Assembly: GCA_025455065.1 (NCBI GenBank)
Contig: JALONG010000007.1
Span: forward strand, 62,001 to 126,000
Reading direction: 5' to 3'
Length of the DNA: 64,000 bases
DNA from: Candidatus Kapaibacterium sp.
Lineage (GTDB): Bacteria > Bacteroidota > Ignavibacteria > Kapaibacteriales > UBA4661
The position numbers and the translations under genes were made by a program. The notes below the pieces were generated by a model. It saw nothing but the letters and a program-made list of their open reading frames with translations, had not been told where the DNA came from and ran no database searches. Below are positions 1 to 64,000 of this stretch, in pieces (position 1 is the stretch's first letter; the number at the start of each line of letters is the position of its first letter).

Positions 1-128
1 TTGCGAACCAACTTTCGCAATGTACAAATCGTTTTTTGCAAAGTCAAGTGTCGAGCAAAAATATTTTCACGCGGAGTGAAATTTCGCTTCGAGAATTATG
101 GTCGAAAATTCAGTATTCGTGCGCTTTC

Positions 129-170
129 AGAAAGACTTACACAAAAAATGATTTGGATTGATTATTTTGC
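129..170 (+). repeat. Unoccupied copy of a short target sequence
   Basis: This stretch (AGAAAGACTTA, one base, then a 30-base block from ACAAAAAATG to TATTTTGC) recurs at 28345-28529. There it is split by a 138-bp hairpin element flanked by TACAA on both sides. Here the same sequence is continuous, with CACAA at the junction, so it reads as the empty version of the site. I do not know what the 41-base sequence itself is. Being repeated, it may be the end of another old mobile element. Confidence 0.7.
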
Positions 171-278
171 CTAAGTACACAACAAAATTTTGATAGCATC
201 ACGAAGTTCATCGTATGCTTTCTGTGAAGGAAGATTGAATGCGGCTTTGTGCATAAACTCTACGCCATAAGTACATCG
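171..278 (-). pseudogene. Possible C-terminal gene remnant
   Basis: Read on the minus strand, an open frame of 35 codons ends at a TAG at 171-173 and encodes a protein-like segment containing FNLPSQKAYDELRDAIK. The frame is closed upstream by a stop just before the hairpin element at 288-425, and the only internal ATG (254) gives 27 residues. This looks like the tail of a gene whose front was lost. The family is not recognised and the call is tentative. Confidence 0.25.
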
Positions 279-287
279 TTATATTTA

Positions 288-425
288 ACAATAGTCTGGA
301 CATTTTTGCTACGGTCCTCTGAAAATTTTGCTGGAAGCCGTATAAAACCTCAATTTCGAGTAAAAAACAACGTGGCTTGAAACCCGCATAAAACCTAGGC
401 TCTTCAAAAATGCCCAGACTATTGA
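288..425 (+). repeat. Family A hairpin element, copy 1 (MITE-like)
   Basis: This is a 138-bp non-coding element with near-perfect terminal inverted repeats: ACAATAGTCTGGACATTTTT at 288-307, mirrored by AAAAATGCCCAGACTATTGA at 406-425. It has the same length and interior as the copy at 28361-28498, and there are relatives at 34619 and 30002. The interior carries GGAAGCCG and GTGGCTTGAAACCC motifs that can fold into sub-hairpins. No clear target duplication flanks this copy. It has no coding capacity and sits 90 bp upstream of the lipoprotein gene, so it may also affect that gene's transcription. Confidence 0.8.
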
Positions 426-515
426 ATCAACATAGTTTCAAAGAAGAAAAGGTTGTTGCTTCTGTTGAATCATAATAACATTTCAAATACAACCAGAATC
501 AAAAAGAGGTATGAG

Positions 516-911
516 ATGAAAAAGTGCTTTGCTATCGTACTTTTTGCTGCTGTAATGTCAATGTCGTTAAGCAGCTGCGCAACTGTGTTCAAAGGTAGTT
601 TGAGTGCTGCTCGTCTTGTTGGTGTCAAAAAGGGAGAGCAGGTTGAGGTACTCAAAGATGGCGCAACAATGCCTATCGAAACACGAGGGGAGGAGCAATT
701 TGTTAAACTGCCTGCCCAAAGTTCTCACATTGTGGTTGTCAAATACAAAGGTCAAGAGAAAAAACTCCAAACAAATCAGGTTCTTGGAGGCGGATGGTTG
801 ATATTGGATATACTTCTGGGAGGACTGATAGGTGTTATTGTTGATGCCGCAACAGGTAATTGGAATGAATTGTCCGACTTGTTTGTGGAATCACCAACAC
901 CCGGTCAATAG
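516..911 (+). CDS. Small lipoprotein with Gly-rich membrane-like C-terminus
   Basis: The 131-residue protein starts MKKCFAIVLF and has a hydrophobic core followed by the lipobox LSSC at about residues 15-18, so it should be lipidated by signal peptidase II. An AGAGG ribosome site lies just before this ATG; the ATG at 453 would add 21 residues that spoil the signal peptide. The CATVFKGS start of the mature chain and the hydrophobic GGLIGVIVDAATG segment near residue 110 recall small Bacteroidota/proteobacterial lipoproteins of the PEGA-like CATI-x-G type. Function is unknown. It stands alone, with a hairpin terminator immediately downstream. Confidence 0.75.
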   Translation: MKKCFAIVLFAAVMSMSLSSCATVFKGSLSAARLVGVKKGEQVEVLKDGATMPIETRGEEQFVKLPAQSSHIVVVKYKGQEKKLQTNQVLGGGWLILDILLGGLIGVIVDAATGNWNELSDLFVESPTPGQ

Positions 912-926
912 CCTTCAGCAATAGAG

Positions 927-951
927 AGCCGTCAAGAATTTGGCGGCTTTT
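927..951 (+). terminator. Intrinsic terminator after the lipoprotein gene
   Basis: AGCCG (927-931) pairs with CGGCT (944-948), and the stem is followed by TTTTACTTT. It lies 16 bases after the stop codon. The stem is short but the position and the T-run fit. Confidence 0.55.
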
Positions 952-1317
952 ACTTTAAGTTTGGTGCATCCCGCCTGGTGCCCACCGAACTTGTCGCTTT
1001 CGGCGACGGGAAAGTTGTTGGCTTGTGTTCGGGCGTGCTGCTCCTTTACAACCGTTGTTTCGGTTCAACCATTCCACCCATTTCATTTCCTGCGCCAGAG
1101 CGGAGAATTCCGTGTGAGAAGCAGTAACCTTCACCAACGTCGAGCAATCTCGTAAGCAGGTTTACGATGAGGTAAAAAATATTGACTACACACTACTGTG
1201 GGAAACAATAACGTCACCGTATCAAGGGTAATTCTTATAGCAGCACGTGGGGAGTGCTCTGACGATGAAATCAACAGAACAACAATCCCCACACACCGAA
1301 GAGATACCGAAGGGCAA
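952..1317. other. Intergenic, no convincing gene
   Basis: The first 180 bases are more GC-rich than the surroundings. A 38-codon open frame at 1118-1231 (plus) contains the protein-like string QVYDEVKNIDYTLLWETI but lacks a start and could be a gene scrap. A 60-residue minus-strand frame at 955-1137 is Arg/Gln-rich and not recognisable. Nothing here can be called a gene. Confidence 0.4.
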
Positions 1318-2997
1318 TCACGCCACTTCCCTAGCTCCAATCACATTAAATCTGCTTGCCACAAATGCAGCATCGGCAAAGGACGCATTGCCCGCAGGAT
1401 TAGCACCTGCACCGTGAAAATCGCTAAACGCCGATGATTGGTTCACGAAAATTCCGCCCACGTAGTTAAAGGCAACAGGCGCTTTTCCTTCGTAGATAAT
1501 TGCTGCTTCCGCTTGTTCACGCTCCGCAGCATCGGTCGTATAAACCAGCGTTGTCAGAGCGCCTTTGTGCTTCAAACTCCGCAAAAGCAGGTGCAGACTG
1601 TGGTCAAAGCCGTCGGTCGGAATAAGAAAACTAATCGGTCCAAACCACTCATTTTCGTAAATCTCACTTTGCGGCACTTCTGCCTGCAACAACAGTGGTG
1701 ATGCCGTCCGTGCATTCGGGAAACCGCCTTGTGCAACAGGCTCGGAATCCCGCACAACCTTGATTCCAAGCGCTTTTGCTTTCTGCACACGCTCGAATGT
1801 TACCGTGCTTTGGATGCTGCCTGTGATAGAAGCCATTTTGGGATTGGTAACAAGCGCATCAATTTTGGCTGCAAAGCGCGTTGCGACTTCATCGAAGGGA
1901 ATCACAGTATCGCCTTCTTTGACACCGTTTTTGTTGATGAAAAAATTCTGTGATGTCGTACACATTTGCCCACTGTAGAGCGAGAGCGTAAAGGCAAGGT
2001 TTTCCAGCACGGCATCAAGGTTTTCAACGCTTTCCAAAATCACGCCATTCACGCCTGCTTTTTCGGTGAAAACTGCTTTACCGTGTTTCCGCCCGATTTC
2101 TTCAATTGTTGTGCCGAATCCACCACCCGTAAAATCAATAACGCTCACAGCAGGATGCTCCGAAAGTGTGATTGTAAGAGGGTTTGCGCTGCTGTCTGTA
2201 GCAAGCTGCACCAAATGTGGGTCCAAGCCTAAATCCTTCAAGGTCTCTTGCAGACTTGCCACGACGACCGCAATCGCCAAAACTGATTTTGGATGTGGTT
2301 TCACAATAACAGGATTTCCCGTAACAAGGCTTGCAAACAAGCCCGGAAGAGTGTTCCAGACAGGAAATGTCGAACAGCCGATAACCAAACCGATACCTTT
2401 GGGAACGATATGAAAATTCTTCTTCACAGTGATATTTGCTGCTCCCGCAGGCTTCACCCACGTTACTTCGCTCACAAACTGCGCTTGTTCGCTGAATCCA
2501 AGCGCTATTGCCTCCAACGCGCGGTCAAACGAGTGCGGACCGGAGGCTTGAAACGACATAGCGAAACTCTGCCCTGCGGTGTGCATGGTGGAATACGCAA
2601 TCTCAAAAAAAGTTTTGCCTGTTCCCGCCCGCTCTAAGGCTTCAATCAGCACAACAGCACGTTCGGTCGGCGAAAGGCGTTGCCACTGCATTTTCGCGTT
2701 GTGAGCGTTGGTAATAAGGCTTTCGACCGAAAACATCGGGTACTGCACACCCAGCGCAAAGCCAAAAGGAGATTCTTCTTCACCATGCCACGCTGTCTCG
2801 CCCGATTGTTGAAGACGAGTAAACTTCTGATGCAATGCGGCTTTGAAGGCAGCTTCGCCTTCTTCGGCAGCCGTTTCGCCATAGACTTTTTTGCTGGGTG
2901 ATTCGTTCCAATGCGCGAAATATTCGCGGGAAACATTTGCTTCGGTTGCTTTGTCAAGCGTCGGAGCGTGTTTGTCGGTAAGTTCTGTGATGCTCAT
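1318..2997 (-). CDS. paaN: Aldehyde dehydrogenase, PaaN-like
   Basis: The 559-residue protein has the length and motifs of the phenylacetate-pathway protein PaaN (type 2), which belongs to the aldehyde dehydrogenase superfamily. Visible are the NAD-binding IVKPHP (Lys233), the general-base region TEKAG (Glu312) and the nucleophile loop SGQMCTTSQN (Cys346). The PaaN family is tied to oxidation of the ring-cleavage semialdehyde or related aldehydes to acids. No other paa ring-oxygenase genes lie nearby; the closest possible partner is the enoyl-CoA hydratase at 25971. The ATG follows a plausible leader and no longer start is available. Family assignment is firm, but the substrate is inferred. 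Confidence 0.85.
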   Translation of the reverse strand: MSITELTDKHAPTLDKATEANVSREYFAHWNESPSKKVYGETAAEEGEAAFKAALHQKFTRLQQSGETAWHGEEESPFGFALGVQYPMFSVESLITNAHNAKMQWQRLSPTERAVVLIEALERAGTGKTFFEIAYSTMHTAGQSFAMSFQASGPHSFDRALEAIALGFSEQAQFVSEVTWVKPAGAANITVKKNFHIVPKGIGLVIGCSTFPVWNTLPGLFASLVTGNPVIVKPHPKSVLAIAVVVASLQETLKDLGLDPHLVQLATDSSANPLTITLSEHPAVSVIDFTGGGFGTTIEEIGRKHGKAVFTEKAGVNGVILESVENLDAVLENLAFTLSLYSGQMCTTSQNFFINKNGVKEGDTVIPFDEVATRFAAKIDALVTNPKMASITGSIQSTVTFERVQKAKALGIKVVRDSEPVAQGGFPNARTASPLLLQAEVPQSEIYENEWFGPISFLIPTDGFDHSLHLLLRSLKHKGALTTLVYTTDAAEREQAEAAIIYEGKAPVAFNYVGGIFVNQSSAFSDFHGAGANPAGNASFADAAFVASRFNVIGAREVA

Positions 2998-3108
2998 GGT
3001 TGCCGGAAATTGAAGAATATTCGAGAAAAAAAGTAGTTATCGGGAAAATGTTCAAAGAGTTCTGCTTGTGCAGGGTGTAGTTTGTTTCACTTGTCTCCGA
3101 CCGTGATT

Positions 3109-4152
3109 TCAACGATGATGATTCACAATCTGCTCATACATCCCGCTTGAAACCAAGTCGCGGACGTTAGGCGTTGCCAGAAAATCATGCGGGAAACCGC
3201 GCTCGAATGTGCTTGCCGCATCAAGGCGCTTAATATGGTCATCGCTCAAGGTAATGTTCACTGCGCCGAGGTTATCTGCAACTTGTTTTGCCTTTGTTGC
3301 CCCCACAATCGGAATCGAAACACCCCGTGAAATCTCATCATTCACGCGCTCTTGCATCGTCCAACGCAGCGCCACTTGCGCAGGCGAACAGCCGATTTCC
3401 TCCGCAATCGCAACCACTTCGCGGGTGATAGCTTGACTGCGGTCATTCAGCCGTACGCTTTCTGCTTTAAGCCTTCCGGGGTCATTGTTCAGATATTTGC
3501 CTGTTAATGCGCCACCCGCCAGAGGTGCCCACGGCGTAAGGGCGAGGTCAAGTTCCCGTGAAAGCGGGATAATTTCTCGCTCGGCGGTGCGTTGAATCAA
3601 ACTGTATTCCACTTGATATGCCGTAAATTGCGCCCAACCACGCAGTTCCGCCAACGTATTAGCACGGGCAACTTGCCATGCCGGAGTATCGGAAACTCCG
3701 ATATGCAAGATTTTTCCTGAACGCACAAGGTCGTCCAAACCACGCATGATTTCGTCAATCGGTGTGGTAAAATCCCAAATATGCAGCCAATACAGGTCAA
3801 TATATTCCGTTCCGAGCCGCTTCAAACTTGCTTCGACAGACTGCACCATGTTTTTGCGATGATTCCCGCCGGAGTTCGGGTCACCGCGTTTCATGCCGAG
3901 CGAATATTTGGTCGCAAGCACGAAATAATCACGGTTGTCGGCGATAAATTCACCTACATATTGTTCACTCGTTCCGGCGGTGTAATAATTCGCCGTATCA
4001 AGAAAATTCCCACCCGCCGCCGTAAAGGCATCGAAAACGTTTTTGCTTTCTTCTTTGGACGCGCCCCAGCCCCATTCTTCGCCAAAGCCCATTGTGCCTA
4101 AGCAAAGTTCTGAAACCCGCATGGCGCTTCGACCGAGAAGTTTGTATTTCAT
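3109..4152 (-). CDS. Aldo/keto reductase
   Basis: This is a 347-residue NADPH-dependent oxidoreductase of the AKR superfamily with a TIM-barrel fold. The catalytic tetrad is visible: Asp52 and Tyr57 (LDTANYY), Lys82 (LATKYS) and His124 (YWLHIWD). The start MKYKLLGR at 4152 matches the usual N-terminus. An upstream ATG at 4203 in the same frame would overlap the stop of the methyltransferase gene and add a non-homologous leader. The gene follows that methyltransferase on the same strand with about 37 bases between them. The physiological substrate cannot be read from sequence; it resembles the broad-specificity YajO/Tas-like AKRs. Confidence 0.88.
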   Translation of the reverse strand: MKYKLLGRSAMRVSELCLGTMGFGEEWGWGASKEESKNVFDAFTAAGGNFLDTANYYTAGTSEQYVGEFIADNRDYFVLATKYSLGMKRGDPNSGGNHRKNMVQSVEASLKRLGTEYIDLYWLHIWDFTTPIDEIMRGLDDLVRSGKILHIGVSDTPAWQVARANTLAELRGWAQFTAYQVEYSLIQRTAEREIIPLSRELDLALTPWAPLAGGALTGKYLNNDPGRLKAESVRLNDRSQAITREVVAIAEEIGCSPAQVALRWTMQERVNDEISRGVSIPIVGATKAKQVADNLGAVNITLSDDHIKRLDAASTFERGFPHDFLATPNVRDLVSSGMYEQIVNHHR

Positions 4153-4189
4153 AACAGTTGTGGTAAATATGACAAAAAAATGTGAGTGC

Positions 4190-4861
4190 TTAATGCCGTT
4201 CATGCTTGGTAATTTCTACCCGATAGAGCAGATGACCACTTGCCAAATACTTTCTCTCAAACGCAGTTCTTGGTTCGATATTGTACGGTAATTCCTCGAA
4301 TACGGTTTTATACCCAAGCATTTGAGCGCTTTCCGAAAACTCTTCCGCATAAACACGCCAATTCGTGCGAAGTTCCGTTGTGGCAGCGAGATTGAGCATC
4401 GGCGCAAACAAAGGATGCCCATGCCAACGGCGCAAGATGTGGCGAGGCTTCGGATATGGATTCGGGTAGTACAGCGCGTGGAAGTCTATGATGTCGGTAT
4501 AACCCGGCGTGGCAAGCAACCGCCACATATCTTCCAATTCAGCCTGCAAGACAGCGTAATTCCTTGTTTCCGACTGATACCGATGTTTTGCCGTGCGGTG
4601 CAACGAGCGGTCAAACCCGCAGACAAAGGCTTCAGGAAATATCTTCGCCAAAAAAGCAGTGCTGTCGCCCGTGCCGCATCCCGAATCAATGACCAAACGC
4701 TTTTTACCTGAAGCGGCAAACATCTCTTGAAAGCATCGGAACGCAGCGATGCTGAATTCTGCAATAGGGCGCAAATACGTCGTTGCGGCGTGTTTGCGCA
4801 CAAGCGTTGCAAGGTCTTGATGAATCGTGGTTTGGCGAGATTCGACTAAGCAGCTGTTCAT
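4190..4861 (-). CDS. TrmB-like tRNA (guanine-N7) methyltransferase
   Basis: The 223-residue class I SAM-dependent methyltransferase has the SAM loop DSGCGTGDS (about 59-67), the family's PNPYPKPRHILRR signature (about 133-145, cf. the usual DPWPKKRHxKRR) and a C-terminal TAFERKYLASGH that matches the TrmB T-x-x-E-x-K-x-x-x-x-G pattern. TrmB makes m7G46 in tRNA variable loops. The first Asp of the usual DPWPK is Asn here, so it may be a divergent paralogue instead of the housekeeping enzyme. The start at 4861 (MNSCLVES) is chosen over 4918, which adds a poorly conserved leader. Confidence 0.72.
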   Translation of the reverse strand: MNSCLVESRQTTIHQDLATLVRKHAATTYLRPIAEFSIAAFRCFQEMFAASGKKRLVIDSGCGTGDSTAFLAKIFPEAFVCGFDRSLHRTAKHRYQSETRNYAVLQAELEDMWRLLATPGYTDIIDFHALYYPNPYPKPRHILRRWHGHPLFAPMLNLAATTELRTNWRVYAEEFSESAQMLGYKTVFEELPYNIEPRTAFERKYLASGHLLYRVEITKHERH

Positions 4862-5166
4862 TATCACTATACTTCGCGCTGAGAACGATAAGTAATGGCT
4901 TGAAACCGTTATTGGCAAACGGTCAAAGCATGAGTAAAAAAAACTTCCCCGAACTTACGAAGAAAAATCATTGAATCTGCCACAAGTTTTTTATTTTTGC
5001 CCCTGAAAATACTCCTATTTTCAACGTCAATGGTTCGGGATATTTGCGTAAAGCAGACAGAGAAATACATAAACAAGGCAGGAAAAAGCTTTGCAAAAAC
5101 ATCCTCCACAATTTGATGTGCCAATAACAACCTTCTTTTCTCATTTTTTGTGTAAGGGTACTGAAT
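4862..5166. other. Divergent intergenic region
   Basis: This roughly 300-bp gap separates the minus-strand methyltransferase from the plus-strand ATP-grasp gene. Frames crossing it are shadows of the ATP-grasp gene. An AAGGG ribosome site lies just before the 5167 ATG. I see no further feature. Confidence 0.4.
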
Positions 5167-6195
5167 ATGTCTATGAAAGTCATTGGCTTGCTTTTCGGCA
5201 TGGAGCAATCGTTCCCGCCGGCATTGGTTGAACGCATTAACAGCACTGCGCCGGAAAACATCCGTGCGGAGTTTGTGCAAGTGGGCGGCGTGAAAATGGC
5301 GGATTTGATGAAATACGATGTTATCCTTGACCGTATTTCGCAGGACATTCCGTTTTACCGCTCTATGCTGAAAAATGCGATGCTCACCGGTACGCGCGTT
5401 GTCAATAACCCGTTTTGGTGGAGCGCGGACGATAAATTCTTCAACTATGCGCTTGCTTCACAAATTGGTGTACCGATCCCCAACACGGTACTGTTGCCCT
5501 CAAAAGACCACCCGCCGACCACGACCAGCGAATCTATGCGCAATTTGCAATTCCCGCTCAATTGGGAAGAAGTTTTTGAGTACGTTGGTTTCCCCTCGTT
5601 TTTGAAACCGCATGACGGTGGCGGTTGGAAGCACGTTTACAAAGTCCACAACCCGCAAGAATTTTTCGAGGCATATCACAAAACAGCCGATATTTGCATG
5701 ACACTTCAAGCGGGCGTGGAATTTGAAGAATACTACCGTTGCTACGCTATCGGTAAAAAATATATTCACATCATGCCCTACGAGCCGCGCAACCCCCACC
5801 ATCTCCGCTATGTGGCAGGATTCAGCCTCACACCGGAGCGCAAAAAGCAACTCGAAGAACTCTGCTTAAAAATTGTTAATGCTCTCAGCTATGACTTTGA
5901 TACGATTGAGTTTGCCGTGAAAGACGGTATTCCTTACGCGATTGACTTCCTCAATCCTGCTCCCGACGCTGAGGCTTCATCGGTGCAGCCCGAAAACTTC
6001 GAGTGGGTGCTGGAACACGCCGCAAAATACCTCATTGAACTCGCCGAAGAAGGGCGCAAAGTGCCTTCCGAATATACGTGGAGCGAGTTTATCAACACCA
6101 ATTCCCTCAAAGCCGGAAAAGCTCCCGCCGCAAAAGCAGCAGCCAAGCCGACAGCAGCCAAGCCGGCAGCAAAAAAAGCGGCAGCAAAAAAATAA
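5167..6195 (+). CDS. ATP-grasp domain protein with Lys/Ala-rich tail
   Basis: The 342-residue protein has a pre-ATP-grasp N-terminal region (1-85), then ATP-grasp features: the DDKFFNYALASQIGVPIPNT segment (88-107), FLKPHDGGGWKHV (145-157) where Lys147 should contact ATP, and a metal-binding end with Glu248, Asp260 and Asn263 (IEFAVKDG...DFLNPAPD). Such enzymes join a carboxylate to an amine, thiol or amino acid through an acylphosphate; the substrate is not evident. The last 30 residues are almost only Lys, Ala and Pro, like the tails of histone-H1-like bacterial proteins, and are unusual on this fold. It is transcribed away from its neighbours and is probably monocistronic or leads into the lipase gene. 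Confidence 0.75.
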   Translation: MSMKVIGLLFGMEQSFPPALVERINSTAPENIRAEFVQVGGVKMADLMKYDVILDRISQDIPFYRSMLKNAMLTGTRVVNNPFWWSADDKFFNYALASQIGVPIPNTVLLPSKDHPPTTTSESMRNLQFPLNWEEVFEYVGFPSFLKPHDGGGWKHVYKVHNPQEFFEAYHKTADICMTLQAGVEFEEYYRCYAIGKKYIHIMPYEPRNPHHLRYVAGFSLTPERKKQLEELCLKIVNALSYDFDTIEFAVKDGIPYAIDFLNPAPDAEASSVQPENFEWVLEHAAKYLIELAEEGRKVPSEYTWSEFINTNSLKAGKAPAAKAAAKPTAAKPAAKKAAAKK

Positions 6196-6307
6196 TTGCT
6201 CCCGAAGCGTGATTTGATGCGGGACGGAGAGAACAGTTCTTCGTCCCGCATTGCGTTTTGTCATGCCTTGTTTTTCGATGTTTTTTCGATTTTTCTCAAT
6301 TCAAACC

Positions 6308-7714
6308 ATGAGAAACACTTTTTTCCCTTCTCTACGTCTTTTCACGGCTCTGTGCCTTGTGTGCGGTATTGCTTCCGTCACATTTTGGGGCTGTGCGTCG
6401 AACACTGCCTACATCAAAAATCTGCCCGAAGCGCCTGCTACCGAGCGTATGACCACAACGCATATTCCCTACCCGATTTTGCTCCTGCATGGGTTGGGGC
6501 AAAAAGCGGCGGTGTGGGATGCTTACGCGGTGAAATACTACGAACAGGAAATCGGCTTGGTTCACGGCGGCGTTCTGCGCAAAGTGAACGGTAAAGCAAG
6601 TATTGACGCGGTTTCGCAGCTGTCGAAGCAAAGCAGTTATGCCGACTTTTTCACCGTTGCATTTTCCAATCCGGTGGATTCGATTGGCGCGTGGGAGCGA
6701 GAATTAGAAGAATTTTTGCCGCTTGTTTTCCAGCGCACAAAAGCCGAAAAAGTGATTTTGATTGGGTACAGCATGGGCGGCGTAACGGCGCGGTATTACC
6801 TCACTAAACATCTCAAAGACCACCGCACAGAGCGCATCATCACTATCGGTTCACCGCATCAAGGCTCTCCTTACGCACGGGTTTGGCAGTGGAAAACGGC
6901 ACTCGTAGAAAAATCGAAAGACGCGGGGTTTATGGTCAAGCCGCTTTTGGATAAAGGCTTGGAATTTTTAGCTTCAATCGAAAATGATGTTCCTGCGGAT
7001 TCTCCGGCGATTCGAGATTTGCAGCGCCCCGAAGACGGTGGCGAGTTTATGCGGCGCACAGGTACTGCCGCGCACCCGCTTGATGTAGATTACATCAGCG
7101 TTGTAGGTAAAGTCGAACTTTGGAAAGAGACTAAAAATCTCAGCAAAACCGCCGCAATGGATATGTTGCGCCGCGCCTTGGGAGCTATCGGCTTTGGCGT
7201 AGAAGCAATGTTTGAGCCGGGAGATGGCGTAGTAAGTGCTTCCAGCCAGACCATGAGTGAACTTCCTTGGTTTCAAGCGGACAAAAATCGGCAGAAAATC
7301 TCGCGCACCGTTACGCTGACTTCCGTTCACGAAGACCATTTGAAGCAAAGCACCGAGATTCAGCGTATCACGCTTGAAGACAAGCCCGAATTTAAGGGTG
7401 CGGAATTTTATCGTAACGCCGAAGGCAATACAGGGCGCATGATTATTGAGTTTGTGGATTATTTACCGCCCGCAAAATGCAGCGTTGAGATTATCGTAAC
7501 GCCTCAGAACGGCACAAAACAGCGCCTCAGCGTTCCTCAAAGCAATGTTGTGTTGGTAAAAAAAACCAACGGAACGGTTGTGGCACAAGCAACGGTACAG
7601 CTTTCGCAAGTTGTCGGCGTAGATTGGTCGCGGCAGGCGGAGGTAGAAATTATTCTCAAAAATACTTTTGGCAACGAAACCCGCACCACCAAAGCGTGGA
7701 TGCCCAGAATGTGA
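6308..7714 (+). CDS. Lipase/esterase-like alpha/beta-hydrolase lipoprotein
   Basis: The 468-residue protein begins MRNTFFPS, with a signal peptide ending in TFWGC (Cys29), consistent with a lipidated envelope protein. The hydrolase core shows LLLHGLGQ (oxyanion loop, 58-65) and the nucleophile elbow GYSMGG (Ser155), in the style of triacylglycerol lipase/PGAP1-like enzymes. SVHEDHLKQ (about 338-346) may hold the catalytic His. The last 110 residues look like a beta-sandwich add-on. The chosen start is preferred to the ATG at 6251, which would put 19 extra residues before the signal peptide. The substrate is probably a lipid ester, by inference. Confidence 0.78.
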   Translation: MRNTFFPSLRLFTALCLVCGIASVTFWGCASNTAYIKNLPEAPATERMTTTHIPYPILLLHGLGQKAAVWDAYAVKYYEQEIGLVHGGVLRKVNGKASIDAVSQLSKQSSYADFFTVAFSNPVDSIGAWERELEEFLPLVFQRTKAEKVILIGYSMGGVTARYYLTKHLKDHRTERIITIGSPHQGSPYARVWQWKTALVEKSKDAGFMVKPLLDKGLEFLASIENDVPADSPAIRDLQRPEDGGEFMRRTGTAAHPLDVDYISVVGKVELWKETKNLSKTAAMDMLRRALGAIGFGVEAMFEPGDGVVSASSQTMSELPWFQADKNRQKISRTVTLTSVHEDHLKQSTEIQRITLEDKPEFKGAEFYRNAEGNTGRMIIEFVDYLPPAKCSVEIIVTPQNGTKQRLSVPQSNVVLVKKTNGTVVAQATVQLSQVVGVDWSRQAEVEIILKNTFGNETRTTKAWMPRM

Positions 7715-7721
7715 GCGCATT

Positions 7722-8366
7722 ATGAACAGACGCGGTTTTTTTTCATCACTGTTTGGTACTGAACCGGAATCATTTTTTTTCGGTGTGCAAATCGTCTTCT
7801 TGACGCTATCCGGCGACGACACCGGAAACAGGCTTCGACACTTGATTGCAGAGGCATCGGCGTATGATAATGCAACCGAAAAACCGTCAGAAAAACTTGC
7901 GCTCTATAAACAAATTATTACCATTTTACTTGAGCAGAAGCCGCATTGGGAGTATGGTTATTGGGATTACATCACCGAAAGCGACGAAGCCAGCAATGAA
8001 GCGGAGTTTGATTCGTGGGTGAGCGAAATCACAGCAAGTATGGCAACCGAACATGAGGAGCTGGGAACAAGCAATGATGAGGCTTTCAGGATGAGCAGCG
8101 ACAAATACTACATCACTGTTACAATGGCGTTTTTGCTGGAATATCCGCCCTTAGAGCGCACTCGAACTTTGCTGGACAATATCCCCGAAGATGAGTATTG
8201 GACACACGCCGGATTTGCGGAACTGTGTGAAGCGATTCGCCGCATTGATTTTGAGTACGCCTTGCGCGATGCAGTGTTCGTCATGCCCGGCAATGACGAC
8301 GACGGTTTTTCGTGGGAGGATTTACACGGCGCGGGGTGGGATTATTTGAAGCCGCTTTCTTTGTAG
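7722..8366 (+). CDS. Hypothetical protein, possibly DUF1517-like
   Basis: The 214-residue acidic protein begins MNRRGFFSSLFG only 7 bases after the lipase gene stops, so the two are likely co-transcribed. The N-terminal part (about 20-45) holds FGVQIVFLTLSGDDT. The rest is helical, with repeated Glu/Asp/Trp-rich segments and a KYYITVTMAFLLE stretch that recalls the YIVVTLLVA motif of DUF1517 proteins. That resemblance is weak. No catalytic motif or signal peptide is seen. An ATG at 7668 would overlap the lipase gene and is less likely. Confidence 0.6.
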   Translation: MNRRGFFSSLFGTEPESFFFGVQIVFLTLSGDDTGNRLRHLIAEASAYDNATEKPSEKLALYKQIITILLEQKPHWEYGYWDYITESDEASNEAEFDSWVSEITASMATEHEELGTSNDEAFRMSSDKYYITVTMAFLLEYPPLERTRTLLDNIPEDEYWTHAGFAELCEAIRRIDFEYALRDAVFVMPGNDDDGFSWEDLHGAGWDYLKPLSL

Positions 8367-8379
8367 CACTATGTAAACA

Positions 8380-8967
8380 CTAATAATTCTCCGCCGAAGT
8401 CCGATGAAACCACGAATCGGGGTGTGTTAAAATTATCATCTCTTCATGGTGCAGATGCTGACACATACAGCCTTCGCGCCACCGAGAACCACTGTCGGAA
8501 ATATACTTTTTGCCCTTGTAATACGCTGAATCCCAGCAATACAGCGTCATTCCTTCCGGTACATCTTCCTGTTTAATGCCGCCAAACCGTGCCGGTTCAT
8601 GAATGGAAAGTGCAGTAATTGGCACACGCAGGACAAAGTTCAGGATTGCGCTTTCCCGCAGAATTGCTTCGCTGATGCGCTTTTCCTCATAAAACGACGG
8701 CTCGAAATGCAGACCAATACGATGTCCGTAAGATTCTACTAAATCCGACAACGTTTCTAAAACAGGAAGCGAAAACGCATTATAACTTTTGGCGTGAAGC
8801 CGCACAAAATACGTGGTTTTAAGTCCGTTACGGCACTCGATTTCTGCCATTTCCCTAACGTTATTCGGCTCAAAATCTATATCGTGAATCATCTCAATAC
8901 GATTCGGTGAAGCGCTGATGCGCCTGATGCACTCGGCGTAATGACGAAACGAAAAATCGCATTGCAT
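8380..8967 (-). CDS. Polysaccharide-deacetylase-like protein
   Basis: The 195-residue protein keeps the outline of carbohydrate esterase family 4 / NodB-like folds: an IHDIDFEPN strand with two acidic residues (about 27-35), TTYFVRLHAKSYN (50-63), GHRIGLHFEPSFYEE (80-94), SIHEP (about 118-122) and a final MIILTHPDSWFH. These are where metal-binding Asp and His residues sit in the family, but the protein is shorter than usual and the standard H-(S/T)-x-H-P motif is changed to GLHFEPS. It is probably a metal-dependent sugar-modifying enzyme. It lies upstream of a GT2 gene on the same strand, which fits a surface-glycan role. Confidence 0.62.
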   Translation of the reverse strand: MQCDFSFRHYAECIRRISASPNRIEMIHDIDFEPNNVREMAEIECRNGLKTTYFVRLHAKSYNAFSLPVLETLSDLVESYGHRIGLHFEPSFYEEKRISEAILRESAILNFVLRVPITALSIHEPARFGGIKQEDVPEGMTLYCWDSAYYKGKKYISDSGSRWREGCMCQHLHHEEMIILTHPDSWFHRTSAENY

Positions 8968-9080
8968 AGTGTTGGTTGCTTGGTGGAAATTGCAGAACGA
9001 TTAGGAACAGTGAAACAACGAAGCAGATACCGTAGAAGACAATAATGTCGAAAAAACGCTTTATTACTCCTTGCTGTGCT

Positions 9081-10031
9081 TCACTCCTTCACCGCAACAT
9101 CAATATCTGTGCGCTCGACCACAAAATTCGGACGTGAACGCGAGGAATCAAGAGCTCTCCAGACATATTCGCCGATAATCCCCAAGGCAATCATCTGAAA
9201 TGCTGAAACCAGCATCAGCACAACCATCAGCGATGACCAGCCCTGCACGTAGGGGATCCACCCGAACATCCGTGCCAGCACAACAAAGCCGCCGTAACCA
9301 AAAGCAGCAAGACCTAAAAACAATCCCAAAAACGAGATAGCGCGAATCGGCACAAACGAAAACGCAATGAAAGAATCAATCAGCAGTTTGATTTTTTTGG
9401 AAAGTGTCCACCGCGAAACACCGATGTCGCGTTTGCGCCTTGTGTAAGGAATGTTCACATACTCATACCCCAGCCAAACCAGCAAATACAGGATGTGCGT
9501 GTTTTTTTCCGACATTCGGACAATTTCGTTTTTGAGTGCCTTGTCGAAAAGAACAAGGTCAAAACCTCCGTCCGGCACATTTTTGAGTGCTAAACGTTTG
9601 ATAAGTGCGTGAAAGGTCGTTGCAAAAAAACGCTGTCCGAATGACTCTTCCCTGTCGGTACGATTCGCCAAAACCAGTTTTAATCCTTGTTTCCAATAGC
9701 CATACATTTTCGGAATGAGTTCCGGCGGGTCTTGTAAATCGGCGGCGAGAATGACGCAAACATCGCCCGTTGCGTAGTGTAAGCCTGCTAAAATAGCATT
9801 GTGCGAACCCACATTTGCTGCGAGTTTCACGGCTTTGACCTTTTCGGTAAACTGCTCTCGAAATGCCAAAATTGCGTTGTACGTTTGGTCTTTCGAGCCG
9901 TCGTCCACCAGCACGTATTCAAATTCCACATCGCTGTCGAACAATACTTCGTTTGCAATGAGTGTTTGTGCGGTAACGGGGATATTTTCTTCGTTGAAAT
10001 AGCAAGGAATGATAATTGAGAGTTTGGGCAT
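9081..10031 (-). CDS. GT2 glycosyltransferase, polyprenyl-phosphate sugar synthase type
   Basis: The 316-residue protein has an N-terminal GT-A domain with VDDGSKDQT (Asp43/Asp44) and the metal/nucleotide motif AADLQDPPEL (96-105), a mid-domain NVPDGGFDLVLFDK, and two C-terminal membrane helices (about 228-252 and 262-286). This layout matches the DPM1/GtrB/ArnC group, which moves a sugar from a nucleotide onto undecaprenyl phosphate at the cytoplasmic face of the inner membrane. No GT-C partner is adjacent, but two GT-C-like membrane proteins lie elsewhere in the window (18546 and 36735). Confidence 0.85.
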   Translation of the reverse strand: MPKLSIIIPCYFNEENIPVTAQTLIANEVLFDSDVEFEYVLVDDGSKDQTYNAILAFREQFTEKVKAVKLAANVGSHNAILAGLHYATGDVCVILAADLQDPPELIPKMYGYWKQGLKLVLANRTDREESFGQRFFATTFHALIKRLALKNVPDGGFDLVLFDKALKNEIVRMSEKNTHILYLLVWLGYEYVNIPYTRRKRDIGVSRWTLSKKIKLLIDSFIAFSFVPIRAISFLGLFLGLAAFGYGGFVVLARMFGWIPYVQGWSSLMVVLMLVSAFQMIALGIIGEYVWRALDSSRSRPNFVVERTDIDVAVKE

Positions 10032-10177
10032 AATGCGCGGAAAAACTCAAATGAGAAAAGTTATAACGGTTTGCGACAAAACGGCATTTGAACTGCTGTC
10101 AATCCTCGAAACTACGCAAATTCAAGGTCAAAACCAACGTCAGGTTTGACAGGAACAGAGAGTGTTTGTCAAAAGCA

Positions 10178-10813
10178 TTATTTCCACTTCGACGGAGAAA
10201 CAAAGGGACTCGCGGGAAGATAAAACCGCAACAGCGCGTCCGCCGCTTTTGTGATGCCAATGCGCGGAGAAACAGCAACCTCATACGGCTCATTCGCGGG
10301 AAGCACGTACAACGGCGTTTGCAGAAGTGATTGGTGATTGTCATCCAACGAAAAACCAAACGCCTGTGCGAGTTTGCCCGGACCGTTGCATAATTGCTTC
10401 TTACATAATTGCCTCTTGGATAATTGCCGAGTTTGCGTAGTATTGCGCCGACGCATCATCTCTTCCAATCCGGCAAGCGGCTCTACGGCTCGCAGCAGCA
10501 CTGCCGCGCCGCGTCCTTCGGTTTCTGTAACGATATTGGCGCAGAGGTGGATACCGTAGATGCGATAGACATACAGCCGCGCAGCCTCACCAAACATGGC
10601 CTCGTTGCGTTTAGTCCTGCCGCGAAAAGAATGGCTCGCAGCATCGGTTTCATGCAGATACGCTTCAGTTTCAACGATGCGCCCTGCAAGTGTGATTCCG
10701 CCAAGTTCCCGCACAATCACTGCTCCGATAAGGTCTCGTGCGACTTCGGAGGTTTCTCGTTCAAAAAAATGATGTGAAAGAGCGTTTACGGGAGAGTACG
10801 GTACAATGTCCAT
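10178..10813 (-). CDS. 3-methyladenine DNA glycosylase, AAG/MPG type
   Basis: The 211-residue base-excision repair glycosylase of the AAG family removes alkylated purines. Diagnostic segments are ARDLIGAVIV, RIVETEAYLHETDAASHSFRG (catalytic Glu in the VETEAY strand), the YVYRIYGIHLCANIVT strand and GPGKLAQAFGF. Between MRRRN and the GPGKL loop, about 15 residues with a repeated QLxK/QL pattern are encoded by three 15-bp tandem units (10389-10433), an in-frame expansion not usual for the family. The gene ends 6 bases before the rnz start region, so the two likely share a transcript with this gene downstream. Confidence 0.88.
   Translation of the reverse strand: MDIVPYSPVNALSHHFFERETSEVARDLIGAVIVRELGGITLAGRIVETEAYLHETDAASHSFRGRTKRNEAMFGEAARLYVYRIYGIHLCANIVTETEGRGAAVLLRAVEPLAGLEEMMRRRNTTQTRQLSKRQLCKKQLCNGPGKLAQAFGFSLDDNHQSLLQTPLYVLPANEPYEVAVSPRIGITKAADALLRFYLPASPFVSPSKWK
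10389..10433 (+). repeat. Three 15-bp tandem repeats inside the AAG gene
   Basis: The units 10389-10403, 10404-10418 and 10419-10433 each start CATAATTGC or GATAATTGC and differ by a few bases. They encode the repeated Gln-Leu-containing pentapeptide insertion in the DNA glycosylase. Because the unit is a multiple of three, copy-number changes keep the frame. Confidence 0.8.
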
Positions 10814-10819
10814 GAAGCC

Positions 10820-11728
10820 TCAAACCTCGACCATTGCTAATTCTTTTGCGAGAAACGACGCGGGAAAGACCTTTCGCGCCTCCCGCAGTATTGGCAGACC
10901 GGATTTGTAGCGGACGCTAATGTGTGTGAGGAAAAGCCGCTCCACGTCTGCTTCTCGAGCGACTTCGGCGGCTTGAGTGGAAGTGGCGTGAAAGCGTTCT
11001 ACAGCTTTGTCGGACATATCGTCGCGGAAGGTGGCTTCGTGGAGCAGCACCGACGCGTCTTTTGCCAAAAATACCGTTGCAGCGCATTTGCGCGTGTCGC
11101 CGCAATAGACAAAAACCTTCGGAGGGCGCTCCGGTTGGGCAATGTCGGCAAAATGAATCACACGCCCGTCAGCCAGTGTCGTACTACCTTCGCGCTTGAT
11201 TTGACCGATAATTGCGCCTTCTTCAATACCAAAAGCCCGCACTTTTTCGATGTCAATATTGCGGTGCGGCGGCTCTTCCACGCGAAAACCAAAACTGTCA
11301 ATGCGATGCTCCAGCAAACGAGTGCTGATACGGTGTCCTTTCACTGTGGCAATTTCTCCCGTTTCATCCGTCCGCAATGTATGAACATGAATCGGAAACA
11401 GAGGCAGAGCGTCCATGATGGACATTCCCAAGCGCACAAATGCCTCCAAACCGCTTGGAGCGTAGATGTGGAGCGGGGCAGTGCGCCTGTCGCCGTTCAT
11501 CGTCGTTAAAAGCGGCAGCAAGCCCAAAATATGGTCGCCGTGCAGATGCGAAATGAAAATGTGATTAATGCTCGGACGCGAGATTTTTGACCGCAAAAGC
11601 TGTATCTGCGTACCTTCCGAACAGTCAAACAATACCGTCTCCGAACCCAGAATGAGAGCCGTTGCTGAGGTGTGTTTGCTTGTAAGCGGCGCTCCGCCTG
11701 CTTTTGTGCCGAGAACGCAGAATTTCAT
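10820..11728 (-). CDS. rnz: Ribonuclease Z
   Basis: The 302-residue metallo-beta-lactamase-fold nuclease matures tRNA 3' ends. Visible are the family's N-terminal VLGTKAGGAP (strand 1), SEGTQIQL, the zinc motif HLHGDH (61-66), the long exosite-like insertion in the middle, YCGDTRK, LLHEATF and the C-terminal THISVRY. ATG at 11728 (MKFCVLGT) is the standard start. The frame happens to stay open upstream to 11872, into the hairpin element at 11800-11913, but that leader is not conserved-looking. It is probably co-transcribed with the downstream AAG glycosylase gene. Confidence 0.93.
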   Translation of the reverse strand: MKFCVLGTKAGGAPLTSKHTSATALILGSETVLFDCSEGTQIQLLRSKISRPSINHIFISHLHGDHILGLLPLLTTMNGDRRTAPLHIYAPSGLEAFVRLGMSIMDALPLFPIHVHTLRTDETGEIATVKGHRISTRLLEHRIDSFGFRVEEPPHRNIDIEKVRAFGIEEGAIIGQIKREGSTTLADGRVIHFADIAQPERPPKVFVYCGDTRKCAATVFLAKDASVLLHEATFRDDMSDKAVERFHATSTQAAEVAREADVERLFLTHISVRYKSGLPILREARKVFPASFLAKELAMVEV

Positions 11729-11799
11729 AGAAGAAATATCATTCTTTAGAATTGGGAATTCTGTGAATTTTTCGGTTGTGGTATAAAAACTGAAAGTTA

Positions 11800-11913
11800 T
11801 AGGGCTTTCGCAAAACCATACTTTTGAGGCAAGGGATTGAAACCCCTTGTTGCGTAAGTCATTGTTTAACAAGGGTCTTTAGCCCCTTGCGACTTGTGTT
11901 TGCGAAAGCCCTA
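11800..11913 (+). repeat. Family B hairpin element with 5-bp target duplication
   Basis: This 114-bp element is bounded by perfect 15-bp inverted repeats: TAGGGCTTTCGCAAA at 11800-11814 and its complement ending at 11913. AGTTA stands immediately outside both ends (11795-11799 and 11914-11918). Joining the flanks with one AGTTA gives ACTGAAAGTTAGATAAAATT, a 20-base sequence found uninterrupted on the minus strand at 35083-35102. The element is therefore a genuine insertion. Inside it are two GGG...CCCC mini-hairpins and no coding capacity. It lies in the divergent spacer between rnz and the gene at 12054. Confidence 0.88.
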
Positions 11914-11998
11914 AGTTAGATAAAATTGTTTATGCGAGAAACTATTACGCCAAATAAATCGTATATTCGTCTAATGAGTTAAACCACTAGTCGCAGTA

Positions 11999-12026
11999 AT
12001 CGTACAACGAAATATCGTACAACGAA
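11999..12026 (+). promoter_or_regulatory. Direct repeat ATCGTACAACGAA upstream of 12054
   Basis: Two exact 13-base copies start at 11999 and 12014, a 15-bp period, ending 27 bases before the ATG of the small gene at 12054. Such spacing could suit a repeated protein-binding site or be in the 5' leader. No known regulator is implied. Confidence 0.4.
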
Positions 12027-12053
12027 CACCGTTCACTTTAGGAGATTTAGACA

Positions 12054-12311
12054 ATGGAATACTTTGATGCAGCGGAAGAGATTTACGGCAGCATTCACAA
12101 ATTTATGGACAAGAACAATGGCACTTGTCCAGCAAAACTCTACCTTTCGCCGACGCTTTTCCAATGGCTTACACAGGTGCGTATCGAAGAAACACAACTC
12201 AAAGGTCAAGATCCGAATACGCTCGACCTGCACACTTTTCCGACGGAATTTGGTTCGCCGCACGTTGTGATTGACGAACAACTTTCAGATTTTGAGATAA
12301 TCACCGAATAA
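12054..12311 (+). CDS. Small conserved-looking hypothetical protein
   Basis: The 85-residue acidic protein starts MEYFDAAEEIYGSIHKFMDK and is preceded by a good ribosome site (TTAGGAGA, then 8 bases to ATG). It has the composition of a folded cytosolic protein (helix, then a CPAKLYLSPTLFQWLTQ segment, then a strand-rich end) and no signal peptide. It ends 11 bases before the tsaB start and is probably its operon partner. I do not recognise the family. Confidence 0.65.
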   Translation: MEYFDAAEEIYGSIHKFMDKNNGTCPAKLYLSPTLFQWLTQVRIEETQLKGQDPNTLDLHTFPTEFGSPHVVIDEQLSDFEIITE

Positions 12312-12322
12312 TTCTTTGACCT

Positions 12323-13033
12323 GTGCAGCACCAACGCTCTTCATCCGTTCTCCTGTGCATTGAAACCTCCGGTTCTCTATGCGGTGTTGCTCTTGCGGAT
12401 GCTACATCGGAACAAATTCTTGCCGAATTATCCTTCTCTGAACCCTTCCTGCACGACAAACTGCTTGCTGAAGCAGTTCATTCGCTTATGAAAATGACGG
12501 AAATATCGTTTGCCGATATTACTGCCGTTGCTGTTTCTTCGGGACCCGGCTCGTTTACAGGACTCCGCATTGGTGCTGCGTTTGCGAAGGCTCTCTGCTT
12601 TGATGATTCCCCCAAACTTCTCCCCGTGCCGACGATGCACGCTTACGCTCTTCATGCGCTGAACACCGCATATACTCTTGGCAAAACCGATATTTGTGTT
12701 GGTATTCCTTCACACAGAGATTTGGTCTATCTTCAGCATTTTGGTTTTCGGGATGCGTCGGAAATAATTGCTATGGATGATATTACCCTTGTTAAGGAAG
12801 AGGCTGTTCATGTTCGCACAAGAACACTGTATGTTGGAGGGGCATTTTTACATAAACCTGATTTTATGTCACTTCCCGAACTTTGTTGCATTACCCCGAC
12901 GATGATTGCTGCAATGGCAATGCGCCGCTTCAAACAAGAACAATTCGTTGCTTCTGAAGATTTTGTACCGCTTTATTCGCAAGAATTTACGCCCAAAATC
13001 GCTGTAATTTCATCCCATGAATTCAAGCCGTAA
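12323..13033 (+). CDS. tsaB: tRNA threonylcarbamoyladenosine biosynthesis protein TsaB
   Basis: The 236-residue ASKHA-fold protein matches TsaB (YeaZ), the scaffold partner of TsaD in t6A37 formation. LLCIETSGSLCGVAL (about 10-24), HDKLL and AVAVSSGPGSFTGLRIGAAFAKAL (the family hallmark) are all present. The start is a GTG at 12323, reading VQHQRSSSVLLCIET; no ATG is available near the conserved N-terminus. It follows the small gene at 12054 closely. The C-terminal part is typical in length. Confidence 0.9.
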   Translation: MQHQRSSSVLLCIETSGSLCGVALADATSEQILAELSFSEPFLHDKLLAEAVHSLMKMTEISFADITAVAVSSGPGSFTGLRIGAAFAKALCFDDSPKLLPVPTMHAYALHALNTAYTLGKTDICVGIPSHRDLVYLQHFGFRDASEIIAMDDITLVKEEAVHVRTRTLYVGGAFLHKPDFMSLPELCCITPTMIAAMAMRRFKQEQFVASEDFVPLYSQEFTPKIAVISSHEFKP

Positions 13034-13335
13034 TTGAACGGTTGTTTGAGTTATGTCATTTTGGCACCAAACTTATCGCTTCTGCGACTATCATTCTTTG
13101 GCTTCCATTGGGGCAGTAGCGGTGTATGAGGGCTTAGCGTACATTTGACCACTTTCCTCGTGCCTCTTGCTTCCAAATTGACATTGTATTTTCTTTCGAG
13201 CTAATCAAAAGCCTTTCTCGCGCCTCCAATAAAACACGAATAATCCTTTCTTGCGTACGTCCATGTAGAGGCTCGAATCAAGTAGAGAGGCTTAAATCAA
13301 GTTTTCAAACTGCTGCACGTTCTGTGCAAAGTGGT
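13034..13335. other. Convergent intergenic region
   Basis: About 300 bases lie between tsaB and the exported protein gene on the other strand. I find no gene. GAGGCTCGAATCAAG and GAGGCTTAAATCAAG near 13269 form an imperfect direct repeat. No clear terminator hairpin is visible. Confidence 0.35.
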
Positions 13336-15048
13336 TCAGTCTTTGCTCTGCCGCTCCAAATCACGCTGAATCATCATATCGCGTTGGCTTGCCGTATCAC
13401 GCTGAATTGCCCGATACTGCCGCTCGGTTTCCTCGCGTTCCACTGCGCCGAGATTTGTTTGGATACTGACAATCGGCGAGGCTACACCAAACAATCCCAG
13501 CGTGGGATTAACAATGCCCAACAGCCCCAAGGGCGAAACTTTCATATCGGTATGCTGCGCGAGGCGGTCAAACCAAGTGTTTTCGCGCTCTTCGGTCTGC
13601 ATTTCTAACGATGTGGATGGTGAAGTGCTTGCCCGGCGGATTTTGTCATTCGCTTCTGCCTGTTTTGCAGTGCCAAAGTATCCGATGGCAAAGCCCACTG
13701 CACCTCCGGCTGCGGACAGAAGTGGCGCGTAGGCAAAAATATCGGAGCGGAATCCTGCATACAGTGGAATCAAGCCCAAAGTAGCACCGAGCGATGCAAA
13801 TTGGTTAATTTGCCGCCCTTGGTCGAAACTGAAATCTTTGTTTTGGATAAGAGCATGACCAAGCAAGTATCCCAGCGCCTGTGCGCCAATTGTTGCTCCG
13901 GCAAGCAAGCGAAAATCCGGTGGTGCGGTCTGATTTAAGAACGACGGGAAGGCTAGGGAAACAGGAATGAGGCTCAGAAATCCCGCAGGGTTTTCAAAGA
14001 CAATATCGTCTCCGGGTGCGATGTGCTGCGTTTGCCCAAGATGATACCCCAGAAAATATCCGCCTGCGGACGTTGCCAGCGACGACAGTGCTGTCCAGCG
14101 AAGCGCATCAGGACTGAGATTGCCTCGGCTGTCTATTGAAAATGCTCCCAACGCAATCGAAGCCATTGCGCCCGTCAAAAACGTGCTTCCGCCCATATTC
14201 ACCATCATGCTGGTTTGACCGTAACTGAGATTGAGCGCCTCCGGCAGGCGCAAAGTTGCTCCGGCTTCTATCACACTTCCCAATAAGCCCGAAACGCCGA
14301 TTGTACGACCTTCCAGCCTATTTTGGTCGGCAAAGAGCAAATATCCCGCAGCACCATGTAAAAACCCCGATGTCAGCCCGTTGAACATCATCAGCGACGA
14401 CGAGCGCGTAAACCAAGGTTGATTCACCGCCCACAGCGCTCCAGCGCCAAATGCTATCGGTGCAGCAATCGTCATCGTGCCGAAGGCAGGTGTAAACAAA
14501 GGGTTACTGACTCCACTATTGAAAAGAAAAGCATCGCTCAAAAAGCCATACGATAGCCCAAGCGCTGTGGCGCTCAAAACGAGTGATAATTTTTCAACAT
14601 CGTTCAAGATTCGTTCATCCAAAGGACGCGCAAAATTTGCTCCAAACAAGCCACCGCCGCCGCTTGAAAGCTGACCGCGTTGCAAGGCATCGCTTACACG
14701 ATTGCGAAGGTCTATGAGGTCAGCTAAACTGAGACGAATGCGTGTGTTTTCGGAGGCGCTGCCAATCATTTGCAACAGTTCCAATACGAAAGTGGAATCG
14801 GGGAGTTGAAACAACCGCGCATCAATGACATTACGGTATTGCGGGAAAAAGCCGTACTGCCGCTCCATTTCTTCGGTGATAATCCAAAGTTTGCCGTCTT
14901 TGTCGAAAGGCGATTGGATTTCTCCGGCAGTTTTGGGTGGTGCTTTTTGCTGTTGAGTTGGCTGTACTTGAGCAATAGCAGTGTTTGCAGACATGAGAAC
15001 AATAAGCATCACAGCGCTTATCATGGAGGTGAAAATGCGAGTGGTCAT
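13336..15048 (-). CDS. Exported protein, paralogue of the next gene
   Basis: The 570-residue protein begins MTTRIFTSMISAVMLIVLMS, a Sec signal peptide cleaved near ANTAIAQ. The first 110 residues describe an EMERQYG...LFQLPDSTFVLELLQ domain; the remainder is rich in Gly/Ala/Leu segments with a WAVNQPWF motif and HGAAGYLL, and it ends in an Arg/Gln-rich tail. The same order of motifs occurs in the neighbour at 15089, so they are tandem duplicates. Repeated small-residue hydrophobic stretches could be membrane segments or barrel strands. Function unknown. The upstream in-frame ATG at 15144 would run into the neighbour's end and is rejected. Confidence 0.72.
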   Translation of the reverse strand: MTTRIFTSMISAVMLIVLMSANTAIAQVQPTQQQKAPPKTAGEIQSPFDKDGKLWIITEEMERQYGFFPQYRNVIDARLFQLPDSTFVLELLQMIGSASENTRIRLSLADLIDLRNRVSDALQRGQLSSGGGGLFGANFARPLDERILNDVEKLSLVLSATALGLSYGFLSDAFLFNSGVSNPLFTPAFGTMTIAAPIAFGAGALWAVNQPWFTRSSSLMMFNGLTSGFLHGAAGYLLFADQNRLEGRTIGVSGLLGSVIEAGATLRLPEALNLSYGQTSMMVNMGGSTFLTGAMASIALGAFSIDSRGNLSPDALRWTALSSLATSAGGYFLGYHLGQTQHIAPGDDIVFENPAGFLSLIPVSLAFPSFLNQTAPPDFRLLAGATIGAQALGYLLGHALIQNKDFSFDQGRQINQFASLGATLGLIPLYAGFRSDIFAYAPLLSAAGGAVGFAIGYFGTAKQAEANDKIRRASTSPSTSLEMQTEERENTWFDRLAQHTDMKVSPLGLLGIVNPTLGLFGVASPIVSIQTNLGAVEREETERQYRAIQRDTASQRDMMIQRDLERQSKD

Positions 15049-15088
15049 ATGACAAAAGCTTTGAATTCTAAAACGAAAATGATGAGAT

Positions 15089-16789
15089 TTAATGCGATGA
15101 CGGTGCATCTTCATCGGTTGAAATGGCAGGATTATTTGCACCAAATGTTGTCCGAATGTTCACAATCGGCAGACTAAAATTCATTGCGCCTGCGTTCATC
15201 ACGCCTGCGTTGATTGCACCCAAGCCTAGCCCGAAAGCGGCTCCGGGGCTAAAAAGCGGCAAAAGACCAAGCGGAGAAAACTGAATATCCGTGTTGGCAG
15301 CAAGGTTTTCCAACCACGTGCGTTCATGCGGAATGGGGCGCGAAAGCGGCAAAGAACCGTCCAATGTTTGTGCGCCTGTCGCCGCCAAACGGCGTAAATG
15401 CTGCTCTTCAGCTTCTTTTGCGTAGATAAGATAGGGAATCGTAAATCCGGCAACGCTGCCAACTAAACTGGCAACGGCGGCGGTTAGCTGGAGCGATTGT
15501 GCCTGTTGTGTCTGCCCGTTCAGTGTCGCCGACACAATAGCATTATTCAAAACATAGTTCGGAAGATAGCCTCCAAGCCAACTTGCTATGTTAATCACAC
15601 GTCCTTGCAAAAACGAAAAATCTTTATTCTGCACAAGCACATTACCCAGCACGTGTCCACCGACAATTCCTGCTGCTGTAACGCCCGCAGCAATTTGAAG
15701 GCTGGTGTTTTGTTGGGTTGCGGTTAAAATAGCAAGCGGTGCTGTACCGATAGCATTTGCCGGAGTTGTGAAGACAAGTACATCTCCGCCTGTAAGCGAA
15801 GGTGAGCGACCTATGCTGTTCCCAAGCCACATTCCCAAACCTGAGCCAACCAAAGCAGAAGCACCGACAAGTTGCGCGACCTCATTAGCGGGAAGAGCGC
15901 GGGTGCTTGTTCCAGCCGCAAGTTGTGCCAGCACTGCCAGATACAAACCGCTTCCGCCAAAAGAAGCAATCATATGCGCCTGCGGCGTGGAGATGTTGGC
16001 AAATTGCGAAATCGCCAGCCCTGCACTCGCCTCTACGGTACTCATAATCATTCCGGCAAGCAAAAAGTTCCCGACATCAAATGTTTGTGGTCCGGTAAGC
16101 AGATATGCCGCCCAGCCGTGCGCCGTACCTTGTATCAAGCCGTTTGACCAAAGCGTCGCGGCAGGGCGATTGTACCAAGGCTGATTCACCGCCCAAATAT
16201 AGACACCGGAGTTTGCCACAAAAGGAATCCACCAGACTGAAGGTGGCTCATCTCGTTGTCCGGGAGGTCTTTGTATGCCTATTCCACCCTGTGTAAGCAG
16301 TCCTTGTGCAAGGTTAAACAATCCCCCTCCAACCCCAACCGCCCAATCTTCCCAAACAGCAGTCCGTTCCTCCTGTAAAAACATCCCGAAACTGCGCACG
16401 GCATCTGATGTTTCGTAGCGAATTCGGGAAAATTCTTGGAAGGAAATCGGCTTCAATTCTCGCTCCATTTTACCGTTTGGGGCGTGCAGAAGCTCAAGAA
16501 GATAACTCGTGTCGCCTGTTTGAAAGAGCCGTGCTTCGTAAAGATGAGGATAATGGCGGAGAATCAAATATTGCTTTTCCATTTCCCACGTCATGCGCAT
16601 AATTTTTCCGTCAGCATCAAAGGAAATTTGCTGTTGAAACTGCGGGGCAGATGTTACCGAGGAAATACCCGAAACAGCGTTGGAATCACATTCACGGGCA
16701 TAAACCGCACCGATATTTGCCAGACCAATGAAACCACATACCACGAAAACCCTCATCATTACGAGGGTTGCAGAACGATATATCGTCAT
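15089..16789 (-). CDS. Exported protein, paralogue of the previous gene
   Basis: The 566-residue protein starts MTIYRSATLVMMRVFVV after an AAGGAGTGA ribosome site, with signal cleavage near VYA. Shared with the 13336 gene are MTWEMEKQY...RLFQTGDTSYLLELL, IWAVNQPWYNRPAA, NGLIQGTAHGWAAYLL, NKDFSFLQGRVINIAS and a final LAANTDIQFSPLGLL. The two are separated by only 40 bases and read as one operon. The family is not recognised. Conservation of the W-A-V-N-Q-P-W motif and of the N-terminal charged domain suggests a defined fold, probably in the envelope. Confidence 0.72.
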   Translation of the reverse strand: MTIYRSATLVMMRVFVVCGFIGLANIGAVYARECDSNAVSGISSVTSAPQFQQQISFDADGKIMRMTWEMEKQYLILRHYPHLYEARLFQTGDTSYLLELLHAPNGKMERELKPISFQEFSRIRYETSDAVRSFGMFLQEERTAVWEDWAVGVGGGLFNLAQGLLTQGGIGIQRPPGQRDEPPSVWWIPFVANSGVYIWAVNQPWYNRPAATLWSNGLIQGTAHGWAAYLLTGPQTFDVGNFLLAGMIMSTVEASAGLAISQFANISTPQAHMIASFGGSGLYLAVLAQLAAGTSTRALPANEVAQLVGASALVGSGLGMWLGNSIGRSPSLTGGDVLVFTTPANAIGTAPLAILTATQQNTSLQIAAGVTAAGIVGGHVLGNVLVQNKDFSFLQGRVINIASWLGGYLPNYVLNNAIVSATLNGQTQQAQSLQLTAAVASLVGSVAGFTIPYLIYAKEAEEQHLRRLAATGAQTLDGSLPLSRPIPHERTWLENLAANTDIQFSPLGLLPLFSPGAAFGLGLGAINAGVMNAGAMNFSLPIVNIRTTFGANNPAISTDEDAPSSH

Positions 16790-16835
16790 ATTCACTCCTT
16801 GAAAAAAGGTTTTGAAAACAAGGTGAGACCTGAAA

Positions 16836-17213
16836 TTATTGAGAATCTTCATGATGATTATTGCGACGAAAAAGCACTCTTCCGACACGGAAAATATGCT
16901 CCCGAAGCGGCATCGAATCAAGTTCATCCAAGGAAACAATATCGAAAAAGTACGGCAACGGCAAGCGCTCGTTGGGTTCTGCGGCAATATCCATCACCGT
17001 TAGTGTTGATGAGCCTTCCAGCGCTATATCCACATCGCTTCCCGTGTAAAAATTTCCTTTTGCACGGCTGCCCAAAAGCAGCGCCCTTCTAACGGACGGA
17101 AACGGTGCTAACGTCTGACGAATAAGCGCTAACGACGATTCACTCAAGCCGGAATTTTTGGGCGTTACAGGCTCAAAGGCTCTCAATATCTCGTTTGGTT
17201 GATTGTTCATCAT
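16836..17213 (-). CDS. MNT-type nucleotidyltransferase
   Basis: The 125-residue protein has the minimal nucleotidyltransferase motif LLGSRAKGNFYTGSDVDIAL (GS plus DxD, about 46-65) and a later FFDIVSL strand that supplies the third Asp. These MNT proteins normally act with a HEPN-family or substrate-binding partner, either as a toxin-antitoxin system or as a nucleotidyltransferase pair. The open frame immediately upstream (17220-17327) has the end of such a partner, but only its C-terminus remains, so the MNT gene appears orphaned. ATG codons at 17213 and 17210 are both possible starts. Confidence 0.82.
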   Translation of the reverse strand: MMNNQPNEILRAFEPVTPKNSGLSESSLALIRQTLAPFPSVRRALLLGSRAKGNFYTGSDVDIALEGSSTLTVMDIAAEPNERLPLPYFFDIVSLDELDSMPLREHIFRVGRVLFRRNNHHEDSQ

Positions 17214-17219
17214 GATTCA

Positions 17220-17327
17220 TCATACTGCGTTCAGTGCCTTCAATTTCACGTAAAGCGCTTCCAATTCTGGTGCAAACGACGTGCGAACAAGCCATACTGC
17301 GGCTTCATCTCTGGTTTCGTTGGAGGT
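17220..17327 (-). pseudogene. Remnant of the MNT partner (HI0074/HEPN-type)
   Basis: A 35-codon open frame without a start ends 6 bases before the MNT ATG. It contains RDEAAVWLVRTSFAPELEAL followed by YVKLKAL. The DEAxxWL and ALYxxLKAL strings resemble the ends of HI0074-like nucleotidyltransferase substrate-binding proteins, which usually precede the MNT gene exactly here. In intact members dozens of residues separate the two motifs, so this seems to be an internally deleted, N-terminally truncated copy. The homology is from memory and needs a search. Confidence 0.45.
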
Positions 17328-17346
17328 TTACAACATCTAATTGCAT

Positions 17347-18513
17347 TTACAACCGCTTGATTAAATGCGCCGTCAGCACATCTGCCACCAGCAAAATACC
17401 ATTCGCGCCAAAAGCAATTACCGCCAGCGTTTCGCGCTCCAAGGCAAGGTTGGCGAAGCCACCCAAGCCCCAGCGCACAACGATTGCCAGCAAAAGAGCA
17501 ATACTGAGCGTTCCCGTCCAAAAGGAAAACCAAAACAAGCGGTCTTCCTGCCAGCCGTTTAGCACGGTGTAAAGCCGCACCGATGAAGGATGTTTTGCCG
17601 AAATAAACAAGCCCACCGCCCAAAATGCCAAGCCAAAAATACTTCCCAACAGCGCAAACATCATCGTGTGAATACCAAACACCGAGAACATTCCCACGCT
17701 CACGGGACCGGTAACCAAGCCCACCAGCAACAATGCCCACGACGCAAGCCACAATGCGCCTCCGACGGTGTTAAATAATTCCGGTGATTCCAAGACGATT
17801 TGGAGTAAATGCCGCATACCGTCGCGCCACGTGCGCAAATGCGGGTGCCTGCCGGGTTTGTCGGGGTAGAGCGACGCAGGAACTTCGGTAATGTCTGCGC
17901 CGTGTTTCATCACTTTGACAATCATTTCCGAGGCAAATTCCATACCCGAACTTTGTACGCCCCACCGCATAAATGCTTCTTTGCGGAAGCATCGGAACCC
18001 CGAATTACAATCCGTCAAACGGTACTCGCCTTTGGCATAGAGCGTGTTGATAATCCACGTCAAAACAGGCGTTCCCACGTAGCGGTGCAGCGTCGGCATA
18101 GCGCCGTTGTGGATTGTGCCTTGAATCCGAGAGCCAAGCACGATTTCGTAGCCTTCGTCCAATTTGTGCAAAAGCGCGGGAGCCTCCAAAAAATCGTAGG
18201 TGTCGTCGGCATCGGCAAAAATCACTGCTTCGCACTCTGCGCCATAAATGCCGCATTGTAACGCAGCACCGTAGCCGCGTGTGGGGCAGTGAATGACCCG
18301 TGCGCCAAAGGATTCCGCCACTTCGACGGAGCGGTCTGTGGAGCCGTTGTCGGAGACGATGATTTCGACGCGGCGGTCGGTGAGAACATTGTCTTTAAGG
18401 TGTTTCAGTTTGGTCAAAACATACGGCAGCACTTTTTCTTCATTCAAACAAGGAATGACGAAGGAAACCGAGTGTTTGTGCGGTGTTCTGGTTACGGAAG
18501 TTTTTTGAGCCAC
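17347..18513 (-). CDS. GT2 glycosyltransferase with membrane C-terminus
   Basis: A GT-A domain holds SFVIPCLNEEKVLPYV, VSDNGSTDRS and the DxD region FADADDTYDF, followed by the GSRIQGTIHNGAMP loop typical of dolichyl/polyprenyl-phosphate sugar synthases, and four C-terminal membrane helices (about residues 255-388). It likely makes an undecaprenyl-linked sugar. No good ATG exists: the only one, at 18618, would overlap the upstream gene's end by 70 bases, so I choose the GTG at 18513 (VAQKTSVTRT), giving 388 residues. The start is uncertain. The GT-C-like gene at 18546 precedes it in the same transcript and could use its product. Confidence 0.78.
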   Translation of the reverse strand: MAQKTSVTRTPHKHSVSFVIPCLNEEKVLPYVLTKLKHLKDNVLTDRRVEIIVSDNGSTDRSVEVAESFGARVIHCPTRGYGAALQCGIYGAECEAVIFADADDTYDFLEAPALLHKLDEGYEIVLGSRIQGTIHNGAMPTLHRYVGTPVLTWIINTLYAKGEYRLTDCNSGFRCFRKEAFMRWGVQSSGMEFASEMIVKVMKHGADITEVPASLYPDKPGRHPHLRTWRDGMRHLLQIVLESPELFNTVGGALWLASWALLLVGLVTGPVSVGMFSVFGIHTMMFALLGSIFGLAFWAVGLFISAKHPSSVRLYTVLNGWQEDRLFWFSFWTGTLSIALLLAIVVRWGLGGFANLALERETLAVIAFGANGILLVADVLTAHLIKRL

Positions 18514-18545
18514 GCTGGTTCGAGATGGAAAACGAAGAAACGATG

Positions 18546-19790
18546 TTATTTGGACAACGGGCGGCGATTGCGCAAGGCAATAAACGCCACGAATCCCGCA
18601 AAAATAGCCAAAATACAATAGATAACCGCAAAGTATAATGCTTTGTCTGAACTCGTTCCGCCAAAGGTGGTTATGTGATGAAAAGAACTCGTTGCGGCGA
18701 GTGCGCCCAAAGCAAGTACGGGTGCGGTCTCTGCATCATGGAACAGCCCAAAGTGTTTGAGCGCTATGGCAAAAGCAAGCACCATTGCCGGAAGCGCATG
18801 AGAAACATAGCGCGTTACGCCGCTCATAAACAATTCCGGTCCGCCTAAAAATGCAAAGCCGTAGAGCGCGACAACAAAGAGCATTGCCAGCCAAAATTCA
18901 CGCGGTAATGAGGTGAGTAATATTTTGAACGATGTTCCTTGTAAACGCAGTACCAATGCGGCTGCCAGAAGAATCATTTTGAAAAAAAACAGACAAATTA
19001 CCGTCCGCAGCACATATTCCGCAAAAATTTTGCCTTTTCCTGCTGACGGTGCAAATGTCCACCGCACCAAACCCGTCAATGCGTCGCCTTCCATACCGCG
19101 CACACTGAAAGGCGCAATAATGCGACCAATAAGCACATACACCGCAACAACGCTGAGGGCAACAATACCAAAGCGCACCAAGGCTTGTTGTAAGCCTTTT
19201 TCTCGCCATTTCTCGCCCCAAAGCATCCAAACAGCCAAAGCAGGCATAAATACAAGGGCGTTTTGCCGTCCGGCAATAGAAACGATGCTGCCCACAAGCA
19301 CCAACGGAAAGCCCCCGCGCATTAAACCCAGTAACACCAGCGCCAATCCTGCCACGAAGACCACATCATTGACCATTGCCGGAACGGCAAGATAATAGCG
19401 GAACATATACGGGTTGAAAATCAGCAACGCCATAGAAAGCGTGTACTGTGTTTCCGATAATGCCAATTCGAGCGAGATTCGATGCACCGCCCAAACCACG
19501 ATAGCACAAAAAAGTAGCGTCAGAACTAAAAACATTCGCTCGTGGCTGATTCCTGTGAAGTGCGCAATCGTTCCGGCAAGATATGGCACAATAAACCGCG
19601 CTGTGTGATTTGTCGGGAGAAGTGCTTCGGGTACAAGCGAAGGCAGATTTGGTGCAGCTTGGGCGATAGTCATATAGCTGTTCGTATCAGCCGCTTTCAA
19701 AACCTCGATGCCTTCTTGGTACGAAAGCCAACGGTTTGTGAGAAGGAGAATTGCGCAAAAAAGCAGTGTTGTCAGAAGGCGAGTGTTCAT
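18546..19790 (-). CDS. Polytopic membrane protein, GT-C-like
   Basis: The 414-residue protein has roughly ten hydrophobic segments. The first extracytoplasmic loop carries the acidic AADTNSYMTIAQ stretch (about 33-44), like the catalytic DxD/ExD loop of GT-C glycosyltransferases, and TNHTARFIVPYLAG. It sits directly upstream of the polyprenyl-phosphate sugar synthase-like gene, the usual partner of GT-C enzymes that transfer sugars on the periplasmic side. The specific acceptor cannot be inferred. Confidence 0.65.
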   Translation of the reverse strand: MNTRLLTTLLFCAILLLTNRWLSYQEGIEVLKAADTNSYMTIAQAAPNLPSLVPEALLPTNHTARFIVPYLAGTIAHFTGISHERMFLVLTLLFCAIVVWAVHRISLELALSETQYTLSMALLIFNPYMFRYYLAVPAMVNDVVFVAGLALVLLGLMRGGFPLVLVGSIVSIAGRQNALVFMPALAVWMLWGEKWREKGLQQALVRFGIVALSVVAVYVLIGRIIAPFSVRGMEGDALTGLVRWTFAPSAGKGKIFAEYVLRTVICLFFFKMILLAAALVLRLQGTSFKILLTSLPREFWLAMLFVVALYGFAFLGGPELFMSGVTRYVSHALPAMVLAFAIALKHFGLFHDAETAPVLALGALAATSSFHHITTFGGTSSDKALYFAVIYCILAIFAGFVAFIALRNRRPLSK

Positions 19791-19962
19791 GCGGTGTGCA
19801 AAGTAAATATTGGTGTTGAACTTTGTTTGGGGATGCCTTTTATTCTATTGCACAAATCTTGTGTTACTTCGACATAATTGATGACCATCACTTGAGGAAA
19901 ATCCGTCCCACTGCCATATCGGTGTATATGCACACACCAAGGGCAAAAAAATCAATTGAGAA

Positions 19963-22900
19963 TTAATTCCTCTGCTCCACCTTCTGCAATGCCTCAAAGT
20001 ACCGTTGTATCAACGCCTCGTAATCTTTTGTGTAGCCTTGCTGCGCCGAGCGCAAAAGTTCCTGCAAGGCGCGAGTGCGCCCTTCTTGGCTGCGGAGGTC
20101 AATCGTGGCGGGGCTTTGGCGGGAGAAATTTTGTCCCGATTTTGCTTCGCGCTGTTTCTCGAAATCCTGTTCGCGCGTGGAGCGGCTTGCATCCAAAAGG
20201 CGTGATAAAATCTTCTCTTGGCGACGAATAGTCTCTTCGGAGATATTCCCACTTTTCATATCGCTCACAATTTCCTGCATTTCTTTTGCTAATTTATCAA
20301 GGTCGCCGAGCGCACGTTTACCGCCCTTTTGGTCTTTCGCTAAGTCTTCCAACGATTTACGGATTGCTTCTTGCTGTGCAGCCATACGCCCCGCTTCCTC
20401 GCCGGAGCCTTGCCCTAAGCGCTGTTGTCCTTGCCCCTGTCCCTGCTGCTGACCTTGCTGTTGTCCCTGCATCATCTGTTGCATCGCCTGATTAAGCATT
20501 TGCTGTTGCCCTGCGGCTTGCTGCAAACGCTCCATAAAACTTGATGCGCCACCTTGCCCCATGCCCTCGCCCTGCTCGCCTTGTTGCTGTCCTCCGGGAC
20601 CATTGCCCTGCCCTTGCTGCATCTGCCCCAACATAGATTGCATCTGCCCTGCGGCTTTGTTCATGGAGGACATCGCACCGCCTTGTTGCTGTCCGGCTTG
20701 TTGGGCATTGCGGTCTTCGAGGCTTTGGGTGGCATTTTCCATTTGTTGGAGCGCTTCGCCCAATTCTTTGCCCATTTCGGGCGTAACGGCGAAGGATTTT
20801 TGCGATAATTCTGCCATGCGTCCTACGACGTTTTTCAAGTCCTGAAGCGCGTTTGCTTGGTCTTGTGCGGCTTCGCGGAACTGCGTGGAGTTGTAATCCA
20901 TGTTTTGGCTTTGCTGCTTGAGCTGCTCTTGGCGCTTCGAGAGTTCAAGCATATTCTGCGTGGCTTTCTGAAGCTGGCGAATGGCTTCTTGCTGAATGTT
21001 TCGCTGCATTTCCTTTTTCAGATTTTGCATTTGCTGGGCGAATTTCTGCAAGTTTTGCTGCGCTTTTTGTTGCTGTTGCTTTGCCTCTTGCTGTTTGCCT
21101 TGCTGCATCTGCTCTTTGGCTTCTTGCATTGCCTTTTCGGTCTGCTCCTTTTGAAGCGCTTCCTGAGCCTTTTTCATTTCTTCCATCGGCATATCGCGCC
21201 CGCCTTTTTCCTGAATGTCCTTCATCAGTTGCTCAAGGTCATCGGTTTCTTTGCTCAAATTTTGCATATCCTCCTTGAGTTTATCCTGCTTGTCGGCAAG
21301 CTCGTCGCGCTTTTGCTTGTCGTTCATATTGGCATTTTCCATTTGCTTTTCGAGGTCGCGTTGCTGCTCGTCAAGTTCCTTTGCGCGTTTGGCGAGTTCG
21401 TCCGATTTTTGATTTGCTTGCACACGCTTCAAAATTTTCATCGTGCGCTCAATAGATTTCTTAAATTCTTCCTCGTTAAATTGAAATTTTTGAAGCGCTT
21501 GCTGCATTTGGTCGGGTTGCATTTGGTCGAGAGCGCGTTGCATTTGCTGCATGGCTTTTTGCAATTCGGGCGCGTTTACTTGCTTGAGCAATTTCTGAAC
21601 TTCCATGTACTGCTGAAGCGTTTCCGGCGAAATGCTTTGATTTTGCTGGAGTTTCTGCGTCATGTCCTCAAGTTGCTTCTGCACATTTTCAACGCGCTTT
21701 TGCATATCGTCCTGCTTTTTGAGCAAGTCTTCAAGCCGTTTTTTCTCCTTCCAATCCGCTTGCGGCTTTTCCTGCTGCTTGCGGAGTTCGCGGGAAATAT
21801 CCTCCATGTCGCGCTTCATGGTTTCTGCATCTTTCAAGACCTTTTGAAGGTCTTTCGAGGCGATTTCTTGCGCTTTGTCTGCTTCTTTGAAAATTTCATC
21901 CAACGACGGCAGACGTGCCGACAAAATGCCTGTTCGTGTGGATTTGGGACCCGTTACCACGTCATTATCGGTGATTTCGAGGTAAAATTCGTATTTGTCC
22001 GACGGCGCAAGCCCAAGTTTGTTCAAATCCCAGACGTACGGCACTTCCAAGGACTTTTCCGCACCCGGGGTGAAGCTAATCGGGACTTGGGAAAATTTTT
22101 CTTGTGGCGGCGAATAGCGAGATTCTGTGCGGCGGAAATGCAGTTTTAGCCCCGAAAAACCATAATCGTCGGCAATAGCAACTTTGATAGGCAGCAAGCC
22201 GCTTTCGGTGAGTTCGGCATCGCTTGTGGGCTGCAAAAGCGTGATAGACGGCGGTGCGTCGCGGAGCGCTAGCACGGAATAGCGAATCGGGTCGGCATTT
22301 TCCTCACCATTTTCGTCAATAATGCGCACAAAATATTCCCCCGAAAAATTCACCGAAAAACCGCCCGAAGCGCGGCGGTCGCTCGTGTTCATGCGGATTC
22401 GCACGGTGTCGCGTTTGGTGGAATCATTCGCAGCGTTGTTTTTTAACAGCACAATTTCTGCGGCTTTGAGGGCTTTGTTGGAAAGTGCCGTCAGTTCTAC
22501 CCGCGAACCCGCAAGCGACATCACCGAAGCCGTGTTTTCATCAAGGCTGCGGGGCGGAGTTTTGGTGTAGGCAGGCGGGGTAACGCTGCCAGAAAGACCA
22601 CGAATATCGGGGCGGTCAAAAACGGTAATTGTGCCGCGCTCGGAGCGGACGAAATCCAGATACCATGATACTTCCGCGTACATTTCGACGCTGCGTTTCA
22701 CTGCCGGAACTTGAAAGCGAAATACTCCTGTCGAATCAGCGCGAAGTGTGAAGGAATCGAAGGTTTCATCGCTGCTCGCACCAATGGTTGCGCCGATATT
22801 TGCCACATTATTTGCCGCATCAAGTTTTTCGCGGAGGCGGAGGGCAATTTCTGTGGGAGGCGCATATTTGCTTGCTTCGGGGTTTTGTGCCGTGCGAATA

Positions 22901-23568
22901 CGAATTTCCACAGTTGCCCCACGCAAAACTTTTTGCTCCAACGGCTCCAAAACCAGCAAAAATGGTGCCGGTGGGACAAATGACTGTCGAAAATGCACGA
23001 GCCGATTCAGTGCCGAACCCATTGCGCCGGAAAATACCGCAAATACAAGTGCCGTCAAAACGGCAACGCTCAAAAAGAGCATCAGTGCGGTCTTGCGAGG
23101 TTTTTTGTCGAGAATTGCCTCAAAATCCAGCGTTTCGGCGTGTGAGCCGATTGCACCGAAATTTGCTAATGCGAGTTCATTGGAAAAATTTGCTTGCGAG
23201 AGGCTGGAACGGTAGAGTTGAAGCGCATTCAGGAGTTTATCTTGTACGTCATCATACACGCGCCCGACGCGGAGCGCCATTGTATCGTCGCTGTCTTTGG
23301 GCTGAATTCCCAGAAGCTGCATGATTGCTTTTCCGGCAAAGACTCCAACTGCGCCGAGTGTTCCCGCAAGCCACACCATTGCCATTGTTGTCCGCGAAGC
23401 CGTGCCGGAATAGGCAAGTGCTTCAATCACGGTCAAAACCAGCAATAATGCCAGCGATACGGCTCCTGCAAGGAATAACCCTGACGACAGCGACAGCCAT
23501 ACTTCTTTGGAGCGAACTGCTTGGAGGCGTGTAATGATGCGGTTGTAGAGGGATTGATACTCGTTCAT
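19963..23568 (-). CDS. Large DUF4175-like membrane/coiled-coil protein
   Basis: The 1201-residue protein has two N-terminal membrane helices (about 24-49 and 61-85) and a beta-rich extracytoplasmic part (about 180-580) with VTPPAYTKTPPRS. A very long Lys/Glu/Gln/Met-rich coiled coil (about 600-930) is followed by a Gln/Gly low-complexity zone (about 960-1060) and a short conserved C-terminus (RTRALQELLRSAQQGYTKDYEALIQ). The order fits the DUF4175 group of FCB bacteria, whose function is unknown. Start at 23568 (MNEYQSLYN); the ATG at 23688 adds an unlikely leader. The antisense strand of the coiled coil gives a long Leu-rich open frame that is an artefact. Confidence 0.78.
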   Translation of the reverse strand: MNEYQSLYNRIITRLQAVRSKEVWLSLSSGLFLAGAVSLALLLVLTVIEALAYSGTASRTTMAMVWLAGTLGAVGVFAGKAIMQLLGIQPKDSDDTMALRVGRVYDDVQDKLLNALQLYRSSLSQANFSNELALANFGAIGSHAETLDFEAILDKKPRKTALMLFLSVAVLTALVFAVFSGAMGSALNRLVHFRQSFVPPAPFLLVLEPLEQKVLRGATVEIRIRTAQNPEASKYAPPTEIALRLREKLDAANNVANIGATIGASSDETFDSFTLRADSTGVFRFQVPAVKRSVEMYAEVSWYLDFVRSERGTITVFDRPDIRGLSGSVTPPAYTKTPPRSLDENTASVMSLAGSRVELTALSNKALKAAEIVLLKNNAANDSTKRDTVRIRMNTSDRRASGGFSVNFSGEYFVRIIDENGEENADPIRYSVLALRDAPPSITLLQPTSDAELTESGLLPIKVAIADDYGFSGLKLHFRRTESRYSPPQEKFSQVPISFTPGAEKSLEVPYVWDLNKLGLAPSDKYEFYLEITDNDVVTGPKSTRTGILSARLPSLDEIFKEADKAQEIASKDLQKVLKDAETMKRDMEDISRELRKQQEKPQADWKEKKRLEDLLKKQDDMQKRVENVQKQLEDMTQKLQQNQSISPETLQQYMEVQKLLKQVNAPELQKAMQQMQRALDQMQPDQMQQALQKFQFNEEEFKKSIERTMKILKRVQANQKSDELAKRAKELDEQQRDLEKQMENANMNDKQKRDELADKQDKLKEDMQNLSKETDDLEQLMKDIQEKGGRDMPMEEMKKAQEALQKEQTEKAMQEAKEQMQQGKQQEAKQQQQKAQQNLQKFAQQMQNLKKEMQRNIQQEAIRQLQKATQNMLELSKRQEQLKQQSQNMDYNSTQFREAAQDQANALQDLKNVVGRMAELSQKSFAVTPEMGKELGEALQQMENATQSLEDRNAQQAGQQQGGAMSSMNKAAGQMQSMLGQMQQGQGNGPGGQQQGEQGEGMGQGGASSFMERLQQAAGQQQMLNQAMQQMMQGQQQGQQQGQGQGQQRLGQGSGEEAGRMAAQQEAIRKSLEDLAKDQKGGKRALGDLDKLAKEMQEIVSDMKSGNISEETIRRQEKILSRLLDASRSTREQDFEKQREAKSGQNFSRQSPATIDLRSQEGRTRALQELLRSAQQGYTKDYEALIQRYFEALQKVEQRN

Positions 23569-23993
23569 GGTGGTCGGAAGGAAAAACGAACTTGGAAATT
23601 TCCTTAAACTACATAAATTCTCTGTTTTAGGCAATGCCTGAGCGGGTTTCGCTGTGAATTTAACAGAGTTTAACCAGCGTTTTACCACATTTTTTGCTCT
23701 TCATAAACAGTGCAGCAAATGGTACAACGTTTGCAGTAGGAAAATCGCAAACTTTAGCTATATTTGCCAAAGCATTTGACAATCTGCCGAAAAAGCCGTT
23801 GCAGGCTTGGTATTATCGCTTGTTCACCCCAAACATTGAGGCGGCAATAAACCTTTTGGGAGGAATTTTCTGTCTTATTGCTACAACTGCTTTCTTACGG
23901 CAGCGCTGTTTTGTCATAATGCGTCAAACAGCAATCAATACCTTGAATCATATCACATTCATGTTTCACACCAAATTGTTCAATGAGGATTCT
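23569..23993. other. Divergent spacer between two envelope genes
   Basis: This 425-bp spacer separates the DUF4175-like gene (minus) from an exported protein (plus). A TATATTTG at 23760-23767 matches the Bacteroidota -7 element TAnnTTTG, but no well-spaced TTTG lies upstream of it, so it is only suggestive. The open frame that runs from 23694 into the next gene lacks the features of a real leader. Confidence 0.35.
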
Positions 23994-24776
23994 ATGAACC
24001 TTTCTTGCGTCCGTCGTGTTGCGGTTGCTGCACTTGCAACTCTGAGTGTTTCCGCGTCAAGTGCTGCTTTGCAGGCACAGGTAACAACCCAAGTGTATGT
24101 GCCGCCTTCAGCGCTGGTTTTTCACAATTTGGACAGTTTGTCCAAAGCACAGGTAAATTGGAAAACACTCCCGACCTTCAACAAAAAGAGCAATTACGCC
24201 AACAAGTACACGATTGCGCTGAATCTCGGAACACGCATTTGTGATGCTTTCGTAGCAATTCAAGGCAAAGACCAAAATAAATTTGCCGATATGGCAACCA
24301 CCGTTGCCGGACTGAGCAGCAAACTCAATGCAAACATCGAACAATCCTTGAACGATAAAATGTTCGCGCTGGTCAAGCAAGGAAAATGGACGGAAGTGCG
24401 CGGTATGCTCGACGAGCAGCAAACCACCGTCAAAGAAAAATTGAATCGCCTCGACAAAGATGCGGCTATTTTGGTAACAATCGGCGGCTGGTTGGAAGGC
24501 TTGAACGTGGTTACAAAGTCGCTTGCCGTCAATTATTCTGCCGATGCGACTTCCATTATTCGCAATCCGAAACTTGTCGAATACCTCATCGGCGAGATGA
24601 ACAGCCTCAGCGCAACGGCAAAAGGCAACGACTTGGCGAAAAACATTAGTGGCAAACTTGGCGAAATCAAGACACTGGTAAACATCGAAAAAGGCAAGCC
24701 CGTACCGCAGGAAAATGTGAAAAAACTTGCAGAAATTTCGGGTGCGCTCATTAAAAGTGTAGAAGGCGCGAAATAA
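23994..24776 (+). CDS. Exported helical protein of unknown family
   Basis: The 260-residue protein begins MNLSCVRRVAVAALATLSVS, a Sec signal peptide with cleavage near LQAQ. The mature part is largely alpha-helical and Lys/Asn-rich, with NLGTRICDAFVAIQGKDQNK (mature N-third), a GGWLEGLNVV turn and EIKTLVNIEKGKPVPQENVK near the end. It looks like a periplasmic helical bundle. A GAGGA ribosome site precedes the chosen ATG. The longer in-frame start at 23694 is rejected because it would bury the signal peptide. It is followed by a strong terminator and stands as a single gene. Confidence 0.72.
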   Translation: MNLSCVRRVAVAALATLSVSASSAALQAQVTTQVYVPPSALVFHNLDSLSKAQVNWKTLPTFNKKSNYANKYTIALNLGTRICDAFVAIQGKDQNKFADMATTVAGLSSKLNANIEQSLNDKMFALVKQGKWTEVRGMLDEQQTTVKEKLNRLDKDAAILVTIGGWLEGLNVVTKSLAVNYSADATSIIRNPKLVEYLIGEMNSLSATAKGNDLAKNISGKLGEIKTLVNIEKGKPVPQENVKKLAEISGALIKSVEGAK

Positions 24777-24820
24777 CGCCTCCTTCCTGACGAAAAGATT
24801 TGAAAAAAATATCCTTATAC

Positions 24821-24855
24821 AAGGCTTCGGAACACAATTCCGAAGCCTTGCGTGT
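24821..24855 (+). terminator. Strong intrinsic terminator
   Basis: AAGGCTTCGGAA (24821-24832) and TTCCGAAGCCTT (24838-24849) form a perfect 12-bp stem with a CACAA loop. The T-rich GCGTGTTTTT tract follows. It ends the exported-protein gene at 23994. Confidence 0.85.
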
Positions 24856-24983
24856 TTTTGTGAGGTATTGCAATGAAAAGTGCTTTTCGGGAACACCGTT
24901 TTTCCGTAATTTCGTGGTCTTGTAGAGTATTTGTAAAGTGTTCGTGTGTTCACGATTTTATTTGATTTTTTCTTCTCCCACAA

Positions 24984-25748
24984 ATGAGCAAAAACCTCAT
25001 CTTAGTCCGCGAAATCGCTATTTTACTCGGTGTTTCAGGTATTTTGGCAATAAGCTACAATGCCTTTTCGCCCAAACCCTTACCGCTTATTCGCACCGAA
25101 ACGACAAGTGTTGCATCGGATTCACTCATTACGGCGCTTACGACAACAAGTTCGGATGCGGCTTCTGGGCAGAATACGCCTGCTCAAGCCAAAGAACTAT
25201 CGGCACAAACGCCAATCGCAGCAGAAACAGCCCCCGCGAAGCCTACGAATCAGGCTTCCATTCAGAATAATTCTCTCGTACAGACTCAGAACAATTCCCA
25301 AACAGATAAAAAAAATACGGCTCAAGCAATAGCACAGCCTACCGAAGCTGTACCAAGTAAAAAAGCTCAAGCACAAGCAACAACGCCAAAGACTAGCGAA
25401 GCCGCAACAACGCAGGAAGCCCCCAAACCCGCAAAAGCCCTAGAAATTCGCACCGACCAAGTAGAAAAACTCCTCGCAAACCCTGATGTACTCTTTATTG
25501 ACGCTCGTCCGGCAAACGAGTATCAACTCGGACACATCGGCAACGCCATCAACATTTTCACACCGGAATTTGAGCAAAATATCACGCGCATTATCGGTTT
25601 GCCACGTGAAAAGCCGATTGTTGCGTATTGCGGCGGTGGCGCGTGTGAACTTAGTCACGAATTAGCCGAAAACCTTCTCAAAATGGGCTTCCAACGAGTG
25701 TTTGTCTATGTTGGGGGCTGGAATGAATGGAAACAACGAAAACAGTAG
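24984..25748 (+). CDS. Membrane-anchored rhodanese-domain protein
   Basis: The 254-residue protein has an N-terminal membrane anchor or signal (about 7-27), a low-complexity Thr/Ala/Gln/Pro linker (about 30-148) and a single rhodanese domain (about 150-254). VLFIDARPANEYQLGHIGNA and the active-site loop VAYCGGGACELSHELA carry the catalytic Cys at about 219. It probably handles sulfur or acts as a redox/phosphatase-like scaffold outside the membrane. The linker would let the domain reach from the membrane. It has no obvious operon partner. Confidence 0.85.
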   Translation: MSKNLILVREIAILLGVSGILAISYNAFSPKPLPLIRTETTSVASDSLITALTTTSSDAASGQNTPAQAKELSAQTPIAAETAPAKPTNQASIQNNSLVQTQNNSQTDKKNTAQAIAQPTEAVPSKKAQAQATTPKTSEAATTQEAPKPAKALEIRTDQVEKLLANPDVLFIDARPANEYQLGHIGNAINIFTPEFEQNITRIIGLPREKPIVAYCGGGACELSHELAENLLKMGFQRVFVYVGGWNEWKQRKQ

Positions 25749-25970
25749 TTTTTTCGGGGTTTCCGAAACATACCAACACTAAATACTTGTTACGAAAACA
25801 CTTGAAAAAATCAGCACTTAACACTCAGCACTTAATACATGATTCTTAAATTAAGCGGTTATTTTTAGCCAAGTATTTATGCGGTATTGTAAAATCAAAG
25901 TGGCTTCAATGCTTATTTTGCAATAATTATTTATTTTAAGAACAACGTACTTAAATATTTTCCTAAAACC

Positions 25971-26759
25971 ATGAGTTATCTTACGCTTCTCGCCGAAAAA
26001 AAACAGGGCTACACTATCATCACGCTCAATCGCCCCGATAAACTGAATGCACTCAACGGGCAACTTCTCGCTGACCTCCACCACGCAATGACGCAAGCAC
26101 AGCAAGACGCAAGTGTTCATGCGGTTATTCTGACCGGAAGCGGCGTAAAAGCCTTTGCTGCGGGTGCAGACATTGCGGAATTACAGCCTTTGGATGCTAC
26201 CGGGGGATTGCCGTTTTCGGAGCGTGGGCAGGCAGTAGCAAATTTGATTGAACACCTTGGGAAGCCCGTCATTGCTGCAGTGAACGGCTTTGCACTCGGA
26301 GGCGGTTGCGAGCTGGCGCTTGCGTGCCATGTTCGGTTTGCATCGGAAAATGCACAGTTAGGCTTGCCCGAAGTAACGCTGGGAACACTGCCCGGTTACG
26401 GCGGAACGCAGCGTATGACACGGCTTGTCGGGCGGGCAAAAGCAACGGAACTGATTCTTTCCGGCGACCGCATCACGGCTCAAGAAGCGCTCCGCATCGG
26501 GCTGGTGAATGAAGTTGTGCCGCAAGCGGACTTGCTTGCACGTGCGGAGAAGTTTGTTCAGACGGTGCTTTTACGCAGTCAGAGTGCTGTTCGTGCGGCA
26601 TTGTCGGCTATTTTAGCGGCTGACGAGCTTGGACACGTCGAAGGTATGCACTACGAAGCAGAGCGTTTTGCCGAACTGTGCGACACGCCTGATTTCAAGG
26701 AAGGTACGAGTGCTTTTCTCGAAAAACGTGCTGCGAAATTTCAGCATCTAGCCGCATAA
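25971..26759 (+). CDS. Enoyl-CoA hydratase (crotonase family)
   Basis: The 262-residue crotonase has ITLNRPDKLNALNGQ at the N-terminus, the oxyanion loop AFAAGADIAEL and the catalytic region FALGGGCELALACH, with LPEVTLGTLPGYGGTQRM (Glu of the second catalytic position). It hydrates trans-2-enoyl-CoA in fatty-acid or phenylacetate breakdown (PaaF-like). The start MSYLTLLAEKKQGY is typical. The esterase gene follows 41 bases on. The nearest pathway companion is paaN at the other end of the window. Confidence 0.9.
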   Translation: MSYLTLLAEKKQGYTIITLNRPDKLNALNGQLLADLHHAMTQAQQDASVHAVILTGSGVKAFAAGADIAELQPLDATGGLPFSERGQAVANLIEHLGKPVIAAVNGFALGGGCELALACHVRFASENAQLGLPEVTLGTLPGYGGTQRMTRLVGRAKATELILSGDRITAQEALRIGLVNEVVPQADLLARAEKFVQTVLLRSQSAVRAALSAILAADELGHVEGMHYEAERFAELCDTPDFKEGTSAFLEKRAAKFQHLAA

Positions 26760-26800
26760 TTGCTCATTTTCATTACTTCCTGCACTATTTTCCTATTCGC

Positions 26801-27496
26801 ATGAACGAGGATTTACAGCCCACATCCGGCGCAACAGCGCATCATATCGAAATCCGCAAAACAGCACGATATTTTTCGCTGGGGACACTTTCGGCAAATA
26901 CCCGTGAAATCTGGTTTATCGTGCATGGCTATGGGCAACTTGCCGAGTATTTTATCCGGCATTTTCGAGGGCTGGATGACGGAACGCGCTATATCATTGC
27001 GCCTGAAGGATTATCGCGCTTTTACGTGAAAGAATGGACGCGCGTCGGTGCGACGTGGACAACCAAAGAAGACCGCGACACCGAAGTCGCTGACTACGTT
27101 GCCTATTTGCAAACGCTGGAAACGGAGATTTGGCGGCAGTTTGAGCAAAAAGGCGGTAAGCGAGACTCCGTGCGGGTTTGGGCGCTGGGTTTTTCGCAAG
27201 GCGTAACGACCTTGTGCAGGTGGATTGTTCGCGGCGGATTGCGTCCTGACAGGCTTATTTGCTGGGCTGGCGACTTTCCCGCAGAAATTGATTTACCCAC
27301 CAACAAAGACCTTTTCGAGCGCATGAAAACGACGTTTGTTATCGGTTCGGATGACGAATTTATCACGCCGGAGCGTCTCGCGCAGCACAAAGAAACAATC
27401 CTCAAAGCGGGATTGAATCTGGGTTTTGTCGGTTTTGACGGAACGCACGTGATGGATGTGAGGGTCTTGCGTGATGTTGTAAAATCGCTTCAATAG
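26801..27496 (+). CDS. Alpha/beta-hydrolase, phospholipase/carboxylesterase-like
   Basis: The 231-residue cytosolic serine hydrolase has WFIVHGYGQLAEYF (oxyanion loop), WALGFSQGVTTLCRW (nucleophile Ser in GFSQG), FVIGSDDEFITPE (Asp) and FDGTHVMD (His), giving a complete triad as in the carboxylesterase/phospholipase family. Its last codons (CAA TAG) lie within the inverted repeat of the IS5-like remnant that starts at 27490. The present stop codon is therefore supplied by the mobile element, and the original C-terminus may have been a few residues different. Confidence 0.82.
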   Translation: MNEDLQPTSGATAHHIEIRKTARYFSLGTLSANTREIWFIVHGYGQLAEYFIRHFRGLDDGTRYIIAPEGLSRFYVKEWTRVGATWTTKEDRDTEVADYVAYLQTLETEIWRQFEQKGGKRDSVRVWALGFSQGVTTLCRWIVRGGLRPDRLICWAGDFPAEIDLPTNKDLFERMKTTFVIGSDDEFITPERLAQHKETILKAGLNLGFVGFDGTHVMDVRVLRDVVKSLQ

Positions 27497-27508
27497 ACAT
27501 TATACAGA

Positions 27509-28128
27509 TTAAGTAGCAGCAGCAATCGGTGAATGATGATAGGTCTCTCTGAGGCTTACACGAAGGTTGTGTAAGGCGGTTGCTAAGACCATGACCTTCT
27601 CATCAAAGCCTTGCTTCCGGTTACGAAATTTGTCTTTCACACAGCGGCATCGTTTAATGCCACTGATGCTCTGCTCATTGACAACGCGAGCCGAAGCAAC
27701 AAGCGCATTGTAATCTTTTTGTTCTTGCATCAGTTCGTCATTTTTGGGCTTTTTGTGTGGCAAAAGAATATGAACATTCGGCAGAGTAAAGCCCTGAAAC
27801 CCCAAATCTACAAGCAACTCAAGTCCTTTGGAAAAGCGAAAGCCCTGCTCTCGTGCCATCGTAATATCAACGGCACTTCCTGAGTAGGTCGGACCGAGAT
27901 ACATCACTTTCTGCGTTGCTGTGCAGAGAATTAAATTTTCTTTGGTATGGGCTTTTTTTTTCCACTAAAGTCCTTTTCTTGTTGTTTGTCGTCATGGTTA
28001 CGCTGAATTGGACGCTCGGTTCCATCAAGGTATAAGCGATCACAACCAGGAAGAAGATGCTCCAACGCTTGAGCATGACGACACGGAACATGGCGTAAAC
28101 GATCAAGTGTTTTGAAAAGAAATTGGTT
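27509..28128 (-). pseudogene. IS5-family DDE transposase, truncated and frameshifted
   Basis: Upstream of an A9 run, the frame reads LDRLRHVPCRHAQALEHLLP, then DRLYLDGTERPIQRN and DFSGKKK. The continuation AHTKENLILCTATQKVMYLG is in another frame, joined at the A9 tract (minus strand, 27953-27961). The downstream part runs through LVDLGFQGF, NDELMQEQKDYN and SGIKRCRCVKDKFRNRKQGF to a stop at 27509. The first Asp (LDGTERP), the second Asp (VDLGFQG) and the late E/R region are present. The A9 could be a programmed slip site or a mutation. The N-terminus is absent, so this copy is not functional. Confidence 0.8.
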
Positions 28129-28306
28129 CTAGTTGGATTCAGTTGGAAACAAAAATACAAACGGCTCAAACGCAAGTAATGAAGCGCTCTTTGTAACAAG
28201 GGGTTCAACCCCTTACTTCACTAATTATTACTGACAAGGGGCTGAAGCCGCCTTGTTACAGGCGTGACTGAGGAATAATGCAAAAGTATTTTTTCCAACT
28301 AAAACC
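28125..28306 (+). repeat. Family C hairpin element inside the IS remnant
   Basis: Inverted ends GGTTCTAGTTGG (28125-28136) and CCAACTAAAACC (28295-28306) enclose 182 bp. Next inside are CAAAAATAC (28150-28158) with GTATTTTTT (28286-28294), and the core stem GTAACAAGG (28193-28201) with CCTTGTTAC (28251-28259). The left arm carries an extra 10-base AGTTGG duplication. The core holds GGGGTTCAACCCC and GGGGCTGAAGCC motifs like those of family B. It interrupts the IS5-like transposase frame. No target duplication is clear, so the ends are approximate. Confidence 0.65.
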
Positions 28307-28360
28307 GAGTAGAGCCATTTAACTCATCGGTATAATGTCTATTGAGAAAGACTTATACAA

Positions 28361-28498
28361 TCAATAGTCTCGACATTTTTGCTATGGTTCTCTGAAAATT
28401 TTGCTGGAAGCCGCATAAAAACTAGATTTCGAGTAAAAAACAACGCGGCTTGAAACCCGCATAAAACCTAGGCTCTTCAAAAATGTCCAGACTATTGA
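28361..28498 (+). repeat. Family A hairpin element, copy 2, with 5-bp target duplication
   Basis: This 138-bp element has 20-bp terminal inverted repeats with one mismatch (28361-28380 and 28479-28498) and is flanked by TACAA at 28356-28360 and 28499-28503. Removing the element plus one TACAA restores the sequence seen uninterrupted at 129-170 apart from one T/C difference. This fixes both ends and proves insertion. It begins 16 bases outside the IS5-like remnant, and its outermost TCAATAG is identical to that of the IS ends. It has no coding capacity. Confidence 0.9.
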
Positions 28499-28621
28499 TA
28501 CAAAAAATGATTTGGATTGATTATTTTGCGTTTACACCACGCTTCAACAACAATCCTTTGTACTCTCATCACAATATCAACCGGAACATCAACAAAATTT
28601 TCACCGCATTGCCACGCTTTT

Positions 28622-30001
28622 ATGAACCGCTTTTCTTCCTTATCATGCAGCGTCATTACCTGCGGCATACTTGCCGCAGCAGGCTCATGGATACTCACTT
28701 CTTGCACCATGAACAGCGAACTTCCTGAAGCAGGCTCAAGTTTTGCGCTCTTGCAAGAGAAAGTTCTCACACCGAGTTGTGCCACGAGCGGCTGCCATGA
28801 CACGCGCAATGCCGTCGGCGGCTTGGATTTGTCGCCTGCTATGGCATATCAAAACCTTGTTGGTGCAGAGCCGACCAATCAGAACGCCAAAACTGATAAA
28901 CTCTTGCGTGTCAAAGCCGGAGACCCGTACAAAAGTTTTCTCTACAACAAACTTGACAGCGCGAATTTGCACAAATCTGACGGCTACGGAAGTCCGATGC
29001 CGCTTGGTTCGCGGGCTGTTACCGCCGGACAACTTGACTTTATCAAGTTTTGGATTGCCGCCGGAGCGCCGAAAAATGGAACGGTTGCCGATGCAAAACT
29101 ATTGGAAGATAATCGCCCGCAAAACGAGGTTTTAACGCTTGCGCAGCCTGCATCGGGTGTGCAAATGCGCCTTAGTCCCTTCGGGATAGCACCCCAGAAC
29201 GAGCGTGAAATCTATTTCGCACAGGCGAATACGCAAGAACTCATTATGACCAAATTCGAGATGATTCAGCGCGACCGCAGCCACCACTTTATTCTTTACG
29301 GTCATGCTCCGACAGCAGGTAAAACCATGCCTCGGACGAATGTTATTCGTGATTTGTACTTGCCCAATGGTCAGCTTATTCCTGAGCGTTTTCCTGAAAT
29401 GTCCGGGCGCACATTCATCATCGCTTCCCAACTTAAAGCCGAGACGATTGAATTTCCCCCCGGAATGGCAATGCGCATCCCTGCAAATTGGCTTCTGGAC
29501 TTGAACTCGCACTATACCAATGGCACACGCGACACGATTCGCGGCGAGGTGCTGTTTAACATTCACACGACTCCAGCTTCTAATGTCAGAACTTTCGTGA
29601 AGCCCTTGCAGCTAGGATTTTTCAACCTTCTTTTGCCGCCCAAAAAAGAAACCGTTGTAGAAACGACATTTTTGGTGGGCGGAGGTGGCTCAGGAAGCGG
29701 TCAAGACCGTTTTAGTAGCCGTGATACCCTTGTGAATATTATCGGGCTGACCTCGCACACACACCGCATGGGGCGGCGCTTTGTAACGCAAATTGTGGGT
29801 GGACCGCGCAATGGAGAAGTGATTTATACGGCAACAAACTGGCTGAATCCACCTCTGTTGAAATTTGATACGCCGATTGTCTTGCGTCGCGGAGAGGGCT
29901 TAAAATCTATCGTTACCTACTACAACGACACGAACGAAACCGTTACGTTTGGCTTCCGTTCTACCGATGAGATGAATTTTATCTTTGGGTATTTTTACTG
30001 A
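28622..30001 (+). CDS. Lipoprotein: cytochrome c motif plus PHM-like copper monooxygenase
   Basis: The 459-residue protein has signal peptide and lipobox ILTSC (Cys28). The N-terminal domain carries CATSGCH (Cys53, Cys58, His59), a C-x4-C-H heme-attachment-like motif, with PMPLG as possible axial Met (about 126-130). The C-terminal part has the ligand set of type II copper ascorbate-dependent monooxygenases: His221/His222 (RSHHFILYG), His297 (NSHYTN), His379/His381 (SHTHRMG) and Met451 (MNFIFGY). That suggests a secreted dicopper oxygenase fed electrons by an attached cytochrome. Substrate unknown. The start at 28622 is preferred because the upstream ATG (28517) lies in the repeated flank of the hairpin element. 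Confidence 0.82.
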   Translation: MNRFSSLSCSVITCGILAAAGSWILTSCTMNSELPEAGSSFALLQEKVLTPSCATSGCHDTRNAVGGLDLSPAMAYQNLVGAEPTNQNAKTDKLLRVKAGDPYKSFLYNKLDSANLHKSDGYGSPMPLGSRAVTAGQLDFIKFWIAAGAPKNGTVADAKLLEDNRPQNEVLTLAQPASGVQMRLSPFGIAPQNEREIYFAQANTQELIMTKFEMIQRDRSHHFILYGHAPTAGKTMPRTNVIRDLYLPNGQLIPERFPEMSGRTFIIASQLKAETIEFPPGMAMRIPANWLLDLNSHYTNGTRDTIRGEVLFNIHTTPASNVRTFVKPLQLGFFNLLLPPKKETVVETTFLVGGGGSGSGQDRFSSRDTLVNIIGLTSHTHRMGRRFVTQIVGGPRNGEVIYTATNWLNPPLLKFDTPIVLRRGEGLKSIVTYYNDTNETVTFGFRSTDEMNFIFGYFY

Positions 30002-30137
30002 CAATAGTTCGGATATTTTTAAAATACGAGTAAGGAAATTTTGCCAAAAGCCACATAAAACCTCAACTCTTGTTCAAAAATACTTTGCTATACAAGCCGC
30101 ATGAAATATAGCTTCTTGAAAAATATCCGAGAAATTG
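30002..30137 (+). repeat. Diverged family A element abutting a stop codon
   Basis: CAATAGTTCGGATATTTTT (30002-30020) and AAAAATATCCGAGAAATTG (30119-30137) form imperfect inverted ends. The interior AAAATTTTGCCAAAAGCC and CATAAAACCT matches family A at many positions. It begins on the base after the TGA of the copper-protein gene, so it may act as that gene's terminator hairpin. It is older than the other copies, judged by divergence. Confidence 0.65.
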
Positions 30138-30170
30138 GGATGAAACAATCTAACGCTACGAAAAAAGACT

Positions 30171-31253
30171 TTACCCCCTTTTGGGTGATAGATTGACAAA
30201 TTCCAACACCAGATCTTCAATATGCCCTAACAAATTGATAATCTGTTCTTTAGAGAAGATTTTACCACTGTCGCAAAGGTCTTTGACGAAGCGCTGAAAT
30301 TCCGGAAGCGAGTCCTTGCAATCCGCATGGTGAAATACTTTAAGGCGAATCACGTGAATGGCATACTCAACAGGATTAAGTTTCGGTGAATATGCTGGCA
30401 TCAAATGAAACCGTACCGCAATGGGTAACGTTCTGGTGGCTTCGAGTACCATAGCCCACATCTTGTTTTTGTGTGTGGTATTTCTGTCGAGGAAGATGTC
30501 CAGTTTGCTCTTTCCGCGATGATGATACTCTTTGACAAGTTCGATAAAATAGGCAGCAACCTGCTCAGTTTTCGCTTCAGTGCTGGCTTGGAAATGATAT
30601 TCGCTCTCAAGAATATCTACTCCCAGCAAGCCGTTGGTTCTGGCTCTTTTTTTTCGTCGGTTACCACTGTTGGTCGGGTGTTTTTCTCTGCCCAGCCATA
30701 GTGCGGTGTAGGGATAGCGCCAATGGAAAACTCGTCGAAACAGACCACTACCGATTTGTCCTCGGCAGCATTGAGAGTATGACGAAAATCTTCTAAAAAT
30801 AACGCGTGATATTCTCTGGAGGCATTGCCATAATCGGCATAAGCGCGTTGATGGGAAAGACCTAAACGCTCCAAAAGGTCGTAGATACCGCTTTTGTAGC
30901 TTACCCCATACCGAGCCAGAAGAAACTGACGCATACGCTCACCAGTCCAGATATTGCTTTCAAGACCTTCTTCTGCTGGACGGCGAGTCAGAAGCACTGT
31001 TTTGAAGGCTGTGAGCTGCTCTTGAGCCAGGCGCTCCGGTTGCTTTTCGCTTGTCGCGCTGACAGAGACCCTTAAAGCCTGATTCTATGTACCTCGCAAG
31101 GTACGTGCAGCAACTTGCTTCTGATTTGTCAATGATAGTAGCGACATCTTTGATTTCTTTTCCTTCGGCGAAGGTTTTGATACAAAGGAGCTTAACGCGC
31201 AGATACTCTTGCTGATACCGATGGTAATATCGCTGATATTCTTCGATATTCAT
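30171..31253 (-). pseudogene. IS630-family transposase, broken in three frames
   Basis: The reading starts MNIEEYQRYYHRYQQEYLRV at 31253 with a helix-turn-helix region (EIKDVATIIDKSEASCCTYL). It shifts frame near 31050, continues as RLAQEQLTAFKTVL to a DDE core with VVCFDEFSIGAIPTPHYGW, then shifts again at an A8 run (minus strand, 30647-30654) into GVDILESEYHFQAS. The rest holds LDIFLDRNTTHKNKM, LMPAYSPKLNPVEYAI and the end at 30171. All three acidic residues (CFDE, LDRN, NPVEY) survive, but in different frames. I could not find confident inverted repeats. The second shift at poly-A might be programmed; the first looks like damage. Confidence 0.82.
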
Positions 31254-31378
31254 CCGCGAGAAAGAAATTTTGAACGAGTGTGCTTCATCGTTTGTATGTA
31301 GTGTTAAATTTTGCAATATATCAACCGAAAGGGAATAACTCAATTTGGTATTATTGTTGCAATTCCAACAAAAAACAA

Positions 31379-31427
31379 AAACGGCTGTGCAATAGATTCG
31401 ATAGTATTATCAATCTCGCACAGCCGC
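31379..31427 (-). terminator. Intrinsic terminator of sdhAB
   Basis: CGGCTGTGC (31382-31390) pairs with GCACAGCCG (31418-31426), with additional pairing inside (AGATT with AATCT). On the minus strand the stem is followed by TTTTTGTTTTTTG. It lies just downstream of sdhB and also marks the limit of the IS630-like insertion. Confidence 0.8.
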
Positions 31428-31451
31428 TTCTTTACTGGTGTTTGATATGTT

Positions 31452-32225
31452 TTACACCAACGCCTTAAAATACTCACGATTCAAAAGCGCGATGTTTTCC
31501 ATCTTAATTTCTTTCGGACAGACCGCCTCACACTCGCCGTGATTGGTGCAGTTTCCAAAACCTAGTTCATCCATTGCGCGAACCATGTTGCTTACGCGGT
31601 CGCGGCGCTCTACCTGACCTTGCGGCAAGTTCGCTAAGTGCGATACCTTCGCACTCACAAACAGCATCGCTGACGCATTCGGGCAGGCAGCCACACACGC
31701 ACCACAGCCGATACACTGTGCTGCATCCATTGCCTTATCCGCAGACTCTTTCGGAATCGGAATCGCATTGCCGTCCGGTGCGCCGCCCGTGCCGATAGAC
31801 ACATAGCCGCCGGATTCAATAATCCTCTCAAACGATGTTCTATCTACTGCCAAGTCCTTTATCACCGGAAATGCTTTTGCTCGCCAAGGCTCAATCGTAA
31901 TGGTCTCGCCATCCGAAAATGAGCGCATATGGGTTTGGCAAAGCGTTGTAGCCTCGTCGGGACCATGTGCATAGCCATTCACAACCGCGCCACACATACC
32001 GCAAATTCCTTCGCGACAGTCATGGTCAAAGGCAACGGGGTCTTTGCCTTCTTTGATAAGCTGCTCATTGAGCATATCCAGCATTTCGAGGAAACTCATG
32101 TCCGTCGAAACGCCTTTCAGTTTGTATTCTTCCATGCGCCCCTTGGTGTTGGCGTTTTTTTGTCGCCAAACTTGGAGCGTGAGATTCAGCATTTTGCTGT
32201 GTCCATTTGCAATTACGCTTCCCAT
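31452..32225 (-). CDS. sdhB: Succinate dehydrogenase/fumarate reductase iron-sulfur subunit
   Basis: The 257-residue protein carries the [2Fe-2S] motif [10 protein letters not shown], the [4Fe-4S] motif [12 protein letters not shown] and the third cluster motif [15 protein letters not shown], in the standard order. It passes electrons from the flavin subunit to the membrane quinone site. Its ATG overlaps the sdhA stop by one base (TAATG), indicating translational coupling. A terminator follows at 31379. No membrane anchor gene (sdhC) is adjacent on either side. Confidence 0.94.
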
Positions 32226-34141
32226 TATTTATAGCTCCTTTGGGTCAGTTTAACATTTTCAAAAACGAGTTGTTCCACGTGGCGTGTTTGCTCGCCGTTT
32301 TTCCCTGTCCATTCGTAGGCTGCAACGTGCGCGAAGTTTTCGTCATCACGCTTTGCTTCGCCTTCTTCGGTTTGATGCTCTTCGCGGAAGTGTCCGCCGC
32401 AGCTTTCCTCGCGGATGAGTGCATCTTTGGCAAACAATTCGCCGAACTCAAGGAAATCTGCTACTCGTCCGGCGCGTTCCAACTGTTGGTTAAATTCGCC
32501 TGCTTCGCCGGAAACTTTTACAGTATTCCAAAACTCATCGCGGAGCGCGGGGATAGCTTTCAAAGCCTTCTCCAAGCCCGCTTTGTTGCGTGCCATGCCG
32601 CACTCGTTCCACATGATTTTACCCAATTCTTTGTGGAATTGAAGCGGTGTTTTGTTGCCCTTCACGCTAAGGAGTTTGTTTACGCGCTCGTTTACGTCAT
32701 TTTCGGCTGCGGCAAATTCCGGTGCATTGGCATCAACTGGGTCAAGTTTTGTGCCACCTAAGTAATTTCCAAGCGTGTAAGGAATCACAAAATACCCGTC
32801 TGCCAAACCCTGCATGAGTGCTGATGCACCCAAGCGGTTCGCGCCGTGGTCGGAGAAATTCGCTTCGCCCAAAACAAACAAGCCCGGAATCGTGCTTTGG
32901 AGGTTGTAATCCACCCAAAGACCGCCCATGGTGTAATGCACGGCGGGATAAATCTGCATCGGGGTTTTGTATGGGTTTTCGGCAGTGATTTTTGCGTACA
33001 TATCGAAAAGATTACCGTAACGGTCGCGGATAACGTTTTCGCCAACACGCTTAATAGCATGACTGAAGTCCATATACACCGCTTGCCCTTCGCCCACGCC
33101 GCGCCCTTCGTCGCAGACTTCTTTTGCATTGCGCGAAGCGATGTCGCGGGGAACAAGATTTCCGAAGGCAGGATATTTGCGCTCCAAGAAATAATCGCGC
33201 TCTTCTTCAGGAATATCTTCCGGACGACGTTTGTCGCCAGCTTTCTTCGGAACCCAGACGCGCCCGTCATTGCGCAAACTTTCGCTCATCAGCGTCAATT
33301 TGGATTGGTCTTCGCCGTGAACGGGAATACACGTCGGGTGAATTTGCGTGTAGCACGGGTTCGCCATGAACGCGCCTTTGCGGTGCGCGCGCCATGTTGC
33401 CGTTACGTTGCAGCCTTGCGCATTGGTCGAAAGGAAGAACACATTGCCGTAACCGCCTGTGCAAAGCAGCACTGCGTCTGCTGCATGACGTTCTACCTTG
33501 CCTGTTGTGAGGTCGCGGGTGATGATTCCACGCGCTTTGCCGTTTACAACAACGAGGTCGAGCATTTCCGACCGGGTGTGCATTTCCACATTTTTGAGGT
33601 GAATTTGCCGCGCCAGCGCTGAATACGCGCCCAAAAGCAACTGCTGTCCGGTTTGCCCACGAGCGTAGAACGTGCGCGAAACCTGTGCGCCACCGAAAGA
33701 GCGATTATCCAAAAGTCCGCCGTATTCACGAGCAAAAGGAACGCCTTGCGCAACGCATTGGTCAATGATGTTCACGCTCACTTGCGCCAAACGATGTACG
33801 TTTGCTTCGCGGGCGCGATAATCGCCGCCTTTGATGGTATCGTAAAAAAGGCGATAAATACTGTCGCCGTCATTACGGTAATTCTTTGCAGCATTGATGC
33901 CACCTTGCGCCGCGATGCTGTGCGCACGGCGCGGAGAATCTTGAAAACAGAAGGCTTTGACCTTGTAGCCCATGTCGCCGAGCGTAGCAGCCGCCGAAGC
34001 ACCTGCCAAGCCCGTTCCGACGACAATCACCGAAAATTTGCGGCGGTTGGCGGGATTCACCAGTTTGGATTCAAACTTATGTTTTTCCCACTTCTCGCCA
34101 AGCGGTCCGCTTGGAACTTTGGAATCGAGAACTGTTGCCAT
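32225..34141 (-). CDS. sdhA: Succinate dehydrogenase/fumarate reductase flavoprotein subunit
   Basis: The 638-residue protein has the length and N-terminus ([18 protein letters not shown]) of the Bacteroidota type. Present are the FAD motif [15 protein letters not shown] (41-55), the flavin-linked His74 in AHSIAAQGG, the substrate loop HPTCIP and the C-terminal capping region. It oxidises succinate (or reduces fumarate) on the cytoplasmic face. The chosen ATG follows 87 in-frame codons that read through AT-rich spacer and are not protein-like. A TTTG-N20-TATTTTAC pair in the 300-bp leader partly fits the Bacteroidota promoter. The expected sdhC is absent upstream. Confidence 0.94.
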
Positions 34142-34389
34142 AAACGAAGGAATTTGGAATGAAGAATTAGGAATTAGAACAATCGTATTTGTGAGGTTTG
34201 CAGCGCACCTGAGCATCGTAGCAATTTTTGTGCTGCGTAAAATACATTTTTCAGGTGTTTCGCACAAAAATTCTGCACACTTTCTACACACTTTTTGTGC
34301 TTCTTTCACGAATGACAACACGTTTTTTTTGAGCGAAGTTCCAGAGGGGAGAGAAAAAGCACGATAGGGCGAAAATTTTGCCCTGCATT

Positions 34390-34432
34390 GCACAAAAAAC
34401 AAAGCCGCTTTAGTTAAGTGGTGAAGCGGCTT
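34390..34432 (-). terminator. Intrinsic terminator, minus strand
   Basis: AAGCCGCTT (34402-34410) and AAGCGGCTT (34424-34432) form a perfect 9-bp stem. Read on the minus strand it is followed by TGTTTTTTG. It would end the transcript of whatever once lay at 34443 and beyond, supporting the idea that the short frame there is the tail of a real gene. Confidence 0.7.
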
Positions 34433-34442
34433 GTAGTCTATT

Positions 34443-34634
34443 CTATGATTTTTTTGTTCGTAAAAAATCTCGTAAACTTATATCGTTTAATGCTGTGTTG
34501 AACATAAACATATCGTTCATTGTAGCACTTTTCCAAGGCTCAAATTTACGTGAAAGTTCCGATAGATCTGAAGCAGTTTTGTTACCTAGCTGTAACTTTA
34601 CACTGAAAGTTAAATAAATCAATAGTCTGGACAT
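34443..34634 (-). pseudogene. Gene remnant ending at a terminator
   Basis: A 63-residue frame ends KSATMNDMFMFN...FLRTKKS, 10 bases before a good terminator. Its first dozen codons (MSRLLIYLTFSV) are translated from the hairpin element and the repeated ACTGAAAGTTA sequence, so only the part after about residue 18 can be original. The family is not recognised. It is most likely the 3' end of a gene destroyed by the insertions at 34600-34715. Confidence 0.4.
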
Positions 34635-34715
34635 TTTGGCTACGATTCTCTAAAAATTTTGCTGGAATCCGCATAAAACCTAGATTTCGAGTAAAAAACA
34701 GCGCGGCTTGAAACC
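34619..34715 (+). repeat. Family A hairpin element, copy 3, right end missing
   Basis: TCAATAGTCTGGACATTTTG opens the element. It matches the other copies through GCGCGGCTTGAAACC at 34715 and then stops, lacking the last 40 bp and the right inverted repeat. It joins directly to coding sequence of the small gene at 34680-34841 on the opposite strand, so a deletion or a second rearrangement occurred here. Confidence 0.8.
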
Positions 34716-34841
34716 TTTCAGGATAATTACTCCAAAAAGCCAATCGTATAATCCGCGACGTTCCGCCGCACTGAGGCTTGGCAGATTCTTCGCCAGTTCT
34801 GCCTGTATTTCTTCAGGACGCTTGTTGGGCTTGACATTCAT
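34680..34841 (-). pseudogene. Small gene fused to a truncated hairpin element
   Basis: A 53-residue frame starts MNVKPNKRPEEIQAELAKNL and continues SAAERRGLYDWLFGVII. The last 11 codons and the TAG stop come from the family A fragment (34680-34715). The first 42 residues look like authentic helical protein with a likely start at 34841. The family is not recognised. The original C-terminus was evidently lost when the element was inserted or rearranged. Confidence 0.5.
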
Positions 34842-35140
34842 GGTATCTTCATTGATGAGAACGAAGTTCGTTGTTATTCTTTATTCGCGGTCAATGCCCA
34901 ACATTTATTTTATTTGCACTACGCACATCCGCATTGCCCATCTGGAAACCAAGTATTGACAGGGCTTTCAGCAATACCTACCCTTGTTAGCTCCCAAAGA
35001 GGGCTTCAGAAGCAGTTGATTTTCTTTGTTTTAGCTCTTTCTCTTTTTGGGAGAAGGCGGAGGATGAGGGGCAAGACGCGTAATTTTATCTAACTTTCAG
35101 TGTATAATGAGGCACTATACAGGCTTGAATGTACATGGAT

Positions 35141-36649
35141 TTATGAGCGCTGTTCGGAACGAAAAACCTGTAAAACCCTTATCATATCTGCTCGCGTAAG
35201 CAAGCCGACAAACAGCGCACATCCTAGAAAAGCAGCAATCACGCACAAGCCCAGTCCCAAAGCGGTAAACGGCGACGACCAAAGCAGCACACTCCCAACA
35301 AATCTGCGAACAAGAATATGCAGCGCAATCATCGTCGCCGCAAAAAGAGCGGAGCGCCACAGCAGGCGGAGAAGTGTTCCGTCCTCCACAAAACGTTGCA
35401 ATACCCACAAACCAAAAAACGAAGCCGCCGAAGCAGCGATAATGCGCGTGACAAGTGAACCAAGAATGCCTGAAGATGGCGTAAAAACAAGGTTTCCGAC
35501 AACCGCACCAATAGCAAGCGTCAGCATCATCGGCAGAACTTGGCGCTGCAAACCAAGTGCTGTCAAAATTGCCAGCAAATATGCAACAACCATGCCCGGA
35601 ACTAATGTCCAAACGCCGACCGAGAAGGCAGACGAATATGCTAAATATTGCTCTCCGGCTGTGATGAGCAGGATTTCTTGTGAGCATATTCCCACCGCAA
35701 GCGCCGATGCTATTGAAGCCAAAATCGTCCACCGCAAGCCCGAAAGAACGTAGTCTTTGCACTGCTCAGGATTCGTGAGGCGAAGCCGCGTTACAGGCGG
35801 TGCAATCACACCCGAAATAATCATCAACAGGCTCACAAGCGGCGTAACAACACGCATGATTGCCCCAAATGCTCCTAATGCTTCTCGCCCGAAAAATGTG
35901 TTGAGAGCAATCGTATCGCTTTTATCCTGAATTTGCATCATGCCGATACTCACCAGAATTGGCGCGGTCTCGCGGAGTATTGTTCGGGCGAGTTGCGTGT
36001 CTATCTTGCTCCACGAAAGCCGCCATTGCTTGCCTGCAAGAATCATTATTATCATGCCCGGAAGCGCCGTCAGCACAAACAACAGCATCACAAGCGGCAA
36101 GGTAAGAGCGTTGCGGAGAATGAAGGTTGCGATACCCAAAAGAACAATATCACTCAAACCCGCTAATGCCGGCAAAAGCTGGTCATTCACAGCGCGGCGG
36201 CGTGTTTCCAAGACCATGCGCAACAGCGCAGAGCGGGCTGCAATGCCGGAATAGAGCGCGTAGAGAGCAACCGAAAAAAGAATCTCAGGTTCAGTCAAAG
36301 CCACAAAGCCGCATAATATCAGGGATGTAAGCAACCACAGCCCAAAGCGTAACCAAAAGAACGTTGTAATGATGCGGTCTTGCGCTTCGGAGTCTTCGTG
36401 ATGCTCCACATACATTCGTATCACGATAGAGTTCATGCCCATTTCCGCAAGAATGAGAAGTGCTAACCCTGCAATTTGCTGAATCCAAAAGAACGTGCCG
36501 TTTTCAGCTTGAGAAAATTGGTGCTGAATTGTGCTAAAAACCAAGACTTGCAGCACCATTCCGACAATTTGGCTTCCCATCAAAATTATTCCCGCTCCGG
36601 CAAGGTGGCGTGCGCTGTGAAGCGGTGTTTGCGGTGATGAAACGTTCAC
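35141..36649 (-). CDS. Polysaccharide/lipid-linked oligosaccharide flippase
   Basis: The 502-residue membrane protein has about 12-14 helices and the look of the MOP superfamily Wzx/RfbX group: ARHLAGAGIILMGSQIVGM at the N-terminus, ETAPILVSIGMMQIQDKSD in the middle, and an LLWRSALFAATMIALH helix late. It should flip undecaprenyl-linked sugars across the inner membrane. It is the last gene of a minus-strand set with the GT-C-like and GT2 genes upstream (85 and 57 bp gaps), a compact glycan-export unit. Confidence 0.8.
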   Translation of the reverse strand: MNVSSPQTPLHSARHLAGAGIILMGSQIVGMVLQVLVFSTIQHQFSQAENGTFFWIQQIAGLALLILAEMGMNSIVIRMYVEHHEDSEAQDRIITTFFWLRFGLWLLTSLILCGFVALTEPEILFSVALYALYSGIAARSALLRMVLETRRRAVNDQLLPALAGLSDIVLLGIATFILRNALTLPLVMLLFVLTALPGMIIMILAGKQWRLSWSKIDTQLARTILRETAPILVSIGMMQIQDKSDTIALNTFFGREALGAFGAIMRVVTPLVSLLMIISGVIAPPVTRLRLTNPEQCKDYVLSGLRWTILASIASALAVGICSQEILLITAGEQYLAYSSAFSVGVWTLVPGMVVAYLLAILTALGLQRQVLPMMLTLAIGAVVGNLVFTPSSGILGSLVTRIIAASAASFFGLWVLQRFVEDGTLLRLLWRSALFAATMIALHILVRRFVGSVLLWSSPFTALGLGLCVIAAFLGCALFVGLLTRADMIRVLQVFRSEQRS

Positions 36650-36734
36650 GGTGGAATTTCAAAAAGACGAGAAATAGTGCGACTTGGGGCGGGAATAGAA
36701 TAATGGAATATTTGTGCAGAAAAGTCAGCAAGAA

Positions 36735-38450
36735 TCACTCTTTGCGGTAATACCGAACTGTGTAAATATATGGCTGCGGCACGGCATCTTCTTTGAAGCC
36801 GCCAATGGGAAGTTTGAGCATTTGTGCTTTGAACCAAACATCAACCGCCGACTGGCGCTGCAACTGCTGTTCAGCTTTCAGCGCATAGCCTGATTCGGTG
36901 AGTGCTTGGGCAAGATTATCGGCGTTGATATGGAGGCGATTGCGCTGCACGATGACAAATTCCGGCGTAGAATGAGCAACCATGCGCTTGCACGAATCCA
37001 CATCCACTACGCCCGTCATATCGGTTTCACGCCAAAAAATACCCGTCGAACCCGGCAAGTACCTGTCCACCGCCGTTGCAGAGCCTTTTGTCGTCGAGCC
37101 GACACTTTCCATACCGTAGCGGTAGCCAAAAGGATGTGTAATCGTTGTCCGAGAAATGTCCTTCGCTTCAGCCCGCACAAAATCTCGTAACTCGCGCAAG
37201 GGCGGTGTTTGCTGCGTTGCGACGATATTCACATTCCACGTCGCAATCGCATACACGTTGCAGACAAGAATAATTCCCAAAAGCGCCCAACAAAGACCTT
37301 TTCGCGGAACGAGCGTTAATGCCGCTCCGAAAACAATCCACCACAATGGCGCAAGAAAACCCACGCGCTGCACCGACGGAATAAGATAAAACTGCAAGGG
37401 CGGATACATTCTAATCACCACAAGCGACATCAGCACAAGCGGCAAGGCAAGAAAAAATAGGCTTGTGCGATTCCGTGCTACAAGCGGACTACGAGCGCCA
37501 ACAATGAGTAAATACAGCGCCACAAGTGCTATCGGAACAACCACCCACACCGTCCAAGGTGCAACAGCAAAACCATTCAGAATACCAACCAGCGTAGCAC
37601 CGAAAAACAGCACTCCTGCAAGGGGTTTACTGATGTTCGTGGCTGCAAGCGGGCTTGTGCCGAGGTTCATCTGCGAGTACGTCGTCAAAACAGTAATGAT
37701 AATCGGTACAAGCAAAAGCAAAATACCCAGTTGGGAAGCGCCCCACACAAGGATTTGCGCCATTGAACGCCGACGCAACGTCGAAAGATAATGCAAACCC
37801 GCACAAACGGCAAAAACTGCCGCCGAAAGGTAATGAAAATAAAACGAAATCCCCGTCAGAACGGCATACAGCAGCAAATAGCGCATATTTCCTTGCTTCG
37901 CATTGCCTTCCTTTGTCTCTTCGTCATGGCTTTGAAACCAGAGCAAATAGTAGTACAACGCTGCCAGCCCCAGCAGAATCACCATTGCTTGATAACGCGC
38001 AAAGTTTGCCGCCATCCAGATAACAGGCGTAGTTGCTGCTACGGCAAAGATTGTTAAGCGTTGGAGAGAATCCTGCTCAAAAGTTGATGCCTCGCCGGAT
38101 AAGATTTGATGCTGTTTTGAGGGCTTTCCATATAACGCGCTCAATTTCCACAAAAACCACAATGCACCCCAAATGCAGACCAGCGAAAGCAAACGTAAGG
38201 ATTCATCGCCATACCCAAAGACGCTCCCCCAATAATGCTGCACAATGGCGCATCCGGCAGGATTATTCTCGTAGGGCGAGAAATACAGCCGCAATATCGT
38301 GTCCAGCGATTGTTCCGCAGCCCAATACATCGAAAATTCATCCGCAGCAACCGAGCGTTGCCCAAGCGTCAGAATCGTGAACAGCGAAAGAAGCGCCACC
38401 AATGCAAGCGCAAGGCGGTTTGCATGGCGAAGAACAAATGTTTGCAGCAT
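36735..38450 (-). CDS. GT-C (family 39-like) membrane glycosyltransferase
   Basis: The 571-residue protein has about 11 hydrophobic segments. The first periplasmic loop, AADEFSMYWAAEQSLDTILR (about 35-54), has the acidic pair expected for PMT_2/ArnT-like enzymes, followed by NNPAGCAIVQHYWGSVFG. A soluble C-terminal region from about 410 carries GTTKGS-like loops and YIYTVRYYRKE at the end. It probably transfers a sugar from a polyprenyl phosphate to an envelope acceptor. It is sandwiched between a GT2 gene and a flippase gene, supporting the role. Confidence 0.72.
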   Translation of the reverse strand: MLQTFVLRHANRLALALVALLSLFTILTLGQRSVAADEFSMYWAAEQSLDTILRLYFSPYENNPAGCAIVQHYWGSVFGYGDESLRLLSLVCIWGALWFLWKLSALYGKPSKQHQILSGEASTFEQDSLQRLTIFAVAATTPVIWMAANFARYQAMVILLGLAALYYYLLWFQSHDEETKEGNAKQGNMRYLLLYAVLTGISFYFHYLSAAVFAVCAGLHYLSTLRRRSMAQILVWGASQLGILLLLVPIIITVLTTYSQMNLGTSPLAATNISKPLAGVLFFGATLVGILNGFAVAPWTVWVVVPIALVALYLLIVGARSPLVARNRTSLFFLALPLVLMSLVVIRMYPPLQFYLIPSVQRVGFLAPLWWIVFGAALTLVPRKGLCWALLGIILVCNVYAIATWNVNIVATQQTPPLRELRDFVRAEAKDISRTTITHPFGYRYGMESVGSTTKGSATAVDRYLPGSTGIFWRETDMTGVVDVDSCKRMVAHSTPEFVIVQRNRLHINADNLAQALTESGYALKAEQQLQRQSAVDVWFKAQMLKLPIGGFKEDAVPQPYIYTVRYYRKE

Positions 38451-38507
38451 AGTGTGAGGATGTTCGCGTTTGTGGGTTGTAAAGGTACGGAGGCGTGGGG
38501 CTGAGGA

Positions 38508-39272
38508 TTATTTTCTCAAGCCCAAAATGAGGTACAACAACGGACGCAAAATCCGCCACCAATCAATAAACGGTCGAATGTGCGAGTATTTACGTCCTTG
38601 CGTATTGAGGAGTGTTTTTTTATCGCTGGGATAGGTTTTGGATGTTGCGACTTCAACAAAGCGCCATTGCTTGGATTTGAGAACTTTGTAATGGAGATAC
38701 GTCTCAAGTTCGTAAGTATCAAGCCAATCTTGGCGAATGTTGATTGCGGGGTCATCAAAAATTTCCACTTTGTATGCCCGAAAACCGTCCAGCGCATCGG
38801 TACACCATTTTCCCGTCAGCACAGAAAACATCAGCGCATGAACTTTCACCATCACCAAGCGAAAAAGCGGTGTATGCGCCCGCCGGCGCTCTTCCGCCAT
38901 GCCCTGCAAATACCGCGAACCTTGCACGTAATCTGCCTTACCGCTTACAATCGGGTCAAGCAAAATGGGTAATTCCTGCGGGTGATTTTTGTTGTTACCG
39001 GGAATAATGGCAACCGCCTTAAAACCGTTATTTCGTGCGTATTCGATGCAATTTTTGATAGCTTTTCCCACGCCCCTGTTGGGATTGGTGTGAATGACGG
39101 GATAGGAATACTTCGCCAAGCAAGCATCTGAGCCGTCAGTCGAGCCGTCCACATGAACAACGACCGAATACGGCGGGTTTTCAGGAAATTTTTGGAGTGT
39201 CAGTTCGAGGTCTTCCCCGTTGTTATACGTTACCAAGCCTACAAGACAATCCTTATACGTGATAGCATCCAT
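38508..39272 (-). CDS. GT2 glycosyltransferase
   Basis: The 254-residue protein has the GT-A layout: VGLVTYNNGEDLELTL, VVHVDGSTDGSDA, the IIPGNNKNHP segment where DxD would normally sit, GSRYLQGMAEERRRAHTP, and GFRAYKVEIFDD. The canonical DxD is replaced by GNNKNHPQE, so metal binding may differ. A short C-terminal hydrophobic end could attach it to the membrane. It is the first gene of the 35141-39272 operon. Confidence 0.8.
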   Translation of the reverse strand: MDAITYKDCLVGLVTYNNGEDLELTLQKFPENPPYSVVVHVDGSTDGSDACLAKYSYPVIHTNPNRGVGKAIKNCIEYARNNGFKAVAIIPGNNKNHPQELPILLDPIVSGKADYVQGSRYLQGMAEERRRAHTPLFRLVMVKVHALMFSVLTGKWCTDALDGFRAYKVEIFDDPAINIRQDWLDTYELETYLHYKVLKSKQWRFVEVATSKTYPSDKKTLLNTQGRKYSHIRPFIDWWRILRPLLYLILGLRK

Positions 39273-39464
39273 GCGGTTTGTGTTTGGTGGACAGAAAATT
39301 CAACGCAGAAAATTCAGCGCACAAACTTACGGAATTTTTTTGACACGGGGAGGCAGTTTACGTGAGGGCAAAAGGAAAAGGGATAATGGCAGAAGGAAAA
39401 AGAAAAAGGCAATACACTGTATGCAAGGTTTGATGGGCTTTTAAGAAGATGAAAAGAATCGCAC

Positions 39465-40616
39465 TTATACTTTTTCTGACTGCGACGAAATATTCAGCAG
39501 CACACCCAATGCCGCAGCAGAAAAAAGAATCGCCGTGCCGCCGAAACTAATGAAGGGAAGCGGTAAGCCTGTTGTGGGCAAAAGCCCCGTCGTTACGCCC
39601 ATGTTAATCACGGCATACAGCGCAAATGTCGTTGTAATGCCGCCCGCAAGGAAACGCCCGAAATCATCCGGCGCTCGGCGGGCAGTGATAAACCCGCGCC
39701 AAAGAATAAGCGAGAACGCAATAATAATCGCTACAACCCCGATAAAACCGTATTCTTCGCCGATAATGGAAAAAATAAAATCGCCGTAGGATTCCGGTAA
39801 AAACCAATCGCGTTGGCGGCTTTGTCCCGGTCCCATACCCAAAATGCCGCCGTTGCCGAAAGCGAGAATTGCCTGTTGAAGTTGGTAATTGACGTTGCGA
39901 ATATTTTCCGCATCGAACATCGTGCTGAATTGCTGGGTAAAATCGGTTATACGCTGCATCCTGTAATCCGCCGAAATCCCATAGACCCAGCCTCCCGCCA
40001 AGCCTACAATAAAGAGCGCGGAAATATGCAGCACATTCGCATTACCGATAAAAAGCATCAGAACGCCTATTCCAAAAATTACCCCTGCGGTTGAAAAATT
40101 GGGCTGCCGCGCAATCAGCACTGCGACAATACCAATCCAAAAAAGCATGGGTAAAAAAGCGCGTTTCAGGTCCTTGATGTAGGTCTGCTTTTCAGCAAGC
40201 AACCTCGCCAGATGCAGCACCAATGCGAACTTTGCTAATTCCGACGGCTGAAAACTGAGCGGACCGTACCCAAGCCAGCGCTTTGCACCTTTAATGGTCG
40301 TTCCGGCTACAAGAACAAAGAGCAAACAGCCAATAGAAAAATAGAGAATGGATTTGGAATGACGCTTGAGAAGGTGATAATCAATGCGGGAGCAGATAAT
40401 GACAACGACTAGACTGGCAGCCACGCGGAGTGTATGCCCCAAAAACATTTTTTCCGGTGAACCATATTTCACATCCGCAAAATACGCACTGGCGCTATAC
40501 ACAAACGCAATACTGAAGAGCATCAATGCGACCGATACCAAAAAGAGCATCCAGTCTATGTGGGAGCGTGTCAGTGTTTGCTGACGAAGTTGGGCGACAA
40601 ATGCCGGAGTATTCAT
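39465..40616 (-). CDS. ftsW: Cell-division lipid II flippase/glycan polymerase FtsW
   Basis: The 383-residue SEDS protein has ten membrane segments and the signatures FQPSELAKFALVLHLA and TTGLLPTTGLPLPFISFGGTA. It polymerises peptidoglycan strands with a cognate penicillin-binding protein. It lies 33 bases downstream of murD in the same direction, the dcw-cluster order, which favours FtsW over RodA. The start MNTPAFVAQLRQQTLTRSHID is suitable. Confidence 0.9.
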   Translation of the reverse strand: MNTPAFVAQLRQQTLTRSHIDWMLFLVSVALMLFSIAFVYSASAYFADVKYGSPEKMFLGHTLRVAASLVVVIICSRIDYHLLKRHSKSILYFSIGCLLFVLVAGTTIKGAKRWLGYGPLSFQPSELAKFALVLHLARLLAEKQTYIKDLKRAFLPMLFWIGIVAVLIARQPNFSTAGVIFGIGVLMLFIGNANVLHISALFIVGLAGGWVYGISADYRMQRITDFTQQFSTMFDAENIRNVNYQLQQAILAFGNGGILGMGPGQSRQRDWFLPESYGDFIFSIIGEEYGFIGVVAIIIAFSLILWRGFITARRAPDDFGRFLAGGITTTFALYAVINMGVTTGLLPTTGLPLPFISFGGTAILFSAAALGVLLNISSQSEKV

Positions 40617-40649
40617 GGTGCAATTCCAATTAGGCTGAAGAATTGAGAT

Positions 40650-41999
40650 TTACAGCCCCATTACGGCTTCTTTGAAAACTTGACCGCGATGCTCGTAATT
40701 CGCAAACATATCGAACGACTTACACGCCGGAGAAAACAGCACCACAGAGCCACTTTCGGCAAAGTCCGCCGCACGGTGAACAGCATCGTTCATCGTTCCG
40801 GCTTTCATGCACCGCACCATACTGCTGAAGTGGTTAAATATCGCGTCTGCTTCTTCGCCAATGGCAATCACGCAACGCACATTCGAGCGCACGAGGTCAT
40901 CAAGCGCTGCATAGTCGTTATTATCGCCGCGACCTCCGGCAATCCATACAAGGGGTTTTGAGTAGCTGGAAAGGGCGTACCACGTGGAGTTGATGTTGGT
41001 CGCTTTGGAATCGTTGATGTATTCAACGTTGTTCACTGTCCGAACATATTCCAAACGATGTTCAACACCGGCAAAACTCATCAAACTGTCCCGTATATCC
41101 TCATTGCGTATCTCAAAGGCACGCGCCGCAAGGGCTGCCGCCATTGAGTTATACACGTTGTGAATTCCGGGAATACGGAGTTCATCAACCATCATTAATT
41201 GTTCCTCTTTATGCTGTGAATCAGGAAGCCCACGGGGAATGAGCAATTTGCCTGATGAAACATACATACCTTGCTGCAAAGGATGTATGCCGAAGTGAAG
41301 GATTTGTGCGCGAGAATGTGCCGCTGCTGCTTTCGACGGCTCATTATCGGCGTTCAAAATTAACACATTTTCTGCGTTTTGATTCAAAGAAATTTTGTAC
41401 TTCGCTGCGCAGTATTGCTCAAATGTGCCGTGATACGACAGGTGGTCGGGCGTGATATTCAGGAGCAGCGCCACATCGGGGCGAAAATCCACGATGCGGT
41501 CAAGCTGATAACTGCTTGTTTCCACGACTAAAATTGTTCCCGGTTCCACGCTCCGCACCACCGATGTTATCGCCGTTCCAATGTTTCCGCAGGCAATCGC
41601 TTTTTTGCCGGAATGATTGAGAATATGCGCGATGAGCGCCGTCGTCGTGGTTTTGCCGTTTGTTCCGGTAATTGCCACAACGGGATTTTTTGCGGTATCA
41701 AGCTGTCTCCATGCAAATTCCACTTCACTGATAATCGGAATCTTCCGCTTGTCTGCTTCTTGGATAAAGGGATTCGAGGGCGGCACTCCGGGCGAGGTTA
41801 CGATGATGTCGGCTTGCAAACCTTTGTCTGAATGTCCGCCAAACTCCGCATCAATACTGCGCCCCGTGAGTGCTTTAGCGGCGCTTGCGGCTTCGGTTTC
41901 GGATTTTGCTTCGGTGAGAAAAACATTGTGTCCAAGGTCTTGTGCCAGAAAAGCAGCATTCAAGCCGCTTTTGCCTGCGCCGATGATGGTGTAGTTCAT
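40650..41999 (-). CDS. murD: UDP-N-acetylmuramoyl-L-alanine:D-glutamate ligase
   Basis: The 449-residue Mur ligase has the N-terminal UDP-binding GAGKSGLNAAFLA, the ATP loop TGTNGKTTT (111-119), the LLNITPDHLSYHGTFEQYCAAK stretch typical of MurD, EHRLEYVR and the final SPACKSFDMFANYEHRG. It adds D-Glu to UDP-MurNAc-L-Ala in the cytoplasm. ftsW follows. The rest of the dcw cluster is not here: an Uma2-like gene precedes it. Confidence 0.94.
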   Translation of the reverse strand: MNYTIIGAGKSGLNAAFLAQDLGHNVFLTEAKSETEAASAAKALTGRSIDAEFGGHSDKGLQADIIVTSPGVPPSNPFIQEADKRKIPIISEVEFAWRQLDTAKNPVVAITGTNGKTTTTALIAHILNHSGKKAIACGNIGTAITSVVRSVEPGTILVVETSSYQLDRIVDFRPDVALLLNITPDHLSYHGTFEQYCAAKYKISLNQNAENVLILNADNEPSKAAAAHSRAQILHFGIHPLQQGMYVSSGKLLIPRGLPDSQHKEEQLMMVDELRIPGIHNVYNSMAAALAARAFEIRNEDIRDSLMSFAGVEHRLEYVRTVNNVEYINDSKATNINSTWYALSSYSKPLVWIAGGRGDNNDYAALDDLVRSNVRCVIAIGEEADAIFNHFSSMVRCMKAGTMNDAVHRAADFAESGSVVLFSPACKSFDMFANYEHRGQVFKEAVMGL

Positions 42000-42000
42000 G

Positions 42001-42062
42001 GGTTGGATAGGTTCTGGGTGATAGGTTCTAGGTTCTGAGAGTCAGAGGTTCTGAGTTAGAGG
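42001..42062 (+). repeat. Short GGTTCT-rich direct repeats
   Basis: ATAGGTTCT, TAGGTTCTGAGA and GAGGTTCTGAGTTAGAGG alternate between murD and the Uma2-like gene. This is simple repetitive DNA in an intergenic gap. No function is suggested. Confidence 0.5.
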
Positions 42063-42079
42063 TCACATGAAATCAAGCA

Positions 42080-42640
42080 TTACTCCGCATCCTCATAAAT
42101 TTCATCCATCGTAAGCGTACATCCGACCGATGCTAATTCGACATCATCGTTATCGGTAAACATAAATAATTCCCAGCGTTGCTGCTCGTTGCGTCGAAAA
42201 ACTTCCACAACGCGCTCCTTTTGAGAGACAAGCACATATTCTTGCAAAGACGAAATTCTGTCATAAAAACGGAACTTTGTTCCTCTGTCATACCCCTCTG
42301 TGGAGTCCGATAAAACCTCAACTATTAGGATAGGATTCATCAAGGCTTTATCATCAAAATACTCACGCTTACCACAAACAACGGAAATGTCAGGATAGGT
42401 AAAGTATTCCGGTACAGGGATATGAATGCGCATATCATTGTTGAAGACACGACATTTCTTTCGCAAACGTTCCATCAGGGCGTACAGTACATTGGCAGAA
42501 ATAGCGCTATGCGGCGGTGTTCCACCAGCCATAGCAAAAATCTCGCCTTTGTAATACTCGCTTTTGTATTCGGCTTTTTCTTCACGTTCCAGATATTCTT
42601 CTATCGTGAAAATCTGCTGTGGTGCGGGTTGTGCGGACAT
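42080..42640 (-). CDS. Uma2-family (DUF820) endonuclease-like protein
   Basis: The 186-residue protein has the PD-(D/E)XK-like layout of Uma2: FTIEEYLEREEKAEYKSEYYKGEIFAMAGG, SAISANVLYALMERLR, YPDISVVCGK (Asp) and ILIVEVLSDST (Glu), with YVLVSQKERVVEVFRR next. These genes are abundant in cyanobacteria and some FCB genomes. Their cellular role is unclear and nuclease activity is inferred from the fold. Start MSAQPAPQQIFTIEEY at 42640 is used. The longer ATG at 42685 adds a non-conserved leader. Confidence 0.85.
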   Translation of the reverse strand: MSAQPAPQQIFTIEEYLEREEKAEYKSEYYKGEIFAMAGGTPPHSAISANVLYALMERLRKKCRVFNNDMRIHIPVPEYFTYPDISVVCGKREYFDDKALMNPILIVEVLSDSTEGYDRGTKFRFYDRISSLQEYVLVSQKERVVEVFRRNEQQRWELFMFTDNDDVELASVGCTLTMDEIYEDAE

Positions 42641-42937
42641 AGTTACCGGAAAAAGTGCATAAAAACTCTTGGTTGTGCCTGTCAATTTACTGTCAAATCA
42701 CTGTCAATTTATCGCTTCACGACGTTCTATTCAAGAAAAAATCACTTCCGCTCAAAAGTCTTGCCCAATGCTTCAGCACTTCCGGCGAATTGTTTCTGGC
42801 ACAGCCTCGTACACGGTATTGTCTCTTGGTTTCCAGTGAATCCTTCCGTAGTTTAGTTCGTAGATTAGTTCGTAATTTGGTTCATCGTTTTGTTGTTATC
42901 TTCTCAATTTTTTATCATTGTTCAGGAGAAATACCGC

Positions 42938-45900
42938 ATGAATACTCGCTTACGGTCGCTGTTTGCTACCGCTCTTTTTGCCGCCGGATTTTCTACGGCA
43001 TTCGTAGTTTTCTTTGCAAGCCGCATAAATGCTTTTGCGCAGGGCAATACATCATCACCTGCTTCATCCGAAACACTGCTTTTGCGCCAGCCGACAGTGC
43101 ATGGCAGTCGTATTGCATTTGCCTACGGGGGCGACCTTTGGACGGCTTCCGCACAGGGCGGCGAGGCAAAGCGCCTCACAAGCCACATCGGGCTGGAATC
43201 TTCGCCAATGTACTCGCCCGACGGCACAAAGATTGCTTTTGTCGGCGAATACGACGGCAACATTGATGTTTTTGTGATGCCGTCTGATGGCGGCACTCCC
43301 ACGCGCCTCACCTTTCACCCGGGCGCAGATGCGCTTGCCGGCTGGTCTCCCGACGGGAAAAGTGTGTTGGTGCGCTCCAGCAGCCATTCCAATTCTCCGC
43401 GTTATGGCAAACTTTTCAAAGTTTCCCTCAGCGCCGGAATGCCGGAAGCGCTGCCGCTTCCAATGGCAGAGCGCGGTGCGTATTCGCCGGACGGCACAAA
43501 ACTTGTCTATAATGCTATTGGCGATGCTTTTAACACGTGGAAACGTTACGGCGGCGGACAGAAAGCGCCGTTGCGGATTATTGACCTTAAAACGCTGGAA
43601 TACGAGATTATTCCCAGCGCTAATGCCAACGGCGGTGTAAATAATTCCAACGACACGCGCTCCATCTGGCTTGGCGACGTGGTGTATTTCCTTTCTGACC
43701 GCAACCGCGTGATGAACATCTTTGCCTACAACACCCGCACCAAAGCCATTGAGCAGCTTACCAAGCACACCGATTACGATGTGAAATTTATGCACGGTAA
43801 CGGCACAACGATTGCTTACGAACAAGGTGGGCGCGTTCATGTTTTGGATGTTGCAACGAAGACTGCAAAGCCGCTTTCTATCTCGGTGCAAGCCGATTTG
43901 AATGCTCAAAGAGCGCGGTATATCAAAGCCGCAAAGTTCATCAACAATTTCGATATTTCCTCCGGCGGCGCACGTGCTGTGTTTGAGGCGCGAGGCGAGA
44001 TTTTGACAGCGCCCGTGAAAAAAGGCGACATTCGCAATTTAACCAATACCACAGGCGCAGTAGAGCGCTCTCCGGCGTGGTCGCCGGACGGAAAACACAT
44101 TGCGTATTTTTCCGATGCAAGCGGCGAATATGCCTTGCACATTCAGGAACAGAGCGGCAAGGAGAAACCTCGCGTGATTACGCTGGCGACGAGCAGTTCT
44201 CCGGCATCATTCTTTTTTGCGCCGCGCTGGTCGCCGGACAGCAAAAAAATTACCTTTGCCGATGTGCGTCTTCAAATCTGGCTTCTGGATGTGGCAAGCG
44301 GCAAATTGACCATTGCCGACAAAGACGAATACAACGAACTCAACACGAGCGGCGGCGGCACAGAAACGCCGCGCTGGTCGCCCGACAGTCGTTGGATGAT
44401 TTATTCCAAGCGCCTTCCGGGGCAGATGAATGCGGTGTTTGTCTATGAAGTTTCCACAGGCAAAATCACGCAAATCACCGATGGCATGAGCGATGCAAGC
44501 GAAGCGGTCTTCAGCCGCGACGGGAAATATGTGTTTTTTGCGGCAAGCACAAACGTCGGCGCAAACGTCGGCTGGCTTGATATGGCACGCTTGGAGCGCC
44601 CCGTTACGCAGAGTTTGTATGCAATCGCTCTCAGCAAAGATACCCCTTCCCCGCTTGCACCCGAAAGCGATGAAGAAACCGTAAAGCCCGCTTCTGATGA
44701 GGCTTCCGGCGACAAAGGCAATGACAAAAAAGACGAAAAGAAAGACGACAAAAAAGATGATAAAGCTGCAAAAAAAGATGCTAAACCCGAAACGAAGATA
44801 GATTTCACGGGCATTTCGCAGCGTATCGTGGCGTTGCCCGTTCCCGACCGTGCATATGCAAATTTGCAAACATCAGACGGCAAGCTCTTTTTCGGGGAAT
44901 TTATCCCGAATAAGCCGGGTTACACGCTGAACGTGTTCGACATGAAAGACCGCAAAAGCACGGTGTTTGCTGAAGGTGTTGGGGCGCACATTGTGAGCGC
45001 CGACGGGAACAAAATTTTGTACCAATCAGGCTTTGGCGCTGCGGCATCGTACTTTGTCGTGGATGCGAAAACCAAGCCCAACGGCTCCGACGGCAGATTA
45101 ACGCTTGATGGAATGGAAGTCTATTCCGACCCTTCGGACGAATGGGCGCAGATGTACCAAGAAGTGTGGCGGATTCAGCGCGATATGTTTTACGACGGAT
45201 CCATGCACGGTACGGATTGGAAAGCGATGGGCGAAAAATATCGCCCATGGGTGAAACACGTAGCGCACAGAGCCGATTTGAACTTTGTTTTTGCGGAATT
45301 GATGGGTGAACTTGTCGTTGGTCATGCCTACGTGAACGGCGGCGATTGGGCGCAGCCGGAGAGCGTTCCTGTGGGCTTGCTCGGTGCGGATTATGAAGTG
45401 GCAAATGGTTTTTACCGCATTAAAACAATTTACAACGGTGAGAATTGGAATCCCACGCTCCGCGCACCGCTTACCCAGCCGGGAGTGAACGTGAATGTCG
45501 GCGATTATGTGCTTGCCGTGAATGGTCGTCCGCTCACAGCCGCACAAAACCTGTATTCGCTCTTTGAAAAAACTGCCGATAAACAAACCACGCTCACGCT
45601 CAATTCCCGCCCAAGCATGGAAGGCGCTCGCACGGTGACTGTCGTTCCGACAAGCAGTGAAGCGGGTTTGAGGAATCGAGCATGGATTGAGAATAATCGC
45701 CGTTTTGTGGATTCGGCATCAAAAGGCAAACTCGCCTACGTGTATATGCCGAACACAGGCTTTGACGGCTATGCGTCGTTTAATCGGTATTATTTCTCGC
45801 AACTTGACCGCGAGGGTGTTGTTTTAGATGAGCGCTTCAATGGCGGCGGTTTGGTAGCAGATTACATCATTGATATGCTCAATCGCCCTATTCTTGCGGG

Positions 45901-46336
45901 TTGGGAGAGCCGTTACGGCAAACAGTTTTTGTCGCCGAGAGCATCCATTTACGGCGCGAAAGTGATGATTGTCAATGAATACGCGGGTTCGGGCGGTGAT
46001 GCGATGCCGCAGTATTTCCGTCGTCGCAGTTTGGGTAAACTTGTCGGAAAGCGCACGTGGGGCGGTCTGGTGGGCATTTCGGGCTATCCGCCGCTTATGG
46101 ACGGCGGCAGCGTTACGTCACCAAGTTTTGGCACGACTTCTCCCGAAGGCGCTTGGGAAGTGGAAAATGTCGGTGTTGCGCCGGATATTGATGTGGAAAT
46201 GGACCCGAAACTTTGCGCACAAGGACGCGACCCGCAGCTTGAAAGAGCGGTGGAACAAGCACTGAAAGAGTTGCAGGCAAATCCCGTAAAGCGCCCTTCA
46301 CGCCCCGCTCCGCCTGTGGAGCGCTCGCGGCAGTGA
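42938..46336 (+). CDS. Tricorn-like S41 protease with beta-propeller
   Basis: The 1132-residue exported protein follows a good CAGGAGAA ribosome site. It has a signal peptide (about 1-36) and TolB/WD40-like propeller blades (about 45-560) with repeated SPDGTKIAF/WSPDGK motifs. A 45-residue Lys/Asp/Glu linker (about 577-622) is followed by a second small propeller region, a PDZ domain (about 840-900) and an S41 protease domain. The catalytic Ser1018 is in NEYAGSGGDAMPQYF. It resembles the tricorn core protease family of bacteria and probably degrades peptides in the periplasm. A terminator follows. Confidence 0.9.
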   Translation: MNTRLRSLFATALFAAGFSTAFVVFFASRINAFAQGNTSSPASSETLLLRQPTVHGSRIAFAYGGDLWTASAQGGEAKRLTSHIGLESSPMYSPDGTKIAFVGEYDGNIDVFVMPSDGGTPTRLTFHPGADALAGWSPDGKSVLVRSSSHSNSPRYGKLFKVSLSAGMPEALPLPMAERGAYSPDGTKLVYNAIGDAFNTWKRYGGGQKAPLRIIDLKTLEYEIIPSANANGGVNNSNDTRSIWLGDVVYFLSDRNRVMNIFAYNTRTKAIEQLTKHTDYDVKFMHGNGTTIAYEQGGRVHVLDVATKTAKPLSISVQADLNAQRARYIKAAKFINNFDISSGGARAVFEARGEILTAPVKKGDIRNLTNTTGAVERSPAWSPDGKHIAYFSDASGEYALHIQEQSGKEKPRVITLATSSSPASFFFAPRWSPDSKKITFADVRLQIWLLDVASGKLTIADKDEYNELNTSGGGTETPRWSPDSRWMIYSKRLPGQMNAVFVYEVSTGKITQITDGMSDASEAVFSRDGKYVFFAASTNVGANVGWLDMARLERPVTQSLYAIALSKDTPSPLAPESDEETVKPASDEASGDKGNDKKDEKKDDKKDDKAAKKDAKPETKIDFTGISQRIVALPVPDRAYANLQTSDGKLFFGEFIPNKPGYTLNVFDMKDRKSTVFAEGVGAHIVSADGNKILYQSGFGAAASYFVVDAKTKPNGSDGRLTLDGMEVYSDPSDEWAQMYQEVWRIQRDMFYDGSMHGTDWKAMGEKYRPWVKHVAHRADLNFVFAELMGELVVGHAYVNGGDWAQPESVPVGLLGADYEVANGFYRIKTIYNGENWNPTLRAPLTQPGVNVNVGDYVLAVNGRPLTAAQNLYSLFEKTADKQTTLTLNSRPSMEGARTVTVVPTSSEAGLRNRAWIENNRRFVDSASKGKLAYVYMPNTGFDGYASFNRYYFSQLDREGVVLDERFNGGGLVADYIIDMLNRPILAGWESRYGKQFLSPRASIYGAKVMIVNEYAGSGGDAMPQYFRRRSLGKLVGKRTWGGLVGISGYPPLMDGGSVTSPSFGTTSPEGAWEVENVGVAPDIDVEMDPKLCAQGRDPQLERAVEQALKELQANPVKRPSRPAPPVERSRQ

Positions 46337-46373
46337 TGTAGATTGTGATTGTAGATGGTTCATTTCTTTATGC

Positions 46374-46414
46374 AAAAGCGATAGTACCTAAGCGGGTGCT
46401 ATCGCTTTTTTTTT
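46374..46414 (+). terminator. Strong intrinsic terminator
   Basis: AAAAGCGATAG (46374-46384) pairs with CTATCGCTTTT (46399-46409), and a T9 run is included. It ends the protease gene. The A-run on the other side makes it usable for hisH on the opposite strand as well. Confidence 0.85.
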
Positions 46415-46443
46415 GCAAGTACCAATCGTGCGAAGCATTACGC

Positions 46444-47058
46444 TCACAGCGCCAAGAAATTTTTCAATATCTGCGAACCCGCTTCACCACTCTTTTCGGG
46501 GTGAAACTGCACGGCATAAAAATTCCCTTTGTGTAAACCACCGCTAAAAGGCTGCACATAGTCCGTCGTGGCAATGGTCTCCGGTACAAGTTCTGCGGCG
46601 TAGCTGTGGACATAATACACATAAAATTCTTGCGGAAGATTGGCAAAAAGCGGGTGTGGCGTGGTTGAAAGTGTGTTGGTTACAAGCGTGTTCCAGCCGA
46701 TTTGCGGTACTTTGAAGCGCTGACGTTCCTCCGGCTTCGGCGCAAAGCGGCGAATTGTTGCATCGAATACACCCATACACGTCGTGTCGTTTTCCTCCGA
46801 ATGGGCGCATAAAAGCTGCATTCCCACGCATATCCCGAAAACAGGCTGTTTGAGGCTTGTAATCACCTTATCCAAGCCGCGTTCCCGCAAATACGTCATT
46901 GCAGAACGCGCTTCACCAACGCCCGGAAAGATGACTTTATCGGCACTGTGCAGCACGTCGGGGTCGTCGGAAATAACGGGTTGTATTCCTAAACGGTCAA
47001 GAGCAAAGAGCAGGGATTGGATGTTTCCTGCGTTATAGCGGACAATGGCGAGGTTCAT
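46444..47058 (-). CDS. hisH: Imidazole glycerol phosphate synthase glutaminase subunit
   Basis: The 204-residue class I glutamine amidotransferase has AIVRYNAGNIQSL at the N-terminus, the nucleophile loop GICVGMQLLC and the FHPEKSG His/Glu pair. It supplies ammonia to HisF in histidine synthesis. No other his gene is in the window; a MATE transporter gene lies 49 bases upstream in the same direction. The ATG at 47058 (MNLAIVRYN) is standard. The one at 47106 adds 16 odd residues. Confidence 0.92.
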   Translation of the reverse strand: MNLAIVRYNAGNIQSLLFALDRLGIQPVISDDPDVLHSADKVIFPGVGEARSAMTYLRERGLDKVITSLKQPVFGICVGMQLLCAHSEENDTTCMGVFDATIRRFAPKPEERQRFKVPQIGWNTLVTNTLSTTPHPLFANLPQEFYVYYVHSYAAELVPETIATTDYVQPFSGGLHKGNFYAVQFHPEKSGEAGSQILKNFLAL

Positions 47059-47107
47059 GGTGAAAACAATTATGTTCGGAGTTTGGTAGATGATTTTGTT
47101 CCGCAAT

Positions 47108-48487
47108 TTACACTTTTACTTGTTTCCATGCACCTTTGCGGAAATAATACCATGAAATTCCTGCAATCAACGTTTCTGCCGCAGGCACGGCAATAAATGC
47201 GCCCGGAGCGCCCCATCCCAAGCCTTTCGCCAGAAAATATGCCAGTGGAATTTGAAACAGCCAAAAACCGACGATGTTGATATACGTGGGTGTTTTCGTG
47301 TCGCCCGCACCATTTAAGGCTTGCAGCATCACCATTTCCAAACCGTAGAAAATATACCCCACACCGATAATCCTGAGCGCCAGTGTACCAAAATGGTGGA
47401 CTTCTGGGTCAGTGGTGAAAATACTGATGATAGGTGAGGCGGCAAAGACAAACGCGACCGTAACAAATCCCATAAAAATGGCATTGTACTTTGCCGTCAA
47501 AACAACGCTTTCTTCGGCACGTTGTGGCTTTTGTGCGCCGAGATTCTGCCCCACGAGCGTTGCTGCGGCATTGCTCAAGCCCCAGGCAGGCATAAGAAAA
47601 AACATGATGTTGCGAATACAAATTTGGTATCCTGCTGAGGCTGCTGTTCCGCCCGTTTCCGCTACGAGCCGCACCAATACTACCCATGAACCGCTTGCGA
47701 TAATATTTTGAAAAGCCGCCGGAAGTGCTATATCAAAAATTGAACGGATAACCTCCCCGTCAAACCGCACAAAATCTCGTTTGAAGCGTATGATACCGTC
47801 GCCTTTGAACAAGTGAAAACATTGATAACAAACCCCTAAACCCCGCGCCAATACTGTCGCCCAAGCCGCCCCCACAAGACCGAAATAATGAATAAAAATA
47901 GGGCAGAGAATGATGTTCGACAACGAAGCAAGCCAAAGACTGCGCATCGCCATTGCTGCATCGCCCGCACCGCGAAACACGCCGTTGATGACGAAAATCA
48001 ACACCACAACCACCGAACCGCCCAGCATTGTTCGCGTGAAGGATGTTCCTTCGGCGATAACATCAGGCTTTGCGCCCATGAGGGCAAGAATATCACCGGC
48101 AAAAATGATTCCGCCGGCGCTAAAGGCAAGCGCAATGAGAACAGAAAGTAAAATTGCCTGAAAACCCGCATTAGCGGCGGCTTCGGGGTTTTTCTCTCCG
48201 ACGCGCCGAGCGACAATTGCTGTGGCGGCAATACTGATACCCATTCCTAACGAGTACACCAAAAACATGACCGATTCGGTCATACCGACCGTCGCAATAG
48301 CATTTGCGCCGAGTTTACCGACAAAGTACATATCCACGACCGCAAAGACGCTTTCCAAGCAGAGTTCCAGCATCATCGGTATTGCCAGCAAAAACACGGC
48401 GCGGCGTATGCTTCCTTCGGTATAATCTTGTTCTTCGCCTTTGAGGGATTCTTTGATAATTCCCCAAACGCTTGAAAGCGATTCCAT
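47108..48487 (-). CDS. MATE-family efflux transporter
   Basis: The 459-residue 12-helix antiporter has SIRRAVFLLAIPMMLELCLES near the start, the PAAFQNIIASGSWVVLVRLVAE repeat-half motif, AAATLVGQNLGAQ, and YIFYGLEMVMLQALNGAGDT, as in NorM/DinF-type transporters. It exports drugs or metabolites with Na+ or H+. hisH lies directly downstream, though a functional link is not obvious. Confidence 0.9.
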   Translation of the reverse strand: MESLSSVWGIIKESLKGEEQDYTEGSIRRAVFLLAIPMMLELCLESVFAVVDMYFVGKLGANAIATVGMTESVMFLVYSLGMGISIAATAIVARRVGEKNPEAAANAGFQAILLSVLIALAFSAGGIIFAGDILALMGAKPDVIAEGTSFTRTMLGGSVVVVLIFVINGVFRGAGDAAMAMRSLWLASLSNIILCPIFIHYFGLVGAAWATVLARGLGVCYQCFHLFKGDGIIRFKRDFVRFDGEVIRSIFDIALPAAFQNIIASGSWVVLVRLVAETGGTAASAGYQICIRNIMFFLMPAWGLSNAAATLVGQNLGAQKPQRAEESVVLTAKYNAIFMGFVTVAFVFAASPIISIFTTDPEVHHFGTLALRIIGVGYIFYGLEMVMLQALNGAGDTKTPTYINIVGFWLFQIPLAYFLAKGLGWGAPGAFIAVPAAETLIAGISWYYFRKGAWKQVKV

Positions 48488-48657
48488 AAAACGTTGTTGT
48501 GAAATGGTTTGTAAAAAAGTGGGAGTGAGGAGACGCGAAACAAACCCCGTAATAATATTCTCACCACGCGGACTGCAAAAGTGTCCTTGCTAGAAGGCTG
48601 CATCAGTGGTTGTACGGGTTTTTCCTGTTGTGGAATGTAATCAGATTTGACAAAGTG

Positions 48658-49065
48658 CTATTCCCGCAAACGAATTTTGAGTGTCGTGCGACTGCCGGTT
48701 TCTGTTTTGGTAAAATCTGCCGCGTCGCACAGTGAGCGCATTAAAAATACTCCCCGCCCGCCGTCTCGCAGTAAATTTTCCGGTGCAAGCGGGTCGGGCA
48801 AAGTATCAGGATTAAAGCCCATTCCAAAATCATCAATCGTCAAAACAACCATTCCCGCAAGCACTTCCCCAGCTAAGGTGACAGATTTACTTTCATCGCG
48901 TTTGTTACCGTGAACAATGGCATTGTTCACCCCTTCGGTAAGCGCAATAATTGCATTGTGATAACGTGTTTCATCCATACCAACATCCGCAACCAATTCC
49001 CGTAAGAATGGCTCAACATACCGTAAATTTTTGGTATTACTTTGGAGAATCAAGGTTTTAACCAT
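48658..49065 (-). CDS. RsbW-like anti-sigma/serine kinase
   Basis: The 135-residue GHKL-fold ATPase has the N-box EGVNNAIVHGNKRDES, the G1-box DDFGMGF and the G2-box DGGRGVFLMRSL, as in RsbW/SpoIIAB-like HATPase_c_2 proteins. These bind or phosphorylate an anti-sigma antagonist in partner-switching circuits. No STAS-domain antagonist or sigma factor gene is next to it. It is a single gene between the MATE and outer-membrane genes. Confidence 0.85.
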   Translation of the reverse strand: MVKTLILQSNTKNLRYVEPFLRELVADVGMDETRYHNAIIALTEGVNNAIVHGNKRDESKSVTLAGEVLAGMVVLTIDDFGMGFNPDTLPDPLAPENLLRDGGRGVFLMRSLCDAADFTKTETGSRTTLKIRLRE

Positions 49066-49145
49066 AGTTCAGCGATAAATCAACGAAAAAAATCAGCAAC
49101 AATTCTGCAATGCAGTGACGATGCGTTTTCAAGGATATTTTTTTG

Positions 49146-51218
49146 TCAAAGCGACATTGTTACAGAACACAAAATGTTCGGAACACCGCGTAAAAACGAC
49201 GTTTTGTCGAACTGAAATTCATACCAACCGGTGAGGCGCACGAGTGTTCCCGATGCAAAGTCCAATTCAACCAATGTTTCCGGCGCAACAGCGCGATTGA
49301 CAAAGCCGGGTGGACGTGCGCCCCCGGGAGCAGCTATCGGTTCTTGCGTCAGTACATACACCCGCCCGCCAATTCCGATGCGGGCTTGCGGTGTTCTACC
49401 GAAACGTTGCGGTATAGCAGCGTTTAACCATGTTGTCTCCGCCTGCGTTACGCAAAGTAGGCGGACAAAGGTTTCGAGGTTTTGGTCGCGGGGTGTTTCG
49501 GAAAATTCCCGCCAACGAAATTCGCCCCGCTCAAAATACCGAAATAAAATGCGAGATTCAAGAGTAGCGTGCGGATTCAGAATAATTCGCAGCGAATCCC
49601 TGTATGCCACTTGTCGGAGGCTGAAACTTTGTACCGTTCCAAGGACATCCTCAAAATCGAAACTCGTGTAATTCGCCAGCACTTCAAATTGCGGACGCAT
49701 TTCGAGAACGCCTGTTTTGATGGTAAAATACGGCGCTAAACGAATGATTCTATTCCAATTATTCTGAGCGCTGCGCTGCGATTTGATAAACACCAGATGC
49801 GCTAAACGCATCTCAGCAAGAATTGTGCCTGAAAAAATGTGCGAAAAAATATGCGTGTACGAAGCGTTCGCATTTATCGTCAATTCATCGCGGTCGTCGT
49901 TGTTAAGCGCACTCGGCGTATCGTACCGCAAAAGCGATGTCGAATACTCGCCCCGAAGCGAATCCCCCGACGCAAGCATCCATGCGGTTTGCGCCCAAAG
50001 TGTCCAGCGAATACTTACGTTGTCGCGTTGCAATTCCGCGCTGCGAAGCGTTTGCAAATCCACATCTGCCACTGAAAAGCGCTCCGTTACGCGGTTTGCT
50101 TCATTGCGATTGTCCACGGTGAAGCCTGCTGCATGGTTGCTTGTGGCAAATTGCGCGCGGAGTGTCGTATTCAGCGAAAAGCGTAATTGGTCCACATCGC
50201 GCTGCACAGCGCTTATCGGCACTTGCTCCAATGCAGAATTGTATTTCCGCCCCACTGCCCAATTTTCAACAAAGCCCTGAACCTCAGCTTCTATACCGCT
50301 TACAATCGGCAGTGCAAAGCGTCCGTTCACACGCAAGAGCCGTTCCAAGCGGGTTTCGATTGCCAAAGCAGGATTCATGCCTTGTTGCAGCGTTGTGTAA
50401 AAATCGCGCTCCAATGCGGTGTACTGCGCTGAAATGTCAAGCTGTGCGTTGCCTTCAAAAGTACGGCTCATGGTGAGGCGCGTATTAAATTGTGTGTTGG
50501 TGCGGATATTCGACAAGTTCGTCCAAAACCCGCCTGCATCCAACGACAGTGCATAATCGTCCAATCGCAGATTGCGCCCTGCTACGCCGCCTGCCAGCGT
50601 CCAACCTCGGTCTGCAATGCCAAGCTGTTCATTAAATTCACCACCGCCCAAAAACCGCACCGTAACTTGCTCGAAAGGCTGCCATGCTGTTTGAGGGCTT
50701 TTCCACTGCGCTCCAGCGCTGAGTCCAAGTTGCAAAAGCCTGTTTAAGCCGATTGCACGGGAATCCGCCGAAAACGACGAGGCATTTGCCACAACCAGCG
50801 AAAACGCGGAATCAAGCGGCTGCTCGAACCGCACCAGTGCATCGGCATCGTCACGGACGGCAAAACCACTTGTGCGAATAGCGCTACCGCGATATTGACT
50901 TTGCGCAATCAGCGTTCCAAGCGGCAGCGCCTCAAAAAGCCGTAGAGGAAACGTACCTGAAAGCTCACCGCGAAACAAAAACGTGTTGGCGATTTTGTCC
51001 ATACCAAAGCGAACGCGCTGCTGCGAACCAAGCGTCGAATCCGAAACCAGCATCAGTATTGGCGATTGAGCGTGAAGTATCTCCGTGCAAAGTGCCAAAC
51101 ACAATATCACCCAAAGCGCTCGAAGGCAGATGGTCCTTCTACGGACACGGTGAACGTCCGCAAGAACAATACTGCCACCGAACAAGGTTTGATGAGGCTT
51201 TGCGGAGTGGAAAAGCAT
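49146..51218 (-). CDS. Putative outer-membrane beta-barrel protein
   Basis: The 690-residue protein has a hydrophobic signal segment (CLRALWVILCLALCTEILHAQS, about 31-52). Its mature part is almost wholly made of alternating polar/aromatic strands (FNTRLTMSRTFEGNAQLDIS, LTINANASYTHIF) and Asn/Arg-rich turns, characteristic of a large barrel. The final residues FDKTSFLRGVPNILCSVTMSL end in a hydrophobic pattern suited to BAM insertion. The N-terminal 30 residues before the signal segment are long, so the true start may lie internal to 51218. Cargo unknown. Confidence 0.62.
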   Translation of the reverse strand: MLFHSAKPHQTLFGGSIVLADVHRVRRRTICLRALWVILCLALCTEILHAQSPILMLVSDSTLGSQQRVRFGMDKIANTFLFRGELSGTFPLRLFEALPLGTLIAQSQYRGSAIRTSGFAVRDDADALVRFEQPLDSAFSLVVANASSFSADSRAIGLNRLLQLGLSAGAQWKSPQTAWQPFEQVTVRFLGGGEFNEQLGIADRGWTLAGGVAGRNLRLDDYALSLDAGGFWTNLSNIRTNTQFNTRLTMSRTFEGNAQLDISAQYTALERDFYTTLQQGMNPALAIETRLERLLRVNGRFALPIVSGIEAEVQGFVENWAVGRKYNSALEQVPISAVQRDVDQLRFSLNTTLRAQFATSNHAAGFTVDNRNEANRVTERFSVADVDLQTLRSAELQRDNVSIRWTLWAQTAWMLASGDSLRGEYSTSLLRYDTPSALNNDDRDELTINANASYTHIFSHIFSGTILAEMRLAHLVFIKSQRSAQNNWNRIIRLAPYFTIKTGVLEMRPQFEVLANYTSFDFEDVLGTVQSFSLRQVAYRDSLRIILNPHATLESRILFRYFERGEFRWREFSETPRDQNLETFVRLLCVTQAETTWLNAAIPQRFGRTPQARIGIGGRVYVLTQEPIAAPGGARPPGFVNRAVAPETLVELDFASGTLVRLTGWYEFQFDKTSFLRGVPNILCSVTMSL

Positions 51219-51296
51219 TGGTTGAAAAAAAAACTGCGATATTCGGAACTATCACGCCGTAAATTGCGTTAGGATTGTAATCTAGCCTCTTTTTCG

Positions 51297-51356
51297 GTTT
51301 AGAACAAGTTTCGTTTAGAACAAGTTTCTTACAATAAGTTTCTTACAACAAATTTC
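51297..51356 (+). repeat. Four tandem repeats upstream of 51402
   Basis: Two 16-base units GTTTAGAACAAGTTTC (51297-51312, 51313-51328) are followed by two 14-base relatives TTACAATAAGTTTC and TTACAACAAATTTC ending at 51356. They lie 45-105 bases before the ATG, in the promoter/leader zone, and could be a repeated regulator site. Confidence 0.7.
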
Positions 51357-51401
51357 GCTGACAAATCACACTCTCACCATTTCATATCGCACGGAGGAAC
51401 T

Positions 51402-51935
51402 ATGGCACGTCCTACTCCCGAACTCATTGATGCACTACGCACAACCGCAAAGCGGCTTCGCACTGATGTTCAGTATTATTGGAGTCATCAGGGAAGTTGT
51501 AACTGTGGGCATTTAGCGCAAACAATTACGAAACTTTCCAAAGTAGAAATTCACAGCATTGCCATTGAACGGCACGGCGATTGGGATGACCATGCCGAAG
51601 ATTACTGCCCGACAAGCGGTCATCATCTGGATTCTATTATTACGCAAATGCTCGAAATTGGGCTTGAACGCTCGGATATTGGTGATTTGGAGCGGCTTTC
51701 CAATACCGCAATTTTACTGCGCATCCCACCGGAACTAAGAGCGCTGCAATACAATCGCCGCGAGGATGTGGTGCTGTACATGGAAACATGGGCAGCCATG
51801 CTTGAAGAACAACTCCTTGCTACTATCTCCCTTCCTTTGACGGAGCAATTTTTTAATTCCCAGACAGCGACAGAACAAGCACCGACGGACTCTGCTTCGG
51901 AACGCGAATATCACGCTTTGGAATTAGCTGTTTAG
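51402..51935 (+). CDS. Conserved-looking cytosolic protein with CNCGH motif
   Basis: The 177-residue protein is preceded by a strong ribosome site (CGGAGGAACT, then ATG). It has no signal peptide. Near the N-terminus is a HQGSCNCGHLAQTITKL segment (about 29-45) and DDHAEDYCPTSGHHLDSI (about 66-83): clustered Cys/His that could bind a metal. The rest is helical. The family is known to me only as hypothetical. Tandem repeats lie in its upstream region and a bidirectional terminator follows. Confidence 0.75.
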   Translation: MARPTPELIDALRTTAKRLRTDVQYYWSHQGSCNCGHLAQTITKLSKVEIHSIAIERHGDWDDHAEDYCPTSGHHLDSIITQMLEIGLERSDIGDLERLSNTAILLRIPPELRALQYNRREDVVLYMETWAAMLEEQLLATISLPLTEQFFNSQTATEQAPTDSASEREYHALELAV

Positions 51936-51984
51936 AAACTCAGGCACGAGGTACTTGCGCTATTGCCTAACAATCTGCCAATAA

Positions 51985-52023
51985 AAAAAGCCGTTTGGTA
52001 CGAACTTGACCAAACGGCTTTTT
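51985..52023. terminator. Bidirectional intrinsic terminator
   Basis: AAAAAGCCGTTTGGT (51985-51999) pairs with ACCAAACGGCTTTTT (52009-52023), a 15-bp stem with T-runs on both strands. It separates the convergent genes at 51402 and 52049. Confidence 0.88.
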
Positions 52024-52048
52024 CTGTGTTTATGCCACATTCCGCCCT

Positions 52049-52756
52049 TTACTCAAACCGAAAGCGCATACCGACATTCACCGACAAACCGCTTAGATTC
52101 TGGTTTGTGGGTACGACGTAGCTCGTACTAAGCGATTCTTGTAATCCCGTTACAAGGCGGTAGCTTGCCCCAAGTGAAGCCGCGAGATTAGGATTCAAGT
52201 TGATTTCACCAAACGCCGAAGGTTCTACCACAAAGAACTGTGGTGTAAAGAGACGACCGATATTTTCAAATATACCCAAAGGGCGAATTGGGGAAAAATT
52301 TGTCGCTTCAGCAGAGCCATACCCCACAAGCAATGAACCGCCAACGTGAATAAGGCGATGCGGCATATACCGATATTCTGCCAATACACCTGAATACCCC
52401 ATGTTCATTCGCTGGTGAGAAAACGACCAATATGTGCCGAAGCCGACAAGAAGGCTTTTATTCACCTGCGCACCACCATAAACACCAAGCATCGTTCCCC
52501 ACGAAGAGCCTGCCGGCGTAGCTTTGAAGGTCGGCACAAGCACAAAGGGTGCTTTTTCGCCGAAGAGTGTTTCGATGCCGCTTTCGTTGCCTTGTTGCTG
52601 GTAAGGCTGCGGGGGCATTGTTTCTTGCGGAGCGCTTTGTGTGGATTGTTGCGTGGTTTGTGGTTGCTGCGAAGGTTGCTGCTCTTGTGCAAACAGAACA
52701 GTGCCAAACATCAGTACCGAAGCGCTCAAAGCAAGATTTTTCAGAAATAGTTTCAT
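52049..52756 (-). CDS. Small outer-membrane barrel-like protein, paralogue of 52836
   Basis: The 235-residue protein has signal peptide KLFLKNLALSASVLMFGTVL with cleavage near LFA. A Gln/Pro/Thr-rich stretch (about 24-50) is followed by strands with short Gly/Asn turns and a Phe-ending C-terminus (MRFRFE). Motifs such as SSWGTMLGVYGGAQVNKSLLVG and VVEPSAFGEINLN match the neighbour at 52836, so the two are tandem duplicates. Function unknown; an 8-strand barrel is plausible. Confidence 0.7.
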   Translation of the reverse strand: MKLFLKNLALSASVLMFGTVLFAQEQQPSQQPQTTQQSTQSAPQETMPPQPYQQQGNESGIETLFGEKAPFVLVPTFKATPAGSSWGTMLGVYGGAQVNKSLLVGFGTYWSFSHQRMNMGYSGVLAEYRYMPHRLIHVGGSLLVGYGSAEATNFSPIRPLGIFENIGRLFTPQFFVVEPSAFGEINLNPNLAASLGASYRLVTGLQESLSTSYVVPTNQNLSGLSVNVGMRFRFE

Positions 52757-52835
52757 GGTTCAAACAGTAAAATGTTGAAAAAAATTGTGTCAATTCGTGT
52801 GATTCGTGGACAAAAAATGAGACCTGAGATTCGCC

Positions 52836-53534
52836 TTAAAACCCGCCAAATTTTACATTCAGCATTGCCGAAACGCCGCTCATATCGCCATTGGTCAAGC
52901 CTGCAAGTTCCACACCCGTAACAAAGCGATACCCACCGCCTACGGACAAACGCAGAAAGTTCGTGATGTTCAGTTCAGCCATGAGACTAGGTTCTATGAC
53001 CATCACAGGCGAAACACTACGCGAAGAAAAGGAAAAATCTCGCGGACGATAAAAGCCTACACCGCCCCAGCCAATCATCGTCTGCACGGCATAATGAAAC
53101 ACTTTGTCCGATGCACCGACATACTCCAAAACAATGCCGCCATAACCGAAAGAAATACTTTCTCCCGGGCGCTGAGGCGCATTGATGCTTGTTGTTAAGC
53201 CATACCCGCCACCGCCGATGAGCAACGCTTTGTTGATAAACCACCCGCCGTAACCGCCAATCATCGTGCCGAACTGTCCTTGAATCGGTGTAAATTTGGT
53301 GCTGAATGCGCCGTAACCTGAGCTACGAAGCGGTCCGGCGAAGAGTGCTTCGGCTTGTTCATCGTCGTTGGGGTTGGCAGTGGTTGTCTGCGGAGCGCTT
53401 TGAGGTGTGCTTTGGGGCGTGGTTTGTGCAACGGCTGTCAGGGTGAAAAGTGATGCAAGAAAGAGCATTACAAGGCAAAGTGATAGACTGAAATGCGAAA
53501 AGCTAAAGCGCGAAATATTGATGTGGTTTTTCAT
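52836..53534 (-). CDS. Small outer-membrane barrel-like protein, paralogue of 52049
   Basis: The 232-residue protein begins MKNHINISRFSFSHF with a signal peptide cleaved near AVAQ and a Pro/Gln/Thr linker. The barrel-like body carries FGTMIGGYGGWFINKALLIG and VMVIEPSLMAELNIT, and it ends NVKFGGF. Its order and spacing of motifs follow the 52049 gene, 79 bases downstream. The longer in-frame ATG at 53645 would place 37 polar residues before the signal peptide and is not used. Confidence 0.7.
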   Translation of the reverse strand: MKNHINISRFSFSHFSLSLCLVMLFLASLFTLTAVAQTTPQSTPQSAPQTTTANPNDDEQAEALFAGPLRSSGYGAFSTKFTPIQGQFGTMIGGYGGWFINKALLIGGGGYGLTTSINAPQRPGESISFGYGGIVLEYVGASDKVFHYAVQTMIGWGGVGFYRPRDFSFSSRSVSPVMVIEPSLMAELNITNFLRLSVGGGYRFVTGVELAGLTNGDMSGVSAMLNVKFGGF

Positions 53535-53962
53535 GACGGTAAAACAATAATTGTCAAAAAGGAAGATTTTAAGCGCTCTTCGGAAGATTTGTGTTTCCGC
53601 ACATTCTCTGCGCAAAAGAAGTATGATTGAGCTGCTTTCACTCAATAAGCCCGCACAATAAACTTGGTTACAAGATTTGGTGATTTTTTTCTAAAAAAGA
53701 GTGTATGTATTTCTATCACAATCATTTACGACTTCTGTGCTTAAAATTTCTGCAAAATCTGAGGTGTTCCGTTGTATCTTTGCTTTGGCTTCTTCGTATG
53801 CAGGAAAGGTTTGTTGTACTTCGGTGCATTGCCCCTCAAAGCCTTATCACTACTGCCATTCTTAACCTTTTGTTTGGACTATCTTTGACCATATTGACAC
53901 AAAATATTCTTGCCTTTCGGGATTACTTTCGGAATTATTTTCGGAATCATTTGCTGCCGCGA
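53535..53962. other. Divergent spacer with uncertain gene start
   Basis: This roughly 430-bp region separates 52836 (minus) from the barrel gene (plus). The plus frame is open from 53705 and contains hydrophobic codons, with an ATG at 53798 as an alternative start. TTTCGGRATTA-like triplets (around 53918-53948) form a short tandem repeat. No RNA gene or strong promoter is seen. Confidence 0.35.
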
Positions 53963-56095
53963 ATGTTCGTCATTGTTGGGCTTTTGTGCCTTCATTTCCC
54001 CTTGTATGCGCAGCAAACCGAAGCATTGACAAAAAGCACCGATGCCACCATCGGGCAATCCGTTATCAATGCCCTGAATACGGGCGCTGCAAGCCTGAAT
54101 ACGCTTGCAAACAGCATCACGATTGGCACGGTTACGCTGGGGACAATAGAAGCAACGGTGTCGAAATTTTTTCAGTTTTCTCCTTCATTACCCGATAGTG
54201 TCGGAAGTTTTTTGCTCAATTTCATTACACCGCTTGCCGACACTAACCGTGCGGAGTATGCGGGGATTTACACTCATTTTCGTTTCGGCGGCGGACTGAG
54301 CGGTTTTGAGCAGAATTTGTCAAGTTACCCAAGTATTCGGAATGTGGCTACGCCGTTGGATATTCGCACCAACACTGCCGAATTCCGCACCGTTGCTCTT
54401 GGTTTGACGACTGACACGCCGATTTTATACCCCTTTTTTCGCTCCCGCAAAAAAGCAAAAGCAACGGGATTTCGCTGGGGAATGAATCTGGAATTGCAAA
54501 TAACCGACGGGCGCTTGCTTGGCACGTCCAACGCGGCGCGGTATCGTCTGGGTGACGGTACAATCGTTCCCACGACGGCATCGGTGCAGCATGGCGGCTT
54601 TCTGACGTTAGCATCATTGGGATTCGCGCCGACGCTGCGGTATGCGTTTGCTTCGGGTTTGTCACTGCAAGCGGGATTGCATCTGGGTTTGACGTTTTCC
54701 AGTCGGTGGACGGTGGAAGATTCGGTATTTGTACCGAACAGAACTCTACTTTTGGAGACCAATGCCGGAAGACGGCTTGAAAACTATACAGGAAGCCAAA
54801 TTGAGCAGTTTAGTATTAACCCTGTTTCGCTTATGGTGGGTCTTGGATACACGCTTGCGCTTGACCGCTCGTTTCATCTGCGACCTGAATTAGTGATGAT
54901 TGTTCCTTTCGGAGAAGCGTCGTGGTGGAATAGACCAAGTCTCCGTGCGGGTTTGAGCGTCCTTCTGAATACCGAAAAAATAATCCCAACGCCTGACACA
55001 ACCTTCATCCGTGACACAACAATCATCGTTACCGCAAGTAACGAAGCGCCTCGCACGGTGCTTTTGCAAAGCAATAGCATCGTTCAACCAAGCCTTTATC
55101 CCAATGATGAACCTGCAAAGGTCTTTGTCAGCGAAAGTTATCAGCGCCGTTTGCCAAAGCCCAAACCACTTTTGAGCGCAAGTGTTGATGCGGAGTTTGT
55201 GCTTCCAACGGGGCAACGAAAACGCAACGTTATGGTGGAATCGGAAAAAACTGCCGTGTCGCTTATCCCGCTTATCCCGCCCGATACACTCAACACCGTA
55301 CAAAACCTGCATATTGCGGCACTCCAAGAATATTTTGCCCAGCATAATCTCCGTCTGAAACCGCTTCAAAACAGCACACTACCTATTCTCACGGACACAC
55401 TGTTTTTGGCAGGCGCACTGCCGAACATTGTCTTTACGCCGCGTGTGGTAAGCGAAGCGGATATTCGCGGATTTGACCTTGCGCTGTGGCGCACCAAAGC
55501 GTCAAACACGAATACTCGACTCTGGGGCAAAGGTGATATTGTCGGTGATAACAACGCAGAATATCAAATTGCTTTGTTCCGCGACACCTCGTCAATCCTT
55601 GCTCCCAAGCCATTACTCTGGAAAGCGGCGGAAATACCGGAAGCATTTATTCGACCCGATGAACGCATTATTTACCGCTTTCGTGTTTTCGATGAAGATT
55701 TTACGCCTATTCCCGCCGATTCAGGTTTTATCAGCCTTCGGAGTGATAATCGCATTTCACTCGACAAACAATCTGTCAAGCGGAATATCACCATATACGC
55801 TTTTTCACCCGGACTCTATGCGCTGTACGAAGAACAGCCGCATTTGCTGAACGCTCTCACATCCTCGGAGCCACTTCGCATAAGGATTTTTTCATCGGAA
55901 ACGTTTTGTCGGGGAGCGTCCACCAACACAGATACAGAGCGGCTTGTAGCCTTGCTGCGCCGAATTATTCCTTCTGCGCGATTCGATATTGCACCATGTC
56001 TCGAATCCCCGGCAATTCCTTCACAAAAGCAGTCGGAGGGCAGCAATCCTGCATGGAAACACGCTGCTGAGTACCTTTTTGTTATGAAGGAGTGA
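53963..56095 (+). CDS. Predicted outer-membrane protein with barrel and periplasmic part
   Basis: From the ATG at 53963 the protein has 710 residues with signal MFVIVGLLCLHFPLYAQ. A strand-rich region (about 75-340) contains FRFGGGLSGFEQNL, RWGMNLELQITDGRLLG and FHLRPELVMIVPFG, like a porin-type barrel. The remainder has many Pro/Thr-rich turns (PDTTFIRDTTIIV) and a beta-sandwich-like region with RLWGKGDIVGDNNAEYQIAL and TFCRGASTNTDTERLVALLR, faintly like an OmpA/SprA-style tail. The family is not recognised. The start is uncertain, with 53705 and 53798 also in frame. Confidence 0.65.
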   Translation: MFVIVGLLCLHFPLYAQQTEALTKSTDATIGQSVINALNTGAASLNTLANSITIGTVTLGTIEATVSKFFQFSPSLPDSVGSFLLNFITPLADTNRAEYAGIYTHFRFGGGLSGFEQNLSSYPSIRNVATPLDIRTNTAEFRTVALGLTTDTPILYPFFRSRKKAKATGFRWGMNLELQITDGRLLGTSNAARYRLGDGTIVPTTASVQHGGFLTLASLGFAPTLRYAFASGLSLQAGLHLGLTFSSRWTVEDSVFVPNRTLLLETNAGRRLENYTGSQIEQFSINPVSLMVGLGYTLALDRSFHLRPELVMIVPFGEASWWNRPSLRAGLSVLLNTEKIIPTPDTTFIRDTTIIVTASNEAPRTVLLQSNSIVQPSLYPNDEPAKVFVSESYQRRLPKPKPLLSASVDAEFVLPTGQRKRNVMVESEKTAVSLIPLIPPDTLNTVQNLHIAALQEYFAQHNLRLKPLQNSTLPILTDTLFLAGALPNIVFTPRVVSEADIRGFDLALWRTKASNTNTRLWGKGDIVGDNNAEYQIALFRDTSSILAPKPLLWKAAEIPEAFIRPDERIIYRFRVFDEDFTPIPADSGFISLRSDNRISLDKQSVKRNITIYAFSPGLYALYEEQPHLLNALTSSEPLRIRIFSSETFCRGASTNTDTERLVALLRRIIPSARFDIAPCLESPAIPSQKQSEGSNPAWKHAAEYLFVMKE

Positions 56096-56144
56096 TAAAA
56101 ACTGTTCCGAACATTGTGCTAACAACAACAAAGCCTTGTTGCAA

Positions 56145-56190
56145 AAAGCCTTTTGCACAATGAGATTGAGACTCACGTGCAAAAGGCTTT
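56145..56190. terminator. Bidirectional hairpin between convergent genes
   Basis: AAAGCCTTTTGCAC (56145-56158) and GTGCAAAAGGCTTT (56177-56190) form a 14-bp stem with an 18-base loop between the barrel gene and acs. T-tracts on both sides are short, but the location supports termination. Confidence 0.65.
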
Positions 56191-56231
56191 GGTTTGTTTC
56201 TTCAAACGACTGACAAACGGCGGAATATGGT

Positions 56232-58247
56232 TTATTCCTCATCTCCGGTGCGGAGTTTTTCCAGTACGGAGAAATCTTCCAATGTGGTTGTGTCGCCCGT
56301 TACGGCATTGCCCGAAGCAATTTCCCGAAGCAAACGGCGCATAATTTTTCCGCTTCGTGTTTTGGGCAAGGAATCCGAAAAGCGCACATCATCAGGCTTG
56401 GCAATGTGTCCGATTTCTTTGGCAACGTGATTACGGAGTTCTTCTTTTAATTCCGCCAAACCCGCCTTACCGCCATCGGTGCCGGTTTTGAGCGTGACAA
56501 ATGCCACAAGTGCCGACCCTTTAATATCGTCGGGACGTGCCACCACAGCCGCTTCTGCCACAGATGGATGCGCTACCAAAGCGCTTTCCACTTCTGCTGT
56601 TCCCAAGCGGTGTCCGCTCACGTTCACCACGTCATCCACCCGTCCCATAATCCAAATGTACCCGTCGTTGTCTTTGCGTGCGCCGTCGCCGGTAAAGTAG
56701 TATCCGCGCTGTTCCGGCGTTTCAGGAAATTCATCCCAATAAGTTTTTTTATAGCGCTCGTCATCACCAAAGACCGTGCGCAACATTGCGGGCCAAGGAT
56801 GCTTCACGACCAAATAGCCGCCTTCGTTTGCCTCGCAGGGCGTACCGTCCTTGCGCACGACATCCGCTAAAATACCCGGAAGCGGTGCCGTTGCTGTGCC
56901 TGGCTTGGTGGGCGTTGCGCCCGGAATTGGAGAAACCATGATTGCGCCTGTTTCGGTCTGCCACCACGTATCAACAATAGGGCAGCGTTTATTGCCGATG
57001 TAGGTGTGATACCACATCCACGCCTCAGGATTTATCGGCTCTCCAACAGTTCCCAAGAGCCGCAGCGAAGATAAATCATGCTTTAAAACGTAACTTTCGC
57101 CAGACTTCATAAATGCACGAATTGCCGTTGGGGCAGTGTAAAAAATCGTTACGCGGTGGCGCTCAATAATATCCCAAAGCCTGTCCGGTGCTGGGTACGT
57201 CGGTACGCCTTCGTACATAAGCAACGTTGCACCGTTCATCAAAGGACCGTAGGTAACGTAGGAATGACCTGTTATCCAGCCAATATCGGCAGTGCAGAAA
57301 TAGAGGTCATCATCACGCATATCAAACACCAAGTTCGCCGTATATGCTGCTTGCGTCAAATATCCACCGGTGGTGTGCTTGATTCCTTTGGGTTTGCCCG
57401 TCGAGCCGCTTGTGTAGAGAATAAAAAGCGGGTGTTCGGCATCTAATTCTTCCGGCGGACAAACGTAGCCGACAGCCTGCATCCGCTCATGCCACCAATG
57501 GTCGCGCCCAATGACCATTGAGGTTTCTTCCTCCGGGGCGCGACGAAAAACGATAACGTTTTCTATGGTCGGAGTTTGCGCAACGGCAGCATCCACGGCA
57601 GGTTTGAGCGGGGTAAAGACTCCTTTGCGGTACGCGCCGTCTTGGGTGATGATGCAAACAGCTTTGGAATCATTCACGCGGTCGCGGAGCGCCTCGGCGG
57701 AAAAACCGCCAAAGACGACGTTGTGCGTCGCACCAATCCTCGCACAGGCAAGCATCGCTACGACTGCTTCCGGCACCATACCCATATAAATCGCTACAAC
57801 ATCACCTTTTTTGATGCCGAAGGATTTCAGCACATTTGCAAAGCGGTTTACTTCGCTGTGCAAGGTTTGATACGTCAGTGTGCGGACTTCGCCTGGTTCG
57901 CCTTCCCAGACGAGCGCTGCTTTATTGCGCTTCCAAGAGTTCAAATGGCGGTCAAGGCAATTGTAGGAAGCGTTGATTTTGCCTCCGGTGAACCACTTTG
58001 CAAAAGGATAATTCCATTCCAAAGCGGTATCCCATTTTTTGAACCAATGTAAAGCGTTTGCCTGCTGTTCCCAAAACAGCACGGGGTCTTGCTCGGCTTT
58101 CGTGCGTAGAGCCTGAAGTTCTTCTTGAGATTTAACGTGAGCGCGGCTGGAAAATTCGGAAGGGGGCGGAAACACACGATTTTCCTGTAACACCGATGAA
58201 ATTGAGGAAGCCGTTCCGTTGCCATAAACGGCGGTAGTTGTGTCCAT
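56232..58247 (-). CDS. acs: Acetyl-CoA synthetase
   Basis: The 671-residue AMP-forming enzyme makes acetyl-CoA from acetate. Motifs are [19 protein letters not shown] (AMP-binding), [36 protein letters not shown] and the C-terminal [16 protein letters not shown] with the regulatory acetylation Lys. The length is normal. An MHS-type transporter gene lies 206 bp upstream on the same strand, which suggests coupled uptake and activation of a short-chain acid. Confidence 0.95.
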
Positions 58248-58453
58248 ACTGAAGAAACAAGAAGGGTGAGAAAATTGAGGAATTATTAGGGTTTAGGGCT
58301 GTTTGTTCGATGTGAACGAGGAAAGCGCGGATGTGGCGGCGGATAAATGCTGATTATGCGTACCAAAACATTGACATTTTCTATGACAATGCCCGACATT
58401 CCGCGCTTTTCACTCATATTTTCGGGTAAGCCTTTTTCTCGGTTTTGTTCACC

Positions 58454-60094
58454 TTAGGCAATTTTGCCGTCTTCGCGCTGCGATTCCAATTCGTCCCACA
58501 AACTATGACGCTTGTGGTTGTGTATCAAAACCGCGCCAATTATTGCCGTTAATCCGGCAACAATCATCGGATACCACAAGCCCGCAAAGGCATTACCTGT
58601 GTTGATGACCGCAAACGTACCGATTGTCGGCAATAAACCGCCAAAAATTCCATTGCCGATGTGATACGGCAGCGACATAGACGTATAGCGGATTTTCGTT
58701 GGGAAAAGTTCGACAAGGAAAGCGGCGATTGGTCCGTAAACCATCGTTACAAAGATAACCTGAATAAATATCCAAAAAGCAAGCATAGCAAAGCCGGGTT
58801 GTGGCTTGACCTTTGCCGTTGCCATTGCCTCAGCCAAAGCAGGCGAAAACTCTCCTGTTTGCGCACCAACAATCGCTTTTTCCGCAGCAATCACTTCTTT
58901 CCGTGCGCTGATAAATTTGTCGGGCTGAATCATAAAACTGAAAAACCCTTGTGTTTCTGCGGTGGCTTGTGCAGCGAGTGGTCGCAATTTGGTGATTTTT
59001 TCTTGAAGAACAGGGGTAACGACTGCGGCTTGGGACTTGATATAATCAGGGGTGTAGCCCGCAGAGTTAATCATTTGCTGATACACGGGAATATAGCAAA
59101 CAACCGCAATGGCGCAGCCTGCAATGATAATCCACTTTCGCCCGATGCGGTCTGAAAGCCAGCCGAAGAAGATAAAGAGCGGTGTTCCGATAAGTAAGCC
59201 GACAGAAATAATCTGTGTCGCTGTTACATACTCAACTTTGAGAATAGTTTGCAAATAATAGTACGCATAAAACTGTCCCGTGTACCAGACTACACCTTGT
59301 CCGGCAGTCGCTCCTAAGAGTGCCAACAAGACAAATTTCAGATTGTACCAATTCCCAAAACTCTCTTTGAGCGGATTTTTCGAGGCTTTACCGGAGGCTT
59401 TGAGCCGAGCAAACATCGGTGATTCCTTCATTTTGCGGCGAATAACGTAGGAAATTGCCACAAGGACAATCGAAAGCAGGAAGGGAATACGCCAACCCCA
59501 TTCTCTGAAAGACGCTTCGCCCATGACGAGACGAATACCCAAAATAACCCCCAGCGATACGAATAATCCAAGTGTTGCGGTGGTTTGGATATAGCTTGTG
59601 TAATAACCGCGTTTATCATCGGGACAGTGTTCGGCAATGTATGTTGCAGCACCGCCGTATTCGCCGCCCAGCGCCAAACCTTGCAGTAAACGGAGCGTCA
59701 AAAGCAAAATCGGTGCAAGCGCACCAACTTGTGCATATCCGGGCAAAAGACCAATAGCAAACGTCGAACCGCCCATAAGAACGAGCGTTACCAAGAACGT
59801 AAATTTTCGTCCGATGATATCCCCCAATCGTCCGAAAACCAATGCTCCGAAAGGACGCACAATAAAGCCCGTAGCAAAGGTAGCAAGTGTTGCGACCATT
59901 GCAAAGCCTTCATTGTCTTTCGGAAAAAAATAGGTGTTAATGACCGTGGCGAGCGCCCCAAAAATGTAGAAATCATACCACTCAATAAGTGTACCTGCCG
60001 ATGATGCTCCGATAACACTCCAAATGTTATACGATTTGGTGAAATCTGCATCGTGGACGTGCGTATGCGGTTTTTCCGCAACAGTTGTATCCAT
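58454..60094 (-). CDS. MFS transporter, metabolite:H+ symporter (MHS) type
   Basis: The 546-residue protein has 12 helices. It has the MHS signatures SSAGTLIEWYDFYIFG, FGALVFGRLGDIIGRKFTF and LQGLALGGEYGGAATYIAEHCP, as in proline/betaine, shikimate or alpha-ketoglutarate porters. Between the eighth and ninth helices sits an extra segment of about 90 residues (Ala/Gln/Lys-rich, about 345-435) absent from typical members. Placement just upstream of acs suggests acetate or a related acid as substrate, an inference only. Confidence 0.88.
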   Translation of the reverse strand: MDTTVAEKPHTHVHDADFTKSYNIWSVIGASSAGTLIEWYDFYIFGALATVINTYFFPKDNEGFAMVATLATFATGFIVRPFGALVFGRLGDIIGRKFTFLVTLVLMGGSTFAIGLLPGYAQVGALAPILLLTLRLLQGLALGGEYGGAATYIAEHCPDDKRGYYTSYIQTTATLGLFVSLGVILGIRLVMGEASFREWGWRIPFLLSIVLVAISYVIRRKMKESPMFARLKASGKASKNPLKESFGNWYNLKFVLLALLGATAGQGVVWYTGQFYAYYYLQTILKVEYVTATQIISVGLLIGTPLFIFFGWLSDRIGRKWIIIAGCAIAVVCYIPVYQQMINSAGYTPDYIKSQAAVVTPVLQEKITKLRPLAAQATAETQGFFSFMIQPDKFISARKEVIAAEKAIVGAQTGEFSPALAEAMATAKVKPQPGFAMLAFWIFIQVIFVTMVYGPIAAFLVELFPTKIRYTSMSLPYHIGNGIFGGLLPTIGTFAVINTGNAFAGLWYPMIVAGLTAIIGAVLIHNHKRHSLWDELESQREDGKIA

Positions 60095-60403
60095 GCCCTA
60101 CTCCTGAAGCCCGTGAAAAAAACAGAGGATTGATTACACGCGAAAGGTTTTGCTGATGCTGTAAATCTGACCGATGTTCCCAAATATTCAAAAAAATACA
60201 TTTTTCGGTGTTTGTTGTCTTAATTAACAAAAAAGTCCCAACAAAAGCAAGAAAATTTGTATGTGCCGAGAGCATTTGCTATTATTGATGCTATTATTGA
60301 CTGCGCAACAAAAGCACCGCAAAAAAGTAACGTAACCACGCCACTCAAGTCCTCTACCACTCGTTTCGGGCGTTTTCTCCACCGATTATTTTCTTTTCCC
60401 AGC
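60095..60403. other. Divergent spacer
   Basis: This 309-bp spacer separates the transporter (minus) from the PAP2 gene (plus). The plus frame is open from 60257, but its codons are not protein-like before the 60404 ATG. No other feature is seen. Confidence 0.35.
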
Positions 60404-60964
60404 ATGGCAGAATCCCTCCAAACCCTTGATACATGGCTCTTCCGTTTAGGGAACATCAGCGCAGCTAATCCGCTTTTTGATTCCGTGATGCCGATAATTA
60501 CTTCCAATTCCTACATCGTTCCTATTCTGCTGGCTTATATCGTAGCAGTGATTTGGCGCGGCACGGTGCGTGACCAAATATTTGTTTTGCTCTGTATTGC
60601 CGCGCTATTTCTCGCAGACCAAGGCACAACCATTTGGAAACAAGTGTTTATGCGCCCTCGTCCATGCCTGACGATGAGCGATGCGCATTTGCTCGTGCCA
60701 TGTAGCAGTAGCGCTTCCTTTCCGTCAGGTCATGCGACGAACAATGCTGCGGGAGCAGTATTTGCAGCGTTGTGGTATCGTCGTTGGGGCTGGACATTAT
60801 TTGTTTGGGCGTTGATTGCGTCGTATTCGCGTGTTTATTGCGGCGTGCATTATCCTTCGGATATTCTTGGCGGGATGATTTGGGGCGGCTGCGTTGCGTT
60901 GTGTGTTTATGCGCTGTATGAGCGTTTTGTCCCTCGTGCAGTTCGTGAGCGTTTTTTAGTGTAG
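60404..60964 (+). CDS. PAP2-family lipid phosphatase
   Basis: The 186-residue membrane protein has the three PAP2 motifs: KQVFMRPRP (K-x6-RP), FPSGHATNN (PSGH) and SRVYCGVHYPSDILGG (SR-x5-H with D). It probably hydrolyses undecaprenyl pyrophosphate or another lipid phosphate on the outer face of the inner membrane. The ATG at 60404 (MAESLQTLDTWLF) gives the usual N-terminus. The ATG at 60257 is rejected. Confidence 0.9.
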   Translation: MAESLQTLDTWLFRLGNISAANPLFDSVMPIITSNSYIVPILLAYIVAVIWRGTVRDQIFVLLCIAALFLADQGTTIWKQVFMRPRPCLTMSDAHLLVPCSSSASFPSGHATNNAAGAVFAALWYRRWGWTLFVWALIASYSRVYCGVHYPSDILGGMIWGGCVALCVYALYERFVPRAVRERFLV

Positions 60965-60987
60965 AAATTTCCTTGTTTTGTATTCTC

Positions 60988-61025
60988 ACAAAAAAATCCC
61001 TGTAATCGGCTTGATTACAGGGATT
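60988..61025 (-). terminator. Strong intrinsic terminator of the YbdK-like gene
   Basis: AATCCCTGTAATC (60995-61007) and GATTACAGGGATT (61013-61025) form a perfect 13-bp stem. On the minus strand the stem is followed by TTTTTGTG. It also closes the PAP2 gene from the other side, though without a T-run there. Confidence 0.85.
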
Positions 61026-61059
61026 CACATTCAAGAAACTTATGCTAACGGTGTTATTC

Positions 61060-62301
61060 TTAGTTTTTCGCTACCGCCAGTGATGAAGCCTTTTCCGCGA
61101 TAGATTCTTTCGACGGAGGGCGGAATTCCTCAATAAACGGCGCTACGTCGTCAGTAAGACCAAGCGTTGTTTCTTTGTTGATATACTCCACAACAGCTTC
61201 CATGCTGCCTGTTTGGTCATAAATGCGTAATTGACGGTCAGCGCCTGTGCCGTTTTCGAGAATGGTGTGGATATAATTGATTTCGTTCCGCGAACCTAAA
61301 TCATCAACTACATCATCCACAAAATAGAGCAACTCGTGGATGAGTTGGCGCGTGGGAATTTCACGTTGTTTCCCAAAATCAATCAATTTCCCGTCCAAGC
61401 CGTAGCGCACGGCACGCCACTTGTTTTCCATAAGCAATGCCCGATGATACAGGCGGAAACTGAGGTTGCGGGAATAAAGTTTGTAGAGTTTTGCGACAAT
61501 AGCCTGACAAAGCGCAGCAATGGCAATCGTTTCGTCAATACGCATGGGAAGGTCGCAAATACGCACTTCCAGCGTCGGAAAATTCGGATGCGGACGGATG
61601 TCCCACCATATTTTCTTGGCATTATCAATACAACCCGTGCGCACAAGCAAATCCACGTAGTTTTGGTATTCGCCCCAGCTATTGTAATAATCAGGCAGAT
61701 TAGTACGCGGAAAGCGCTCAAACACCTTCGAGCGGTATGATTTCAAGCCGGTTTTAATCCCAGTCCAGAAAGGAGAATTGGTCGTAAGCGCCAAAATATG
61801 CGGGAGCAAATAACGCATTTCATTCATAATCTGGATTTGCAATTCACGGTTTTCAATCCCGATATGAATGTGCATACCGAAGATGAGCAGCGACCGCGCA
61901 AGCATTTGCATATCTTCGACCAAAATTTTGTAGCGCTCATCGGGAAAAATTTCTTGGTCTTTCCAATGCGAGAACGGGTGCGTACTTGCGGCACCCAAGA
62001 GCAATCCGTTTTGTTTAGCGATGTGATTCACCACAGAGCGGATTTTTGTAATTTCGGAGCGAGCTTGCTGAATATTTTTGCAAACTCCCGTGCCGATTTC
62101 CAACATCGAACCAATCATCTCCGGCTTAATATGCTCATGCAAGAGCATCTGCCCTTTGGAAAGCAGTTCGATGTCAATGTGCGATTTGAGTTCAAAGGTC
62201 TTGGGATCAAGAACCATGTACTCTTCTTCAATGCCGAGCGAAAATGCGGGTTTTTCGACATCACCCGAAATCTTGCGCGACGGTGTGTCTGTTGGAGTCA
62301 T
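61060..62301 (-). CDS. Carboxylate-amine ligase, YbdK/GCS2 type
   Basis: The 413-residue member of the glutamate-cysteine ligase 2 family has FSLGIEEEYMVLD, GTGVCKNIQQARSEI, LGAASTHPFSHW, FGMHIHIGIEN, EVRICDLPMRIDE and MENKWRAVRYGLDGKLIDF in order, with the conserved Glu/His metal and ATP ligands. Family members (YbdK) have weak glutamate-cysteine ligase activity, and the true substrate is often unknown. It is followed by a strong terminator and is monocistronic. Confidence 0.88.
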   Translation of the reverse strand: MTPTDTPSRKISGDVEKPAFSLGIEEEYMVLDPKTFELKSHIDIELLSKGQMLLHEHIKPEMIGSMLEIGTGVCKNIQQARSEITKIRSVVNHIAKQNGLLLGAASTHPFSHWKDQEIFPDERYKILVEDMQMLARSLLIFGMHIHIGIENRELQIQIMNEMRYLLPHILALTTNSPFWTGIKTGLKSYRSKVFERFPRTNLPDYYNSWGEYQNYVDLLVRTGCIDNAKKIWWDIRPHPNFPTLEVRICDLPMRIDETIAIAALCQAIVAKLYKLYSRNLSFRLYHRALLMENKWRAVRYGLDGKLIDFGKQREIPTRQLIHELLYFVDDVVDDLGSRNEINYIHTILENGTGADRQLRIYDQTGSMEAVVEYINKETTLGLTDDVAPFIEEFRPPSKESIAEKASSLAVAKN

Positions 62302-62403
62302 AGGCTTGTGCTTGGAAGAAAGTAAGGAAATTGTTAGTTGAACGTCGGTATCAATGATAATAAGATAATAACTCTTGTTGTTGTCAAAGGAAATTCGCTT
62401 GCC

Positions 62404-62428
62404 GAACGATTATTATGAATGATTGTTC
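62404..62428. promoter_or_regulatory. Near-palindrome in the divergent YbdK/peroxiredoxin spacer
   Basis: GAACGATTATTATGAATGATTGTTC has 9 of 12 complementary positions about its centre, the size and AT-richness of a Fur/PerR- or similar dimer-binding site. It sits about 100 bases before the YbdK-like gene and 190 before the peroxiredoxin gene. A regulator is not identified. Confidence 0.3.
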
Positions 62429-62542
62429 ATTTTACCAGAATAGGAAATTATTTTGCTATTGTCAAGTCTTTTTGCACTTTTTTGTGGAAAACCGCGTAAG
62501 AAAGTGAATTATTATCGGAATTATGGCAAAAGTTCTAATAAA

Positions 62543-62575
62543 TTTGCCTCATAGACGTTGTATAATCTAGTTTTT
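62543..62575 (+). promoter_or_regulatory. Possible Bacteroidota-type promoter of peroxiredoxin gene
   Basis: TTTG (62543-62546), 21 bases, then TAGTTTTT (62568-62575) fits TTTG-N19..21-TAnnTTTG with one mismatch. It ends 44 bases before the ATG. Confidence 0.4.
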
Positions 62576-62619
62576 AGTTCGCACTTTTTATTTCTGTTTC
62601 TTTCCGAAAGGATACGATT

Positions 62620-63108
62620 ATGTCCATAGCGGTAGGTCAAAATGCACCTGATTTCGCCCTGAAAACCAAAACGCCGGAAGGTCCGGCTACGGTGAAACTC
62701 GCTGATTATCGCGGTAAAAACGTGATATTGCTGTTCTTCCCGATGGCGTTCACGGGCGTTTGTACAAATGAATTATGTTCGGTGAGCGGCGGCTTGGAAA
62801 TGTATTCGTCGCTGAACGCACAAGTTTTTGGTATTAGTGTAGATAGCCCGTTTACATTGGAAGTATTTGCACAAAAAAATAATATCAATTTCCCGCTTTT
62901 GTCCGATTTCAATAAGGAAGTTTCGACGCAGTATGGTGCGTTGTACGGCAATTTTGTGCCGGGCGTGTGGGATTTGCAAGGCGTTTCTAAGCGTTCAGCA
63001 TTTGTTATTGACGGCAACGGTGTTGTGCGCTATGCAGAGGTGTTGGAAAATGCCGGAGAACTGCCGAATTTCTCAAAAGTGGAAGAAACCTTGAAATCAC
63101 TCGCATAA
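62620..63108 (+). CDS. Peroxiredoxin, AhpC/TSA family
   Basis: The 162-residue thiol peroxidase has the peroxidatic motif FPMAFTGVCTNELC (Cys48, with Cys53 as possible resolving residue), QVFGISVDSPFTLEVFA and NFPLLSDFNKEVSTQYGAL, closest to the AhpE/BCP style. It reduces peroxides in the cytoplasm. A GAAAGGA ribosome site precedes the ATG. It is convergent with rplS through a strong bidirectional terminator. Confidence 0.92.
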   Translation: MSIAVGQNAPDFALKTKTPEGPATVKLADYRGKNVILLFFPMAFTGVCTNELCSVSGGLEMYSSLNAQVFGISVDSPFTLEVFAQKNNINFPLLSDFNKEVSTQYGALYGNFVPGVWDLQGVSKRSAFVIDGNGVVRYAEVLENAGELPNFSKVEETLKSLA

Positions 63109-63155
63109 AACAATAGCAGCGTCAGCACGGAAGCAAGGTTTCAGCCCAACGCAAC

Positions 63156-63197
63156 AAAAAAAAGCAGATACGAAATTGTCGTATCTGCTTTTTTTTT
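63156..63197. terminator. Bidirectional terminator between peroxiredoxin gene and rplS
   Basis: A8 plus GCAGATACGA (63156-63173) pairs with TCGTATCTGC followed by T9 or more (63179-63197) around an AATTG loop. Both strands have A/T runs at the base of the stem, ideal for two convergent genes. Confidence 0.92.
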
Positions 63198-63257
63198 GAC
63201 GAATCACAAGGTTTTTGATGTATCACAAAGCGTTGTATGCCTCGTGAAATATCAAGT

Positions 63258-63668
63258 TTATGAGCCTGTGAGCAAAACTTTTTTGCGGGTTTTTGTGCGC
63301 ATCTGACGCTCGGTCATACCACGCAAATAATAGAGTTTCGAGCGGCGAACCGAACCTTCGCTCACAAGGGTAATACCTTGAATGATGGGTGAATAAAGCG
63401 GGAAAATACGCTCAACGCCGACACCATTCGAGATTTTGCGAACGCGGAAAGTAGCGCCTGTACCGACACCGCGACGTGCAATCACGATACCTTGATAGTT
63501 CTGTACACGCTCTTTATCGCCCTCGATAACGCGCACGGCGATATTGATAGTGTCGCCCGGTTTGAAGTTCGGGATGTTTACGTCTTCGCCATTATTTTTG
63601 GACTTGCGCATATCGCCTGCTTCAGCGATAGCCATAGTCTCTATGAGTTGCAATTCTTTCGACATCAT
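63258..63668 (-). CDS. rplS: 50S ribosomal protein L19
   Basis: The 136-residue protein matches L19: [53 protein letters not shown] and the basic tail [24 protein letters not shown]. It sits at the interface of the ribosomal subunits. ATG-ATG at 63668/63665 leaves the exact start open by one residue. The neighbours trmD and rimM that often precede it are not visible upstream. Confidence 0.96.
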
Positions 63669-63734
63669 AACTGCTTGTTACAAAAGAAGTTGAAAGTATA
63701 TGTGATTGATATGCGATAATTTGGGTATAGCCTA

Positions 63735-63766
63735 CAAAAATACGGGATTAAGAAGTTCTGTGCAAA
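63735..63766 (-). promoter_or_regulatory. Bacteroidota-type promoter of rplS
   Basis: On the minus strand TTTG (63763-63766), 20 bases, then TATTTTTG (63735-63742) matches the Bacteroidota consensus TTTG-N19..21-TAnnTTTG perfectly. It ends 66 bases before the rplS ATG. This is the best promoter in the window. Confidence 0.6.
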
Positions 63767-63887
63767 CTTTTTGTGGAAAATTATTTTGCCCAAAACTTTT
63801 CTTCCAAAACTTTTCGCCTTAGAAATAAGACATAGTAACTGTTTAGGTCAGAAAAAAGCGGCATACAAAGAGCATTCACAAGAACTA

Positions 63888-64000
63888 ATGACCCCCTACA
63901 CCGATAGCGACCTACGAGCAATCTATCGCCAAGGCGAAAAAGCAACGGTAGCGTTTATGAAAACGCTTCTGGAGCGTCTTTCTGTGGTGGAACGTCGGTT
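63888..64000 (+). CDS. Start of IS66-like transposase (cut by window end)
   Basis: The frame opens MTPYTDSDLRAIYRQGEKAT and continues VAFMKTLLERLSVVERR to the edge. The Y-x-x-G-x-x-A(T)V-x-F-(x)n-L-x-R-(L)-x-x-(V)ER pattern resembles the N-terminal helices of IS66-family transposases. Only 37 codons are present, so this is provisional. It hints that the next part of the genome holds another mobile element. Confidence 0.5.
   Translation, partial: MTPYTDSDLRAIYRQGEKATVAFMKTLLERLSVVERR

Follow-up and report, generated by a model that had tools for sequence, protein, structure and literature searches.

The window, the whole 64,000-nucleotide stretch of DNA that was analysed, carries at 28362-28497 a short non-coding element that is a genuine miniature inverted-repeat transposable element (MITE), a new family (family A) of a known kind, whose parent group was identified. 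Remnants of IS5-type (27509-27907) and IS630-type (30171-31343) transposase genes lie near it. The features of the locus are as follows:

28355-28360, plus strand: left target duplication, ATACAA
28361, plus strand: extra T separating the left duplication from the MITE, unexplained
28362-28497, no strand: family A MITE (136 bp, non-coding), with constant ends CAATAG...CTATTG
28362-28381, plus strand: left terminal inverted repeat, CAATAGTCTCGACATTTTTG, 1 mismatch to the family consensus
28478-28497, minus strand: right terminal inverted repeat, CAATAGTCTGGACATTTTTG (minus-strand reading), matching the C38 insertion sequence at 20/20 positions of its left end
28498-28503, plus strand: right target duplication, ATACAA

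An earlier note on this DNA had described a repeat with inverted ends, a flanking direct repeat and an unoccupied counterpart, all of which are found where it put them. Its 20-bp inverted ends (CAATAGTCTSGACATTTTTG) stand, but the length of 138 bp does not, as the edges were set by comparing 23 complete elements from the same genome, among which the outer T/A of the 138-bp version differ and CAATAG...CTATTG are constant. Similarly, there is a target duplication, but it is ATACAA (6 bp, with the extra T at 28361) and not the 5-bp TACAA; TACAA flanking a 138-bp element is an equivalent alternative reading of it. The note did not recognise the element, the kind of which is nonetheless recognisable. 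With 136 bp and coding room for 45 residues at most, it contains no transposase and has the size of a MITE, given as ~50-1000 bp in a passage of PMC4596501 and as 70-300 bp in one of PMC3733652. Its description as mobile and non-coding is backed by the dispersed copies, repeated 5-6 bp duplications, interrupted gene and transposase with matching ends set out below.

Dispersed copies and sister subfamilies

The genome that contains the window (G000; 5.6 Mb, 131 contigs) was compared with 30 relatives. Within this genome the 138-bp query gave 18 matches at E values up to 0.001, 15 spanning 136-138 bases and 3 partial; 14 of the 15 near-full-length matches have at least 85% identity, and the other (C24), which belongs to a sister subfamily, has 72%. 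The relatives yielded short, weak matches in 3 of the 30 (E 3e-4 to 7e-4). The 20-bp consensus end, at up to 3 mismatches, was found at 51 sites (1 for the reversed control), and the own genome has 15 exact end pairs with a spacing of 114-144 bp, whereas 0/30 relatives have any. The copies are thus dispersed and their ends constant. The window holds three further elements:

289-424, no strand: another complete family A copy (93% identity), at which no target duplication was seen
34620-34715, no strand: third family A copy, truncated after ~96 bp, 92% identical
30002-30136, no strand: copy of sister subfamily E, 91% identical over 30002-30130; right end decayed, its limit set by eye

The last of these lies directly 3' of the stop codon of a predicted ORF (28517-30001). 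The sister subfamilies of the genome are:

Subfamily E: 135-136 bp, ~71% identical to family A where aligned (C18, C24, C40, C130)
Subfamily B: 113 and 123 bp (C38)
Subfamily D: 123 and 137 bp (C78, C121)

The relative G001 has one element of 146 bp with ACCT at both sides. Pairwise identity among the 14 family A copies is 84-98.5%, and their spread is therefore not very recent. In a four-gamete test on these copies 63 of 120 site pairs displayed the full set of four combinations, and in 7 of the 63 every combination was represented two or more times; either the copies are mosaics or sites recur. Six copies other than the element at 28362-28497 are within 1 kb of a contig end. Two family A copies near contig starts, C30:230-365 and C33:134-269, have one flank in common (CGAAAGTCCTATAYAT) and differ in the other.

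Target duplications

Duplications were counted over the 23 complete own-genome elements of at most 150 bp, excluding longer end pairs and the G001 element. An exactly abutting repeat of 5-6 bp flanks 12 elements (ATCAT, TTTCGT, CACTAC, GAATTA, ATACAT, TAAACT, ACAAAT, TTAAT, AAGAG, AATGCT, TTCCCA and CTACAG; 71% A+T), a repeat offset by one base is seen at 3 more (the 28362-28497 MITE, C94 and C44), and the remaining 8 have none. Shuffling the right flanks (5000 trials) produced a mean of 0.56 and a maximum of 5 exact repeats against the 12 observed, and shuffled flank pairs (5000), with the one-base offset allowed on either side, a mean of 0.98 and a maximum of 6 against 15. Family A alone has a repeat, offset allowed, at 9 of its 14 copies and none at 5. 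Thus the target duplication that serves as a hallmark of MITEs is present in 12/23 exactly and in 15/23 with the offset; the consistent 5-bp duplication looked for in other copies is borne out as a duplication, but its size is usually 6 bp and 8/23 elements lack it. An origin of the duplication-less copies by exchange between copies was rejected: when the flanks of the 8 elements were crossed in both orientations, no repeat of at least 5 bp was restored.

A filled site, its unoccupied counterpart and an interrupted gene

The flanks of the MITE, joined, recur close to the start of the window:

129-170, plus strand: unoccupied 42-bp target duplicate, 41/42 identical to the joined flanks, with target ACACAA at 139-144

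The 41/42 is a direct count that leaves out the extra T and one copy of the duplication. A BLAST comparison of the joined flanks with positions 1-600 of the window gave a single strong match (93.5% over 46 columns, E 4e-15), the sole gap of which is the extra T at 28361, and no comparable match beyond the 129-170 stretch. The pattern AGAAAGACTTAYACAAAAAATGATTTGG, at up to 3 mismatches, has one occurrence in the own genome, which is the empty site. Because the match is unbroken across the join, 129-170 is good evidence for the entry point of the MITE. It is not an allele, since its surroundings differ and its target is one base off (ACACAA versus ATACAA). The unoccupied counterpart is therefore real; as a dispersed duplicate, however, it is weaker evidence than an allelic empty site would be. 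The stretch sits 118 bp from the family A copy at 289-424. That the flank sequence is a repeat family in its own right was considered and rejected, its 30-bp right half occurring twice in the own genome and in 0/30 other genomes; the chance expectation in the window is 0.00.

A second, independent filled site with a reconstructed target is provided by C24, where a 136-bp subfamily E element interrupts a transposase gene close to its 3' end, with TTCCCA on each side. Joining the flanks yields a 461-codon open frame, in which the tail past the site, IEMLKNHPQYHTIRNYGV, is similar to that of the intact G005 protein, EMIKNHPEFSAIRNYAI. On C18, 160 bp that match this arrangement at 99.4% identity take in the gene tail, TTCCCA and some of the nested element, and the genome thus has two copies of part of the gene with its nested MITE; the C18 stretch continues to an apparent right insertion-sequence end, CAATGGTTCGGACAAAATTA read inward, with 5 mismatches to the consensus. 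C18:17301-17590 is a chimera that combines one end of family A with a subfamily E element and the 3' end of the C24-type insertion sequence. Joined flanks contain open frames of at least 90 codons at 6/24 sites, several sites having short flanks near contig ends. As candidates for other interrupted genes, four frames were translated, of which only the C24 transposase was recognisable and three look like chance frames.

It could be argued that the pair formed by 28361 and 129-170 is an artefact of assembly or duplication and not the record of an insertion, as the homology is limited to 42 bp, the two places are 28 kb apart on one contig and six other copies lie near contig ends. The match, however, continues over the join at the constant MITE ends, and C24 supplies an independent reconstructed site; we regard an artefact as very unlikely.

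A probable parent insertion sequence in the genus

The transposase with matching ends that the earlier note proposed to look for was found, in a broken insertion sequence of the own genome and an intact relative in the sibling genome G005. The former (C38:45201-46771; 1571 bp) is bounded by two facing ends that agree with the MITE consensus at 20/20 (left) and 18/20 (right) positions, and its DDE_5-type transposase is split over two frames, with a copy of a separate repeat, R2 (see below), inside. The MITE thus has its ends in common with an autonomous type of element, of which the C38 representative is itself broken. Only the terminal 20 bp are shared, and the MITE interior therefore does not visibly derive from the C38 insertion sequence. 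The G005 element (L075:976-2369; 1394 bp) encodes an intact transposase of 441 aa; its left end shares the outer 18 bases with the consensus (18/20) and its right end agrees over the first 15. At loci in G002 (4/4 seen) and G004 (2/3) an end of the MITE type leads into a similar leader, and the position of these loci, mostly at contig ends, suggests several copies.

Transposase matches in the own genome are limited to C38 (broken copy), C24 (interrupted copy) and C65 (tail fragment); no intact transposase of the parent type was found in its assembly. The ends of family A (TCTGG) match those of the C38 element and the ends of subfamily E (TTCGG) match the left end of the C24 element (19/20), as would follow from each lineage having mobilised MITEs of its own. 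No duplication was found at the longer two-ended elements of the genus (C38, 1571 bp; G005, 1394 bp; G004, 540 bp). A PDB search with the transposase returned one match, at a meaningless E value of 0.91.

Far relatives and family placement of the parent

A scan with three transposases identified 21 loci, mostly in Bacteroidota, and plasmid records added relatives from Leptolyngbya, Persicobacter, Deinococcus and Bacteroides; a protein scan of genome contigs with the C-terminal piece of the C38 protein gave 0 matches, while the alignment scan did find loci. The search for ends covered 16 of the 21 loci; as L086 among them is the G005 sibling, 15 far relatives remain, some cut by contig ends. 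Of these, 9 have CAATA/CAATG ends, and 4 of the 9 also have a flanking repeat of 5-7 bp (CTATTA, TCAATA, TTACTTA, TTTAA). Of 6 plasmid loci, 5 have such ends, and at 4 of the 5 there is a repeat of 6-7 bp (GTTAAA, TATTAAA, ATTCTTA, ACTAAAT); the sixth, L112, is a circular record unsuited to the end-finding script. Similar ends and repeats of 5-7 bp are thus observed around full-length relatives elsewhere, the repeats being 7 bp in four of the eight longer relatives with duplications. It should be emphasized that the end ranking gave a bonus for a flanking repeat, and the relatives' ends are therefore best candidates and not blind calls. The whole L112 record (NZ_OY725802.1, Parabacteroides distasonis 'plasmid 57', 1477 bp, circular) resembles one insertion sequence of the parent group with its ends 2 bp apart, the equivalent in Bacteroides finegoldii being 1475 bp; it may be a circular transposition form or an assembly product.

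The motif Y-2-R-3-E-6-K is complete in 12 of 13 transposases, the exception (L101) being a frame interrupted by 20 stops. Among NCBIfam models IS701_3 scores best for the G005 and C24 proteins, at 89.1 and 86.9 bits against a cut-off of 170, and it is also the best, well below the cut-off, for five relatives including ISDra7. No IS1634 model matched the G005 and C24 proteins at E values up to 0.001; weak matches to IS1634 models were given by the C38 fragment (16 bits, cut-off 100) and two Deinococcus proteins (43.8 and 38.2 bits). In the 2008 classification (De Palmenaer 2008, PMC2266710), a complete YREK marks IS4, with duplications of 7-13 bp, and IS701, ISH3 and IS1634 are without complete YREK and have duplications of 4-6 bp, those of IS701 being 4 bp and those of IS1634 5-6 bp and AT-rich. 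The parent group likewise has a complete YREK but differs from IS4 in its duplications (5-7 bp versus 7-13 bp). From IS701 it differs in the complete YREK, in duplication length (5-7 bp versus 4 bp), in a score below the cut-off and in its ends, which depart from the IS701 pattern ---YACT-Y--YR given there. The 5-6 bp MITE duplications fit IS1634, a family also characterised by a long N3-C1 spacer, whereas the complete YREK does not. The parent group thus sits between the IS4 and the IS701/IS1634 families of the 2008 scheme.

A named relative is ISDra7 of Deinococcus radiodurans (CP094464 MSS93_16930, 'IS4-like element ISDra7 family transposase'), the protein of which is 27.5% identical to the N-terminal piece of the C38 transposase; other Deinococcus copies have ~33% identity to the intact G005 protein. 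The ISDra7-like element contains the complete Y-2-R-3-E-6-K, has ends CAATGGTTCGTG versus CAATAGTTCGG and is autonomous (~1.3 kb), whereas the MITE retains only ends of this type. No flanking repeat was found at the ISDra7-labelled copy; a related Deinococcus element on NC_000958 has ATTCTTA at both flanks.

REP-type palindromes in sister elements

Subfamilies B and D contain one or two palindromes of the CACAGACATTCTTGTCTGTG type, often GTGG- or GTAG-tagged. Such palindromes are also held by the G001 elements with a CAATAGTYYGG-type end on at least one side, and one G005 element contains a decayed version. The R2 repeat is a separate small repeat with ends TTATACCAATTTGAGTTGA and a CACAGACATTCTTGTCTGTG-type palindrome inside (for example L059:1500-1660 and L039:1530-1690), a copy of which lies in the C38 transposase gene; 62 of the 64 matches of a translated search of the own genome were in the R2 part of the query, and about 20 were viewed with their surroundings. 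R2 had no match in the window. The CACAGACATTCTTGTCTGTG-type palindrome is also found alone at other places. The window has no occurrence of GTRGCACAGACATTCYTGTCTGTG at up to 3 mismatches, and by this measure the MITE is not a REP or BIME.

REPs tagged with GTAG, palindromes of 20-40 bp, are associated with transposase (RAYT) genes in the account given in PMC3733652. Of two Y1_Tnp genes in the own genome, that on C58 has flanking palindromes of this kind, two in number and the second tagged on both strands; the C96 gene has none. The C58 locus (L139) has a RAYT-type Y1_Tnp domain in ORF 69-1559, with GTAG-tagged palindromes at 54 and 564, and this domain appears to be in frame inside a frame whose C-terminal part looks, by eye, RecG-like.

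When element cores were compared, subfamily E and the G001 element had a common stretch of 27 bp that scored above all 300 shuffles; E against B was equalled by 4 of 300 shuffles and E against D by 25. For the cores of two family A copies the shuffles that did as well numbered 1 and 7 against G001, 31 and 9 against D, and 73 and 187 against B. We offer tentatively, and as the less probable reading, that REP doublets are cargo within MITE ends, REPs being dispersed by two routes (RAYT and MITE hitch-hiking), and that family A is a descendant in which the REP hairpins eroded. Such a descent of family A is no more than possible: the stretch common to E and G001 favours it, and the other core comparisons are weaker or count against it.

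Discussion

The MITE at 28362-28497 is, with high probability, served by an ISDra7-like transposase of the IS4/IS701 type. Its 20-bp ends would be the binding and cleavage sites of this DDE transposase (IS4/IS701 superfamily), supplied in trans by a parent insertion sequence of ~1.3-1.6 kb whose ends in the genus are CAATAGTYYGGACATTTTTG. The enzyme would bind both 20-bp ends, cut the MITE out at CAATAG/CTATTG and join it to staggered cuts ~6 bp apart in AT-rich DNA, leaving the 5-6 bp duplication. We infer mobilisation in trans from the match of the ends; the cut-and-paste chemistry is suggested by the relationship to IS4/IS701, and present inactivity in this assembly by the finding that the two longer transposase genes are both broken.

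A different transposase, such as that of the IS5-type or IS630-type remnants, both of which lie less than 3 kb from the MITE, could be proposed as the agent of movement. The matching ends, however, sit on the DDE_5 insertion sequence instead, and IS630 elements duplicate TA, which does not fit 5-6 bp; there is thus little chance that one of these enzymes moved the MITE. Least credible of all is an immobile repeat that is retained for function, be it as a regulatory RNA, a REP-like hairpin or a protein-binding site, because the predicted transcript fold, a long hairpin on both strands (z -5.39 and -4.67), would fit such a repeat but is a consequence of the inverted ends, no Rfam family was matched in 28000-31000 at E values up to 1, and duplications of varied sequence together with a split transposase gene mean insertion.

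The element has parallels among known MITEs. Archaeal MITEs with IS4/IS1634-type parents (Kamoun 2013, PMC3852290) are of the same size class, have ends in common with an insertion sequence and are flanked by short repeats, a likeness of description. We take the four values in the PMC3852290 rows for ISHwa2 (IS4; 237, 34, 17, 5) and ISMba11 (IS1634; 247, 23, 20, 6) to be element length, copy number, inverted-repeat length and direct-repeat length, as the passage gives no column heads. BrickBuilt / MITEPgRS of Porphyromonas gingivalis similarly resemble a resident insertion sequence at their ends and contain no remnant of a transposase, and filled and empty sites were compared between strains; they differ in having IS5-type parents and other ends, as described in that part of PMC4596501. 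Among the papers searched there was none with the two end sequences, the REP or the R2 end as strings, none joining miniature inverted-repeat transposable elements with Ignavibacteri- or Kapabacteria, and none naming ISDra7.

The identification of the MITE explains an otherwise unnamed dispersed repeat and assigns it a transposase, and its exact ends can now guide the annotation of Ignavibacteria-type genomes. The parent group fits the 2008 classification slightly awkwardly, because it combines a complete YREK with duplications of 5-7 bp and the scheme pairs YREK with 7-13 bp. The REP-type hairpins in the sister MITEs are perhaps the newer aspect of this study, and through their REP cores the sister MITEs connect two kinds of small repeat in a way that can be tested.
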